A DNA stretch of 64,000 nucleotides from Polytrichum commune (lineage: Eukaryota; Streptophyta; Polytrichopsida; Polytrichales; Polytrichaceae), in the NCBI GenBank assembly GCA_950295325.1, contig OX485806.1, positions 36,950,001 through 37,014,000 of the forward strand, read 5' to 3'. The notes under the pieces are model-generated. The model had not been told where the DNA came from. It saw nothing but the letters and a program-made list of their open reading frames with translations, and made no database searches. Shown here piece after piece: positions 1 to 64,000 of the stretch. The translations under genes and the position numbers were made by a program. The stretch's first letter is position 1; each line of letters begins with the position of its first letter.

Positions 1-660
1 TATCATTATCGTATGCACCGTTCCAAAGTGATTTATCATTTCCAATCATGCCATTTTAATTCATTATTTTCAAACCTAGTGTTACATTTGAATGAAGACC
101 TTACCTACATATATTGGGTATGATTACTTCAAAATGTCCTCAATTTACCTAGTACAAACCATTATGGATTAAGCGACTTTTTATTGGTATTCATGCAGTT
201 GGTGACCATATTACGGGCATTTTTTTTATGTGAATCATATGATACCTACAATTTTAGGGGCTTCCACAACATGTTTTTAGCTACTCTTACCTCATTGTGT
301 GTGTGAATATGTATTACCCTAAACCCTTCATCACTTTATTAGGTATAATCAATCGTCAATTAACTTGGACTTCACACCTTAGTTGCAAATCATTTAAATT
401 CAATGTTAACCATAAACCTATATAGACATTATAAATCTAATATTATATATATGTGTATATATAATATAATATAATATAATATACAATATGAAATTCATAT
501 ATACATATAAATATAGACATATATTCACATGAGACCTTGGTGACAATTAAGGTGTGCGACCGATTGACATATTTACAATATGTTGCGTGCATGCAAGACA
601 TGTTCCATACATAATGCTATTTATTTATTCCGCATGGATGGAATGGCATATTGTTAGGTC
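1..660. other. AT-rich intergenic DNA, no gene seen
   Basis: No coding or RNA gene is visible. The stretch holds simple AT tracts, including a run of ATAAT-type repeats around 441-490. It may include the unrecognised 5' end of the neighbouring DUF7869 element, but I found no terminal inverted repeat here that matches the element's 3' end. Confidence 0.5.
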
Positions 661-898
661 AAAGTAGGCGGCGGGAATCCGCTTTTTAAATAGCATCCAA
701 GGGATTTTGAACCATCAGGGGGGAGGTACTTAAAGCTCTTCCCCCCACATCAGAGCTCTTTTCTGCGGCACAACCAAGTGTGCGCTCCACAGACCTGACT
801 GGAACGAGCACAAACCATTTTCTTGTGCGCCCACCCTATACCTCCCAGGTACACAATAGGTTGCACATACCCGCATATACCGCCGCAAATACCGGACT

Positions 899-2434
899 TT
901 TACGAACGCACGTTCGTAAAGATGATTTGGTAGCGACATGTGATGCGAGTGGTTTAGACATGTAGTTTAGACGAGTGGTATAGACGAGTGGTTCAGACAT
1001 GTGATGCGAGTGGTTTACGAACGTGCGTTCGTAAGTAGAGCATTAGACATACCCAGCGTAGATTTACTTACAGGTAGTCACAGGCACAAAATGTTCAATT
1101 ATATACGAACGTGCGTTCGTATATATTTCCTTCCAGATACAGGTACACGTAAGTTGTTGTGATGCGAGTGGTTTACGAACGTGCGTTCGTAAGTAGAGCA
1201 TTGGACATACTCAGCGTAGATTTACTTACAGGTAGTCATAGGCATGAAAATGTTCAATTATATACGAACGTGCGTTCGTATATATTTCCTTCCAGATACA
1301 GGCGCACGTAAGTTGTTGTGATGCGAGTGGTTTACGAACGTGCGTTTGTAAGTAGAGCATTGGACATACTCAGCGTAGATTTACTTACAGGTAGTCATAG
1401 GCATGAAAATGTTCAATTATATACGAACGTGCGTTCGTATATATTTCCTTCCAGATACAGGTGCACGTAAGTTGTTGTGATGCGAGTGGTTTACGAACGT
1501 GCGTTCGTAAGTAGAGCATTGGACATACTCAGCGTAGATTTACTTACAGGTAGTCATAGGCATGAAAATGTTCAATTATATACGAACGTGCGTTCGTATA
1601 TATTTCCTTCCAGATACAGGCGCACGTAAGTTGTTGTGATGCGAGTGGTTTACGAACGTGCGTTCGTAAGTAGAGCATTCGATAATACTCCACGTTGACC
1701 TACTTATAGGTAGTCGTGGACGCTAAAATGTTCAATGATATACGAACGTGCGTTCGTTTATTTTCCTCCTAACCCTCAAAGACACCTACGCTCCCGTGAC
1801 TCTGTTATGTCCAACTGAACATATGATGGTCTGGTATTCACGAACGTGCGTTCATAAATATCAATTGATATTATTTTGCAATTATACAGAAACATCCGTT
1901 CATTTATGCATATGCCTCCTACTACTACGCTATAAATGTTTCTTCTGATGGGTCAACATTTTTACAAACACGGTTAGGGCTAGAACACATGATTGATCGT
2001 TCGTATGCATACGCCCATATGTTTCGGCCAGGACTTACGAACGATCGTTCGTATACATATACCCTTGAGTTTAGGCTCTACCTTGGGTTCGGTCGTTCCT
2101 AGATACACACCCGTCAAAGACATGCCCTTCAATTACGATGCTTGTTGCATGTGGATAATGATGCAAGTGCATTTTAGGTGCTCCTGAGCAATGCACGTTG
2201 CTTATCCCTTTTACAATTCATTGTTTGTTGGGTTGATGTTCTCGTCCGCGCGTTCGTGAATATATGTGCGTATGCTCTCCTTTGTTGGTTGGCAACACTT
2301 CCCATGCTTTATTAGCAAATCGACCCAAAACCCTTCACGGTTAATATGTACCACAATTGCATGCCGTTGTCCATTGGTGTGTGACTCCCACGTAGTATTT
2401 GCTTGTCATGGCGTTGTTTTCGAACGCACGTTCG
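899..2434. repeat. Array of CpG-rich near-palindromes, core in 159-bp tandem units
   Basis: About 14 copies of an inverted repeat with the core ACGAACG-NN-CGTTCGT stand upstream of the DUF7869 transposase gene. Between about 1015 and 1760 the DNA is a tandem array with a 159-bp period (about 4.7 units), each unit holding two palindromes. Type A, TTACGAACGTGCGTTCGTAA, starts at 1015, 1173, 1332, 1491 and 1650. Type B has ATAT flanks and starts at 1101, 1260, 1419, 1578 and 1738. Spacing A to B is about 87 bp and B to A about 72 bp. Solitary or degenerate copies lie at 899-920 (centre CA instead of TG), about 1839, 2035-2054 (centre AT) and 2421-2434. The arms are much better conserved than the 2-bp centres, as expected of a dimeric protein-binding site. 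I infer a subterminal transposase-binding or promoter region of the element. Confidence 0.85.
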
Positions 2435-2578
2435 TCTTCATATGTGAGGTCCCCCAACGGTGCCGCGAGAGTTGTTTGTGTTTTTTTAGCCATATATCTA
2501 CACAGCTCTCGTTTTCGCTTTTGTGTGCATTGCGGTGCTTCTTGTTTTGGTCATTGATTAGTGGTTTGCTTAGGTTGG

Positions 2579-5500
2579 ATGGCGCTGCCCGTGGCATATA
2601 GTTCATTGGAGTTGTCCACAATTTCTTCCTCCTTCAATGGTGAGTGTGAACTTTCTTCCCCTTCGGCGGGTTGTAATGGTCTGCCAAACGTGATGGGGGA
2701 GTTTGTGGATACATCCTCCCATGAATCTTTAGAAGTGCACGAACAATCTCTACATTCCAGGGATGACCACAATGACATTCCGTTGTGTGCCGGTTTCGGG
2801 AGGGAGCAATGGGTTGGCCTTGATGTCGTCCTACTCAACGACATTGGTGTCCCTGTGGCAGATGGCATATGTAGAAACTCTGATCCCCGTGATTGTGTGG
2901 ATGCCAACCCCCTTGGTCCGAACGATGTTGGTGTGTGCATCTTGAATTCATTGCTTCCGCTTGAGGTCCCGGTGACATGGAGATTTTCCTTGCGTCGATG
3001 GCCTTTTTGTCGGGTTCTCCATGACGGAGTGAGCTTGTTGGACCATGAGCGGCGCCATAAGCAAACACAATTAGCTTTGTTGGCCAAAATACGTCCTCGC
3101 AAAGGCCTACGCAAATATGATTCGAACCGTGTGCCTCGAGAAGATAAGGAGCGTCGACGGGATCGCATATTGGGAGACGAATCTATCCGTCTTGTGTCCG
3201 CCAAAGACTGTTGCTATCGGAAATGTTGCCAGTTTTTCCCACGGGAGAAAATTAAGTCCCTACGTCAAGAGATGTGGCTGGCCGATTTCCGTATGAGATC
3301 GGCAAATAAACTCGAGGTCCATAGAAATGTGCACATTGACACCCATGGGCATAAGGTGGTCACACTTGAGAATGTGGATGTGTGTTGTACCGCGTGGTAT
3401 ACCATCCATGCCGTGTCAAAGGCTGACTTTTATAGGTTTCAAAAGTATTCATCGTTGGGTCGCCGCTCACGATTTCATGGAAATTCGGGCACAAAGAAAC
3501 CTCGGGAGGCTACACTCCAAGCCTCCGCGACACTCTCCACCATCATAGTCTCATTGGCCGATGCAATGCCCCACAAGACGAGGACATTGTCGTCAGGGGA
3601 GAAAGTTGTACAAATGGTGTTGCCCACAGGTACAAAATGGAAGAACATATTAACGGACATTAACGAAGTGGGTCGCATAGCGGGATGTGGTCCCATTTCT
3701 TTGTTCAAGTTGAGTGTAATTAAAAACCAACAGTTTGCTGAATACATTTTGAAGAGACCTGGGGACAAGTTCGCTAGGTGTACGACGTGTGAAAAATACA
3801 AAGGTCTTCGAGACGCCCACCCCATAGGCACCGAATCCCACTCCAGACACCAAGCAAAATATATTGAACATGTCAACAACCAAGAGGCTCACCGTCAAGA
3901 TTACTACAAGAACCGTGCTCTATCCATAATGAGGCCTACAGAGGTTCTAACAATCATCCATGACAAAATGGACCACGCCAAGACCGCATGCCCTTGTTAT
4001 GCACGGAAAATAAAGGCCACGGATGGACTCTTCAAGTTGCCCGTAGCTGTCACAGGTTTGTAGGAAATCACAAATATGTGTTCAAATTCTATCCAATTTT
4101 ACTAGATGTGTTTGCGTTAGGTTTCAACTTCACACATCCGTTTAGGGTTGTTGTTGTTATTGTTGTCATTCATGGATCGTTTGTTTTTTCCCAGGGATGA
4201 TTGCCCACGGACATGGAGACGTTAAGTATGCCCATTATGGTCTGGATTTTTACCCTGGCGATGCTAACCACACGGTGGGATCATTTGCAAAACTCTTGCG
4301 CGATTTTGAAAAGCCACCGGTACATTCATCACGTGCATTGTTTGATGGTTGTGGAACGACACCCCTTTACGAAGCACTGCTTGCGGGGAAAGAGGTTTGT
4401 ATGTTGTCATTGCCGGAGCCACCCGGAGAACCTCTTTGTGCGAAACCTTTGCCTCCAACTCTCCACGTTCAACTTGATAATTGTGCGAAGGACAACAAAT
4501 GTCGATATGTATTTTGTTTTTGGTCCTTGCTTGTGGCGAAAGGAATCTTCAAGGAGGTGTTTGTGTCTTTCTTGATGGTGGGACACACACACGATGACAT
4601 TGATGCGTCTTTCGGACGGTGGAGCATGAAGTTGCATGAAGAAGATTTTCCAACCATACCACTTCTTATGAAATCGTATATGGATTTGGATCATATGCCG
4701 GTAATTCCGCACATGATTGAGGAAGTACCAGATTTCAAGGCCTTCATCAAGCCATACATGTTGAAGGGAGGGGACCGTTTGGTGGGACATACCAAAGCAC
4801 AACAATTCCGATTCTTTATAAGGGATGATGGTCTCCCGGCCATGCAATTTAAGCTTTTGTGCACATCTCCTAATTGGGGCCCGGATGATGGTATACTCGT
4901 ATGGCGTCAAGACAATGATGGGAAATGTTTGCTCCCGGATGGGGATCCAAAGCCTTGCAAACCCGACCCCATGAGGAATGGGCCGGAAATCATCAAAGGC
5001 ATATCCGGATTCATTGAATATTGGAAAGAGTTGTGTGAGGAGGACATCACTAGACGTGTTAGAGATACTCATGAACCTTTGATTGCGTATTGGGATCGCA
5101 TTCGCTCGGCCCTAATGACACTTGGTGGCGACACCCGTACAACTTTAACACAAGGATTTTGGCCACAAAGCCGTTTAACGGTTGTCGAGTCCGACACCAT
5201 GTTTTTTAGCAATGGAGACGTTCGTGAAGAGTTCGCAATGGACGAGCATTACGTTGGCCCTGCCCGAGATCGACCGGCACCGTCGTTTCGTGTAGGTGTT
5301 GATTGCCATGAAGGTTATTTGGTCCTCGTACGAGCAGGGGATGAGGAGCATCCCAAGCCAATTTGGTTGGTGAAAGCATTGTCTTCACCCAATTTTGTTC
5401 GAACTAGCCCCAACTTTCGTCAAATTGAGGTGGAATATTGTCGTCCAAGCACTAAAGACCAAAACGTGCTACGCACTTATTTAGGTTGGGACACCAAAAA

Positions 5501-5714
5501 GAATTTTAAGTGGACAGTGGACTCAGCGTACACACCGGTTTGGATAAACACAGATACTATACTTTGTGCTTGGAAGCCGCGCAAAGGTTCCAAAACAGAA
5601 ACAATGACCATCCCCCAAAAACATATAGATTTTGCCAAAGACAACTTGGCACGTATTGCAGCTGCGGTGAATGACGCCGAGAATGGATATGAAGCGGAAG
5701 ATGGAGATGTGTAA
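2579..5714 (+). CDS. DUF7869-type putative transposase, two exons, 998 aa
   Basis: The exons are 2579-4055 and 4195-5714; the intron starts GTTTGT and ends CCAG, and splicing keeps the frame (Thr-Gly-Met-Ile). I chose the first ATG of the long frame, at 2579; upstream exons cannot be excluded. The N-terminal 190 residues are low in conservation-like features. A Cys-rich segment (DCCYRKCC) follows. A CTTC zinc-knuckle pair is at about 401-404, then HDKMDHAK (Asp about 462/465), QLDN (Asp about 587) and GHTHDDID (about 624-629). These last three motifs are typical of the DUF7869 family found in plant and animal repeats; reading them as a DDE/RNase-H-like triad is my inference. The protein would act in the nucleus on the element's own ends. 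The frame is intact. Compared with the inverted copy at 62.5 kb it carries about 7 extra residues near 5404-5424, which look like a short tandem duplication. Confidence 0.8.
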
Positions 5715-6120
5715 ACATAACATATTAGGTGGGAGTTAATGGCGAAAAACATGGGCGCTTAGTAGACTTGGTTTTTATTAGACTTAGTGGACTTGTCACA
5801 CTCCATTGTTGTATACGTTTGGGATGTGCCATCCAAATTCATAAGAGCCTTACTTATGGGATGCGCACCCCAAATTCTATAATGACATAAACCAATTGTT
5901 TTTTCAGAGTTGATTGTTATTTTCCACAAAGAGCTCACGTTTTCATTTTAATTGAAATTCTCTATTTTTAGTAATAAGAATATGCTTTACGTGCGAAATT
6001 TCAAATCGTCATGTTCTTGATGTTCCCAATATTCCGTATGCCCACAATATTGGCATCCCAAACCATGGGCATATTTTATTTTGAGACTTTCAAAAGTCTC
6101 CGATTAACGAATATAGTGTT
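5715..6120 (+). mobile_element. 3' end of the left DUF7869 element
   Basis: Sequence after the stop codon is shared with the inverted copy at 62058-62452, and similarity stops abruptly at 6120. I take that as the element's 3' end. Twenty bases before it lies a small hairpin at 6083-6100 (arms GAGACTTT and AAAGTCTC). The other copy keeps both arms but has a different 2-base loop (GG instead of CA). No terminal inverted repeat or target duplication could be matched at the 5' side, so the superfamily remains open. Confidence 0.6.
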
Positions 6121-9100
6121 CTTTGTTAGTATTATTTGAATGAGTAAAATTTGAAGCTTTTGACTTCCTTGACTAAAAAAGGTGCAAATGAGTACTATTT
6201 GAAGCGTGAATTAAGTATGTTTTGTTCATTTTTTTTGGAATTGTTATTGTATCATGTACATGGAGGTCATGATAAATTAATTTCTAATATATTGCAATTT
6301 TGTTTTTAAACATTACGTAGTCATAATTTGATGTTTTCTGGAACAAAATGCTTGATCCGCTAGTTCTAATGCAAGGAGCACCAAGAATGCAAGTGAGATT
6401 AACGTGGGAATCGTGGAAAAGCGTCCGACTTTTTATCATTATTGATTGTAAAGCTTCACACGACTATTAATAAACTTAGGATCCTTTCAATTTTGGAACC
6501 ATTGGGTCTAGAAGCATATCAAGTAGGCTTATAATAAAGCTATGGATACCTTATGTGAGATAGAGTGGATAAAGGTCCATGCTCCATGTGGTTGCCTTCT
6601 TGTTCTCCCATGTTTCTTCCCGCGTTCCTATGATATCAACAAGTGGTGAATTCACTTACAATGAATGAGTGCAAGGATCAAAGATTATCCACTTTTATGT
6701 GCTTGCCCCCAAATGCATTTAGTATCTTTCCAAGTGCAAGACCGCCACAAAGAACCAAAAGTTGGAGGCCAATGCTTGATTGACAACATGTCTACGTCAA
6801 CCTATCACTATTCCCAGACTCACTTGGCCCGTTGCACTCCCATAAGCATGACCCATGATTCGTGGAAGGCATGAACTTGAAAATGAACCCGTTCCCTCTC
6901 ATTGGGATACTTGAGATGATAGTTTTGCATTCTAGTTTGCAAGGGGAAAATATTATTGAGCATACTTATGATAATTGTCACGTGTTTATATTTTTACATG
7001 CATGAGGAAGATATTCTTGAATATACTAATACCAAACATGTAACTTCCACATATTACCATAGTTGATATTTAGTGTTTGAGTTTACATGTAATGTTACTT
7101 ACTTTCATAGGGTTATTGATATTTAGTGGATGCGCTCGTGTTTAGTGTGGTGAACATACTCGTACCAAGATATTAGTAAGTGCGCTTGAACGCCAAGTGA
7201 CATGAGGTCACACTAATAGTGAATTGTCGATCGATCATTAGTACAAACTTAACATGGGTTGAAAATAAATGCAGCTCGCATTAATTCTCATTATGAGAAA
7301 TAGCAAGGGCCCTAAATAAATTATTGTGACCCACAGTAAAAGGGCTGCTAAATGTAGGTGAAGACCAATCTATAATTGGTATTGTGCAGTATTGGCCAAC
7401 AATTGAAGTAAATTTCTACTTAATTTCCAGCCTAAAATTGTTTGAGGTAAGGAACACCTAACCTCACACTACTCAAATAGAGAAGTCTGTTTTAGACGAG
7501 CAACGGAAATTGGTTATAGAGAAGGGCCCAGTGACCAAAGAAGTTTGCTCTTGCATCAAAGGGTCAGAAGCCTCTCGGAATGTATGTATCAATATTATGG
7601 TCTTCATAGGAATGAGGAGAGATTGTTGCATACTTGGTGGCTTATTTGTGCATGTATGTTCTTTGCAATGCTTCTAAGACTTAGGGCCACTTCACACACA
7701 TCCCAAGTTGTAAGTCCCGAGTTGCTTGAGGTCAATCTGTGCAATCTCAACAGTTGACAGCATGGAAGTTGGGACTTACCACTTTACATGGGGTCCCAAG
7801 TCCTAAGTATGTCATGGATGTCTACATAGCAACGCTTTTTGAAGGTGAGGCTCAAAGTTTGTGTTGAGAGTTGGGTCGTGCAAAACTTTTGGTTTTTAAT
7901 GCAAGCTTGAAGAGTTTCCCTACTCTTTGCACAAGATACCGTGAAGCACAAATGAAGCGTAAAACAAGAAAAGCTCTTCATTTCCTCAAAAGGAACCACT
8001 GTAGAGAATTGGGAGACAATGGCATTTTCAACTTTTAAAGGCTACAAAATCTCAATATACAGCCACATACACGATTTATACAAGCCTAATCTAGTTCAGA
8101 AACCCAATTTATATAATTTTTGAGTTTGAATACTTATTTTATACATTAACTCGTGTTAAAGAGAATATAAAAATATACTCATACTTAACATTGATGACCA
8201 AAATACAATGTACATAATTACATTCATGTTGTGTATTTAAACTTAAATCTTCAATAACATCAAGGTAATCGATTGATTCAAAATGTGCACTTCAAGAATG
8301 CATAAAATTTAGATAAGGTTACCTTTAGCATAGTTAGCTAAAAATTCAAGTATATAATACGAATACATATTGTTGCGCATGGAGAGGCCTAGTTTGGTCC
8401 TTTAAGACACTTAATGGTCAACGTAGGGCATGTGGGAGGTCATATGAGCGAATGACAAGCAATGATGGGCATTTATTTCAATTGGATGATGGTAAACATT
8501 TCTTGATCCAAATTATAATAGACAATGAGGAGACAATGCAATCTATCTCATCTTATATTTGATTATTCTTTCCTTCATCACTTATATTGTTGAAAATGAT
8601 TTAAAATTTGACTACCCAATGTTTAGTTTTGAATACATGCCTACATTATTTACAATGAGCTCTTCTATTTTAATAATATGCCTTGTTGAACCTATTAACT
8701 TTCAAATTTTTATCTCCCATGAAAAATTTGGATCGTGTGTTCTAATACAAGACGTTTCTAAATCTTTCCAAGTGACTTGCCTAGGGATCATAGAATTCAT
8801 GCCAACATTTGTGCCATTTGTAGACGGCAACATGATGGCGAACCCAAATCCATCACACATACATGAGGGGTTAAAGAAACTCATTGTATGATGGGTACAA
8901 TGTAAAAATTGCTTATAAGGATAAGAAAAGAAACGATTTCTAATCATTCCACCTTTGATTTGGACCATTGATAGCACTCCAATGCTATTTATGTATTTCA
9001 ATCGACTACAATTACTAGTTGGATGGCACTCAATTACTCAAACAAATACCAACCCAATAATGGGAGGGGGGAGGGCACTGATACATCTATTGACTCCTAC

Positions 9101-10080
9101 ATCTAAAGGTCCATAGTCTATAACTTTTCTCATCGTCAACTGCTATTTGCATAAGATGGGGGGCCAAAGGGGGTTCTATGAGAGTTAGGAGGTTTCAAGT
9201 AACCTCATGTCCAACTTGCATGTGGTGTGTAAGTTGTTGCCTTGTTATGTAAATGCTCGGGTGGAGCACTTAGTGCATTCTACAACTGACATGTGCCATA
9301 ATATAGGGGGAATTATATTCAATTGAAATAGACCAAGTTTGGTGTGAGGTTGGTGGCTCAACCTCTCATATAGTTCATGCCTTGGAAAAAAAACACTCTA
9401 GACTTGATGTGTTATATTGGTAAACTTAATAGTAGAGATGCCTATTCCCGATCAAGATCCAATCGGCAATCAAATCGATGGGTACGACTAAATTTTGATT
9501 AGGCGAAAACCAATAAGCGTCATGATATATGAATTGGTTGAGTGCTAAAGTGAGGAAGAATAAGTGGTTATGACATATTCTAAACATTGGTAATATGTTT
9601 GGACCAACTTTTGACTTGCAAAATTCATAGTGATTTCGATTCAAGGAATAATATTACCGAAAAACTTGCAGTCCTCCTGATTTCTATCTTCCATCATGGG
9701 AAAGATTTGCACCGCCTTCTCCAGATCTGGCACAGAATCTGGCAGAGTGATCGGCTACAGGCGCCTATATTCTAGATGTAGCAATACGGATTTCCATTTC
9801 GATTCATCAACTTCGCAAAATGACACTCAACGGTTAACAAACTGGACAGCTTAGGTTGCAATTGGAGAAAAAAGGTGGCAACAAATTCATTGCAAAAGCT
9901 GTTTTGGTACAGGTTTGTGGTGACTCACAAAACGCTCTACTCAACTAAAAGCTGATTAGTCGACCTCCACACAGAGCGATTCAATCTGCACTACTCCATT
10001 GACATGCTTGCGACAAAACTGAACAATGTCACTTCATAATAATTTCCTCAAATCTAGCCTTTCCTCCCAAACTCTCTAAT
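6121..10080. other. Intergenic DNA without a recognisable gene
   Basis: No convincing coding region. A sequence TTAGGGCCACTTCACAC at 7681-7697 equals the terminus of the PIF/Harbinger-like MITEs at 20920 and 33635, so a short or truncated member probably lies at about 7684-7803. The remainder is AT-rich DNA with short unsupported frames. Confidence 0.5.
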
Positions 10081-10140
10081 GAAGTGTTGAATGTGTATGT
10101 TCGTGAGGTTCATCAGATCCATGAAACTCAGCTCCTCGAG

Positions 10141-10905
10141 CTACAAGTAAGTTTTATCTACCGCAAGGTATGAGAGCCTGGTGAACTTGGATGCAGCACA
10201 TGGGTTATGGCGCTTTCCATTTCGAATTCACCAACATCTGTACATGGCCATCCCCGAGCAGTAGGCATGGCAATGCGACCATAATGTAGACACCGCACTG
10301 CTCCAGCTCCAGACTGCTCTAGACTGCTGCATTGCATCATTTCCCTCAATAATAATTGCAACCAAGCACGGATGGGTCGGAGGTTCAAGAAAAAAATGTG
10401 AGTATTTCAATCTTTAGTAAACTGCTTGCAAGCTGGTGTACTTGTTGGCACTTGCGGAACCCATGCACAACCGCAACAGCTTTCTTGTAACCCCTTGGCC
10501 TTTAACCATTTGGGGGGAACTGCTGCAACTCATGCTACTGCCACCATTCAGGGTTAGGGCGGGGCTGCTACTTGTGGACAGTCTCGAGATCTTGAAGCTC
10601 CTCCGCACATTCAACAGTTTAGCAGATTCCGTGGTTTTGAGCGGCACAAGAGACATAAGGTACGCTTCCTCATCCGTTGAAGTGAAGTCGGAGGATCGCC
10701 GTTGCAGCTGATCCTGCTGTTGCTGCTTCCGAAGCTGACGAAGCGCCTTGCTGGAAGCCCGTGACTTCGTGGAGAGCTTGGTTGCAATTGTCTTCCGTGG
10801 ACTACGGATGTTCTTCAAGTCGTGTGGGTCACATAGATCGGAGAACTTTGCGTTCAACCCCTCCGAAGCTGCTTGTGTCACAATCTGGACATTCGTGACC
10901 ACCAT
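10141..10905 (-). CDS. Unrecognised small protein, two exons (model)
   Basis: The frame runs from an ATG at 10905 to 10423, then a 237-bp intron (GTTTAC...CCAAG), then 10185-10141, giving 175 aa. The intron is supported by an intronless relative on the plus strand at 48543-48780, in which the two exon sequences are contiguous. The protein is basic and rich in Ser, Arg, Lys and Gln, with a Q-run (RKQQQQDQLQRR) and a shared block GGSSMSCSSSPQM followed by TRKLLRLC. I do not recognise the family and assign no function. The start may lie further upstream: coding-looking blocks occur at 10940-11200. The related copy has Gln where this frame has its stop (10141-10143), so the C terminus may be truncated. 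Confidence 0.4.
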
Positions 10906-10939
10906 AGCTGCAAATGGGAAACAATTTACCTAACCTTGA

Positions 10940-11200
10940 CGAATTTTCTCCGGTATTTTCCCAATGTGTGAGGAATCCCTTCACAGAGTAGCTCCAAATC
11001 AGCCAGTGATAGACCTGAAGTTTTTGATAGCTGGTTCGACAGACTAGAGTACAGAAATGCCTGACCCACAAATTCTGCGGGAATTTCCCAATGTGCGAAG
11101 AAATCCTTCACAGGCCAGCTCCAAACCAGCCAGGGACATACCAACAATAATTTGGGTGCCAATGTAACAGAGTGGATTACAGGAGTTGACAACCTCACAG
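10940..11200 (-). repeat. Duplicated exon-like block upstream of the 10-kb gene
   Basis: Two direct copies about 128 bp apart (landmark TTTCCCAATG on the plus strand at 10956 and 11084). On the minus strand one copy reads SLADLELLCEGIPHTLGKYR and the other the related SLAGLELACEGFLRTLG. Conservation at the protein level suggests former coding sequence, possibly exons of the adjacent unrecognised gene. The gap to the downstream frame is only 27 bp between plausible splice signals, too short for a normal plant intron, so I do not join them. Confidence 0.4.
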
Positions 11201-11879
11201 AAACGCCTAACTCAGACTTTCACAAACCCGGAACTGAGATTCCTCGGTGTAAAATTCCTTCACGCGAGGTAGTCGCCACCCAGAACCCAATCCTCGTTTA
11301 CCAATAGACGAATCACACTCCACAACGAAGGCAATCAAACACACAGAAACTAACCACAAAGTCCTACAAATTTGGCAACTCCCACTTTCAGCTCGGTGTC
11401 AACTTCCTTCACATCCGAAACAGCCTAGCGCAAGGTGATCAAACACTAAGACTCGAAATCAAAATCGTCTACCAGAATAAGAATCGAAACTCTACAACGT
11501 ATACAATCAAACTACAACCTTGCTAAGCTGTGGGAATTCACCGGAATCGAATGGAACTGAATGTGCATGAAAAAACTCAGCCCATTGTGCATGTAAAACA
11601 GAATGGTAAATTGATGAAAATGGCAGTAAAGAAGTAGAAGAAGAAGAAGAAGAATGTTATCGGATGAGCGCAGTGCAAGATTTTGTAATTGCGGTCCAAT
11701 TGAGAGGGGACTTTAAGTGAGGCCGCACATGGAAGAGAGACAGAGACACAGAGAGACACAGCCGCAACGGTTAGAAGGGGGACCCGGTGTTTGGCCGGGT
11801 GGCACGGGGCTCTGGCAGTTGCAACGGTCGTCTGGGGGCATGTTCGGCCGGGCCGCCCGGCGTTGCGTCGGGTGAGGAG

Positions 11880-13600
11880 TCAGGAGCTGTTTCTCAGGGC
11901 TGCGTTGGTATGGAGTAAGCTGAAAGCCTGGGCAACGTCTCTATTATTCCCTGGTCCAGTAAGTAAGGTGTTTTATATATGGTTTTCGTGAATAACAAGC
12001 ATAATGATATAAGCTATATACCAAAATTTTAATGGCTAGTTATCAATTCTAATGGAAATTACCATTTTATGCTAGCTTATCAAATTGTCAATTGTTCATT
12101 TTTTTGGCAATTTTAATCAAGATGTTATATGTTTCTCAGGGTTGCATTGGTATGAAGTTGGCAAAAAATTACACTGATTATCCTAATTAGTGCATGTGGT
12201 ATTAATTCCTGAAAGATTCACTATATTGCCAAGTCACAAAACTAGCGAAGGTTGAAAGTTACTGAGTGATACTAAATGCATGAATACGTAATATGCTCAT
12301 TCACCATACATTCCAAGAAAATTAATGCGTGCTCTAAGATGCTTGTTGAGAGATTGAAAATGTATATTCAAACACATGCTTGTCAGTGAATAGTGCCAGT
12401 TCTCTCAATGTATAGTGATGCTATGAATAATAGTTTCAGTGAATAATGCCGAGGTGAACAATGCTTCCCGGATCTTTTGATGGCACTAATTTCATAGCGT
12501 AAAGAAATTTAATATCACCTTCATTATTTACCCACATGCACTATTAGCCTCGCTAATTGGGATAAGCAATGTAGTGTTTAGGCAATTCCGGACAATTTGG
12601 CCAATTCACATAAAACCAATGTTTGATATCATCCTCCTAATCCCCTCGATATTGTGCCTTCTTCCCACAAACTTATTGTTATGCCTCATGTGTGGCTTCT
12701 ATTGGTTTTTATATCATAAATTTATGACCATAAAGTTGTGTGTTTACACTATGTTTTTGTTTGTCATCATACAATGCATGCATAATTTCGGACTATCCAA
12801 AAGTCAAGAATTACCTAAATTTTGAAAGCATGGACAACATCTCTTTTATTCTTGGGGTCCAATAAGTAAGGTTATATATGGGTTTGGTGATTGATAAACA
12901 TAATGATGCATTGAAAGCTAGGTTCACCCTTGTGGACAATCCTAATAGTTAATCTAAAGTTACCAATTCCAATGGCAAAGTAGTATCTTATGTTAACTTG
13001 TCAAATTGTCAGTTCATTTACATTTGTTGATTTTTAATTTTGTTTTCAAGATGTGACATGGTTTCAAGGTTGCATTGGTAGGGAGTTGGCTAAAAGCTTA
13101 GACAATGTCTCTTAGATTTCTTAAGGTCCAATATCTTGCTACATTATACATGAGTTTGGGGTACAATAAATATAAGGATACATCAGTTGTAGGTTCATAC
13201 TCGTGGAAAAACCCTAATTGCTAATCTAAAGCTACCAACTCTAATGACGAAGTTATAATTTTTTTAATTCATTTATCAAAATGCCAATTTGTTAAATTTT
13301 GTTGGTAAATTTATTAACAATGTCACATGTTTCTCAAGGTTACATTGGTAGGAAGTTGGTTGAAACTTTTGACATTATCTCTTTGATTCCTGGGATCAAG
13401 TAACCTTTTATATTATGGTTTTGGTGAATGATAAACATTAGGATGTGGCCAAATCTTAATGGTTGATTTAAAGGAGATCTTAAGTTACCAACTTTAATGA
13501 CATAAATACAATATCTTATGCTTGGTTACCAAGATGTCAATTCGTCCACTTTTGTTGATAACTTAGCTAAAATGATACAAATCTATATGTGTTGTCTACT
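11880..13600. repeat. Diverged tandem repeat, units about 245-280 bp
   Basis: At least four diverged units share landmarks such as TTTCTCAGGGTTGCATTGGTA (near 11890, 12132, 13060 and 13340), a 'gacaatgtctctt' block, 'gtaagtaaggt...atatatgg' and 'caaattgtcaatt'. The array is interrupted by about 650 bp of unrelated sequence (about 12180-12828), perhaps an insertion. No long reading frame is conserved between units, so it looks like an old non-coding or UTR-derived duplication. Confidence 0.6.
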
Positions 13601-15040
13601 TCTACTCACATATGCGTCATCATATAAGTTGCTTATCGTGTAAGTTGCCTCGGCATTTTGCCTAATTTACGTGCCCAAGTCCAAGTTAGGGTCACTTCTA
13701 ACCCATCTAGAGGTAGCTAACCCTTATTAAATGTATGTGGTGACTTACCAATGTCTTTAGCCCTAAAACATTGTGGTTGAACAATATTTGTTGGTTTAAT
13801 TCATACTTGAAGGTTTCAAAGATTTGATTTTTCTAATCTCAAAACATCATGTGGATGTGATAGACCCCATATATTGCCCTTGGGTGCAATTTTGATGCAC
13901 TGAGGACTTTCATCTCACCATTGAAGTCAACGGCATTTTGAATCCACGATAGTCGACATTTCTTTTCTATCATGGTTGATTAACATCTTCATTAAAAACA
14001 AAAATGATTCTCATATATAATTAGGCTCATGTGCATAAAATTAGAACACATGCACGTGAGAATTTGAATGCCCAAATTTCGAGTGCATATCCCTCTTCTA
14101 GGAGTGGTCAAAGTTCATTGACCTATTGATAGACATCACTCATATTGAAATTATTGAACATCTTTTAGTGTCATCCCTAGTTATCGCATGTTGTTATTGA
14201 TTTGCAATAAGATAATGTACTTTCTTGAAATGGAACACAAGTATTCACATCTCCATAAGCCACTTAGGAAGAGTAATTAACATGCTAAAGATATCATAGG
14301 TTCACCGCATGAGGTTTAATGGTAATTGTACTAAATAACAAACATGATGTATAAAGGTATTAGGACTTTACATCATGGAATTGGTGGAGCTGACATAATT
14401 GGGATGAAACATTTCAAAAACTTGGGTCCAATGCAATTTCTGGATGGATGTCATTCATCCAACATGAAAGATCAACATATGTGTCTATACATGGGCATAT
14501 ACTATCATAAGAGATTGAGTCATCGTGTTTCTAATTCAAGTTCTCTAGATTGCAATCCCATTACATACATAGGTCTTATGATCTATGAATGTCATCTAGT
14601 TTGAACAAAAGGGCCTAAGGTATGTGGACATTATGTGAATACTTCTAATCAGACCCTTATTTTATATTGGTTTATGGCAAGGCTTGTAGTTATGAATGGA
14701 CACCCAAAAAGACACATGTTACAATGAGAGTAAAATATGTGCTCAAATATGTTCATTACATAGGTTCAAGAGTTGACATAATTTAGAGGGCCTTTATAAT
14801 CACTTGAAGAGGACAAGAATCTCCACTTTAATTAACCTCTTATAATATTTGCATCCCAAACTCCAAAACTTAATTAAATTAACTTTATGTTTGTTAGACA
14901 TAATTATGACAATACCTAATGCAAACCAATGGCCAAAATTGCACGTGGAGTTAGAAGTCTGTACAAAAGGACCACATAGAGAGAAGAAACGCTGACCCCT
15001 GGTAGGATTAGCATGATTGAAATGCCCGTTCGACCCACCC
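13600..15040. other. Intergenic DNA without a recognisable gene
   Basis: AT-rich sequence with only short, unsupported frames. Its right end abuts the presumed 3' end of the non-LTR retrotransposon copy. I could not find a target-site duplication for that element here. Confidence 0.5.
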
Positions 15041-15041
15041 T

Positions 15042-15070
15042 TGATATTATGTCCACTGGACATAATATCA
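15042..15070. repeat. Near-perfect 29-bp hairpin in the LINE 3' UTR
   Basis: Arms of 14 bp (TGATATTATGTCCA and its complement) surround a single base. The hairpin lies about 200 nt after the stop codon. The other copy of the family has a hairpin of different sequence at the corresponding place (35287-35305), directly before its T-rich tail. A structured 3' end is often what LINE proteins recognise on their own RNA. Confidence 0.7.
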
Positions 15071-15268
15071 GTGGTGCAAGAGTACTAACCCCTCTCGGGG
15101 TGGGCACTATAGAGAATGGGGTGACCAAGTTGGCCATGTGTTAGTGCGGTTGTAGTGCTTGTAGGGGGCAAAGGTTATAACTTTGTAGGGTGGATGTTGA
15201 GTTATGGGCCTTTCATTAGTTTATTGTGATATCTTTTATTTATTGGTTGGCGAGTGTTTTGGGTGATC

Positions 15269-15850
15269 TTATGGTATTCGTGTGTCGAGTGGTATTGGCT
15301 CGTTATTTTCTATCCTTCTTTTGTGCAGAATTATGGACATAGCATATTGTATAGCGATGACATTAATTGCCTCAAATGTGTTCTTGATGCTCTGCTTAGG
15401 GATTTTAAATGTTGTTTCAATGTTTTCCATAGAGGGGATATGTGTGGCAACCCTAGCGCCTGCAGTGATGACAATTAGTGGGTCTATCTTCCAACCTTTG
15501 TTGACAATATTGTCTATTAATGGCTTATATTTTTCTATTTTACGGTTTATAGTTTCATCCGGTATTCTGTCGTTACAGTATGTAAATTCAATGAATTGTA
15601 TTGTTAGGTTGTCATTAGGTTCTATTGGGGGTGGGGACCAATATGGTAGACCTTTCACACATAAAATATCTGGTTTGAATTTGGCATTACAATGGCATCT
15701 TTGTTGGCCACATACACACGGTAGTATCCATGAAGGGACCGTGTTTTCTGGGGGGTCATTATTGAATGTTCCTGCATTCACGAGAATATAACATCTTGAC
15801 TTTTTTGATGACACTATAAGTTTCTTAATTCCCATATTGCTTTGTTGTGT
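15269..15850 (-). pseudogene. LINE polyprotein C terminus: PD-(D/E)XK restriction-like endonuclease
   Basis: After the frameshift the protein continues CVCGQQRCHC, then KPDIL, then IQFIEFTYCND, then KYKPLI and a VITAG block. This order (Cys/His motif, RHN, KPD, strand with an acidic residue, K..KY) is that of the R2-type endonuclease that nicks target DNA for target-primed reverse transcription. The PD and the Glu are intact in this copy; Thr occupies the usual Lys position, though the downstream K..KY lysine could substitute. An RNase H plus R2-type endonuclease combination recalls Dualen/RandI elements. Confidence 0.7.
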
Positions 15851-16398
15851 CTTTTGGTACGGAGGGCATGAATGTGGTGTTGTTTGCATTTTAGAAGTAC
15901 ATGCAGCCATGTATCCGGGTCTGTTGAGTCACATATGGGGCATGTAATTGATGGAAAAGCTTCTCTTCCGAAGAACAACTGTTTCCTGGCATTTCCCATG
16001 TATTGTCCGTGTCTCAGCTTTAGAAGACATGTTTTTTGGGAGTCAGTTATGTTTTTGTTTGTCCATAATTTATTTGATAGCTCATTATCTATTTTATCGT
16101 TGGCTATCCATTTATCTATGTTGGGGTATAATAGAGGGATCAATTCTAAATTTATATTCTTATTGTACTTCACTAGATGTTTTTCTAGGAATCTAATGGG
16201 TCCTTTGTCTGGGGTTGTTCCCATTGACGGCCATGTGTCTCTTTGGTAGTAGTACGGCGTTGAGTGGGCAAATTCGTGTGGTTGAGAGGCATTGTAGTGT
16301 TCTTTTGATGTCCCTTCTTTAGCAAGTGTGTCTGCTTCTTCGTTACCTTTGATGTTTGCATGTGCTCTTACTTTGTATAATGTTGTGGGTTGGGTTCT
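15814..16398 (-). pseudogene. LINE polyprotein piece: end of RNase H and zinc motif
   Basis: This continues the frame after the nonsense codon at about 16400. The stretch 16225-16398 encodes HANIKGNEEADTLAKEG, the C-terminal RNase H motif. Further on come LLKLRHGQYMGNARK and a zinc motif CPIC...HVLLKC...HH. This is followed by a RTKRHN block that in R2-type elements precedes the endonuclease. The frame ends at a frameshift near 15815-15850. Confidence 0.8.
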
Positions 16399-17508
16399 CT
16401 ATGTAAGAAGGTTCACCATTTCTTCTAAGATAGTTTTATCGGGGTGGTTATTATGTAGTGTGGGGTGTTTTATTTGGTTTTTGATTACATATAGGCCGTT
16501 AAGGCAGTCTGTGAAAATGTGTGCTGGTTCATTTGGGAAGTCATTTATTATTTTAAGGGTATGGTGAATGGCCATTAGTTCTGCTCGAAATATGTTTTGT
16601 AGGCCTGGTAGTCGTAGTGCTAGTTTGATATTTTTTTCTTGGTTATATATACCATATCCAGCTTCTTCTCTTCGCCAAATGTCTCCTATTTTTTTGGGGG
16701 GGTTAAAGGATCCGTCTGTGTAGAAGCAATATTTGGATGGGAATTTGAGTGGTGTTTCATTTTCATAGTTGGGAATTTGTGGGATTGTATTATGTAAGTG
16801 TGTGCATGGGGTTGGGTAGGTGAGGGTATTCCATGTTTTACATTTGTTGACTTCTAGATTTTGTGGGGTAGGGGGGGCAATTTGGGTGATTGTGCGAGAT
16901 ATGTTCAGGTTGTTACATATATTTCTTATTGTGTTCATTTGTTCTATATTACCGATACTATGATTTTGGTGATGGACGCATAGGATTCTTATGGTGAGTG
17001 GTTCTATACGTGGCTCATTGGATTTTTGTGGTCTTGTAGGTTCTTCATATTTGGTGGTGTCTGCTGGTATTTGAGTGATTACATGTGTGTCTAGGAAGGG
17101 ACCTAAATGTGGTTTAAAGTTCTGGTACCAATTCGGGTCTGGAATGATAAGTATGGTGGTGGTATATGGATCTTGTTTTGCTGCTAGTCTAGCCCAATGG
17201 ATTGTTTTTTGGGCTTCAATTTCATTGTGTGGGTGGGCGTATCCTATTCCTTGCCACTTGTGTGAGAATGCGTTACCTATGGACCCGAAGATTTTATCTC
17301 TAGGAAATGGTGAAAAGAATTTTGTTAGATGGGTTGAGCATGTGACTGGGGATGAGAAATAAGAGTGTGTGATTTCGAAGGATGTTGTAATGTAGTCTAA
17401 TAGTGCTTTGGGCAAGGAATGGTGTGCGTTTTTTAGTGGGTCATTTTTCGGTATTCTGTGTTTGTATCTTTGATATAGCCAAGTTATTTCGATTTCAAAG
17501 GACCACAT
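16399..17508 (-). pseudogene. LINE polyprotein piece: PCIF1-like methyltransferase region and RNase H
   Basis: The frame has 369 codons. RNase H residues are visible: YTDGS (Asp265), FRAEL (Glu310) and FTDCLNG (Asp334); the last motif (NEEAD) lies just beyond a nonsense codon at about 16400. Residues about 43-165 contain FSSPVTC, FGSIG, AHPHNE and ILIIPDPNWY. Their order and spacing resemble the PCIF1-type adenine methyltransferase (a 'SP..C', then 'FGS.G', then NPPF, then 'FIPEW'). If so, the catalytic NPPF is replaced by HPHN, so activity is doubtful. RNase H removes RNA from RNA-DNA hybrids during element copying. RNase H assignment is firm; the methyltransferase link is inference. Confidence 0.75.
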
Positions 17509-17515
17509 ACTTCAT

Positions 17516-20390
17516 AACATCACCAAGTTCCCCCTGGTAAGTTGGGTGGGCCATGAGCCTTGCAACTAAGATATTGAGAATATAACATTAATTACCACAT
17601 AAATGAGAACAATGTCAACATTATCTCAAGTAAGGCTTGGAAGCAAGCTCTTATGCTGACTAATGCTATGTTTGGTGTATGGCATTTTTGTTTTTGTAAA
17701 ATGTGAAGGAAAGAAGACAAAGTGAAAAACTCAAAGGGATTTTGTGATATAAAGAGATGGAATGGGGTTATGACTTGTGTCATCTTTGGGACAACTTGCA
17801 CTCTTCTAGTCATTCATTTCATTGGGTCTTATGTCATCCAAATGTACAAAGTACATGGATTTTGAAGGGGATAAGACTTGTGATGAAATTTAAAAGGACA
17901 TTGTACACTTCCTTCTAACTTAACCTCCACTGATGACTAACTAACCTCCTCCATCCGAGTTTCAAATCACAAAGGTCACTTGTCTTGAGAAGAAGTCTTG
18001 AGGGCCATGATCAACTCTCATTTGAAATGTTAGTTGATTGTCGATGTCCTCACAATCGTCATTACGAGCACTCCTTATTCTCAATCATGTGAATTGCCTT
18101 CCTCTCTTATCATCTTTATTTCAAGAGCCAACCCTTGATTTGAATTTTCTCCGATTAGAAACCTTCCACCAATCAAATCAAGCCTTTCTCATGAGAGGAT
18201 TAACTCAAACCAAATTGGTTTGTTAGTGTCCTTGAAATCCTAGCTTTGATTATGTACTTTGAAGTTAACCCACAAGGAGCACAACAAAACAAAAGAAAAT
18301 ATAAAAGAACAACAATGTTTTTACACTATCATGTGATGTCCGTTCTCCATGTTCAACTCATGTTTGTGTGGTCATGGGGGCGGAGTTGGCTTAATGATTA
18401 TTTTCATAAATGGACCATACTTTGTGCAAAGTGGTTTGCAACAGGTTAATGTGTAAACTTACAAGCAACATAACATTCTTCATATGCTTACTTTTACTAT
18501 GTGAGTTTGAGACTTGGTACATTTTGATGCTCACATAAAAACCAAATTAGGAATCTTTTGGGTCTTCCAATATGATTTTTGAGAAATAAGGAGGGAGCTA
18601 CACTAGGGCGCACTCTTCTGACAAGAGAGAGAAATCAAGTGATTGAAATCTTCTTCGCATTATAGCTCAACAATGATTCATGCGGTTGTGCCCATGTGTG
18701 AGATTGGAATTTTTTTCCAACTCTAGTGGGGTTCTTTAGCTCTATAACGCTTCAATAGGTACCATTTAGGAATGAAAAGCTAACATCTTCTCTTGGCTAA
18801 AGAATGTTATGGAACTCATACAATAAGTTCAAACCTTAGTTAAAACATAGTTGGGAACCCAATACTAATGGTGTTGTAGGTATATAAAGATAATTAATGG
18901 GATGAATTTATTCGGTTGTAAATTATATGACAACCAACTAGTCTAATTTTCCATCTATTAGAGACTAACCCTTAAACTTGACGAGGTCTTATCATATCCT
19001 TGACATGCACAAAAAACCATATATATGAGCCGTTGCATGAGGGGAACCAACTGCCAGTTAAAGATGATCCAATTGTGCTTGAGAATGAACCAGTTGACGA
19101 TGAGGGAAATTACCGCTCATTGTTTAGGAATCTATGGAATATATCTCAAATCAATATAGAGAACCCAGAAGATCACAACATGTACATAACATTACTAAGT
19201 AGTTGTGGGCTCTAAGAATATAACTATGAGATGTTGGGAGATTAGTCTAAATATGAGTCTCCTTGCACAAGGTTTGTGCATCCCATGGTTATATTCGCAT
19301 ACTCACAAAACAAACCTACATTGCTTAGTAATGTCATGTAACCACTTGGACTTGGAAACACTAGGATTTTTTTATCTACTTATGATCAAAAATCGCTCCA
19401 GAGATTGATTTGAATTACATTTTTTTCCTTTTTAATAAGTTTGACCAACAAAACCTACATCTAAGCAACCCATTTATCAAGTACAATTTGGATAAATATT
19501 GTTATGTTATTTAACAATTCATATTCAAATATATGACATGGATGCTCTTGAATGCATGTACTCAGTATATTGATCATCAATGTCACATATGAATATCTTT
19601 TTGTATGTCACATAAGACAATGTATTGAGTAAAGCCTCAAATCCATAATTATATACAAAGTTTGTTTTGAGACTTGAGTACCAATTGTAAAAATCATGTA
19701 AGGTAGAGGGCACTTAAACCAACCATTTGTTTGATTTAGCTTGTATATGGCATCATAATTATATAAATGAGGGCATGTATGCCTTAGCAAATAGAATACC
19801 TAGCCATTAAAAGAAAAATCATAATAAAAAGTAAAAGAAAAATTATTCCCAACAAACTAAACATAGTAGGAGATTTTGTAGAGATAACCTACTAGCTTCT
19901 CTTTGCCATCCAGTAGGGGGCGTATGACTAGGCCATTGGATCACTCACAACCAAATCAAACTTAGTCCTCTTACATTCAAATGAGCCTCTTAATCCATCC
20001 CATCCTACCCTATACCTAGAGGTATCTAAACTTGAAAGCAACACATTAATCCTAACTTTCCTCGAACGTGTTGTGGTTTCATTAGATCACCTAAAATATA
20101 AGCTTTCTAAATCTCAATTTTTATTGTACCTAAAAGAAAGTTGTTGCTAATGATTTCAAGAACACATCAATATAGCATAAATATTTAGTAATTTTAATGA
20201 TTTGTTTATAATCAATTTAGAATCATTACACTTCAAGAAATTGTGCTAAATACATGCATCAACATTAAAGTCCAAAATTTCAAGATTATATTAAGAATAA
20301 ATATACACTTTGAGGTTAGAAGAAGAGTCCATAGAAAATTGCCAATGTTCAGTCAAAATATCATAGATTTACTATATAGTAATGTCTTAA
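17516..20390. other. Intergenic DNA; diverged repeat shared with 22.3-22.56 kb
   Basis: No gene recognised. About 19010-19410 is related in direct orientation to 22310-22560; a shared landmark is GACTTGGAAACACTAGGAT, and the preceding 'cctcaaatcaata...gagaa' also matches. Short frames here are not conserved between the two copies, so I regard the pair as an old non-coding repeat. Confidence 0.45.
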
Positions 20391-20391
20391 C

Positions 20392-20591
20392 AAAAGGAAA
20401 GTTAGTTCATCCTTGACTTTAAAAGTCTCTTGTGAACAACTATCTTTTCATATTGGAATGGGATCGTTGCCATTAACAAGAGAATTTCATGAGGAACACA
20501 ACAATACCTATTGTGACCTTCCTAGCACCTTCCTTTAGCCTTCAAGAATCGTTGATAAGCCCAAATGTGGTTTCTTAGGAAGTTAAGGGTT
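20392..20591 (+). repeat. Dispersed repeat, also at 54740-54950
   Basis: Around 200 bp align in direct orientation with 54740-54950. Both have 'aaaaggaaagt', 'cttgtgaacaa', 'ttcatgaggAacacaa', 'gacctTcctagcaccttcctt' and 'aggaagttaa.ggtt' blocks in the same order. No conserved frame. Probably an ancient mobile-element remnant. Confidence 0.6.
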
Positions 20592-20916
20592 AAAGCCACA
20601 GTTTAGCCTTTCCCGTTGGCACAATTCCGTCACACTAAAGCCTTACACTCTTAAGCCCTATGCCCACCTGACATTAACATTAGGGTTCTTAGAGGATAAT
20701 AAGGTATTCATTACAGTGACCTCCCACATGGCTTAGCGTTTTGCTGCGGAGTCTAAGTGTCAGCTGAGCTGGCTGAGAGTATTATTGTTGACATTAGCTC
20801 GTTGTTAACAAGCTGCTTGTTGCTATTACCTAAGATAAGATGTGATATTACGGCAGTGAGGTAGGCAAGGAGGAAGGTTTCCTATTGGCCAGTAGTTGTA
20901 GCTAGCCGGTCTTTGC

Positions 20917-21527
20917 TAAGGGCCACTTCACACACAAGACTGAAGGCCCGTGACCATTGCAATCTAAGAGCTTTCATTGGTCGAAAGGGCGGAGACCGTC
21001 CAAGTTCATTTCACACACGAAGGTGAAGGCCTAAAGGTTCAAAGAAGATTTCATGGATGAAGAGTTTACATGGAGTCTTACATGGCGGACTATGGATAAG
21101 GTTTCATGGTTGTCTCCCGGAATTTTCATCAGGCCCACCTCCAAGAGATGGGCCTGACACAAATTCCGAGAGACCATGACTTTTTTTAATATTTTTTCCA
21201 ACATGACAAATTTCAAGACAGAGTGCCTGGTAGATTCTAGAACAGATTCTAGGATAGATTCTAGGACAGACAAACACCACCAAGTAATTGTCTTACATTG
21301 ATAGAGTTTGAGACATATTATATTAAACCAGATCCTCCCCTTTTTTTTGCCAACAAAATATGCAATGGTCCCGCAACATGGTCCATTCTCACTTCACTGT
21401 ATGCTTGAGGGCCCATGACTACATAAAACGGCTTTCCCAACACCCATGGTACGGCCTTTGGATGAGAGTCAAGGGTCCTCACCATTACAAGGTCACGGCT
21501 CTTGGCTCATGTGTGAAGTGGCCCTAA
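20917..21527. mobile_element. PIF/Harbinger (Tourist)-like MITE with TAA target duplication
   Basis: The element spans 20920-21524 (605 bp). Both ends carry GGGCCACTTCACAC as an inverted repeat and are flanked by TAA (20917-20919 and 21525-21527), the target size of PIF/Harbinger elements. The subterminal sequence is also loosely inverted (CCGTGACC on each side). There is no transposase frame, so the copy is non-autonomous. A second copy begins at 33635. Confidence 0.85.
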
Positions 21528-22559
21528 GGTTGTTGTTTGTGAACCATTTGCTAATACCATGTGAGCTAAAAAATACTAAGTTTGTTTGGAAATGTTGCAT
21601 CCTAAACCACAAACCCATAAATGGAAGTGAAAACATGAGAAGTGCTTGGAAAACACTGCAATTCTCACCAGCCTGCACCTAATGCCCTGATCACACCAAA
21701 CATGTCCGGTTCCAGCCGTGAAATTGTTGGGGATTATGTTGAGAAATAGGTGTTGGCCCACCACTTCTCACACTATTGCAGCCACATATGCCGACAGATG
21801 GTGTCAAAACTGGCAAGTGTGATCAGCCCCTCATATGGGTATGCCGAATCCGTGACACCGGTAGCTACTGCCTAATCGGCTGCTGGAGTAGTGATTGAGC
21901 ATTGCAAACTGAATTCATGGTACCTGCTGCTTCCCGTGGGTGGAAGCTCAATCCTTGGTCTGAAGGTCAGCCACAATGAACAGGGAGAACTGTCCACTGG
22001 TTCTACAGAAATTGGCACCTCTTGATCGAAATCGCAGCTCAAAACTCAAATCCAACTCACCTGTTTATTTTCTTGAAATGTTGACACAGGCCCGACACAG
22101 GTTGACACAAATAGCTTGCGAACCAGGCGGAGAAATGTGAACTGTGGAACAATTTGCGGATCATGGCCACCTTGATCAGCAGCTAAACTTGCATGATTGT
22201 GGATTCCAAAGCTGGACTCGAACTAATTAGTGAAGAAATTGAAGAAGCCCACACTGTACACTTTTCGCTCATAACACTAGGCCTGGGCTCTCATTTCAGA
22301 ATTATATCAGCAATGAACGGGGGGAAAACCGACCGCTAGTTACAGATGAACCGGTTGAGTTTGACAAATAACCGGTTGAAGTTCAAGACTTCAGGAAAAC
22401 TTACTGATCTGCTTAGAGTAATTCAGAGAATATACCTCAAATCAATAAAGAAAAACTGACAGATGTTGAGATGCACAGTAACCGGTGGGACTTGGAAACA
22501 CTAGGATCTCATCCGATCATGCCCAAAAATCTCCCCGGACACTGGTCGGTCACTAGCCA

Positions 22560-23522
22560 GGTAATGTTCATATTCTGATTGCACACTGAGATTACCTTCG
22601 TCTTCCTACTAACCTAAACCAGATGTGTCGCAACAGAGATGAAGAAAAATGCCAAAGATGAGTGAGCTGCTGGCAACTCCGAAGTCGAGGTGCATCAGAT
22701 GCAGAGATAAGAAGCGAGAGAACGGCTTTGCACAGGCATTTGGGGACAAAATCAGGGAGGTTTATTCAATGAAACCACTGCCTCTCCCACCAGACCATCT
22801 CCTCGGATGGAATTCAACACTTTTTGTAATGGTAATGTCGTTGTTTATTGATACCAAGTGGGATTTACAGGCAAAAGAGTGCAGGCTTTTAAGGAATGTG
22901 GCTTCTTATTAGCTAAAACAGCATACACTTGTATCCGAAAATGTCCCAAACTTCACTAAATCATCAGTGCAGTGTGAACAGACCGGATGGACAACTGTTT
23001 CAACGGTTTAGATGATACCATCACTGTTAGCTAGTTTTAGGTGGGTCAAGGTCATCAATTAAGGTCTAATGTGAAGAAAAAAATAAGTTTACTTGACTAC
23101 CTCATGAATGTCTGATTGATAGCATATACTGCCGATCTTGTATCTCATTTGCCTGTTCAAGTCATGTCCACACCGCAAATATCCAAATGTTTACAGGCTC
23201 GCAACAACTTTAAAGGATAGTGAGGAAGTCGATAATCTAAAAAGTGCACTGCTTATTACCTATCAGAGGCATTAAAGACACACCTAGTCTACTTTGGTAC
23301 AGAACCCTTGCAGTGTTTAGTCTTTAAAAGGAGTTGGCATCTGCCTGAAGTGCTGTGTTGAAGAATGGGAAGGCAAAAATAGTCGAATTGAGAGGTAAGA
23401 TCCTCTCTTTGTGGATTTTGTACAGTATCATAGACAAATTCTGATTGTCTGTTTCTATCGAAACATCTGAGTCTCCAACACTACGTTCCACTCACTTGTG
23501 TAGAAACTTCAAACAGACCTCC

Positions 23523-23555
<33 letters not shown>

Positions 23556-23815
23556 CCACACTCAGACGATCTTGATGGCCATGATACCTGAGGTCTCCCC
23601 AAGGCTGCACAATGCAAACCCATCGATGATGGGTCATGTATCCCTTCAGTTTCTAGCTTGTACAAAGCACTAAAACTACCCAGACCTATTGGTCTCACAC
23701 AAGCTAAGAAGTTCTCAAAATTTGACCAAATGCAGCGTAAGACGAGACGAGCGAAATTTTACATGGGAACAACCTCTAAATTGGATGGTTGGATACAAAG
23801 CTGATCACTAACATG
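22560..23815. other. 3' flank of SPT16; CT microsatellite
   Basis: No independent gene is supported. The DNA adjoining 23815 is expected to hold the SPT16 3' UTR on the minus strand; I could not place a polyadenylation signal with confidence. A pyrimidine microsatellite (CT)n with one T interruption lies at about 23519-23557. The short plus-strand frame at 22649-22912 has no recognisable domain. Confidence 0.5.
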
Positions 23816-26800
23816 TCACCTAACTTTGGGCCTCTTATTAGGCAAGCCCCGTTTTGCGTCCCTTGGATCAGGCATCCGACTCTTTCCAGCAACCTTAGCT
23901 TTCCTTCTTTGCCGTTCATCCTCACTGTCATCTTCATCCCCCTTCTCTTTGTCTTCTCTTTTGGCTGCTTCTTCCAACTGATCCCAAGTCAGACCTTCTT
24001 CTTCATCTTCATCCTCATCCTCCTATACCCAAAAAAAATTTAAAAAATTAGTCATTGATCAAATGGGAGTCCCATTGAAAGAGGAGTAAGCTATGGAATG
24101 AAAAGACAGGTCCTGAGCCCATATACAGATGAAACTTCCAAGAAACAAGAAAAAACCTTACCTCATCATCCTCAGATTCCACAACCGATTCATCATCGGA
24201 GTCATCGTCCTCTGATTCAGAAACAACTTCTACATCTGATGGTTCATAGCCTTCATCCGATTCTTCTGACTTCTCAGAGTCAGAATCGCTGGCCTCCATA
24301 TTCAGGAACTCCCAACCACCATCCTCAATGAACTTCTCAGGATCCTGTCCAATGAGCATACAGTTATTACATTGTGTTCAAGATTTTCAGCAATTGAGTT
24401 AGCAATTCAGCTGTCAAAGTACACCCCTTTGAGGATGCCTGGAGAAAGAGAAGACAGGGTAAACACAGAACTAGAGATTCAATCAGGTTAAGCTACTAAC
24501 CTCAAGAATAGTCTTCAATATTGGTCGCCAGTTCAGATTCATCCTGCTCTCATAGTACTTGATGTTCATAGAGTTCAGCCATTCTTTAATTCCATCAAGT
24601 GAAGTAGAAGGGATGGCATCAATTCGTAGCACATCCCGTTTGAAATCCTTGAAAACAATCGCCATATCAAATGCCTTTTGGCCTAACCCAACTCTTTCCA
24701 GGTTCACAATCTCAATGTCATTCAAACTCACAACCAAAAATGGCGTCTCTACCAGTTCCACAAGACAGTTGACAGTTGGCACAATAAAAGCAGATGATTT
24801 GTTGGGCACTCCATGGAATCCTAGCTCTCTAAAAGGAATATCAAATTCCAAATCTAGCTCTCGCCATGGTGGTTGGTCCCATAGTTCTGCCATTCTCTTC
24901 ACAAATGCTTCAAACTCCTTGTTGATTTTGTTTCGCCTATCCCTCTCTTGTTGCTCTTCCTCAATTTCATCTGGGTCCATCATCGACCTCCTATTGCCGC
25001 CAAGAGTTTGTACCACTTCCATCACCTAGTTTCCAGATTTCACATCAATTTCTATCAGTACATCATTACCAGACATGACATGAAGCAATGGAAATAATAT
25101 GGCCCAAGGTGCAGTTTTCCTCTTTATCATCACCAAGGTAGAGTCCTAGCTTGTCCACCCTGCCATGCGTATTAATCCACCACTCTCCATGTCCTACAGC
25201 TCAATCATAAGAAATATAAAACAATATGTGAAAAGTTTGCAAATATACCTCAACATAAAATTGCACATCCTTTGTTTTCTTTGTTCCCACCATAATAAAA
25301 TTATGCAAGTGAAAGTGGACAAGAGTGATCATCTCCTTCTCTGCAGGTTGGAAGAAAGCATGCTTAATATTCCGATACATTATGTCTACTTTCTCTTCCT
25401 GACGCATGGTTGAGTACCGATAACCATTTGTGTGAGCCTCTAGTGTGCCACTCATTTTCCTCCCACGTCCACCAAATGCTGGCCGGATCCAGAGATCGGA
25501 TAACCTGGCAAGAAGCCACAACCCGATAAATCAGTCAAAGGTAAGAAATCCTGAGAGTGAACAAAGGAGCCCTACAAATAACAGATGGCACAGATGGGGT
25601 TAACAAAAAAGATTCTGGAACTTCTCTTCAAGTTCTGGTTAGAAGCAATGCATGTTTTTGACATGCAAGTAAAATAGAAAGTTTCACAAATTCAACTAAG
25701 CACGTGCTTGCATAAATCATATCATAGAGTCTGATAGATGCATGAAACAAACAGAAATCCTTCACATCATTTGTTGTGAATCATCCAATCTAGACTCCAT
25801 AGGTTGTCCCCAAAAAAGTCAAGAGAAAACTTGGTGTGCACAGACCTGATTGGTCTACCCTTCCCAATCTGCAACTTCTCTTGTGTGACAAGAGTGGCCC
25901 TCTCAGCTCGTTCTGACTCTCGTTGAGCAACCTGACGACGAAGGGTCTTGATAAGCTGGACAACTTGGTAAGAATGTCGTGTGTCATTTGACCTAAATGA
26001 AACTTCTTTCACATATATTGAGCGTGGAAACTTTTGAGTAGGTATATCATTAGGCCCAAACCCTGCTCCAGGGACATTGAAGATCAGCCTGATGTATGAA
26101 TGGCCACCATCTTGCTGACTTGACACACTTTTGATAGTGGCTATGTGGAAAGGCACTAACAACCCATAAATAGGCAACAGCACTGCTTCATTTTTTTGAT
26201 CTACCTGCAGAACAGTGGAAAAAATCAGGAACATTGAAAGTAGACTCTGACTTGCATGTAAGAGAGTGAGCAAATGGTTGCATCCGGATTATGCCACTCA
26301 GCTCCTATGCAGACAGTTTGCAGCTCACCTCCTCCAGACATTATCAATAAAAGGATAAAAGTGCAAAGAGAAATTTGGCAGTGTTCCTTGAGAACCAGAA
26401 AATAATGCGTTCTTGAATCATCCTAATGCAAATGTAGGAAATTCGCTACATACATGTATTTTAAGTTCTCGTGCAGGGATGTCATCCACACTCCGATATG
26501 CTGTGATGTCTCCCGTTGTCCTGTTTGGCCCCTGGCCATCACCCGATCCTAACCCACCAGAGGCTAGTCTTCTGGCTGTTTCCTCGTTCTTCTGCCTTGC
26601 TAACTCTGCTTGGTGCTGCCGACGTTGCTGTAGCAAAAGAAGGGAAAATATTTCAAATGATTGCATCTTCAACTTGACAATGGCATACAGGAAAGAAGTG
26701 AAAGGACAAGGACAAGAATTCAACATACCACAAAACAACTTTACTAATCAAATATAGTACAGAAGAAGCTCTACCTTAATAAATTCATCACTGACATGAC

Positions 26801-28954
26801 CCACAGAATAGAGCTAGAAAGTCACCTCCTCCTTGGTCATTTCTTGATTGTCTGATCGCAGAGTCGCCATACGCACAGCAGGCTCAGTAGATCCATTTGT
26901 CTCAGCTTTCACTTTAGGCTTTGGCTCTACTTTCACCTCTTCTTCCTCATCATCTTTGAAGGAGTAGGCAATGTCTGTGTAGGTTTTGGAACACCGTAGA
27001 GTGGGGACCTCAGGAGCACCTCTTTCAGTAACAAATGCCGTATCTGCTAGGAGGAGAGAGAAGGTTTTGGACTTCGGATTCTTTGAATCTGTTGTTAAAT
27101 TATGGAATCCTAGAGACACATTAAAGACCATACCAGCCTTTATGACCTTATCATTTTTTCCATTCAGAGTCAATCCTGACTCACGGAATTCGATACCAAT
27201 TCCTGTTCCTGCATTTTTTGTGAAGTAGGGCAAGAATTCTGGCGATCCAGATTCTACAACAGCAAAAGCAGCTTTGTATGGTGCTGACATAGCATTACCA
27301 GGCCTCAGGGCAGCTATAGCTGCTTCATGAGCTTTGAGGAGATTTTTGTATGCCTTTTCCTGAGTTTTATCAGCATCAATCATGATGGTTCTGGCAATAT
27401 TTGAGCAATAGGACTTAAAACGTGCACCAATAGCACATAAGATCACACCCATCGCATCAAAATACAAAGGGTCTTCATTGCTGACAGCACTTGGTTTCAG
27501 GTCGAAGACTCCTCCACTCTGAAAAACAGGAGGATAGCAGATGTCCACATCCTCGGGTTTCAATTTGACATATTTACCCGGGTTGGTGATCACTTCTTCA
27601 GTACTCTCCATAAGCTCTGCATGTGAGACCTTCTTTTCTTCATCAATAACTACTTCAAGTTTTGGAACCACAAAGCCCTTCAGCACTGCCGCACTCAAGT
27701 GGGATGCATTTCTGATGTTGGATATTTCTTCCTGTAGAAGAGAAGAGAAAAGAGCCAGTCAGAACAAAATTAAAATTATAGTAAAACACTAAACCCAGCT
27801 GCACTTGAGTGTCGGTATGCTAAATGCACTCCTTTCACTTGAGACTTCTCTTTCCACCTTACCAAAATGATGCATTCAAGGACTTGAAAACCTCACTTTG
27901 GACATCTCCAATATGATTTTACTCTGAAAAAGGGAATATTACAGTGAAAAAGTTCAGTACAGGACAACTATAACCTTCAGCCTTTCGCATAAAGATGGAA
28001 AGATTCATGTCATCAAGCAGCTAATTTGACGAAATGCACTACCGTTTACTTTCAAACCATAAACCTTAGCCAAATTATCATAACTTATAACCACTGAATA
28101 TGGGTTCAGCCTTATAGAGCATGGATGACAGCAGGTAAGGGTTTGTTATCCAGACAAAGCTCTGACGTGCACGGATGTTTGCAGAATAAAACACACAGAA
28201 ACCTTGGCCAAATTATCATGACTACGAGGCCTTGACATAAGGGTTCAGTCCTATACTGCATGGATGACCGCAGGTAAGGGTTTGTCAAACACGCAAACCT
28301 CTAATACACACGAATGTTTGCAGAACAGAACACACATTGTACACATGAGTGAAAGAACATGGATTTTGAATTTTTGACCTCATCCTTGACAGCAAATATT
28401 TCCGAGAATCCGCTTGACACGTCCACGGTGGTGGCACCGGAGCCATCCAAACACTCAGCCCACTTTTCCATAAGGGGACCCTCGGCCGCTTCCCTTGCAA
28501 GAACTCCCATAACAGGGGGCTTATTCCTGCTATGCCCTTGGACAGCCTCCAGGACAGCATTCATCTGCACACTGCCATCCTGCTTCCGCTCTTTCACATG
28601 GATATGAATGTCCACACCCGTGAGCATCTTGGAAGACTTCTGCAAGTCCTCCAAGTGTCCCGCCTTCTTCGAGCTGCACACGAAGTGCAGCGCCCCCGGC
28701 ATGAACACCATCACGGTCTCGGGGAACTCGTACCCTAGCAACCAGATGTGCAATGCCGTGGACTTCAAGTATCGCAAATCCTCGGACGCGGGTGGTGTGA
28801 CCACCGCCAGTGCGTCTGCACCTCCCCACATCTCTTTCTTGTGCTCCTTCCATTTCTGGTTCAACGCTTTCAACCGCTTGCCGTAAAGCTCAAGGTTGAT
28901 TTGCACCCCGTGGCCACCATTGCCCCCCTTGCCGTCGCCATTGCGCTCCGCCAT
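23816..28954 (-). CDS. SPT16: FACT complex large subunit SPT16, 8 coding exons, 1061 aa
   Basis: Exons on the minus strand are 28954-28379, 27731-26826, 26627-26454, 26204-25846, 25504-25249, 25025-24501, 24344-24162 and 24022-23816. All introns are GT-AG and the frame is continuous. The product is a nuclear histone chaperone which, with SSRP1, loosens and rebuilds nucleosomes during transcription and replication. Visible parts: N-lobe (about 1-175), a catalytically dead M24 peptidase-like domain (about 190-440, with SYCSNIARTI and GTGIGIEFRESGL), a charged linker (RRQHQAELARQKNEETARR), the middle PH/Rtt106-like region (SERAERATLVTQEKL, IRPAFGGRGRK, KHAFFQPAEKEMITL, NWRPILKTI) and a highly acidic tail ending in a basic KRPKVR. 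Length matches plant SPT16 (about 1050-1075 aa). ATG 28954 gives the normal N terminus. No defects seen; expected to be functional. Confidence 0.97.
28061..28336. repeat. 138-bp tandem duplication inside SPT16 intron 1
   Basis: Two direct copies (28061-28198 and 28199-about 28336) share AAACCTTAGCCAAATTATCA-like starts, 'gggttcag.cctata', 'catggatgac.gcaggtaaggg' and 'gatgtttgcagaa'. The second copy ends about 40 bp from the exon 1 donor at 28378. It does not disturb the splice sites I used. Confidence 0.75.
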
Positions 28955-28959
28955 GGCGA

Positions 28960-29100
28960 CGGACGAAGAAATCCCCCCGCCCTAAGTCCCAAACCCTAGT
29001 GCGGAGCCACAGAAACCCTAGGGCGAGGCCTCATCAAATAAGTTGCCCTTACGAAACCCCAAGCACGCAAGCAAGCCAGGTTTTCAAAGGCCCAGCCCTT
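28960..29100 (-). promoter_or_regulatory. SPT16 promoter/5' UTR: two telo-boxes and a site II element
   Basis: AAACCCTAG occurs at 28991-28999 and 29013-29021, about 40-65 bp upstream of the start codon. TGGGCC on the minus strand lies at 29089-29094. In plants, telo-boxes together with site II motifs (TGGGCY) mark genes for growth and cell division, such as ribosomal-protein and PCNA genes, which suits a replication/transcription chaperone. No TATA box is obvious. Confidence 0.65.
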
Positions 29101-29130
29101 CTTCTCTGCCTCCCTCCCTTTCTATGTACA

Positions 29131-30980
29131 TATGTGTGTCTAGTGTATTCTGCCTGGCCGGCTGCCAACAAACGAAGGCGGAAGACGAGGGAACCCGAAA
29201 CTAGGGGGGAGAGAGAAGAGAGAGAGAGAGACTGTCAATTGAGTGAGATACTTGACCACCAAGTCTGTTGGCTGTATTTGGGGCTCCTCTGGTCCCACCC
29301 CATTTTTAATGTTTAGGGTTTTCCTTTCAAATATATGCGTGTATATTACAGCCATATGTAAAAGCCACCAAAAATGGGGACCAAAATCATAATTTTGAAA
29401 GAATTTATCATTTTTGTCACTATCATGTTTATGTCATCCATACTAGCTAGGCAGGTTTACAAAAATTAATAAGTTTTGTCCCTTCTATGTCCTCTTTCTT
29501 TTTTGTGTATGTATGTATGTATGTGTGTATTTTCTTTTTTGGTCTAGTGTATTTGTCTAGTCAGTTGCCAACAAACAAAGGCAGAAGACAAGGGAACTCG
29601 AAACTAGGAGGGAGGGAGGGAGAGTGTGTGTCAATTGAGTGAGATACTTGACCACCAAGTCTGTTGGTTGTATTTGGGGCTCCTCTAGTCCCACCTCATT
29701 CTTAATGTTTAGGGTTTTCCTTTCAAATATATGTGTGTATATTACAGTCGTATGTAAAAGCCACCAAAAGTGGGCACCAAAATCATAATTTTGAAAGAAT
29801 TTATCGTTTTTGTCACTATCATGTTTGTGTCATCCAGACTAGCTAGGCAGGTTTACAAAAGTTAATAAGTTTTGTCTCTTCTATGTCCTCTTTCTTTTTT
29901 ATGTATGTGTGTGTGTATTTTTTTTTTGGTTGTCTAGTGTATTTGTCTAGTCGGTTGCCAACAAACAAAGGCAGAAGACGAGGGAACTCGAAACTAGGAG
30001 AGGGAGAGAGGGAGAGAGAGAGAGGTTGTCAATTGAGTGAGATACTTGACACACCAAGTGTGTTGGATGTATTTGGGGATCCTCTAGTCCCACCTCATTT
30101 TCAATGTTTAGGGTTTTCATTTCAAATATATGTGTGTATATTACAGTCATTTGTAAAAAGTCACCAAATGTGGGGACCAAAATCATAATTTTGAAAGAAT
30201 ATATTGTTTTTGTCACTGTCATATTTGTGTCATCCAAACTAGCTAGGCATGTTTACAAAAGTTAATAAGTTTTGTCCCTTCTATGTCTTTTTTTCTTTTA
30301 TAGGTATATATGTGTGTATGGTTTTTTTGTTGTCTGGTGTATTTGTCTAGTCGGTTGCCAACAAACAAAGGTAGAAGACGAGGGAACTCGAAACTAGGAG
30401 AGGGAGAGAGGGAGAGAGAGAGAGGTTGTCAATTGAGTGAGATACTTGACACACCAAGTGTGTTGGATGTATTTGGGGATCCTCTAGTCCCACCTCATTT
30501 TCAATGTTTAGGGTTTTCCTTTCAAATATATGTGTGTATATTACAGTCATATGTAAAAAGTCACCAAATGTGGGGACCAAAATCATAATTTTGAAAGAAT
30601 ATATTGTTTCTATCACTGTCATATTTGTGTCATCCAAACTAGCTAGGCATGTTTACAAAAGTTAATAAGTTTTGTCCCTTCTATGTCTTTTTTTCTTTTA
30701 TAGGTATATATGTGTGTATGTTTTTTTGTTGTCTAGTGTATTTGTCTAGTCGGTTGCCAACAAACAAAGGTAGAAGACGAGGGAACTCAAAACTAGAAGA
30801 GAGAGAAAGAGAGAGAGAGCCTTTGGAGGGAGGCTTTCGATTGAATGAGATACTTGACCACCAAGTGTTTAGGTTGTATTTGGGGTTCCTTTGGTCCCAT
30901 CTTATTTTCATTTTTAATCCATCTATGGTATTTACAGGTTTTATTTCAAATATGTGTGCATGTGGTACTAATTTCAAATT
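29131..30980. repeat. Five-copy tandem array (380-413 bp units) upstream of SPT16
   Basis: The landmark GCCAACAAAC falls at about 29164, 29577, 29957, 30357 and 30756. Each unit contains, in order, 'gtctagtgtatttgtctag', 'gaagacgagggaactcgaaactag', a GA-rich tract, 'gtcaattgagtgagatacttga', 'gtatttggggctcctctggtcccac', 'gtttagggtttt' and 'aatcataattttgaaagaat'. Units 3 and 4 are nearly identical, so the most recent duplication was there; unit 1 is the most GC-rich and unit 5 the most diverged. Frames inside the units are tolerated by chance and broken in other copies. The array begins where the SPT16 promoter ends, so it could have grown from promoter sequence. A degenerate relative may lie at 33440-33630. 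Confidence 0.9.
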
Positions 30981-30999
30981 TCAAATAGCCTAAAGAGAA

Positions 31000-32560
31000 T
31001 TTAGATGTGAAAAGAGGATAAATAAATCCACTTAATTAATTACCATATGCTAAAATTGAACCATCGTTTATGAGATAGAAAAAGACGGATTTTTGTAGAC
31101 TATAAATTGATATGAAGGAAGGTAACCCTAGGAAGACTACAAATAGTTTGAGACAAGAAGGGTAAGGGGCTAATATAGATTTTGGTGAAGCACCAAACCT
31201 TTGATTTTTTGTCATAAACTTTTCTTTTGAAAGCTAATTGAGATATTCATCTTCGAATATATCTAGTCCATTGTCTGAATTAAGTGAAGAACCACCAGGG
31301 GTGTTTGTATTGGTTGGTCATTTTCCTCATAAATCTTCGATGAGTGATTCACATCATTTTTTAATATCTTTGATTAAATTTGTATTTTATGCTTGAATGA
31401 AGCATCGTAAGATGATCCGACATTTTGAATCTGCATTGGAATCAAGCCATAGTTTGTGAGGAGTCTAATTGGATGTGAGAATTTCCTACTAAATGAGTGA
31501 TTCACCTTCAATCCACTATGATCCTTGTCAAAATGAATTAAAGGGGCCACCGTAAAGCTTGAATGGGTTGACTTAGTTTCTCATAAACTTCACTTTATGT
31601 AATCCAAAAGGTGTGCATATCTTTGGTCAAATCTGCATCTATATTTTAATGAGAAATTGAGATTGTTGTGATTCAAGAATCTCTATTGGAATTGAGGCAC
31701 CAGACCATAGTCTACATTTAATGCGGACTAAAGTTGAGGTTCAATTGAGCAAATAAATTGTCTGTTAGAGTGTCCTTATGTTATTTTTAAAGCACCAAGG
31801 AGTTTGTACTCAATGTTAGATATGTAAGAAGTAAAACGAGGAACCGAGAGGTTTCTTTTTTCCAAGCCTATTGACAGCGAGAGATGTAGATAAGTTTGTA
31901 CTGGCTTGTAAAAGTTTGATTTTGTCACAATATAAAAAAACCCAACAATGACCTGAGGTGTTCTTCAAAAGAATATTGAGTCCATTGCGGTTGCGCTGAC
32001 TCGCCTAGGTTGGTTGTATTTTGGGTTACCTTTGCAATTGAGTTTCTCAATTTGTGTGAAAAAAAGAAAAAACGAAAAAAGTATTGACGATCTTAAGAAA
32101 AGGTCATAGACATATGAAGACTAAGCAATGGCCAGAGAGAGGGTTTTGACAAGAGAAGATAGGGTTTTGGCCAATGGATGAACTTATCCGTCATCCAAGA
32201 CAATATTTGTTCATAAAAAATATATTCCGAAAAGTTACCATGGTGACATAAAATACCAGATGACACTAAATATCATATTAAGTGTAGCATTTCCTTTGTT
32301 CAACATGGAGTTATTAAAAAGACAATAAAAAACAATATTTGCATTGAATGCCATCTTCAATGTGGACTATGGCCTTAGACATGAGCCAATCAAGGTTTTT
32401 GTTTGGGATATCATAACCATGCATCTCCATATTGCGTTGATTTTTTTGTTTTTTTTGACAGAAATTGAAAACTCAATTGCAAGAAAAAGAATGAAGACAA
32501 CCACCCTGAAAGAACCAACGCAACTTGAGGGGAAATCACGAAGTAATGTGCATTTGGAGC
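31000..32560. other. Intergenic DNA without a recognisable gene
   Basis: AT-rich, with no long or recognisable frame on either strand and no clear repeat structure beyond short homopolymer runs. Confidence 0.5.
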
Positions 32561-33042
32561 CTAACCTTCCACGTGACCACTAAGTTCCTCCAGGTCACAA
32601 TAAGACCTTTGACCCCCCCAAATCAAATAAAATTTGTTAATAACATCTTGGCAAGGGGCCTTTTCCAAGTTTGAGAGAGTCCATTGCCACTCAATCCTAT
32701 CATAATCATGTGAAGCGTCCCAAATAACTTGATGTGTTTTCTCAATGGGCCATTGTAGAACATAAAAAACCATATCATTCCGTTGGCGCCAAATGATCCA
32801 CAGAAGACCACTCTTACGAAGAACCAAAAATGATTGAATTGTTTTAGTGCCTTGCACAAAGGTTGATCAAATAGGTATTGCATCATTGAAAAACGATTTC
32901 TAGGGACCAAGGTTACTTCTTTTGGGCAAAGAGTGGCCATGTGATGTAAGCACCATACCGCCACCTTTGTTGAGCAAGTGGCCAATTGAAGAACCTATGC
33001 TCCATCGATTCCACTGGCTGCATACCACAGTGAGGACAACTT

Positions 33043-33045
<3 letters not shown>
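32561..33045 (-). pseudogene. LINE reverse-transcriptase C-terminal (zf-RVT) fragment
   Basis: Minus-strand frames carry CPHCGMQPVESMEHRFFNWP, then in another frame PRNRFSMMQYLFDQPL, then LLWIIWRQRNDMVF. This is the zinc-binding C-terminal domain typical of plant L1-type LINE polyproteins (C..C....E...H.FF.CP, later W..W..RND..F). At least two frame changes are needed to read it through, so it is a decayed fragment. It belongs to a different LINE type from the 15-kb element. A (TG)n(TA)n microsatellite at about 33041-33079 adjoins it. Confidence 0.75.
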
Positions 33046-33078
<33 letters not shown>

Positions 33079-33079
33079 G
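33041..33079. repeat. Compound (TG)n(TA)n microsatellite
   Basis: A TG run is followed directly by a TA run, next to the upstream edge of the LINE zinc-domain fragment. Confidence 0.95.
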
Positions 33080-33634
33080 TTGACTTGTTTCTAGTGCACG
33101 AGTATGTACGGTGTTGTTCAAACCAAGTTGTCATAGGCAATGTTGGAATTAGGTGTTTGGTCGTTTGGAGGAGATTTTTGCATACTAACAGGAGTAGGCA
33201 ATTCCGAAATTTGTGACTTTGAACCTGAACCTAGACTCAAATAGAAATATAGTCGAGAGGCTAGGGAATCCATTGATAAAAATTATATACGCCAAAGAAA
33301 ACCGTAATGTTCCTAAAAATGTGAGAAAGATTGCGGGAAAAAAAACATACGATGTGCAAATGCTCCACTGCCTTTTTGTAAGCATCTTTTTAAATCAACA
33401 AGAAATCTTGTATTGTATTAATAGTAGATGTTGATGTCAACTCTAGTGCATCCAAAACTCGTTGAAACCACAGCCCCCTTCCTAGTAGGGTTTCCGTGGT
33501 CCCACCACATTTTCAACTTTCACGTCAATTGTTTATGGAGTTTATGGTTTTTCTTATGTATGTATGTATGTGTGTATGCCAAGGAGCTTAAAGAGAGGGA
33601 GCCCAAAACTAGCCAAGGGTGGAGATGAGGCTTA

Positions 33635-34283
33635 GGGCCACTTCACACCAGAGCCCAACATTTTCCTTTTTAATTGCACCCATACCCAGACCATGCCCAT
33701 CAGCAGTGACTTATGCCCACCCATGCCCACCCATAGCATGACATGTGCGCACCCATGCCCACCCATGCCCACACATAGCATGACATGTGCCCACCCATGC
33801 TATTCAAATTGTGCCCATGTATTCAAAAATTGTGTAATGTGTATTGTGTAATTGTGTAATGTGTCTTGTATGATTGTGTAATTGTGCCCCACCCATGCCC
33901 ACCCATTATAATATCAAACCCATGCCCACCCATGAACAATAATATTGCACCCATGCCCACCCAAAACCCATGGGCATGGGTGGGTATGGGCATGGGCATG
34001 GGTATGGGCACCCAATGTAGGGCTCTGCTTCACACACAAGACTGAGAGCCCGTGACCATTACACTTCAAGCAATCTCATTGGTGGAAAAGACGGAGCTGG
34101 TCCAAGTTTGCTTCACACTACGCTTGAGGGACCAACGGAGTAAGTGAATGCAAGAGAGATGTAAAGTCTACGTGGATTCCTACATGGCATCAAATGGATC
34201 CTATTTCATGGTCACTTGGATTATTTTCAAAACCACCCCTTGGAGGTAGGCCTAACACAACACCGGGAGACCATGGCATTTTG
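33635..34283 (+). mobile_element. Second PIF/Harbinger-like MITE copy, interrupted
   Basis: It starts after TTA (33632-33634) with GGGCCACTTCACAC. After removal of the nested element at 33649-34035 it continues ACAAGACTGAGAGCCCGTGACC, matching the copy at 20920. Similarity runs to about 34283 (block 'gggagaccatgg'). The right terminus is eroded or truncated and could not be placed. Confidence 0.75.
33641..34035. mobile_element. hAT-type MITE nested in the PIF MITE
   Basis: The element is 33649-34027 (379 bp). Its termini are CAGAGCCCAACATT and, inverted, CAGAGCCCTACATT. The 8-bp direct repeat CTTCACAC flanks it (33641-33648 and 34028-34035). An 8-bp duplication with CAGRG ends is the hAT signature. 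It has no transposase. The interior is made of CCCACCCATG-type short repeats and 'tagcatgacatgtg' units. Confidence 0.9.
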
Positions 34284-34643
34284 AACACTCACAACCATTA
34301 GTTTATTCTATTTTATCATGTGAAGGACCCGTGTGAATAGAATTTCATTGAAATAGCATTTGGTTGAGGACCTAGTCACATGTGCCTTCACACTACACAA
34401 TCAAAACTAATATTTAATTAGAAAAAAATTGTTCATAACCAATAATGCAAATAAGATTATCATTTTGTTATTGACATATTTGCATTGTGAAACGAGTTAT
34501 TAAGGGAAAATAAACTAGAAGCATATGATAATATCTCAATCGTATGCATGTTTTGAAAAGCAATGTAATCAAAACATGATGTGGATGTGCATTTCTCACA
34601 AACAATATATGCAAGCACAACAAAAACGTGTTCACAATAAGGT

Positions 34644-35353
34644 ATGTTTTGACAATTGCACATGTGGTACACAAAGATGCCACTGTAACGCAAGATTTAG
34701 ACATTATATCCTTTGTGTTTGGGGACTACCATATCAAAACGACCCTCCCGTAGACATTGACCCTAACCTCACCATACAATTTATTGAATTCACATACTGC
34801 AATGACAGATTCTCCCCAGAAGCAGTTGAAGCAAAAAATAACAAATATAGACCACTAATTGCTAGTATCGCTTCCAGAGGATGGAAAATCGAACCACTTA
34901 TTGTCATCACTGCTGGTGCCAAAGCTACTGCTCACATCCCATCTATGAAATTACTCGAGACTAATTTCAAAATGCCTATGCCTACCATCAAAAATACATT
35001 TAAAAATATTAATACCATCGCAATACAATATGCCATGTCTATCCTCCTCCACAAAAGGAGAATAGAAAACCACCAACCGCTTCCCCTCACTCTAGACCCC
35101 CCATAACTCAAAACTTAAAAGTTACAGGTAAGGGTCACTGGGTATAATTTTAGGCGTGGTTCCGTGTTACTGGTTTCTTGTGTCTAAAGTGTCTACTCTC
35201 GAAAGGGGGGAGTAGATCTTTTCCTCCATACCCTTATCCTGTGGGCATGGGATTGGAGGTGGATCGAACATACACTTAATCCACGTCGGTCTCCTCCGGA
35301 GACCGAAGTTTATTTTTTATTTTTTTATTTTTTTATTATTATGTTTTGACAAT
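34644..35353 (+). mobile_element. 5'-truncated LINE insertion with 14-bp target-site duplication
   Basis: TATGTTTTGACAAT occurs at 34644-34657 and again at 35340-35353. Between them (34658-35339, 682 bp) lies the C-terminal endonuclease part of the same LINE family as at 15.0-17.5 kb, followed by its 3' UTR, a hairpin (35287-35305, arms CGGTCTCC/GGAGACCG) and a (T6-7 A)n tail. The frame to the stop near 35104 is open and shows IQFIEFTYCND and the VITAG block. The catalytic KPD of the other copy is replaced by RHY, so the endonuclease is inactive. Confidence 0.9.
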
Positions 35354-36860
35354 GTGGTCCATATTCAAGATTGATTTTGTCACAACTATTTTAGAACCCA
35401 CCATTATAACTGCATATACGAAATTAACTCCATTATCAATTCATAACTATATGCTTATGTAATGCCCAATTAGAACAAATGCCACATGATTGTGATATCT
35501 CTAACTACTTAAAGTAAAGATTTATTTGTTATATCTTTTTGAAATCATAGAATCCATTTTGTGTCCAATGCTTCACTTAAATCACTAAAAAATTATAAAA
35601 ATTACATGTTTGATATATAAAGTTTGTTCATGAATGTATTGACCATTGGAAGTGTTTTTGTTACCTAGGTCATCAACATGGATTTAAGCCCTCTTAAAAA
35701 TGCTCACATTAGAATTATTTGGTTTCTATCAAGATCTTAGAGAGGGATCAATCAATTTTTTCAAATTGTGATTGAAAAGCAAGATATAGTCCAAGTTAGG
35801 TTTACACTTGGGCCAAAACTTGTGGCAATCTCCATAGACGAGGCTATGCTTAGAATCCAATACGGTCAAAGTATCTCCCTAAATTAGTATGTTTTCCTAA
35901 ATTATAGGAGCATTTTTGTTGACCAACTCTACGAGGCATGTTTGATGGAATTACACAACAATCCACCCATGCAAAATGTTATTTCATTCATTTCTTTCTA
36001 AGGGCTCGTGCTTTCCATGCTCACATCCCACAAAGGGGGGTACCATTGAATTTTGTCATCTAGCATGTTCTTGGTGTAAACCAAATGAAAAGACATAATA
36101 ACATATGAGGTCAAGGCCAACTTTGTATGTGGACTTAATCGACATTAAGGCAATAATGTAGAAGCTCACATTGAAATGCCATAGGCAACCACTTTGTGAA
36201 ATGTTTAGAAACAAGAACGATGGATTATTTTGAAATACTACATAAGAGTATCTAGTTCAACATTTCAATGCCATAATACAAATCTCATGTGTGAATCCAT
36301 AGCCCCAACCAACATGACAATGACACGTGGCATACCAGCCCCCAAAAATGATATTAATGTCAAACTAGACATGCAATTTAAATGGGCCGATGAAGTTTTC
36401 TTTTGAAAACTTGGTAAATTGTGTGTACAAGATCCAGCACAATTTAAGGAGAACATTCAGTTATAAATCATACAACTTCCCATCCATCTACGGTAGTATG
36501 TTAATACAAAGAAAAAGCTGTCCTGGTAGCCTCAGAGCTTATAAACCCTTCCCTTTCTAGTGCTCGGCATCTCTCGCCTCTCAGACTGCCTTCGGGGTTT
36601 AGTCTCTGGCATATGATGTTTTGATGTTGTGGAAGGCGTAGAGTTTAGCATTTCGGTGCAACTTTGAGAGTTTAGTAATTTAGACTTCTGGCTGGTGAAG
36701 ATTTGTCTGCAACAGTAGGACTTAAAGTTCTTGAAGGAGCCCATCTGTTTTTCTTCAAAGAATTTTGCTCAGAGTGTTGTATTCTTCTTCAGAGCCCTGG
36801 AGTGCTGTTTTGCTTGGTTTTGGGTTTGGAGGGTTTGGCGAGGTGTTTCCCGGAAATAGC
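35354..36860. other. Intergenic DNA without a recognisable gene
   Basis: AT-rich up to about 36480, then somewhat more GC-rich up to the segmental duplication. No frame with a recognisable domain was seen. Confidence 0.45.
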
Positions 36861-36869
36861 GGCTGACTA

Positions 36870-37830
36870 TTTTTCTCAGGTTTTTGTGTAATTTGTTGAA
36901 TGTTTGACGTACGATGAGGATATTAATGCATTTGGTTGAGAGCTTACATCGTTGATGCAGCCAAAATCTCCTACTCATTCTGAGTGCTAGTGGATTTAGT
37001 GGACGATGGAGAAGGCATGTGATGAATCAGATTCGAATGGGTAATTTGCGTCTGAATTTTGTAATGCTAAACACCTCGGAGAACTATTGCCTTCTCATGC
37101 TTGGTTTTGGATAGGTGACGAAAGGATTCCTTCCGAAGATGTTTGAAATAGAGATTAAGGGTTATGGTTGTACTGGTTAAATCTCGATGTAGTTTCGAAT
37201 GGGTATTCTGCGCTTGATCTTTGTTATGCTAAAACACATTGGAGAACTAGTCACTTTGCGCATAGTAAGGACAGTAAGGCCAGATGGGATTTATTTGGAA
37301 TTACCGGCTTATAGTGGCATGCCTCCTGCTGAGAATTGGCTGAATGAGGCCTCCTTTGAATCCTGGTTAGTGGTGATATACGATTACAATCAATTTTATT
37401 GCATTAAGATGTGAATTGCCCAAGATAGGAAGTGCCGTATGACACTAATCTCAAAGCTCAAGTGACTCTTCCCTGCTGCTGGACCCTGGAACATCTCCTT
37501 TGGGGATTTCGAGGAGTGTCGGGTTGATAGGCGAATCTCGTTTTGGCGGGTGATTTGACACGGGTTTCTGAGGGCTGTGTGAATATGTAGTTGTTTGGTT
37601 GTAAATGTGTAGTGATGAGACAAGAGTTCCTGATCTGGTATTTATTTCTAGTCTCAAGAAAGAACTCTTGGCTGTGTGAGCATAATGGTTTACAGGTACC
37701 GGTGTTGATTAGGAAGTGGCGCACCTTTACCAATACCAACAGTGAATTCCATACTTTGTGGTTTAATGGCGTTTGCGCAATAGTTGTCGTGGTATTACTG
37801 GTTGGTTGGGTTCTATTTGGTCTCTTCTAA
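36870..37830 (+). repeat. Segmental duplication, copy 1
   Basis: About 1 kb aligns in direct orientation with 38700-39650 (offset about 1.82 kb). Shared blocks include 'ctcctactcattctgagtgct', 'gaatgggtaatttgcg', 'gtgatgctaaacacct', 'gcccaagataggaagtgccgta', 'aaagaactcttggctgtgtgag' and 'aattccatactttgtggtttaatggcgtt'. Frames are not conserved between copies. It may be a duplicated non-coding transcript or old element. Confidence 0.75.
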
Positions 37831-38099
37831 ATCGGGAAAGCCACGGTAAATTTCAATGCGTCTTCGTGCGAGATAGTTCGATATGGATTGATCCATTTTG
37901 CCATGACCCACTTTCTCTTTTTTGACCGGTTAGTTGTAGGGGTTGTATGGCATGTGGTTTAAGGTTTGTAAATTTAACTTAATACAAACTCAATCCTTGC
38001 AACAAAGACTGCTGTTTGCCTTCCATATTTGGCCAACCTGAATCCTGCCAAAGCCGGTGACGATAAATTTATAGGCTTGTTTCTCGAACATTCGCAGTG

Positions 38100-38290
38100 G
38101 CCACCTAAAGCTTTCGCCACCCCGGGCTCGAGAGCTATGCAACTTCCAAACCTTCCTTGGATACGTGAGACTTTGGCAATAAAAGATTACATTGGAGGCT
38201 AAGATTGCGAAGTATCCGTGCTTCTGAGGGGACACCCCATGAAGTACACAAATACAATATGGTTGAATTTCTTGACATGAGCCTCATAAG
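38100..38290 (+). repeat. Dispersed repeat, also at 48066-48265
   Basis: Both copies share 'ttccaaaccttccttggata', 'cttctg.gggg', 'tgaagtacacaaatac' and 'tggttgaatttcttgacatg' followed by 'agcctcataa' in the same order and orientation. It sits between the two halves of the 37/39-kb segmental duplication. Confidence 0.7.
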
Positions 38291-38699
38291 CACAACCTAG
38301 TCGCAATAATAGGAATGGGTAGGTATTAACCTCTTCGATGATGCGCAAATTGTTATATTCCTTGGATTAAAAGTACAAATATTGTTGCTCTACTGGCAAT
38401 GAATCGCCTACTGCATTCTGATGTGATGGATATGAGCGTTTCACTATCATAAGAAGACGCCATGAAGGGTGACGCGATTTTTCACCAAAAATACGTTTTA
38501 AATTGGACCAGGATTTTTGACCAAATCGGCCTCATCAACATAATCACCAGAGCCCAGTGTCGAGCGCAGACAATTTAGTTTCATGCTCATTTCTATAGAA
38601 CAATTGGAGTCAAACTTTCAAAAGAGGTGAATGTATAGACACATTCTCTGGTGCATTCTTATACTTTTGTGGTTTAGTAGGATGCCTATAGGATTTATT

Positions 38700-39650
38700 C
38701 TAGATTTTCGTTTATTTGTTGGATGTCTGGTGCACAATGAGGATATCACTGTATTTAGTTGAGAGCTCGCTCGTTGGTGCACCCAAACCTCCTACTCATT
38801 CTGAGTGCTGCGGTTGTGGTGAGTAGATGGACAAGGCGTGTGATGAAACAGTTTTGAATGGGTAATTTGCGCCTGGTTTCTGTGATGCTAAACACCTTGG
38901 AGGATTTATGCCTTCTCATACTTAGATTTAGGATAAAAGGCAAATGGGTTCTAATTATAAGATCTTTGACGCGATGGTCTCAGGGCTTAATTTCGTGTGC
39001 TTGTTGATTTTCGAAACAGTTTCGAAGGGGTAATATGGGCCTGATTTCTGTCATGCCTGGAGAACTGATGTCACTTCATGGATTTGGCAAGATAGGTCAG
39101 TGAGGATTATTTAGAATTACCGGCTTATGGCATCATACCGCATGCCGAGGACTGGCTGATTGAGGCCTCCTTCGAATCCTGGTTAATGGTGAAATATAAT
39201 CACAACACTCCTAAGATGTGAATCGCCCAAGATAGGAAGTGCCGTATGACACTAATTAATGTCGAAGCTCGAACATCTCCTTGGAGGATTTGCAGGAGGA
39301 CTCCCAGGGTGATAGATGAATCGGATTGTGGTGGATGATTTGACAAAGGTTTCTGAGGGCTGTGTGAATATGTATTTGTTTGGTTATAAATATGCAGTGA
39401 CGATACAAAAGTGCTCCGGATTAGAGTTTCTGATCTGGTTTTTATTTCCAGTCTCAGGAAAGAACTCTTGGCTGTGTGAGCATAATGATTTACAGGTACC
39501 GATGTTGATTTGGTAGTGGCGCACTTCACCAATACCAAGAGTGAATTCCATACTTTGTGGTTTAATGGCGTTTGTGCAATAGCTGTCGTGGTATAACTGG
39601 TTGGTTGGTTTCTTTTTGGTCTCTTCTAAGCCGGGAAAGCCACGGGATAA
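38700..39650 (+). repeat. Segmental duplication, copy 2
   Basis: Partner of 36870-37830 (blocks listed there). This copy lacks some internal segments and has several small deletions. Just beyond it, at 39880-39920, is a pentanucleotide (TTTCA/TTTCG)n microsatellite. Confidence 0.75.
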
Positions 39651-41760
39651 ATACAATACATTTTTAAACCAGATATTCTTAAACAGCTTCACATAGATCG
39701 ACCCATAATTCTTCACACAATCTTTCTTCTAATCGGATCATCAACTGACACTAGTCCCTATCTCAGGGGGGTTACAACACTCTTCCAGGGAATTTGCCGT
39801 GCTATGTCACTCTAGGGAATTAGCTGGATTGAAACCATCTGTTTTCAGTCCCATTAACCTTTTTGGCTCTAAAGTAAATTTCGTTTCGTTTCTTTTCATT
39901 TCATTTCATTTCATTTCATATTACTATGATCCACTTTCTCTTTTGACTGGTTATTTGTGGAGGTTGTACAATTTAAGGTTTATTGTTTATGATCAGTGTG
40001 AACACTAGTACCTAGGAGTATACATCACAATGTAATTGTAACATTCTTGCAACATTTTGGCAACAGTTTTGTGGGTGTTGAAAATCCCAATATTGGTGTC
40101 AAGTTCTCAAAAGCGTTGCAAACTTGTTACAAGTATGTTGCAAATTTGTTATTAACTTGTTAATATACCGTTAGCAAAAGTGGCGTTTAAAATGTGTTGT
40201 GCCTATGGAGAAAAGAATTCACACATCTTGCCCACCTTTATATCAGTTTTACAACGGGTTAGCAGTAGGTTTGAAATTCGTTTGTAGTGCTTTACAAATA
40301 TTGAAAACATATCTCTACATTAGAGGAAGAATATAGCATTCACATATTGTTTGCGTTATGTCTACAAATCAAACTCATTTGCATTTCAAACATTAAATAC
40401 ATTGTATATTGATTGTGAATTGTTTAGTAACAAGTTTTTCATTAATTGGACTTTTTTTTTTTCATACTTCCACAAAATTACATTCATAATGACAACATTG
40501 GTTGTATACAATCCACACTCTTCATTGACATTCTTGTAACATTAAGCAATCATTATGGAATCAAACTAAAATGTGTGTGTAGGATTTTTGAAAGACTATT
40601 TCATTAGTATTTAAACTTTTATCGTATGAATTTGGTGTTGTTTTGTAGGATGTTGCCAACAAATGCCTATCAGATTCTATGTGATTTTCCCTACTATATA
40701 AATCATATCATCCGCAATTGCATAGTAAAGACAGTGAAAATTTGATGGTAGAAATCAAATTTATTGACTTTCTTTTTTGTAATACATGTAAATTGTAAAT
40801 CCATGTACACAAATCAATGGAGTATCATACACATGTGATATCATACAACTAATTTTGCAAAACGGATGCAACACTGTTGTAAGCATGTTTCAAATGCTTT
40901 TGTAATCTAGAGGCCTAGAAACTAGTGCATGAAGAACATCAGTGGCCTGATTTTATGTACAACTGTAACTGGGCACTGTGAGTTTATTCCCTTCAGTGAT
41001 TCCCAACTCCAGGATTATCTACAGGTAGCACCTTTCGCTTCTCCTTACCTGATCACACGTCCATGCTACGTATTCATTCACAATTGAAGTCCAAACCTCA
41101 AAAGCAAAGGACACCTATACAATAAAAGGTAGGAGGAGTTTTGACTTGCACAACAACACAATGGAATGACGCAAGAACTAGCTTGGTTGCCTTGTGGTTG
41201 GTGGTTGGACCTTCATACACCTGATGGATGTAAATGATGTCAAGTCAGAGATCCTCTCATCTTAACAACATTTCTTTCACAACCATAACAAGTAGTAACC
41301 ATAACTGAAATGGGATCCAGTCAGCTATGAAAAATAAGACCTGAAGCATTGAATAAGGTACTTACTTTCTGCAATCTGCCTCCCTTGGCATCATCCATCA
41401 TCAATTTGTAGCTGTGCACATGCCAAAAATCACTCTCAGGAAACATGCACTCCAATCCGTGGCCTTGTCACAAGGTGTGCTGGTGAGCATCAACTTTCAG
41501 AAAAGAATTACAATAAACAAAAGTCTGTAGCTCATTAACAAGTATCAGAGACATTGAGAACGCCAAAACTTCACATGCACAAAAAATCCATGGATTCACA
41601 AGAAGTGACGGATCTTCTGAAGTACACTACATTGGTGAATGCTCAAAGAAGTGACTAATAACATGTTGCAAAGTGTGCATGGCTGTTGCTGATGTGGAAA
41701 TGGAGTAGGATACAAAACAAGAGCTTTACCTAGAAATTAGGATCCCATTGTCACAGGCTG
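39651..41760. other. Intergenic DNA without a recognisable gene
   Basis: Mostly AT-rich sequence with no supported frame. A pentanucleotide microsatellite at 39880-39920 is the only clear structure. Confidence 0.45.
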
Positions 41761-41771
41761 GAGCTCACCAC

Positions 41772-41948
41772 CGAATGCGCACACTGGTTGGAGTAATGGA
41801 GCTGAACAAAGGAGATTGGGGTGCTTCAGGAGCAGAAGCTAGTGTCGTGAAACCAACACTTGGACATGCAGGAGACGTACCCATATCATTATGAGCGGCC
41901 ACTCGAAAATTGTACTTAGTACTAGGCAATAAGTCCACAATATTGTAC
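41772..41948 (-). CDS. Exon-like fragment encoding part of a fibronectin type III domain
   Basis: A 177-bp open block bounded by GGCAG (acceptor) and CG|GTGGTG (donor) encodes YNIVDLLPSTKYNFRVAAHN, then MGTSP and a Pro-rich link into the next repeat (SITPTSVRIR). LLPSTKYNFRVAAHN is the characteristic 'L.P.T.Y.FRV.A.N..G.S' end of an FN3 domain. FN3 modules bind proteins and are uncommon in plants. I could not find adjoining FN3 exons, so this is a gene fragment or part of a multi-exon gene whose other exons I cannot recognise. Confidence 0.55.
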
Positions 41949-42370
41949 CTGCCAGTCACAAAGATCTGTTGGCAAACCATTTCAATAATTAGGTTGAAAT
42001 ACAATTTGCAGAGTCATACACTTTTCAGGATCACAAATGTAAATGAATGTTCTCCACAGCTCACACAACTATCATAATGATTATGAACAGGAAAGACATC
42101 AGAAACTTTGTCATGCACAAATAAATTCACTATCCTTCCACAACCATCAATTAGTATTTAGAAGAAAATCCTCTTAGATAGTTCACATGGTTTCTGGTTG
42201 TGTGACCTCATCACTGCAGCATCCTTAACAATGAAGTTGATAAAGTGAGAGAGAGATGCGCAAGTGACAACATTTCGATTTAAATAGTTGCTTCAGTGAG
42301 CAAAATTCCCACTAAACTTGGTACCTGTGAAACTAGGAAGTAGATATGGTGGGCAAGTAAAGAACATTAC

Positions 42371-42902
42371 TGCACCCAAAGTCAGCCACCACCACATTTG
42401 GACTATGAGACTTGAGCCAATCCATGAACACCTGCACTGGCAACTTTGGCCAGTGAGACATCTGCTCTTGATATCCTGGATGATACTGTGTGCCAAATCC
42501 ACCACATAATATTGCCTCATCAGTGAAAGTTATATGCACACCCTGCATCAGGAAAAGCACCAGTTCTTGGGAAAAATCTCAGAATTAATACAAATGATGT
42601 ACTATATGCAGCTCTAAACTGAACATTTGTGTTGTCATACACCTGATATTTGCCTGGCATGGTGTTGCTTCAGCCCTATACCGTAGGTGTAGCAAAAGAA
42701 TAAGAAATTCCTAAACAAAATAACAGAGCACTCAGGTCTAAAGATTGACCCACATCTGCCAGAATACATGTACATATGGCAGGAAGAATCAGGTGTTCAA
42801 TCCTTTATATATTGACCACAAAATAAATGTGCAGTGAACAGTAAGTTCACTGGATCAAATGCCCCCTCGTCTTTTCGAAACAGTTCAAATGCATCCTCCC
42901 AT
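42371..42902 (-). pseudogene. Two RRP8-like exons (rRNA m1A methyltransferase family)
   Basis: Exon 42902-42851 encodes WEDAFELFRKDEGAFDP; exon 42485-42371 encodes YHPGYQEQMSHWPKLPV onward to VVVADFGC. Both have GT-AG borders and join in frame. In RRP8, a nucleolar methyltransferase of large-subunit rRNA, the family sequence has 'A...F..D...F..YH.GYQEQM..WP..PV' leading to the SAM-binding VADFGCG. Exons for the rest of the methyltransferase fold were not found on either side, and the motif-I glycine falls at the broken end. I read it as a fragment or pseudogene. Confidence 0.7.
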
Positions 42903-42999
42903 CTGCGGAACCAAGAGGATCCTCATTTCCAAATGCCATGCAAGTAAATTTCACTTTTATACAAAAAATAAACAGCTTGATTAATCTGCCTCACTTTCT

Positions 43000-45560
43000 G
43001 ATAATTACCTGCTCATATAAACGTACGTGTAAACACACCCTTGGTCCTTTAAGGGTTTACCAACCCAGTGCAGACTAACTTACTCTGATAGCAAACAAAA
43101 TGATGAATTTTGAGATTTCAGAAAACCTCCCAGTCGCACAAAATCGAAGTATGATTGTATGAAAATCAAAATTCCGCCCTGTGAACATCCAAAGAACGAA
43201 TCTTACTTCTGTCCATATTGGGAAAGTCCCACATCCAAATCACAAAAAATTGCAGACCTGAAAGCAAATGGAATACTAGATACATAATCAGCTGAGGTCT
43301 GACATTCTTGAATTGTAGTGCAACCGCACATGATAAACGTTTGCATCTACGTTTGTGCTTAGGTCCTTTGTCCGTGGCAAGGAGAATCATAATATTTTAC
43401 TCTAAGAGAGTTGTTACCCATGATTTACCCTAAAGAACTCTCTTATGGAGTAAAATAGTTATCAGTCTCCTTCCTGCAGACTGAAGGACTTAAGCACCAG
43501 TTGTAGATGCAAATGTTTATCATGTGTGATTTTATGACATTGGAGAATTTCCACACATTAAGTATGTCTGTCCAGTAGTTTTGAACCCATATAAATGAAT
43601 ATTTAAATATGTTATGATAGAAAACACTTCATAACTGAATTCACTTCAAGAGAACTAAACTAATTTGCAGAGAATCCTTGATGCGTGGATAAACCTGCCA
43701 AAGTAGAGTTCCAAGCTATTTAAGATCTGAGGCTTCATAAAGAATCTCTTCAAATTGCCGCATTCTGAAGCCTAAATTCACAAATTGAAAATACAAATTT
43801 TCCTATTTCAGAAAGATGTGTAACCCAACACCTTCTTGGTGAAAAATTGGAACCCGGCGTCATCTGCATCCGTTGTTCCTTGACAATCTATCTCCTCATG
43901 GACATGAACAAAATTAGGTACAGCAATAATTTAGATGCGTCTGGATATCCAATAGAAACTCCTTAGAACCTACTGCACATGAGTCTTGCCAATTGTTATA
44001 AAAAATTTGATATATGAAACTGGCAGATCATTCCAAATAATCTGAGAGAAGGTACAAAATGGTCCTTTTAAGGGTGAATTGAACAAGGAACACAATTAAT
44101 ATTTTGTGTGCAAGGAATTTGAAAAGCAATTCAACCTTTTCAATTGCTCAAACCCAGCCTACAGTGTAGTTGATGAGAATAAGGATCAATTTACATTAGA
44201 GTCTAGGCCCAAGAAACTTAAGGTCCAAAACACCTCTTCAATGGACCTTACTTTTTAGAATTGTGTTGGCAAGTGCTTTGATAGCTGAAGAAATAAAATA
44301 TGTTGTAAATTCGTACATTTCATAATAATTATATAACAATGACAAAATGGTAAGTAAAAGCATAATTAAGTAAGAAAAGTGAGTGAGAAGGCTTATTATG
44401 ACAAGGCCATAGCAATTCATACCCATTCACAAATAGACCGGTTTCAAAAGATGGAAGACATGTATAAGGACAAAATTCAACTTGAAGAACTAATTTGTAT
44501 GATTTAGAGAAGTAACACATAAAATAAAATCAAACTAAATATTTTGATCATAAGCATGTAGGGCAAAAAAATAAATAAACAGAGGTCATTCGTCAACTCA
44601 TATCTCGTCAACAACCGACATTCGTCAAACCCCATTTGAAGACTGAGATTTTCAAGAACACAAATTTAATGCCCTCACAAAAATTTCCGAATATAACTTT
44701 CAAAACATATATTTATTACCAACTTTCTGAACCAAAATTTACATTTCTATAATTTTCATCTGTTTTTTCATATACTAATTCACTTATATCAAGTGTATTA
44801 AAATCTCCCTCAAACCAACCAATTTGGCTTTGTTGATTTGCTTTGTAGTTAGTTGTACGCCAAACGTTTCTTTCTGGAAAAAAACAATGCCATTCAAATT
44901 AGTTAAAATAATAATCATATTTTTCAAATTTAATAAATTAGGATTTAATACACTTACAAATTTTAGAGAAAAAGATTTTTTCACTACCAATTTCAAATTT
45001 AGACCTAGGACCTGAATGAGTTTGAGAGGCTCTTCGTTCTTGTTTGTTCCAATTTGGATTTTAAACGTGCTTTCTAGCTTCTCGATAAAAAAAACATTTA
45101 AGTTGTTGCAGTACAATTAGGTGGCCTTTCACATGTATAAAAAACCACTTCATTAATATCTCACATTGCTCAAGCAATAATAAAAACATATAAATTTTAA
45201 TTATCACAAAAATATGTTAAAGACACCTCCATTGATGGCGAACTTTCTCAATTTGCACATTTTTTGACATAGCATGTTACTTGTTATAGCATATATACAA
45301 GCGTCGTTCCATTGTCCAAAAAATTACTTTATCATTTTTACCATAATACTAGAACAAGCTGAACTTTTCTTTAGAATAATCCATTTGACATATACATCTT
45401 TCAATTAATGATGCACTAATGTCTTCACTCGAGATTAAAAAACTATACTATTTTCACCGGCCGGAAATCCAAAATTATTTATGTTTTGTTTACTTCTTTT
45501 GTAAGGTTTCGAGTTTGATTTTGGTTATGACATGACCCTGTGCATTGGTTCGCATTCTCT
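43000..45560. other. AT-rich DNA, no recognisable gene
   Basis: The sequence contains open minus-strand frames (for example around 44784-45116) rich in Leu, Lys and Asn, as expected from AT-rich DNA. No domain was identified. It may hold introns or exons of the fragments on either side, but nothing proves this. Confidence 0.4.
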
Positions 45561-45573
45561 ATTATGAATATAA

Positions 45574-46062
45574 TTAGGCGACATCTGTATACATCGTATT
45601 TGGCGGAGCACTAGGCCCACTTTCCACATCATCATAATTGTCTTCTTCATAATGTTTTGATGTACATGCTTGGGTTGTAGCATTGTTGCTAGCCCTTGCA
45701 AGTACGCTTATCGAAACTGGGTTAAAAATTGTTCTGAACATTGGCGTGTTGAGATTTAAATTACCCAATGAAGGTCGTGCCGGTGTTTCCATTACCGGAA
45801 TAAAAATTCTAAACACTCCGACCATTGATATCTTGACTTTGTCATGTTTTTCTTTGATCTGCCATATTGTGACGAATTGTTTTTAAAAATATTAGTCTAT
45901 ATATGCACATATGAAAAATTCCTAGCTTTCACAACAAAAACTTTGTAAATGAGGGACTTACACACCTTTGAGCTATTCGCCTCTGTAATCTGATCCTTGA
46001 TTGATATTTCTCTTGGCCTGGTGTTCCTTGCGGATGTAGAAATAGACCTCAAAACGAATCCA
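45574..46062 (-). CDS. Unrecognised two-exon gene end (model)
   Basis: Two open blocks on the minus strand join in frame. About 46062-45968 encodes GFNGFVLRSISTSARN through QITEANSSK and ends at a GTGTGT donor. After a TGGCAG acceptor near 45862, the second runs from IKEKHDKVKISMVGVF to a stop at 45574. The C terminus is acidic (YEEDNYDDVESG). The family is not recognised. Upstream exons are not identified, so the start is unknown. This could be a real gene end or a transposon-borne frame. Confidence 0.3.
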
Positions 46063-46670
46063 TTAAAACCTGACAACATTTAGTAAATGCCAACAATTAT
46101 TAGATGTTTAATATTTCTTGATGTTGCTTCAGCAATTCTATCATGACAAATTTAGGTGCTTAGAGTATATAACCCGTCCTTGATGTTTTTTGATATCTCA
46201 GCGATTCTATCAAGACTAAATCAAGTAGTTGAAGAGTAAATAATCCATCAATTTTTTTACTATATAATATTTTCTATGGTGTTTTGCAATCAGTCGCTAG
46301 TCTGTTTTTTTTAGAAATTTACTAACCCAGAAATTTACTAGCCCAACTTCTGTCATGGTGTTGGATTTCATGGTTGTTGTGTAACATGTTCTGGGCACCA
46401 CCAATACTGAACAACTAATAAATGAAAGATAAAACAAAAAGCCAAGCATTGAAAATTACTTCATTCTGCATCCACTAGAACCTACTTTATTACATACAAT
46501 CAAGACATCGACTAAGTGCTAATCTTTTAGTAAGGAACAAGGTCTTAGGGTTTGGGGTACAAAACAAATGTAGAGGCACTAATGCAACAACATTTGTATA
46601 GCATAAAAAGTATACCAGCTTGACATAACTATATTGTCACGCATCTTTGAAGAGTCTGTGCAAGCTTGGG

Positions 46671-46770
46671 CTAAGTGACATCTGCCACATTCAAACCCAT
46701 AATTACATCAGATTTGACACCATGAAAGAATGAGCTCAGGAACTCTGCTCTCGCCCCATGAGCCTCCTGC
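46671..46770 (-). CDS. Possible terminal exon, unknown product
   Basis: After a TTTTGCAG acceptor, the minus strand is open for EAHGARAEFLSSFFHGVK and on to a stop at 46671. A 35-bp block just upstream (NVGAVKLGFG on the minus strand, about 46781-46815) is repeated near 47641-47675. The repeat could mark a duplicated exon. I do not recognise the family. Confidence 0.25.
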
Positions 46771-47726
46771 AAAATACCAAACCCAAGCTTCACTGCTCCA
46801 ACATTGTGTTCACTTCTACTGCCAAGTTTCTGTGACTCAATGGCTGAACCTGACTTTTCATAAAAGAAATAAATGCTCAAGAGGGCACAGATGTACACAG
46901 TAAGCTGTGCCAATTCAGGCTCTCCTCGCCATTGCACAGGACATATGAGAATAAAATCCTTGGAACAATGCCTTCTACAGAATGTACTCGAGGCTGATCA
47001 CATTTGTCCATTGAAGTGAACCCACCGAATCACTGCAACAAATTGGGGATCAGCAGATAACTGTAGTACCAGGACTGGCACTACTGGAATACAGTGGATT
47101 TAATGTCATATTCTTTTGTCAACTTCGTGACATTCTTAGTCCCCACTGAGAGAAAGTGTCAAATTTGTGAGGTTAATGTGCTCAATAGTTGACATCAACA
47201 CAGTCAAAACGCATTAGTATGGCGAGCAGTTGTAATCATGAGGAACAGAGTCAAGATGAGATGAATGAAACCCAGACTAGATTGTTGGACCGAACAGCTT
47301 GTGGCAGGGCCCAAGACCAACCAAGTAATTTAAGCAGTGCAAGAGGTGACAATTGCAAGTAACTTAGCTCTGAACTTGGGAATATATATGTAACACACAC
47401 ATGAACTTACCTTATATGTATGCCAATCTGATGAGGAATTTATTTTGAAACGTGGTGATGAAACCTGGCTATTTCTGGGAAGGGTTGAATGCACTCACGC
47501 CACGTACTAGAGCTTGAAGGCCATCACCTTGAAGGCATCAATCAATAAAATCTAAATCCGCAACACAGTCACAAGGGAACCTCTCACAGATAGCAGTCTT
47601 AACAATCTAGGAGGTAACAAAGAGATGGCTAAGCTGACCCCACCAAACCCAAGCTTCACTGCACCAACATTGATAGGGCAAAAGAGCCAGTGGAGCCAGC
47701 CACTTGCGGCGTTGCAATGCAAGCCT

Positions 47727-47820
47727 AGAGAGAAGCGAGAAAGGAAGCAACAACAAGCAAAGGGAGATAGAGAGAAGTGAGAAAGGAAGCAACAACGAGC
47801 AAAGGGAGGGAGAGAGAAGC
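47727..47820. repeat. 42-bp tandem repeat, purine-rich
   Basis: Two full units and a partial third of 'agagagaagcgagaaaggaagcaacaa'-type sequence (period 42 bp). It is followed by an unusually GC-rich stretch (about 47880-48060) that differs from its AT-rich surroundings and contains no gene I recognise. Confidence 0.75.
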
Positions 47821-48065
47821 AGAGGAGCCCTCCGCACATGAATGCCCACCGGTTAGTGCGCCAAGCAGTGGGCCACAATAATCATATCCCCCCGGATGGC
47901 AACCCTCCCTCCTCCGGTTGAGAGTGACAGAGCGGGCCGTTCGCCCCAACCCGGAAGGGACGGGTCCGCCTTCCCTCAGCCAAGTAAATTCCGAAGAGTT
48001 TTGCGGGTAATGCATGTAACCGTCCACTAATTACAGTGCCCCGACCTCTCGGAAGCAAGCTTAAA

Positions 48066-48265
48066 GAAGAGCCGCCTCAAGCTTTCTCCCTGTCGGGCTC
48101 AAGAGCAAATGCAATTTCCAAACCTTCCTTGGATATCTGAGATTTTGGCATATGATTAGTAGATGTTTCATGCGACACAAAGGAGTATGCACACTTCTGT
48201 GGGGAGGCCCTGAAGTACACAAATACGATATGGTTGAATTTCTTGACATGAGCCTCATAAACATG
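48066..48265 (+). repeat. Dispersed repeat, also at 38100-38290
   Basis: Partner of the repeat described at 38100. It directly precedes a pair of 36-bp direct repeats ('cgtttgcagaaatatga.tgttaca') at about 48268-48340. Confidence 0.7.
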
Positions 48266-48499
48266 ATGCGTTTGCAGAAATATGAATGTTACATAGACAT
48301 AATTCGTTTGCAGAAATATGATTGTTACACTAACATATTGATATAAACGTAATATGCTTGCACCAAACATCATTCTGGGAAACACAACACACGTCATCTC
48401 CATCAAGCCCCGTGGATCCTGAAAGTCACTTCGACAATCATGAAAGCAGCAACAGCAGGCATCAGCATCGACAACCTCCACGACGGACATGAGATAATT

Positions 48500-48780
48500 T
48501 AGCGGGTGCCACTCAAAACCACCCTGTCTACTAAACTGCTGGATGCGCGGTGGCAGTAGCGTGAGTTGCAGCAGTTCCCCCCAGATGGTAATTAAAGAGC
48601 CAGGGCTTACCCGAAAGCTGTTGCGACTGTGCAAGGGTTCCGCGAGTTCCAACAAGCACACCAGGTTGCAGGCTGTATTCACCAGGTTCTCATACCTTGC
48701 GGTAGATAGAACCTGCTTGCAGCTCGAAGATCCGATGAATCTCCCGAACAAGCAGACTCGACTCTCTATTCGAGAGTAAA
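48500..48780 (+). pseudogene. Intronless partial copy of the 10-kb unknown gene
   Basis: The plus strand encodes GGSSVSCSSSPQM, TRKLLRLCKGSASSNKH, then continues without interruption into FTRFSYLAVDR. In the 10-kb gene the same two segments are separated by a 237-bp GT-AG intron. This fits a processed (retro-)copy, or an intron gained by the 10-kb gene. The frame is short and probably not functional. Confidence 0.5.
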
Positions 48781-51080
48781 TAAGATTTGGGGAAAAACCT
48801 GGACGAAAGTGACAGTGATCAGTTTCTCTTGCAGAAAATGAAATTGACTTTAGTTCATTCTAGTCCAGGAAGCCAAAAGGCTTATGGGTCTAGAAGTACG
48901 TCAAGATGGTGTTGAAACCCTGGAGTAAGGGATTGCTGTGACCTCAGTAAGATAGAGGCTAATATCAACTTGATGGTCTTATTGGGAGAAAGACTTGAGA
49001 TTATCTAATATTACATTATGAAATAGTGAAGGAAACCTATCTCTAATGGAGTTGTAGTGGGGACACTCCTACACAAAGTGTGCTTCATGTTCAACTACAT
49101 TGTTAAAGCATGGTGCGTGTCAGAATTTATCAGCACTCTAGTGTGGAGCACTTTGTAAAGATGTCACCGAATGTTTTACATATTTAACAGCTTTGCAAAA
49201 GTCTAAATTTGTTGCAGGTACCAATTTCTCCCAATTGCAATCAGCTACTATGGAGTCCAATTTGTTTATGTAATTTTGTGAAGTTGTGATGTCATGACAA
49301 GGTGTGATCCATAGACCTTCTGGCCTCGTCCACATGTCTTAATCTTCATGCCCAATCTTCATGCCCACACCTGCATGGGAACTCATCCTTGTTGTTGGGA
49401 ACCAATGTGACAATAGCCGGTCACTTAAGCCACTAAGCTCCTTTGGCATATATAGGAACTCCATAAAATTAATTTGGGAATAAGAAAAGTGTTGTCAACT
49501 TGAATATTTGTAATTTTGACCGGGTATGGTCACATTGGTTCCCAAAGAGAACGAATCCCCACACAAGTGCAAACATGATTCCAAGCATTGAAGGAGGCAT
49601 GGGAGGGGCAGGGCCCATCTAAATGAAGATGTGACCTCGGATCTGTCAAGGCCTTGACACATGGCTTGGGGGAAGGCATGGGCCTTAATAAGGATTGCCA
49701 CTAAGTGGTAGGGTTGGTTCATTAAACCAAACTAAACCTTAGAATGGGGATTATAATAGAATTATCCTTAATGTTAAATGCCCTCCCTTAATTTCATTAA
49801 AATGAGGAGTTTAAAATTCACTTGAACACTCCTTTAGACATAATAAGATATCCACAGTGGAGTCAAAATTCCCCACCACAACATGAATTTGAAAGACTTC
49901 AACAATAACATGAATATTACATTGACAAGTGGGAGAGAAAGAAAGGCCTTGGAGTGGCCCTTATTGAATACCTCAAGAAATATTTTGGTAAACCAGGGCC
50001 CTTGCATTCAAATGGTCACTTCTTTATTCCAGCTTTAAATATGCATAACTAAGACCTACATCGAACTTTATGTATAAATCATTACCCCCAAGTCATAGAA
50101 TAGCTTATTTACATGTAAACTTGGTAAACCTAGTGATTCTTAGTAAATATAAAGAACCTTTCAAATCTTAATGAATATACATGGGTAACTTGACCTTTGA
50201 TGTTGTTCCACCAAAAAATAATCAACTCATCTACCTTGTAAAATTAGAGTCAATCACCTCAAGTCCATTCAACAACTGATTGTCTTCTAAGTACATCATT
50301 TGGGATGCATGTAAGTGACACCCTCAAGGATATAGGTAGCTTACAAATGTGACCATCTTCATCTAAAAGGTATTTCATCCCATAATGAATCCTTGTATTC
50401 TAAATGTAATCTACTCTAATAAATGTCAAATTGCAAAAATACTCTTGATGCATTAGTACACACTAGAAACCATATCCATTAACCCACACACACACATATG
50501 TCTTTTTATAAAATACTACAAAAGTCTATTTGTACAAGACCTTAAATAAGTGTTTGGGGTAAGCCATAACAAGATGTCAAGTTTGTCAAAGTCCTCAAAA
50601 GCTAAATCATCAACATCCACGACAATGTCATCTACACCAATAAGAAACAAAATGTGCAACCAAATTTAGTGTGTATCTTGGCCAAAACCCAATCAAGTCA
50701 CTAGTCAACTCAAAACTTTTGACATTGCCTCCTTCCACTCGTAAAATTAAAAGCACAAGAGATTATTTATCAACCATGCTTGGTAAATCACTTGCAAACT
50801 TGTAATATGATTTCCTCCCATTTTCAACAACCCCAAAACTTTTGTTGTAGGTATTTACTTCTTGAGGAGCTTCGTCCACAACTTCAAGTGATGGATATTT
50901 CTTCAAGGTGATGATATCTTTGGAATTTGGTTGAAAATCAACTTACATTACGAGAGAAATCATCTTGCAGTCTTGGTTGACCAAAGCACATGGTGGCATT
51001 GCCCTTGCTTGAACATTAGGTTCCCCCAAAAGACTATATGAGTGCCCAAAGGCATGGATTGAGACGTGGAAATATCAAAT
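48781..51080. other. Intergenic DNA without a recognisable gene
   Basis: No supported coding region, RNA gene or repeat was seen. Short frames occur on both strands but none shows a domain. Confidence 0.45.
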
Positions 51081-51089
51081 GAGTTGTCT

Positions 51090-51350
51090 ATTGCATTTCT
51101 TTGATCACTTGATGTGATAGACCACATGGTGGAGTTTGAGACGTGCTTACAAGAGTCTTGAGAATTGAGAGTTGTTTGCTTTCTATATTGAATGACAGTA
51201 ACGTCATATGCTCGAGTAGCTTCCTCTAGACTATCCAAGTTACCAATCCACATTTTTCTTTTTAGTCTTCTTTTTAGAGATCTTGATCTTAACAACCCAA
51301 GGATGTTTGCATTCCGGATGCCAACACACGCCTTTGTAGCGTGGGATGAC
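51090..51350 (-). pseudogene. AP2/ERF DNA-binding domain with a frameshift
   Basis: Minus strand: RYKGVCWHPECKHPWVVKIK in one frame, then after an A-rich tract (about 51250-51262) MWIGNLDSLEEATRAYDVTV and RKQTTLN in the next frame. This is the AP2 layout: YRGV, W..KI strand, W.G..D..EEA.RAYD helix and a final LN. A single-base shift in an A-run separates the halves, so the gene is broken here unless the base call is wrong. AP2/ERF proteins are plant transcription factors that bind GCC-box or related DNA. Flanking sequence shows no second AP2 domain. Confidence 0.75.
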
Positions 51351-52479
51351 TCCACCTATAAGTTGCTCACACTTTCTATGTAAATCCATCCAATGATGAA
51401 ACATTTTGGGAGAAAATGATGATATTTTTTTTAAGGAAACCAAAAAGACTAACTTTGATACAATAATCATGCCATTGGCCATGTACCTCATTTTTGTGAG
51501 AACCATTTGCAAGTCTTGAGTATTGACATGAACTTCATAATGTCCTTTAACTTGTTAATTTCTATAATAGCCTATAGACTCAAGAAAATTCAAAAAATTA
51601 TATATATATATCATGCACACTTGCAATTTCTATGTGTCAATTGCACACTAAGAGATACTTCCTTAATGATGCTTTCTATGACCAACATTATGCTATGGTC
51701 ATAATGGACATTGCATTCATGAGGTCCATGGGTCGTGTGTCTTCTTATTTGTCTCACCTTCTCTTGTTAGAGACTAACATAAATACATACTAAGTTGAAT
51801 ATCTGCAACACAATCCAACCCATGACAATGAGATATTCAAGGATACTAGACCCTTAAAGTGTATTGGATATTAAACATTTAGTAAATTCCAAGCAAGGAA
51901 ATAAATATTTTGGAAAATAGCGAGACATTGAAGACTACACCATGTGCAAGACAACTTGAATATCACCAAAGTTCTTGTCCCATGCAAAGAATCCAAATCT
52001 TGAAAGAGCACCTTGAAAGCCTGTTGTAACATTGTGACTAGTTGAAGGTTTGATACATCGCATGAGTCCATTTAATGATGGAGAAGCTTCTTTCCAAACC
52101 ACCACTAGAAGGAAACAGGGTTCTTTCGCACACGAAAAGGACAGTGTTTTAACACTATTAAGTGACCAGCACACATGTCATTGAATTTGCAGCTAGTGTG
52201 GAAAAGCTGACATCCTAGACCTGTGCTATTTTTTAACAAATGAGTGTCAGAAATGTGTCGTGGTTTAAGGCCTTTGACCGCGACAGTAATTAATGATTTT
52301 AACGGCCGTGGTAATTAATGATCTTGATCGCCGCGATAATTTATGATTATGGGGGAATTCCAGAGGTACATTAATTTAATCTCATATAATATATCTCTTT
52401 AAAAGAGTTATCCATTAGTAGGTCCACTCCTCACCTCCCGACTCCCGAGCCTAGCCATCTATAAGCACCTACTTCCAAG

Positions 52480-52850
52480 TGCCTAGCGGATAACATTACC
52501 CAACCCAATACTCTTAACTCCGGCGCGGAGTTCGATGCGGCTCCGATGCGGCTCGGGGGAGGTTCGGATGCCAGCTCCGGTGGGTTCGGGTGGGTTGGGG
52601 CAAAAATTGCCCCCTATTTTTTTGATTGGGTGGGGCCTTACTTGATCTCGTAAGGGGCCTCCTAGAGTAATTTGGGGCCGTAGAACCCAAATTTAGCAAA
52701 AAAAAACCCAAAAAAGTCATCAAGGGGCCAAAACGGGGAGGGCCAGAAAAATGGACCCACCGGAGCTGGCATCCGAACCTCCCCGGAGCCGCATCGAACT
52801 CCGCGCCGGAGTTAAGAGTATTGGGTTGGGTAATGTTGGGGCTGCCTAGC
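52480..52850. mobile_element. MITE with 8-bp target duplication nested in the CACTA arm
   Basis: The insertion 52488-52842 (355 bp) is flanked by TGCCTAGC (52480-52487 and 52843-52850). The intact right arm of the host element has this sequence once, which proves the insertion. Terminal inverted repeats start AACATTACCCAACCC four or five bases in from each edge. They extend about 90 bp, perfect for about 50 bp, then broken by a roughly 10-bp repeat unit in the left arm. The 8-bp duplication points to the hAT group, although the ends lack CAGRG. Confidence 0.88.
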
Positions 52851-53029
52851 CACCTACCTACCAAGGTAGGCCAAGCCAAGGGCGGTGGCCAAGGGGTTCA
52901 AGGATCAATTAGGTAGGTGAGGAGTGGTGGAGGCTTAGTGATAAATTAGGTAGAAGAGAGACATTACATTCATCCAACATAAATGCACTAAAATAGAAAA
53001 TAGTCAATGGCAAATGGTAAATATTTCAC

Positions 53030-53345
53030 AGTAGGTAATGGACAGTAAATAGTAAATATTAAATAGACAGTAAACAATAAATAGTAGACAATGGATAGTA
53101 AATAGTAATTAAAAAACAATAAACAATAAATGGTAAACATAAGCAGTAAAGAGTAATAATAGACTATAAAGAGTAAATAAAATAGTAAATAAAAACAGTA
53201 AATAAAAACAGCAAGTAAAAATAGTAAATAAAAACAGTAAATAGTATGTCGTAGATAGAAGACAGTAAACGATACATAGTAAATATTATACCGTAAATAG
53301 TAAATATTATATTGTATACAGTAAATAGAAAATAAAGAGTAACTT
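53030..53345. repeat. AGTAAATA-type minisatellite
   Basis: An irregular array of 'cagtaaataaaaa' and 'agtaaatattaaatag' motifs fills the centre of the CACTA-type element. Confidence 0.8.
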
Positions 53346-53397
53346 GGGCCTCTATATACAAATGTTTTAAATACTCCTCATATATGATGTGAGGAGT

Positions 53398-53464
53398 GGT
53401 GGTTTAGTGGCTAAGGCCTCCTCATGGGAGCCAAGAGGTTCAAGAATCAAACCCCTTGGCCACC
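53398..53464 (+). ncRNA. tRNA-like sequence with A- and B-box matches (uncertain)
   Basis: GGTGGTTTAGTGGCTAAGG resembles a tRNA 5' end with an A box (TGGTTTAGTGG). GGTTCAAGAATC, about 40 bp later, resembles a B box. The outer bases GGTGG and CCACC can pair as an acceptor stem. A CTCC...GGAG stem stands where the anticodon arm would be. The T arm is not a proper 5-bp stem with a 7-base loop, so it is not an intact tRNA gene. It may be a tRNA-derived SINE remnant or chance similarity. Confidence 0.2.
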
Positions 53465-53889
53465 GCCCTTGGCTTGGCTTGGCCTACCTTGGTAGGTAGG
53501 TGGCTAGGCACTTGGAAGTAGGTGCTTATAGATGGCTAGGCTCGGGAGTCAGGAGGTGAGGAGTGGACCTACTAATGAATTTAGCTCTTTCAAAGAGATA
53601 TATTATATGAGATTAAATTAATGTACCTCTGGAATTCCCCAATAATCATAAATTATCGCGGCGATCAAGATCATTAATTACCACGGCCATCAAAATTATT
53701 AATTACCATCGCGGTCAAAGGCCTTAAACCACGACACATTTTTGACACTCATTTGTTAAAAAATAGCACAGGTCCAGGATGACAACTTTTCCACACTGGC
53801 TGCAAATTCAATGACATGTGTGCTGGTCACTTAATAGTGTTAGAACACTGTCCTTTTCGTGTGCGAAAGAACCCTGTTTCCTTCTAGTG

Positions 53890-54739
53890 AGTGCACCCTA
53901 CATGTTGGTGTGGACTTTCATGTTATGATATGGGTTGACATTAATATACACTTTAAGGTACACTTAGAGGTGGACCCCTAAAATGCATTGACTTAACTTG
54001 ACGTGCACTTTATTTGATTTTCAAACCTCGTGCATTGAAAGTTGGAAGTGGAATGTTTAATTAATCTTGACGAGTAATATGAAAGTAGCATGACCGATGC
54101 ATGAGGAATATTGACACCTAAGTCCAAGTGAACCGATTGAAATGACAATATAAAATAAAAATAATTATAAATAAATAAAAATTAGACCAACAAATCAAAC
54201 TTACTGCTATTAAGAACTTTGAAACATTAGTTTTGTTGCCTTTGTGTTTAATAGAAGGTTGAAAAACATTTGACTTATGAGTTGTTACTTTAGTTGGGAC
54301 AATCCCTTTGAGAGGGTGATGTAGGGGATTGCTTAACACGTGTGTGAAACAAAATGTTAAGATCATTAATTAGCCCTTTAAAAATAAGGCCATATTTACT
54401 TGATTAGCATTTTTAACCTTTAACTTCGTGGGGTGTATTGTAGTTTCATTAGAGAATCTAATATAACAACCTCTCTAGAGCTCAATAAACTTTAATATCT
54501 GTAGTATCATGCTTGTGGCAACCAAAGTGGACATGAATTTAAGGAGTTTTGTAGTGTTAATATGGATACGTGGTAAAAGAGAATTAGTGTAGCTTGTGGC
54601 ATTATGGAATAACACAAAGTCAGCATTGCAATAGTGACAATGATGACAATGATGACAATGTGATGCATGTGAGCTTGTGGTTTGATTTCTTTGGTGGTTT
54701 ATTTTTATATCAAAATCCATGTTATGTAATAGTGTATTA
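53890..54739. other. Intergenic DNA without a recognisable gene
   Basis: No supported gene. A short (GACAATGAT)n repeat lies at about 54635-54660. Confidence 0.5.
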
Positions 54740-54950
54740 GAAAAGGAAAGTCAATTTATTCTTAACCTTAAAAATATCTTGTGAACAATCATATTTTCAT
54801 ATCTGAATGGGATTGGTCATTCACAAAAACAATTCATGAGGGACACAATGACACTAATTATGATCTTCCTGGCACCTTCCTTTTGGATGAATTTGCCTTT
54901 AGGAGTCATTCATAAGTCCAAAAATGGCCTCTCAGGAAGTTAAAGGTTCA
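54740..54950 (+). repeat. Dispersed repeat, also at 20392-20591
   Basis: Partner of the repeat described at 20392. It ends about 110 bp before the left end of the pogo-like element. Confidence 0.6.
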
Positions 54951-55462
54951 ACACATGTAACACAAGTGGTCCTTGATCTTAGAGAAGAGTTTTCCTCCTT
55001 CTTCCCCCCCCCCCTATATATTACCAATAAAAATTCAGTGTTATATATCTATTGTCACACATTGACATACCGTACCTTAGGGGCAGCTTCGGCAACTCGT
55101 GGTCGAATAATTAATTAATTTCAAATTTTAATGTCCGGCAGAAAAAAAAAGTAATATTTAAGAATTCGACTTTTTGAAAAAATAAATAACTATAGGTTCG
55201 ACTTTCATCCACAGTTCATGGCGTTTCATTCCTTGTTTGCTACTTCATTATGATGTTTTGAAAGTGGCAGCCGACCTTTACCTTAACTTAACCTAGATGT
55301 TCACTTAAGTTTGCTTAACTAACCCTAATCTCAATGTTTACCATGGGGGCCTGTTTGTGCAAATTCTAGTTTGTCAAGGGACTTGTGAGAAGTTTGCAAC
55401 ATTGCTTTGATTCTTGTAAGTGCTTATAAGGTTAAGTGTCTTGCCAATGAGTGATTGAGAGT

Positions 55463-57280
55463 ATGGGTAAACAACAAGTTTTGAGCAATATGTTCACAGT
55501 CATAGACAAAGAGGAAATGGAAGATAGGGTTGAGCATGACTTTGCTCAGCTACATGTGAAGATGGAGTTGGAGAAATCAATCAAGAAAGAAGTTCAAAAA
55601 CGTCCAGTGGGGAGGCCTAAGAGGGAGATTGAAGCTGTACTTGTTCCAATCAAAGAGGAGAAATGTGACACAACACCAAAGAGGAAAAAAACTAGAGGAC
55701 CGTACAAGAACTGGTTTGTACCATCTCTCTGGGATCCTATCTATGCAGCTGTAACACATCATAGAAGTATTGGTCATGCTTTGAAGTATTTGCAAACGAA
55801 ATACAAGTTGCCTGGACAAACCAAGAGTGTTTATGATGATTTAACTAGAGGTTCCATGAGAGAATGGTTCACTAAGACAGGGGAACTAAAAGATGGTACA
55901 AAACAAGCAATCTTCAAAGAAACAGCAGCTTACACAGGTGGAATTCAACATGCTTATGTTCTTTCTAGCCATCGTGAATTGGAGGAAGAGATAATCACCT
56001 TGTTGAAGGCACATCGTGAAGCAGGTCAACCTCTTTTTGCTTCTACTGTGAGGAACTTAATTCGAACCCTCATTCAAAAGAGAGAGCCCAACCTTCTCAA
56101 TTTTGAAAGTCCAAGTGGATTTAGGGTTTCTTTAGAGTGGACACGAGATTTTGTGAGAACGAATTTGAATTGGAGCTTTAGGAAAGGAACAGGAGCAGCT
56201 AGAAAACTACCGAAAGATTGGGAGCATCAGGGTTTGCAAATGGCACAACGGACAGCCTACCTTGTCAAAGCCCATTCCATTGCACCAGAACTGGTCATAA
56301 ACACTGACCAAACAGGGATACATCTGGTACCAGCGGGAGGTGCACGCACTTGGGTAGAGAAAGGGTCCAAACATGTACAAATCTTAGGTATGGAAGACAA
56401 AAAACAAATTACAGTTTCAGTGTCTTCTTCAGCTGCAGGAAACTTGTTACCTTTTCAACTTGTCTTTACAGGGACTACAGATAGATCTCTCCCACCTCGA
56501 AATGAAGGTCGCCAAATGTGTGAAGATGCTGGTTGGCATTTAACATATAGCAGCAATCATTGGAGCAACTTGACCACTTGCAAGCAATTTGTTGAACGAA
56601 TTTTACAACCTTATAGAAGAAAACAAGTGCAAGAGATGGGATTGGATGAAGAAACAAAGTTGATATGGCTGCTGGACTGTTGGAGTGTTCATATTTCTAA
56701 GGACTTCATTTGTTGGTTGAAGATATCACATCCACAGATTCTACTTATCTTTGTCCCTGCAAATTGCACCAGCGTTTTTCAGCCAGCAGATGTGATTTTA
56801 CAGCGCCCATTCAAGCATGGTTTCAGACAACAGTTTGACAATTACATTTCTGAAAATATTGGCAAACATATTGATGAGAAGGAATTACAAGATGTAGAGT
56901 TAAATACAAAAATGTCAGTGCTTAAGCCTTTGCTGTGCAGTTGGTTGTATCAAGCATGGCAACATATCAACAAAAAAGACATGATTAAACGAGGATGGAG
57001 CATGTGTGGCTTAGATCAAGCATTTGAATCATCATTTCAGACATCTGCTATGGAGGAACACATGAAGAGTTCATTGTTCAACGAAGTACAAGGTGCAGAA
57101 GAAATTTGCAAGGAAAAGGATGACGAAACAGATCCAGACGAAAGTATTGAAGCCATAATGGAGAAGAATCTATCTCTTGTTGTTGCTACAAGGGAAAACA
57201 AAAGATCTGTAGTGACAACCATGAAAGATCGAGCTAGAAAAAGGTATGTTCATTCCAAACAAGTTCAAAGAAAAAGTTGA
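55463..57280 (+). CDS. pogo-like DDD transposase, 605 aa
   Basis: It would cut the element out and join it to a TA target in nuclear DNA. I chose the ATG at 55463. Visible features: an AT-hook-like basic stretch RPVGRPKR (about 47-54) and KKTRGPYKNW; helical DNA-binding regions (about 85-215, including EEEIITLLKAHREAGQPL); then the DDE_1-type catalytic core. The core has NTDQTGIHLVP (Asp282), LLDCWSVH (Asp405) and VPANCTSVFQPADV (Asp443), with 37 residues between the last two aspartates. All three acidic residues are present. The C terminus is acidic then basic. No intron is needed. A decayed homologue lies at 60.2-61.3 kb. Confidence 0.9.
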   Translation: MGKQQVLSNMFTVIDKEEMEDRVEHDFAQLHVKMELEKSIKKEVQKRPVGRPKREIEAVLVPIKEEKCDTTPKRKKTRGPYKNWFVPSLWDPIYAAVTHHRSIGHALKYLQTKYKLPGQTKSVYDDLTRGSMREWFTKTGELKDGTKQAIFKETAAYTGGIQHAYVLSSHRELEEEIITLLKAHREAGQPLFASTVRNLIRTLIQKREPNLLNFESPSGFRVSLEWTRDFVRTNLNWSFRKGTGAARKLPKDWEHQGLQMAQRTAYLVKAHSIAPELVINTDQTGIHLVPAGGARTWVEKGSKHVQILGMEDKKQITVSVSSSAAGNLLPFQLVFTGTTDRSLPPRNEGRQMCEDAGWHLTYSSNHWSNLTTCKQFVERILQPYRRKQVQEMGLDEETKLIWLLDCWSVHISKDFICWLKISHPQILLIFVPANCTSVFQPADVILQRPFKHGFRQQFDNYISENIGKHIDEKELQDVELNTKMSVLKPLLCSWLYQAWQHINKKDMIKRGWSMCGLDQAFESSFQTSAMEEHMKSSLFNEVQGAEEICKEKDDETDPDESIEAIMEKNLSLVVATRENKRSVVTTMKDRARKRYVHSKQVQRKS

Positions 57281-59459
57281 AGTTACATCTGAAGTGTTAA
57301 AATGTGAGATCTTTTTATTGCCATAAACTTGTAATTTTCTTACCAAGACTAACTGCCTACAATTTGAATTTTATCCTATGCCAGAACCCTACACGCAGAT
57401 GACAAGCACGACACTGATCAGGGTATGAAAGATAAGAGACAACGAAGTAGGAAATCAAGTGCACAAAATAATGTTTCAAGAATGGACAAGTTGAATGAAG
57501 ATTGACAAGTTGGAGCACACATCTTTGGATACAGGTTCTTGCAACTGTTCATCCCCAATCAATCTAGCAGATTCAAATTTGTGGGCAAGCCTTGATTTCC
57601 TCTAGTTATAGACTGCACGTTCAAAGCAAGATGCAGTTTAGATGATTCAGACTTGTAAAACAAACATTGACTTCCACATTCAATGCAAGTAAGTTTAAAT
57701 CAGAGTTGTAAAGAAAACATTGACAGCTACAAAACCAGAGCTTACAAATGGTCACAAACCCCTAGAGTTTGATATCAACCCCTAGAGCATTCATTCCAAC
57801 CACAAATTCAAAGAACTTCATCGCAACAGAGAGATTCTAGAACTAGAAACAACTATTCAAGGAGCTGCAGACGATGGTATCCTAAGCATGGAACTTAGTG
57901 CAGCAGTTCAGAGATGCATTGAACTCAGGAGAAACAATGAGATCCTTGTGCAACTCTCCTGCCTCGAATGGTAGACGAACTTGAGAATTGGAATGGATTG
58001 AATGAACACTGAAGATTGGTGATGAACTCTCAACCCAATTATAGCAAGCACAGGCTCACACTGTCCCCCTCTATCGGATCCTTAATGAGCGGAAACTTGA
58101 GAGACGCCAATCAATCACCAACCTCGTCCAGCCCCTAACCTACTGCCGTCCTCGATTTAAGAAGTGCCTCTTCCCGGGTTTAGGGTTTAGGGTTTGGGGA
58201 TTTAAGAAGTTGCTCTTGGCACTGTTTGATTCAAGTGGAACTTACGTCCACCAGCAGCTTCCTGCACTTGGGAACTGCAAAATGACCACAGAAACTGTCC
58301 ACCCACAGAACCCAACATCAGTTTAAATTAAATCACTCTATAGGATTGCAAAAATAAATGTGACTGGCATCTTTGTAATCTAGTCAGTAGTGGGAACAAA
58401 CCATCATACGACTAAGTGCTTCAACGCAGATGGCTTATTGGTGGTTGCGGTTGTCCAGATTTTGCACTCGACAAGTTGTCATAGAGCTCTCGGAGCTGCT
58501 GGGAGCGTCGCAACCCAAACTCCTCCGAGGTTAGCTCCCTGCCATGTGTGGTTTTCCTCGTTTTGATGCTCCCATTGTAGTATCCATCGCCCCACACTAA
58601 GTCCCTGTCATTCATACATAAAATCCGATGCTTAGGGACCACAAATCTTATCAGCACTGTAAGAGTCTCCGAGCATCCGACTAAGTGTCTTCAAAAACCT
58701 TCGGTGTCCTCTTGAGCCATCAGGAAACCGAATCCCCACTCTACATGCACCAAGAGTTTTGGTACCAGGCTCCTCAGGTAATGTTGGATAGACATCGGGT
58801 TTAATAACCTCCACAGCTGTGGATGATCTGTACACAACCCAACTGCAAGACACAACAACAGACACAATTGTAAGCAAGAAATTCTTGCCAGTCACCACCA
58901 AGACTAGAACCTTCTGCAAGTTCAAAGAGCCTGTAAGATCTCATTGTGCAATAACACCAAATCAAGTCACCTCTTGCTCCTCTTGTCCTTCTCAAGAGAA
59001 ACTCACATGTGCTACAAACCCTAAACAGCCGAGTCCCTTCGAAATCCCAGAACTCCAAACTCGAAGCGAAGAGAAGATCTGAGAGGAAGAGGCACTAACT
59101 TATGTGCGAGCAAGAGGCCAGAATAAGACTTGCCGTTGCAATCCCTTTTGCTTATTCACTGCCACTGCCAGCCTTGTACTCCATAATGGATTTGACTTTT
59201 ACCTATTATTGAGTAGGCAAGAGACTTGTGCCAACCTTGTGTTCCTTAATGAGTTTGAAGTTTGTCTATTATTAAGTAAGCAAAGGGCTCGTGAGGACCT
59301 AATGGACTTCATGTGATTAGACCTATAGTTTTTTATTTCTTATTCATGAGCTGGATTTTTAGGACATTTCGCCATTCACCTAAATTAATTTCCTAACTTT
59401 CTGGCAAATTGGTTGCATAATTTATTTTTTATTCCGACATTACTATTTGGAATTATTAT
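57281..59459. other. Non-transposase cargo of the pogo-like element
   Basis: This part includes the UBX exon (described separately), an open minus-strand stretch at 58421-58600 without a recognised domain, and a telo-box run (two TTTAGGG units and part of a third) at about 58178-58197. The telo-box run suggests captured promoter DNA. Confidence 0.5.
58632..58827 (-). pseudogene. UBX-domain exon inside the pogo-like element
   Basis: After a TGTACAG acceptor, the minus strand is open for SSTAVEVIKPDVYPTLPEEP, then CRVGIRFPDGSRGHRRFLKT, then an unrelated tail and a stop at 58632. LPEEP plus RVGIRFPDGSR..RRFLKT is the first strand-turn-strand of a UBX domain, as in plant PUX proteins that dock on the CDC48 ATPase. 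The second half of the domain is absent. An ATG-starting frame at 59058-58801 lies upstream and could be a first exon. I infer a host gene fragment captured by the transposon. Confidence 0.6.
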
Positions 59460-60179
59460 TTGCCGAAGCTGCCCCTAAGGTACGGTAGTAACATGCAAGT
59501 GTTGTAAACCACGAGGGCAATGGATAAACAACCCCCAGCAAGCTTTGCTTTGGGGGTGTCAAGGGCTAAAGCTGGATATTAGATGGGTAGGATCTCTCCT
59601 ACCCGCAACTCCTCTCCAACTCCTAGTATACAAGATGTGTACACTGCATAGTGTATTTAGTGTCTTATGGTATTTTGCACCATCATGGTTCCTTTTCTAA
59701 TGACACGTCTTATGAATAAGATTACAAGTATTGTCACGGATGATCTAAATTTGGATGAAATTCATATTAATTATTGAAACAAAGTTTGGTTATTTTTGCA
59801 TCTTAACAATTTTGTAATGAAATATTGTCATTGATGATAGAAATTTGGATGAAAAATCACTTAGTGAGTGATAACAATTGCATCTATATAAATCTACAAT
59901 GCTCAACTATTGTTTCACAAGGATTGACAAATAATCTTGGGTAACTTACATTTAGTCTTGGTGACACTACATTGGGTGGTTTACAATTAGTATGGAGAAG
60001 ACAAATAGAATTGGTGACACTAAATACAATATTTCAAACCATAGTTGTTTTGGTCGAACGCCTAAAATTAATAGAAAAATCTCATTTAAAGTGAATTTTT
60101 TTTTTCATGGTGGCCTCTATTGTTTTGTTTAGTACTCAAACGTAGTTGGCGCAATTAGCTGGAATAGAAATAACATTCA

Positions 60180-61290
60180 GCTCATGATGATTTGTCTTGA
60201 CCCAATTCAAAAATTCTTCTAGTTTATGTATGCTCCAACAATCAATGAGTCAAACAAGTTTTTGATCTTGGGTAAGTTTCTAAACTTAAAATTTATAATT
60301 CGTAGTGAGATTGAAGGATAATTTCAATGAAATCCTTATGTGTAAGAAGAGTGGACCAATGGTTGGCACTTTGTTGTAAGGTACAACCATTAGATTGCAT
60401 AATCTTTGATCTACACTCAAGGGAGGTAAAGATCATGTAGTACTTTCAGTGAAGACAATTTGGAAAGGCAAAAGTTCAACAATATTGCAATTACTACCAT
60501 TGTGATTAGTCGTTTGTCTTCCATTCCATAGACCGAAATATATTTAGATGCTACAACTTGCAAGTTTGTGAACCTTCTATAGGCACCAAATGGATGCATG
60601 TTTGATCTACATTGATCACAAGGAAAGGAAGAATGTTGTGGAGTTTGACCAAGTACTATGTCACATGTTGAGTCATTCTAAACCCTTGATCCTTCCAATC
60701 CTCATGTAACTTTTCCTTACTTGTTGTAGAAGCCTCATAACCCAAATGATCTCTGATTAAAGTCCCTAAAGCTAGTCTTTGAGCATGGATCAAGCAATTT
60801 GGGAACCCTCTTTTGTATGATGCTAAGGATCAATGGTTGTATGGTTGTGCAATACAAAGGTTGACCAATAGCCCGTTGAGTCTTTAAGGTAGACACAACC
60901 TCTTCTTGAAGTGCATGATAGTTGGTAAGAATAAGACAATGATGATGACGCTTTGAGAAGTATTTCCTTCTACACACATCTTATATTTTTCTCTAAGAAT
61001 TCCTCTAGGAATAAACCAACTATACAATGTACCTTGAGATAAATCATCATACATTGTACCACATTCTCATGACTTCTTCTAAGTTGTTCATAATTAATGC
61101 AAGGCATCAATAAGATTGGCATGCCTCTTAAATGCGGTATCGATAGGAACCCAAAGCAAAGAAGTAAACCAATGTTTGTAAGCACCAAAACCTTTCATTT
61201 TTTGGCTGATGTCTTTTCTTTGACCTTGAGAAGGGTGGGCCTCCACAACTTTCTTTGGACTCCCCATACTCCTCTTTGACGGTTCTCCAT
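60180..61290 (-). pseudogene. Decayed relative of the pogo-like transposase
   Basis: Minus-strand pieces in several frames match the 55-kb transposase in order. They are KHWFTSLLWVP (about 61170), MYDDLSQGTL, QEEVVSTLKTQRAIGQPL (about 60900), LVINVDQTCIHLVP (about 60610), GMEDKRLIT (about 60530) and LIDCWSIHKLEEF (about 60240). Several frameshifts and stop codons interrupt it. The third catalytic motif was not found. Terminal inverted repeats were not identified. Confidence 0.85.
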
Positions 61291-62057
61291 TCTTTCCAAG
61301 AATATCTCTTTAAACTTGGACTCTCAAAACTTTGATATCACTTGCAACTCCCAACAATCTCTCATCTTTGTTAATGGGATGGAACATATGTACTTTCTGT
61401 TTGTATGAGTTACAGTAAAATGTTCGAGGTAACTTGAGAGAAAAACATGGTAAACATTCTCAATATGAACATAGCAAAAGTGAGAAACAGTCCTGAAATT
61501 TCACTTTACAAAATTTTGCTAGACTTGCAAATTCTTTGATCAGAAAATGCTCTTACATGGGAAAAAGAGGGCTTGCACTTCAGCTCATCCCTTATGGGAT
61601 TGAAGCAAACTCTATGAAAAAGGAAAAGAAGTACACACAAAGATCTAATAACAGCTGGACATAGAAAAGACCCACACTAGAGCAAGATAATTGTCTACGA
61701 ATTGCGAGCAGATAGACACTGCCCGACATCTTTACATTTTTGAAATGCTTCTTAAGAATAAGTTTCTAACGTTCATTCAATCACCCAAATAAGATATAAT
61801 CTCAGTTTTTGGTCCTCATGAGAGTATTGTGGTCCTCATACTGCAACATGCAGTTGGACTTTTCATGACAATCCCCACACTTCCGATTTTGAATTAAAAG
61901 ATTCATGATAAAAAAATGCAGAACCTACATTCTTTGAGGATGTCATACAAGTGTGTGCGGTTTAGGATGATCACGGGAGGCCACAATCAAGCAAGTACGG
62001 AGTTGTGCACTCATCGAAATGGTAACTTGGTCAACTTGACTGACATGGTTTGTATGT
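61291..62057. other. Intergenic DNA without a recognisable gene
   Basis: AT-rich DNA between the transposase pseudogene and the 3' end of the right DUF7869 element. Nothing recognised. Confidence 0.5.
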
Positions 62058-64000
62058 AACACTATATTCGTTAATCGGAGACTTTGGAAAGTCTCAAAAT
62101 AAAATATGCGCATAGTTTGGGATGCCAATATTGTGAGCATACGGAACATTGGGAACATAATGAACATGATGGTTTACAAAATCGCACGTGAAGAATATTC
62201 AACTTACTAATAATAGTAAGGTCTTGAATTATAATGAAAACATGAATTACATGTGGAAAATAACAATTGAATCTAAAAAAATGGTTTTATGTCATTATAA
62301 AGTTTAGGGTGTGCATCCCATACATAAGGTCTTATGGAATTGGATGGCACATCCCAAACGTATGTCACAATTGAATGTAACAACTCTACTAAGTCTATTA
62401 AAAACAAAGTTTACTAAGTGCCCATGCTTTTCCCCATTCATTCCCACCTATATTATGTTTCTCCATCTCCATCTTCCGCTTCATATCCATTCTCGGCATC
62501 ATTTTCCACAGTTGCAATACGTGCCAAGTTGTCTTTGGCAAAATCTATATGTTTCTGGGGGATGGTCATTGTTTCTGATTTGGAACCCTTGCGCGGCTTC
62601 CAAGCACAAAGTATGGTATCCGTGTTTATCCAAACCGGTCCGTACGCTGAGTCCACTATCCACTTGAAATTCTTTTTCGTGTCCCAACCTAAATAGGTGC
62701 AAAGCACGTTATGGTCTTTGGTGCTTGGACGGCAATATTCCACCTCAATTCGAACAAAATTGGGTGAAGACAATGCTTTCACCAACCAAATTGGCTTGGG
62801 ATGCTCCTCATCCCCTGCTCGTACGAGGACCATATAACCTTCGTGGCAATCAACACCTACACAAAACGACGGGGCCGGCCGATTGCGCGCAGGGCCAACA
62901 TAATGCTCGTCCATTGCGAACTCTTCACGGATGTCTCCATTGCTGAAAAACATTGTTTCAGACTCGACAACCGTCAAACGACTCTGTGGCCAAAATCCTT
63001 GTGTCAAAGTTGTACGGGTGTCGCCACCAAGTGTCATCAAGGCCGTTCGAATGCAATCCCAATACGCGATCAACGGTTCATGGGTATCTCTAACACGTCT
63101 GGTGATGTCCTCCTCGCACAACTCTTTCCAATACTCAATGAATCCGGATATGCCTTTGATGATTTCTGGCCCATTCCTCATGGGGTCGAGTTTGCAAGGC
63201 ATTGGTTCGCCATCCGGGAGCAAGCATTTCCCATCCTTGTCTTGACGCCATACGAGTATACCATCATCCGGGCCCCAATTAGCAGATGTGCACAAAAACT
63301 TGAATTGCATGGCCGGGACACCATCATCCCTCATATAGAATTGGAATTGTTGTGCTTTGGTATGTCCCACCAAACGGTCCCCTCCCTTCAACATGTATGG
63401 CTTGATGAAGGCCTTGAAATTTGGTACTTCCTCAATCATGTGCGGGATCACCGGCATATGGTCTAAATCCATATATGATTTTATAAGAAGTGGTATGGTC
63501 GGAAAATCTTCCTCATGCAACTTCATGCTCCAACGCCCAAATGACGCATCAATGTCGTCGTGTGTGTGTCCCACCATCAAGAAAGACACAAACACCTCTT
63601 TGAAGATTCCTTTTGCCACGAACAATGACCAAAAACAAAATACGTATCGACATTTGTTGTCCTTCGCACAATTATCAAGTTGAACGTGGAGAGTTGGAGG
63701 CAATGGTTTAGCACAAATGGGTTCTGCGGGTGGTTCTGGCAATGACAACATACAAACCTCCTTCCCCGCAAACACTGCCTCATAAAGGGGTGTCGTTCCA
63801 CAACCATCAAAAAGTGCACGCGAAAAATGTACTGGCGGCTTTTCAAGATCGCGCAAGAATTTTACAAATGAACCCACCGTGTGGTTTGTATCGCCAGGGT
63901 AAAAATCCAAACCATAATGGGCATACTTAACGTCCACATGGCCATGGGCAATCATACCTAGAAAAAACAAACGATGCGTGAACAACAAAAATGAAATAAC
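62058..64000 (-). mobile_element. Right DUF7869 element, inverted, runs off the window
   Basis: Reverse-strand copy of the element at the left end of the window. The 3' limit of similarity is 62058 and the conserved 3' hairpin is at 62078-62095 (same arms as in the left copy, loop GG). Only exon 2, the 3' part of the intron and the 3' UTR are inside the window. The palindrome array, if present, lies beyond 64000. Confidence 0.85.
62453..63957 (-). CDS. DUF7869-type putative transposase, exon 2 (partial gene)
   Basis: The exon starts after a TTTTTTCTAG acceptor at 63957 and is open to a stop at 62453. It encodes QLDN and GHTHDDID motifs identical to the left copy. It lacks the 7-residue insertion of the left copy and ends with a slightly different C terminus (DGDGET rather than DGDV). 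Most differences are single substitutions and the frame is intact, consistent with a recently active family. Exon 1 is outside the window. Confidence 0.85.

Follow-up and report, generated by a model that had tools for sequence, protein, structure and literature searches.

A large family of LINE retrotransposons in Polytrichum commune encodes an extra domain that, by sequence, is homologous to the N6-adenosine methyltransferase CAPAM/PCIF1 and is located between the reverse transcriptase (RT) and RNase H. The catalytic tetrad of PCIF1, NPPF, is absent from all 77 copies that were read, and the domain evolves under purifying selection, a result that comes mostly from saturated sequence pairs. 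We consider it probable that this domain is an old captured fold of the CAPAM type, as predicted from sequence, and that it now acts as a pseudo-methyltransferase platform for handling nucleic acids between RT and RNase H.

The window is the whole stretch of DNA that was analysed, which comprises 64,000 nucleotides of contig OX485806.1 (positions 36,950,001 to 37,014,000), and all coordinates below refer to it. The domain was encountered in a single LINE copy on the minus strand (14979-17496) that is truncated at its 5' end and decayed. This copy is flanked on both sides by a perfect 13-bp target-site duplication, AAAGGACCACATA, and its homology to sister copies stops at about position 17499, which is where the alignment with copy L024 ends (numbers with the prefix L denote other copies in the genome). 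The initial annotation had rightly recognized an element here, and the duplication corrects its limits from 15041-17515 to 14979-17496. The features are as follows.

14966-14978, no strand: target-site duplication, copy 1 (exact 13-bp match to 17497-17509)
14979-15268, minus: 3' untranslated region ending in ..GGGGTCAGCGTTTCTTCTCTC, without poly(A); this end is common to L006, L017 and L024
15269-15928, minus: putative R2-like restriction-like endonuclease region in a shifted frame (KPDIL, IQFIEFTYCND); the motifs recur in the relatives of alignment A4
15814-16398, minus: end of RNase H, then the zinc region CPIC..HVLLKC and RTKRHN (RNase_H fragment of 19.9 bits, below the cut-off of 25.8)
16399-16401, minus: in-frame stop codon within RNase H (frame reading)
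16402-16734, minus: first part of RNase H, from frame residue 260 to the stop (Pfam RNase_H, residues 260-361, 28.7 bits)
16855-17502, minus: predicted PCIF1/CAPAM-like methyltransferase-type domain, residues 4-219 approximately (Pfam PF12237, PDB profile search, hhalign)
17224-17235, minus: HPHN where the catalytic tetrad of PCIF1 (NPPF, human N553-F556) is predicted to align, frame residues 93-96 (hhalign and multiple alignment)
17275-17289, minus: FGSIG (FGSRG in PCIF1), frame residues 75-79
17497-17509, no strand: second copy of the target-site duplication, at the truncated 5' end (exact match to 14966-14978)
34657-35106, plus: second, shorter copy, consisting of the endonuclease end of an L021-type element (DNA 85.1% identical to that of L021 across 450 bp; open frame 34519-35106)

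The frames and motifs described in the initial annotation are found where it had placed them. A minus-strand frame at 16399-17511, which ends with the stop codon at 16399-16401, encodes FSSPVTC, FGSIG, AHPHNE and ILIIPDPNWY together with the first part of RNase H, a domain whose proposed identity agrees with the Pfam match. Beyond the stop, the rest of RNase H, CPIC..HVLLKC and RTKRHN follow in the same frame (15814-16398). The frame at 15269-15928, which carries KPDIL and IQFIEFTYCND, is then reached by a frameshift, and the two frames overlap at 15814-15928. This copy is dead, given that RNase H is cut by the stop codon and the endonuclease is split off by the frameshift. Its nearest relatives among the matches listed are L002-L009 and L014, which are 91-95% identical over the protein stretch searched. 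L006, L017 and L024 run on into variable TCTC runs past the 3' end that they share with the copy in the window. The genes for snoZ101 and snoU36a also reside within the window. Elsewhere in the same genome, contig C8 carries rbcL, and the frame that follows it is presumably accD; these genes agree with a land-plant source.

More complete members of the family were sought in the 64 contigs (408 Mb) of this one genome, wherein 111 of 2,929 candidates were scored and open frames of up to 2,924 codons were found. The initial annotation had called for longer members with an RT, and these do exist, some of them also encoding APE and carrying a motif of the 2A type. The order in long relatives is a 2A-like motif, APE, RT, the PCIF1-like domain, RNase H, CCHC and the predicted R2-like endonuclease. 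For example, L021 carries NPGP at amino acid 282, RT at 1122-1387, the PCIF1-like domain at 1871-1966, RNase H at 2139-2279, CPIC at 2402, RPDIL at 2491 and IEFTYC at 2519. By eye, an upstream frame of L021 resembles a coiled coil; none of its Pfam matches exceeds the cut-off. L021 and L022 are 99.0% identical across 9,126 bp, and both retain 2,625 open codons, which suggests that the family has moved recently.

The assignments of the individual domains vary in their support. RNase_H is matched at 50.0-55.9 bits in L021, L024, L085 and L086. The APE family Exo_endo_phos_2 exceeds its Pfam cut-off of 27.4 bits in L024 (28.6) and also in L086 (32.3), Exo_endo_phos in L085 is slightly below its cut-off (23.7 versus 24.5 bits), and for L021 Pfam lists no APE family at E values up to 1. 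The nearest PDB relative of the L086 RT is R2 (6.4e-39), compared with 2.7e-21 at best for LINE-1 ORF2 and 9e-22 for 8c8j, which is named only RNA-directed DNA polymerase. The endonuclease motifs CCHC, RHN, PD and EFTYC are kept in all six aligned rows of A4, and a profile of this alignment finds two sequences in PDB, both weakly (E 1.4), which we take to be R2 proteins. No endonuclease family in Pfam was matched by this region. The R2-type endonuclease proposed in the initial annotation is thus retained as a prediction from motifs and this weak profile match. Between the RT and the PCIF1-like domain there may be a weak chromodomain-like stretch. Pfam Chromo is matched in five of 12 members at E values up to 10 (12 of 17 aligned rows were used), and the best value of 0.0015 is below the family's cut-off. 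A PDB search with the same stretch gives eight matches, four of which are CDYL2 sequences (E 0.45-0.83), while the best is a proteasome subunit (0.12).

The putative 2A motif D(V/I)ExNPGP is located upstream of the APE region in L021, L024, L069 and L085, where it resembles the 2A/StopGo recoding motifs of other non-LTR elements and may cause ribosome skipping. In L023 (DIKPNPGP) and L086 (DIHPNPGP) the sequence departs from the motif at the Glu position. A degenerate DNA pattern for G-D-(V/I)-E-x-N-P-G-P has 256 matches in the genome and none in a reversed control; this is a genome-wide pattern count, part of which was checked for position inside such an element. For comparison, StopGo is described as nearly absent from plant viruses (PMC12846837).

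The relationship to PCIF1 that the initial annotation had suspected is well supported by profile methods. The copy in the window matches Pfam PCIF1_WW (PF12237) with an E value of 1.9e-9 and 37.8 bits (cut-off 31.1) over residues 4-91. Among 697 candidate genome matches, 150 were scored and all 150 exceed the cut-off. PF12237 is described as a CAPAM-like methyltransferase family that was misnamed as a WW domain (PMC7641849), and a Pfam scan of the long frames at E values up to 1 gave no match to a WW family. All 31 members of alignment A1 match PF12237 at E values up to 10, the best at 8.2e-13. This alignment was made from 64 loci rows, 20 of which were dropped for stops or short segments; after rows more than 95% identical were removed from the remaining 44, there were 30 plus the window copy. 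A search of 177,635 PDB sequences with the domain profile (E up to 10) finds only two, both of them PCIF1: the zebrafish protein at E 0.0038 (stretch 26-81) and the human protein at E 0.013 (28-107). The window sequence alone finds solely zebrafish PCIF1, at E 0.46. A single-sequence AlphaFold model of residues 1-241 of the frame in the window has a mean pLDDT of 34.8, which is too low to confirm the fold.

A comparison of the domain profile with the two PCIF1 chains by hhalign covers profile columns 29-166 (P 2.6e-7). Its score of 50.2 can be set against a mean of 14.5 and a maximum of 28.65 for 150 column permutations, half of which were single-column shuffles and half of which used five-column blocks. 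The initial annotation had also claimed that the motifs occur in the order known from PCIF1, and here hhalign and the multiple alignments agree with it: SPxxC, FGSxG, the tetrad position (within a GxxxAxP segment) and, past the next strand, a Trp follow one another as in PCIF1. In sixteen columns the two vertebrate PCIF1 chains and six of the LINE copies have the same residue, and the hhalign alignment beyond the Trp of NWY is loose by eye. Several significant matches end at or before the tetrad, that of the window copy to PF12237 stopping two residues short of HPHN, and so the tetrad is placed by hhalign and the multiple alignments, together with the match to the human chain and Pfam matches that reach further, for example in L024 (240-364).

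There is a second lineage, represented by L085 and L086, whose RT is 57-63% identical to that of the other copies. Its match to PF12237 falls below the cut-off (26.1 and 27.4 bits), and L085/L086 alone score 23.6 against PCIF1 in hhalign, which is inside the permutation range. Therefore, the homology of this lineage to PCIF1 rests on its similarity to the main lineage. The domain is 39-44% identical between the lineages. For L086, RNase H is 42-45% and the endonuclease 40-43% identical to those of other copies, compared with 17-22% for the linker between the PCIF1-like domain and RNase H; the L085 linker is 15-19% identical. The PCIF1-like domain has thus persisted for as long as RNase H and the endonuclease, with the linker at 15-22% in the second lineage. 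Since the domain is present in both lineages, its capture most likely predates their separation.

Estimates of dN/dS among eight relatives provide evidence of constraint. Of 28 pairs, 23 gave a value for the domain (0.08-0.28), 21 for RNase H (0.05-0.27) and 27 for the linker (0.22-1.07). The domain is lower than the linker in every one of the 22 pairs with both values; it is higher than RNase H in 11 and lower in six of 17 such pairs. Most pairs are saturated (dS >1) and two are not. In the unsaturated pair L021/L023 the values are 0.13 for the domain, 0.05 for RNase H and 0.30 for the linker, and in the other, L073/L071, they are 0.17, 0.09 and 0.22, respectively. In these two pairs the constraint on the domain is about half that on RNase H. 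Constraint also acts on the stretch from RT to the domain (0.08-0.44), and so it is not special to the PCIF1-like domain.

The degenerate NPPF noted in the initial annotation recurs in every copy that was read, and none of these keeps the intact tetrad. NPPF occurs in none of 65 aligned rows and at none of 12 further loci, and the wider D/N-P-P-F/Y/W motif IV of active N6-adenosine methyltransferases is likewise absent from these rows and loci. The 65-row count omits L001 and L003 (duplicates of the window copy and L024), L019 (inside L021) and L017 (frame-split). In the 65 rows the tetrad is HPHN in 36 and HPHT in 15; HSHN, HPNN, HPPN, HPYN and HPHS are found twice each, and HPRN, HLHN, YPHN and HPHP once each. 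At the further loci HPHN, HPHT, HPPN, HPQN, HPKD and FPTD occur, and L078 has HPHT. The loss extends to the L085/L086 lineage. Genome-wide, DNA with the capacity to encode GYAHP is found 529 times versus 35 times in a reversed control, whereas DNA with the capacity to encode GYANP is found 57 times, near its control of 47. Tetrad positions 1 and 4 of the LINE domain align with N553 and F556 of human PCIF1 if the chain in 6irv begins at residue 165, a start that is suggested by the crystal fragment 165-668 in PMC7948815. Mutation of N553 or F556 is described as lowering PCIF1 activity (PMC11550742), as is disruption of the NPPF motif (PMC6318281).

The catalytic motif is lost while much of the sequence signature is kept, and so the domain is probably a binding or scaffolding part and not an enzyme. 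In our favoured model, the CAPAM-type fold would be retained and used without catalysis. In PCIF1 the fold handles the 5' end of RNA, and in the LINE it may have become a platform that keeps the RNA template or the RNA:DNA hybrid in position while target-primed reverse transcription proceeds. An analogue is METTL14, a catalytically degenerate partner with a methyltransferase fold that helps to bind RNA. The initial annotation had allowed two uses for the domain, and the tetrad data favour the structural fold and disfavour a methyltransferase acting on element RNA.

An unlikely though credible alternative is that the domain is purely a structural spacer or protein-interaction domain, which sets the distance between RT and RNase H without contacting nucleic acid or a cofactor, much as one might compare it with the connection domains of retroviral RTs. 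Its position between RT and RNase H is constant in the long copies read and its constraint is not stronger than that of RNase H, as this model would predict. Weakly against it, the columns that are invariant in both lineages are not evenly spread and include parts of the PCIF1 signature (SSP..C, FG..G, W.G.G...P).

Another possibility, to which we assign a low probability, is that the domain still works as a methyltransferase through a changed motif IV, wherein His-Pro takes the place of Asn-Pro and element RNA, cDNA or protein is methylated by some other chemistry. Conservation around the site is consistent with this proposal: in the main lineage the tetrad begins with His in 64 of 65 rows and continues with Pro in 62, FGSxG is kept in 56 of 65, and SSPxTC or SSPxSC is present in 64 of 65. 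Work by de Mendoza from 2018 reportedly describes cytosine methyltransferases in retrotransposons. A further precedent for a methyltransferase domain in a retroelement is the MT domain described for DIRS1 (PMC3266345). However, both residues whose mutation lowers PCIF1 activity are replaced, positions 3 (H, P, N, Y, R, Q, K, T) and 4 (N, T, S, P, D) of the tetrad vary, and position 1 is Phe in L086.

Improbable, and more speculative, is a role as a cap reader, in which a domain that no longer methylates might still recognize the capped 5' end of the element RNA. The LINE could thereby sense a full-length template and tie the completion of the first strand to a second cut by its second endonuclease. 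Cap reading by PCIF1 is attributed to arginines of the helical domain and a glutamate (PMC7948815, PMC11550742). Finally, a chance or convergent likeness to PCIF1 without common descent, with which the weak single-sequence PDB match and the missing catalytic residues would be compatible, is highly improbable in view of the Pfam matches above the cut-off at all 150 scored places, the finding of PCIF1 as the only PDB match by profile, and the permutation control.

Returning to the pseudo-methyltransferase platform, the predicted layout of the element is like that of Dualen/RandI plus one additional domain. Dualen/RandI polyproteins are described as combining APE with an endonuclease of the R2-like type (PMC4640811, PMC3636483) along with RNase H (PMC4640811), and the elements as occurring in Chlamydomonas and its relatives (PMC8226300). 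The LINE described here shares APE and RNase H, and by prediction the R2-like endonuclease, in one polyprotein and would differ in adding the PCIF1-like domain before RNase H, the 2A-like motif and the weak chromodomain-like stretch. The resemblance to R2 consists of the nearest PDB match of the L086 RT and the CCHC-RHN-PD order, and we know of no APE, RNase H or PCIF1-like domain in R2. A series of RT, RNase H and methyltransferase domains is described for DIRS1-like elements, with a methyltransferase function then unknown (PMC3266345). Like the LINE, these elements have a domain of the methyltransferase type next to RT and RNase H, but they use a tyrosine recombinase and arrange their domains in a different order. 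The DIRS methyltransferase domain is of the Dam type, and the LINE domain has no Pfam match to a Dam family. Compared with PCIF1/CAPAM itself, the LINE domain has the same ordered signature and differs in the loss of NPPF, in the lack of a WW match and in its location inside a retroelement polyprotein.

Searches of other collections yielded no confirmed relative. Two scans of viral contigs with the domain profile gave 22 and 20 pattern stretches, a scan of the same kind of contigs with a human PCIF1 segment gave seven, and the domain profile gave 28 stretches in a collection of genome contigs, none of which were confirmed. Absence from these collections says little because they are viral or prokaryotic. 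In the host genome, the human PCIF1 segment has 107 weak matches at E values up to 10 (best 28.1 bits). Ten of these places were fetched and read, and all ten match the LINE-domain profile; no intact cellular PCIF1 gene was seen among them, and a gene split by introns could escape such a search. No report of a PCIF1-like domain in a LINE was found among the open-licence papers listed, as judged by titles and the openings of abstracts.

These observations add a methyltransferase-type module to those known to us in retroelements, namely the DIRS1 MT domain and captured cytosine methyltransferases. PCIF1/CAPAM has been studied as a cap-adenosine methyltransferase. A captured fold that is without the catalytic motif and is nevertheless constrained would constitute a natural experiment on the role of the CAPAM fold that does not involve methylation.

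Besides the main LINE copy, the window contains the following.

4146-5714, plus strand: 522-codon frame with a DUF7869 match (136.6 bits)
24486-27758, minus strand: SPT16-like exons (Peptidase_M24, PH_SPT16 and Rttp106-like middle domains)
34657-35106, plus strand: second LINE fragment of the same group as the main copy, 85.1% identical across 450 bp to L021, a related copy elsewhere in the genome
37010-38916, plus strand: box C/D snoRNA group comprising two snoZ101 and one snoU36a
55451-57280, plus strand: DDE_1 transposase-type match scoring 41.8 bits in a frame 609 codons long

By eye, a stretch at approximately 62768-63466 resembles the DUF7869 frame.

Related LINE copies carry a chromodomain-like stretch, located in the divergent copy L086 at positions 4768-5067 and in the corresponding part of the others, where it is flanked by the RT and the PCIF1-like domain. 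Its YLCQW core is invariant in all 12 aligned rows, and its Pfam and PDB matches fall under the cut-off.

Upstream of the APE region, the LINE polyprotein of four of the related copies (L021, L024, L069 and L085) exhibits a 2A/StopGo-like D(V/I)ExNPGP motif, and variant forms are found in L023 and L086. The motif appears twice within a single frame of L085, wherein a similar segment seems, on visual inspection, to follow each occurrence. In a genome-wide count, the pattern for this motif yields 256 matches and the reversed pattern 0.
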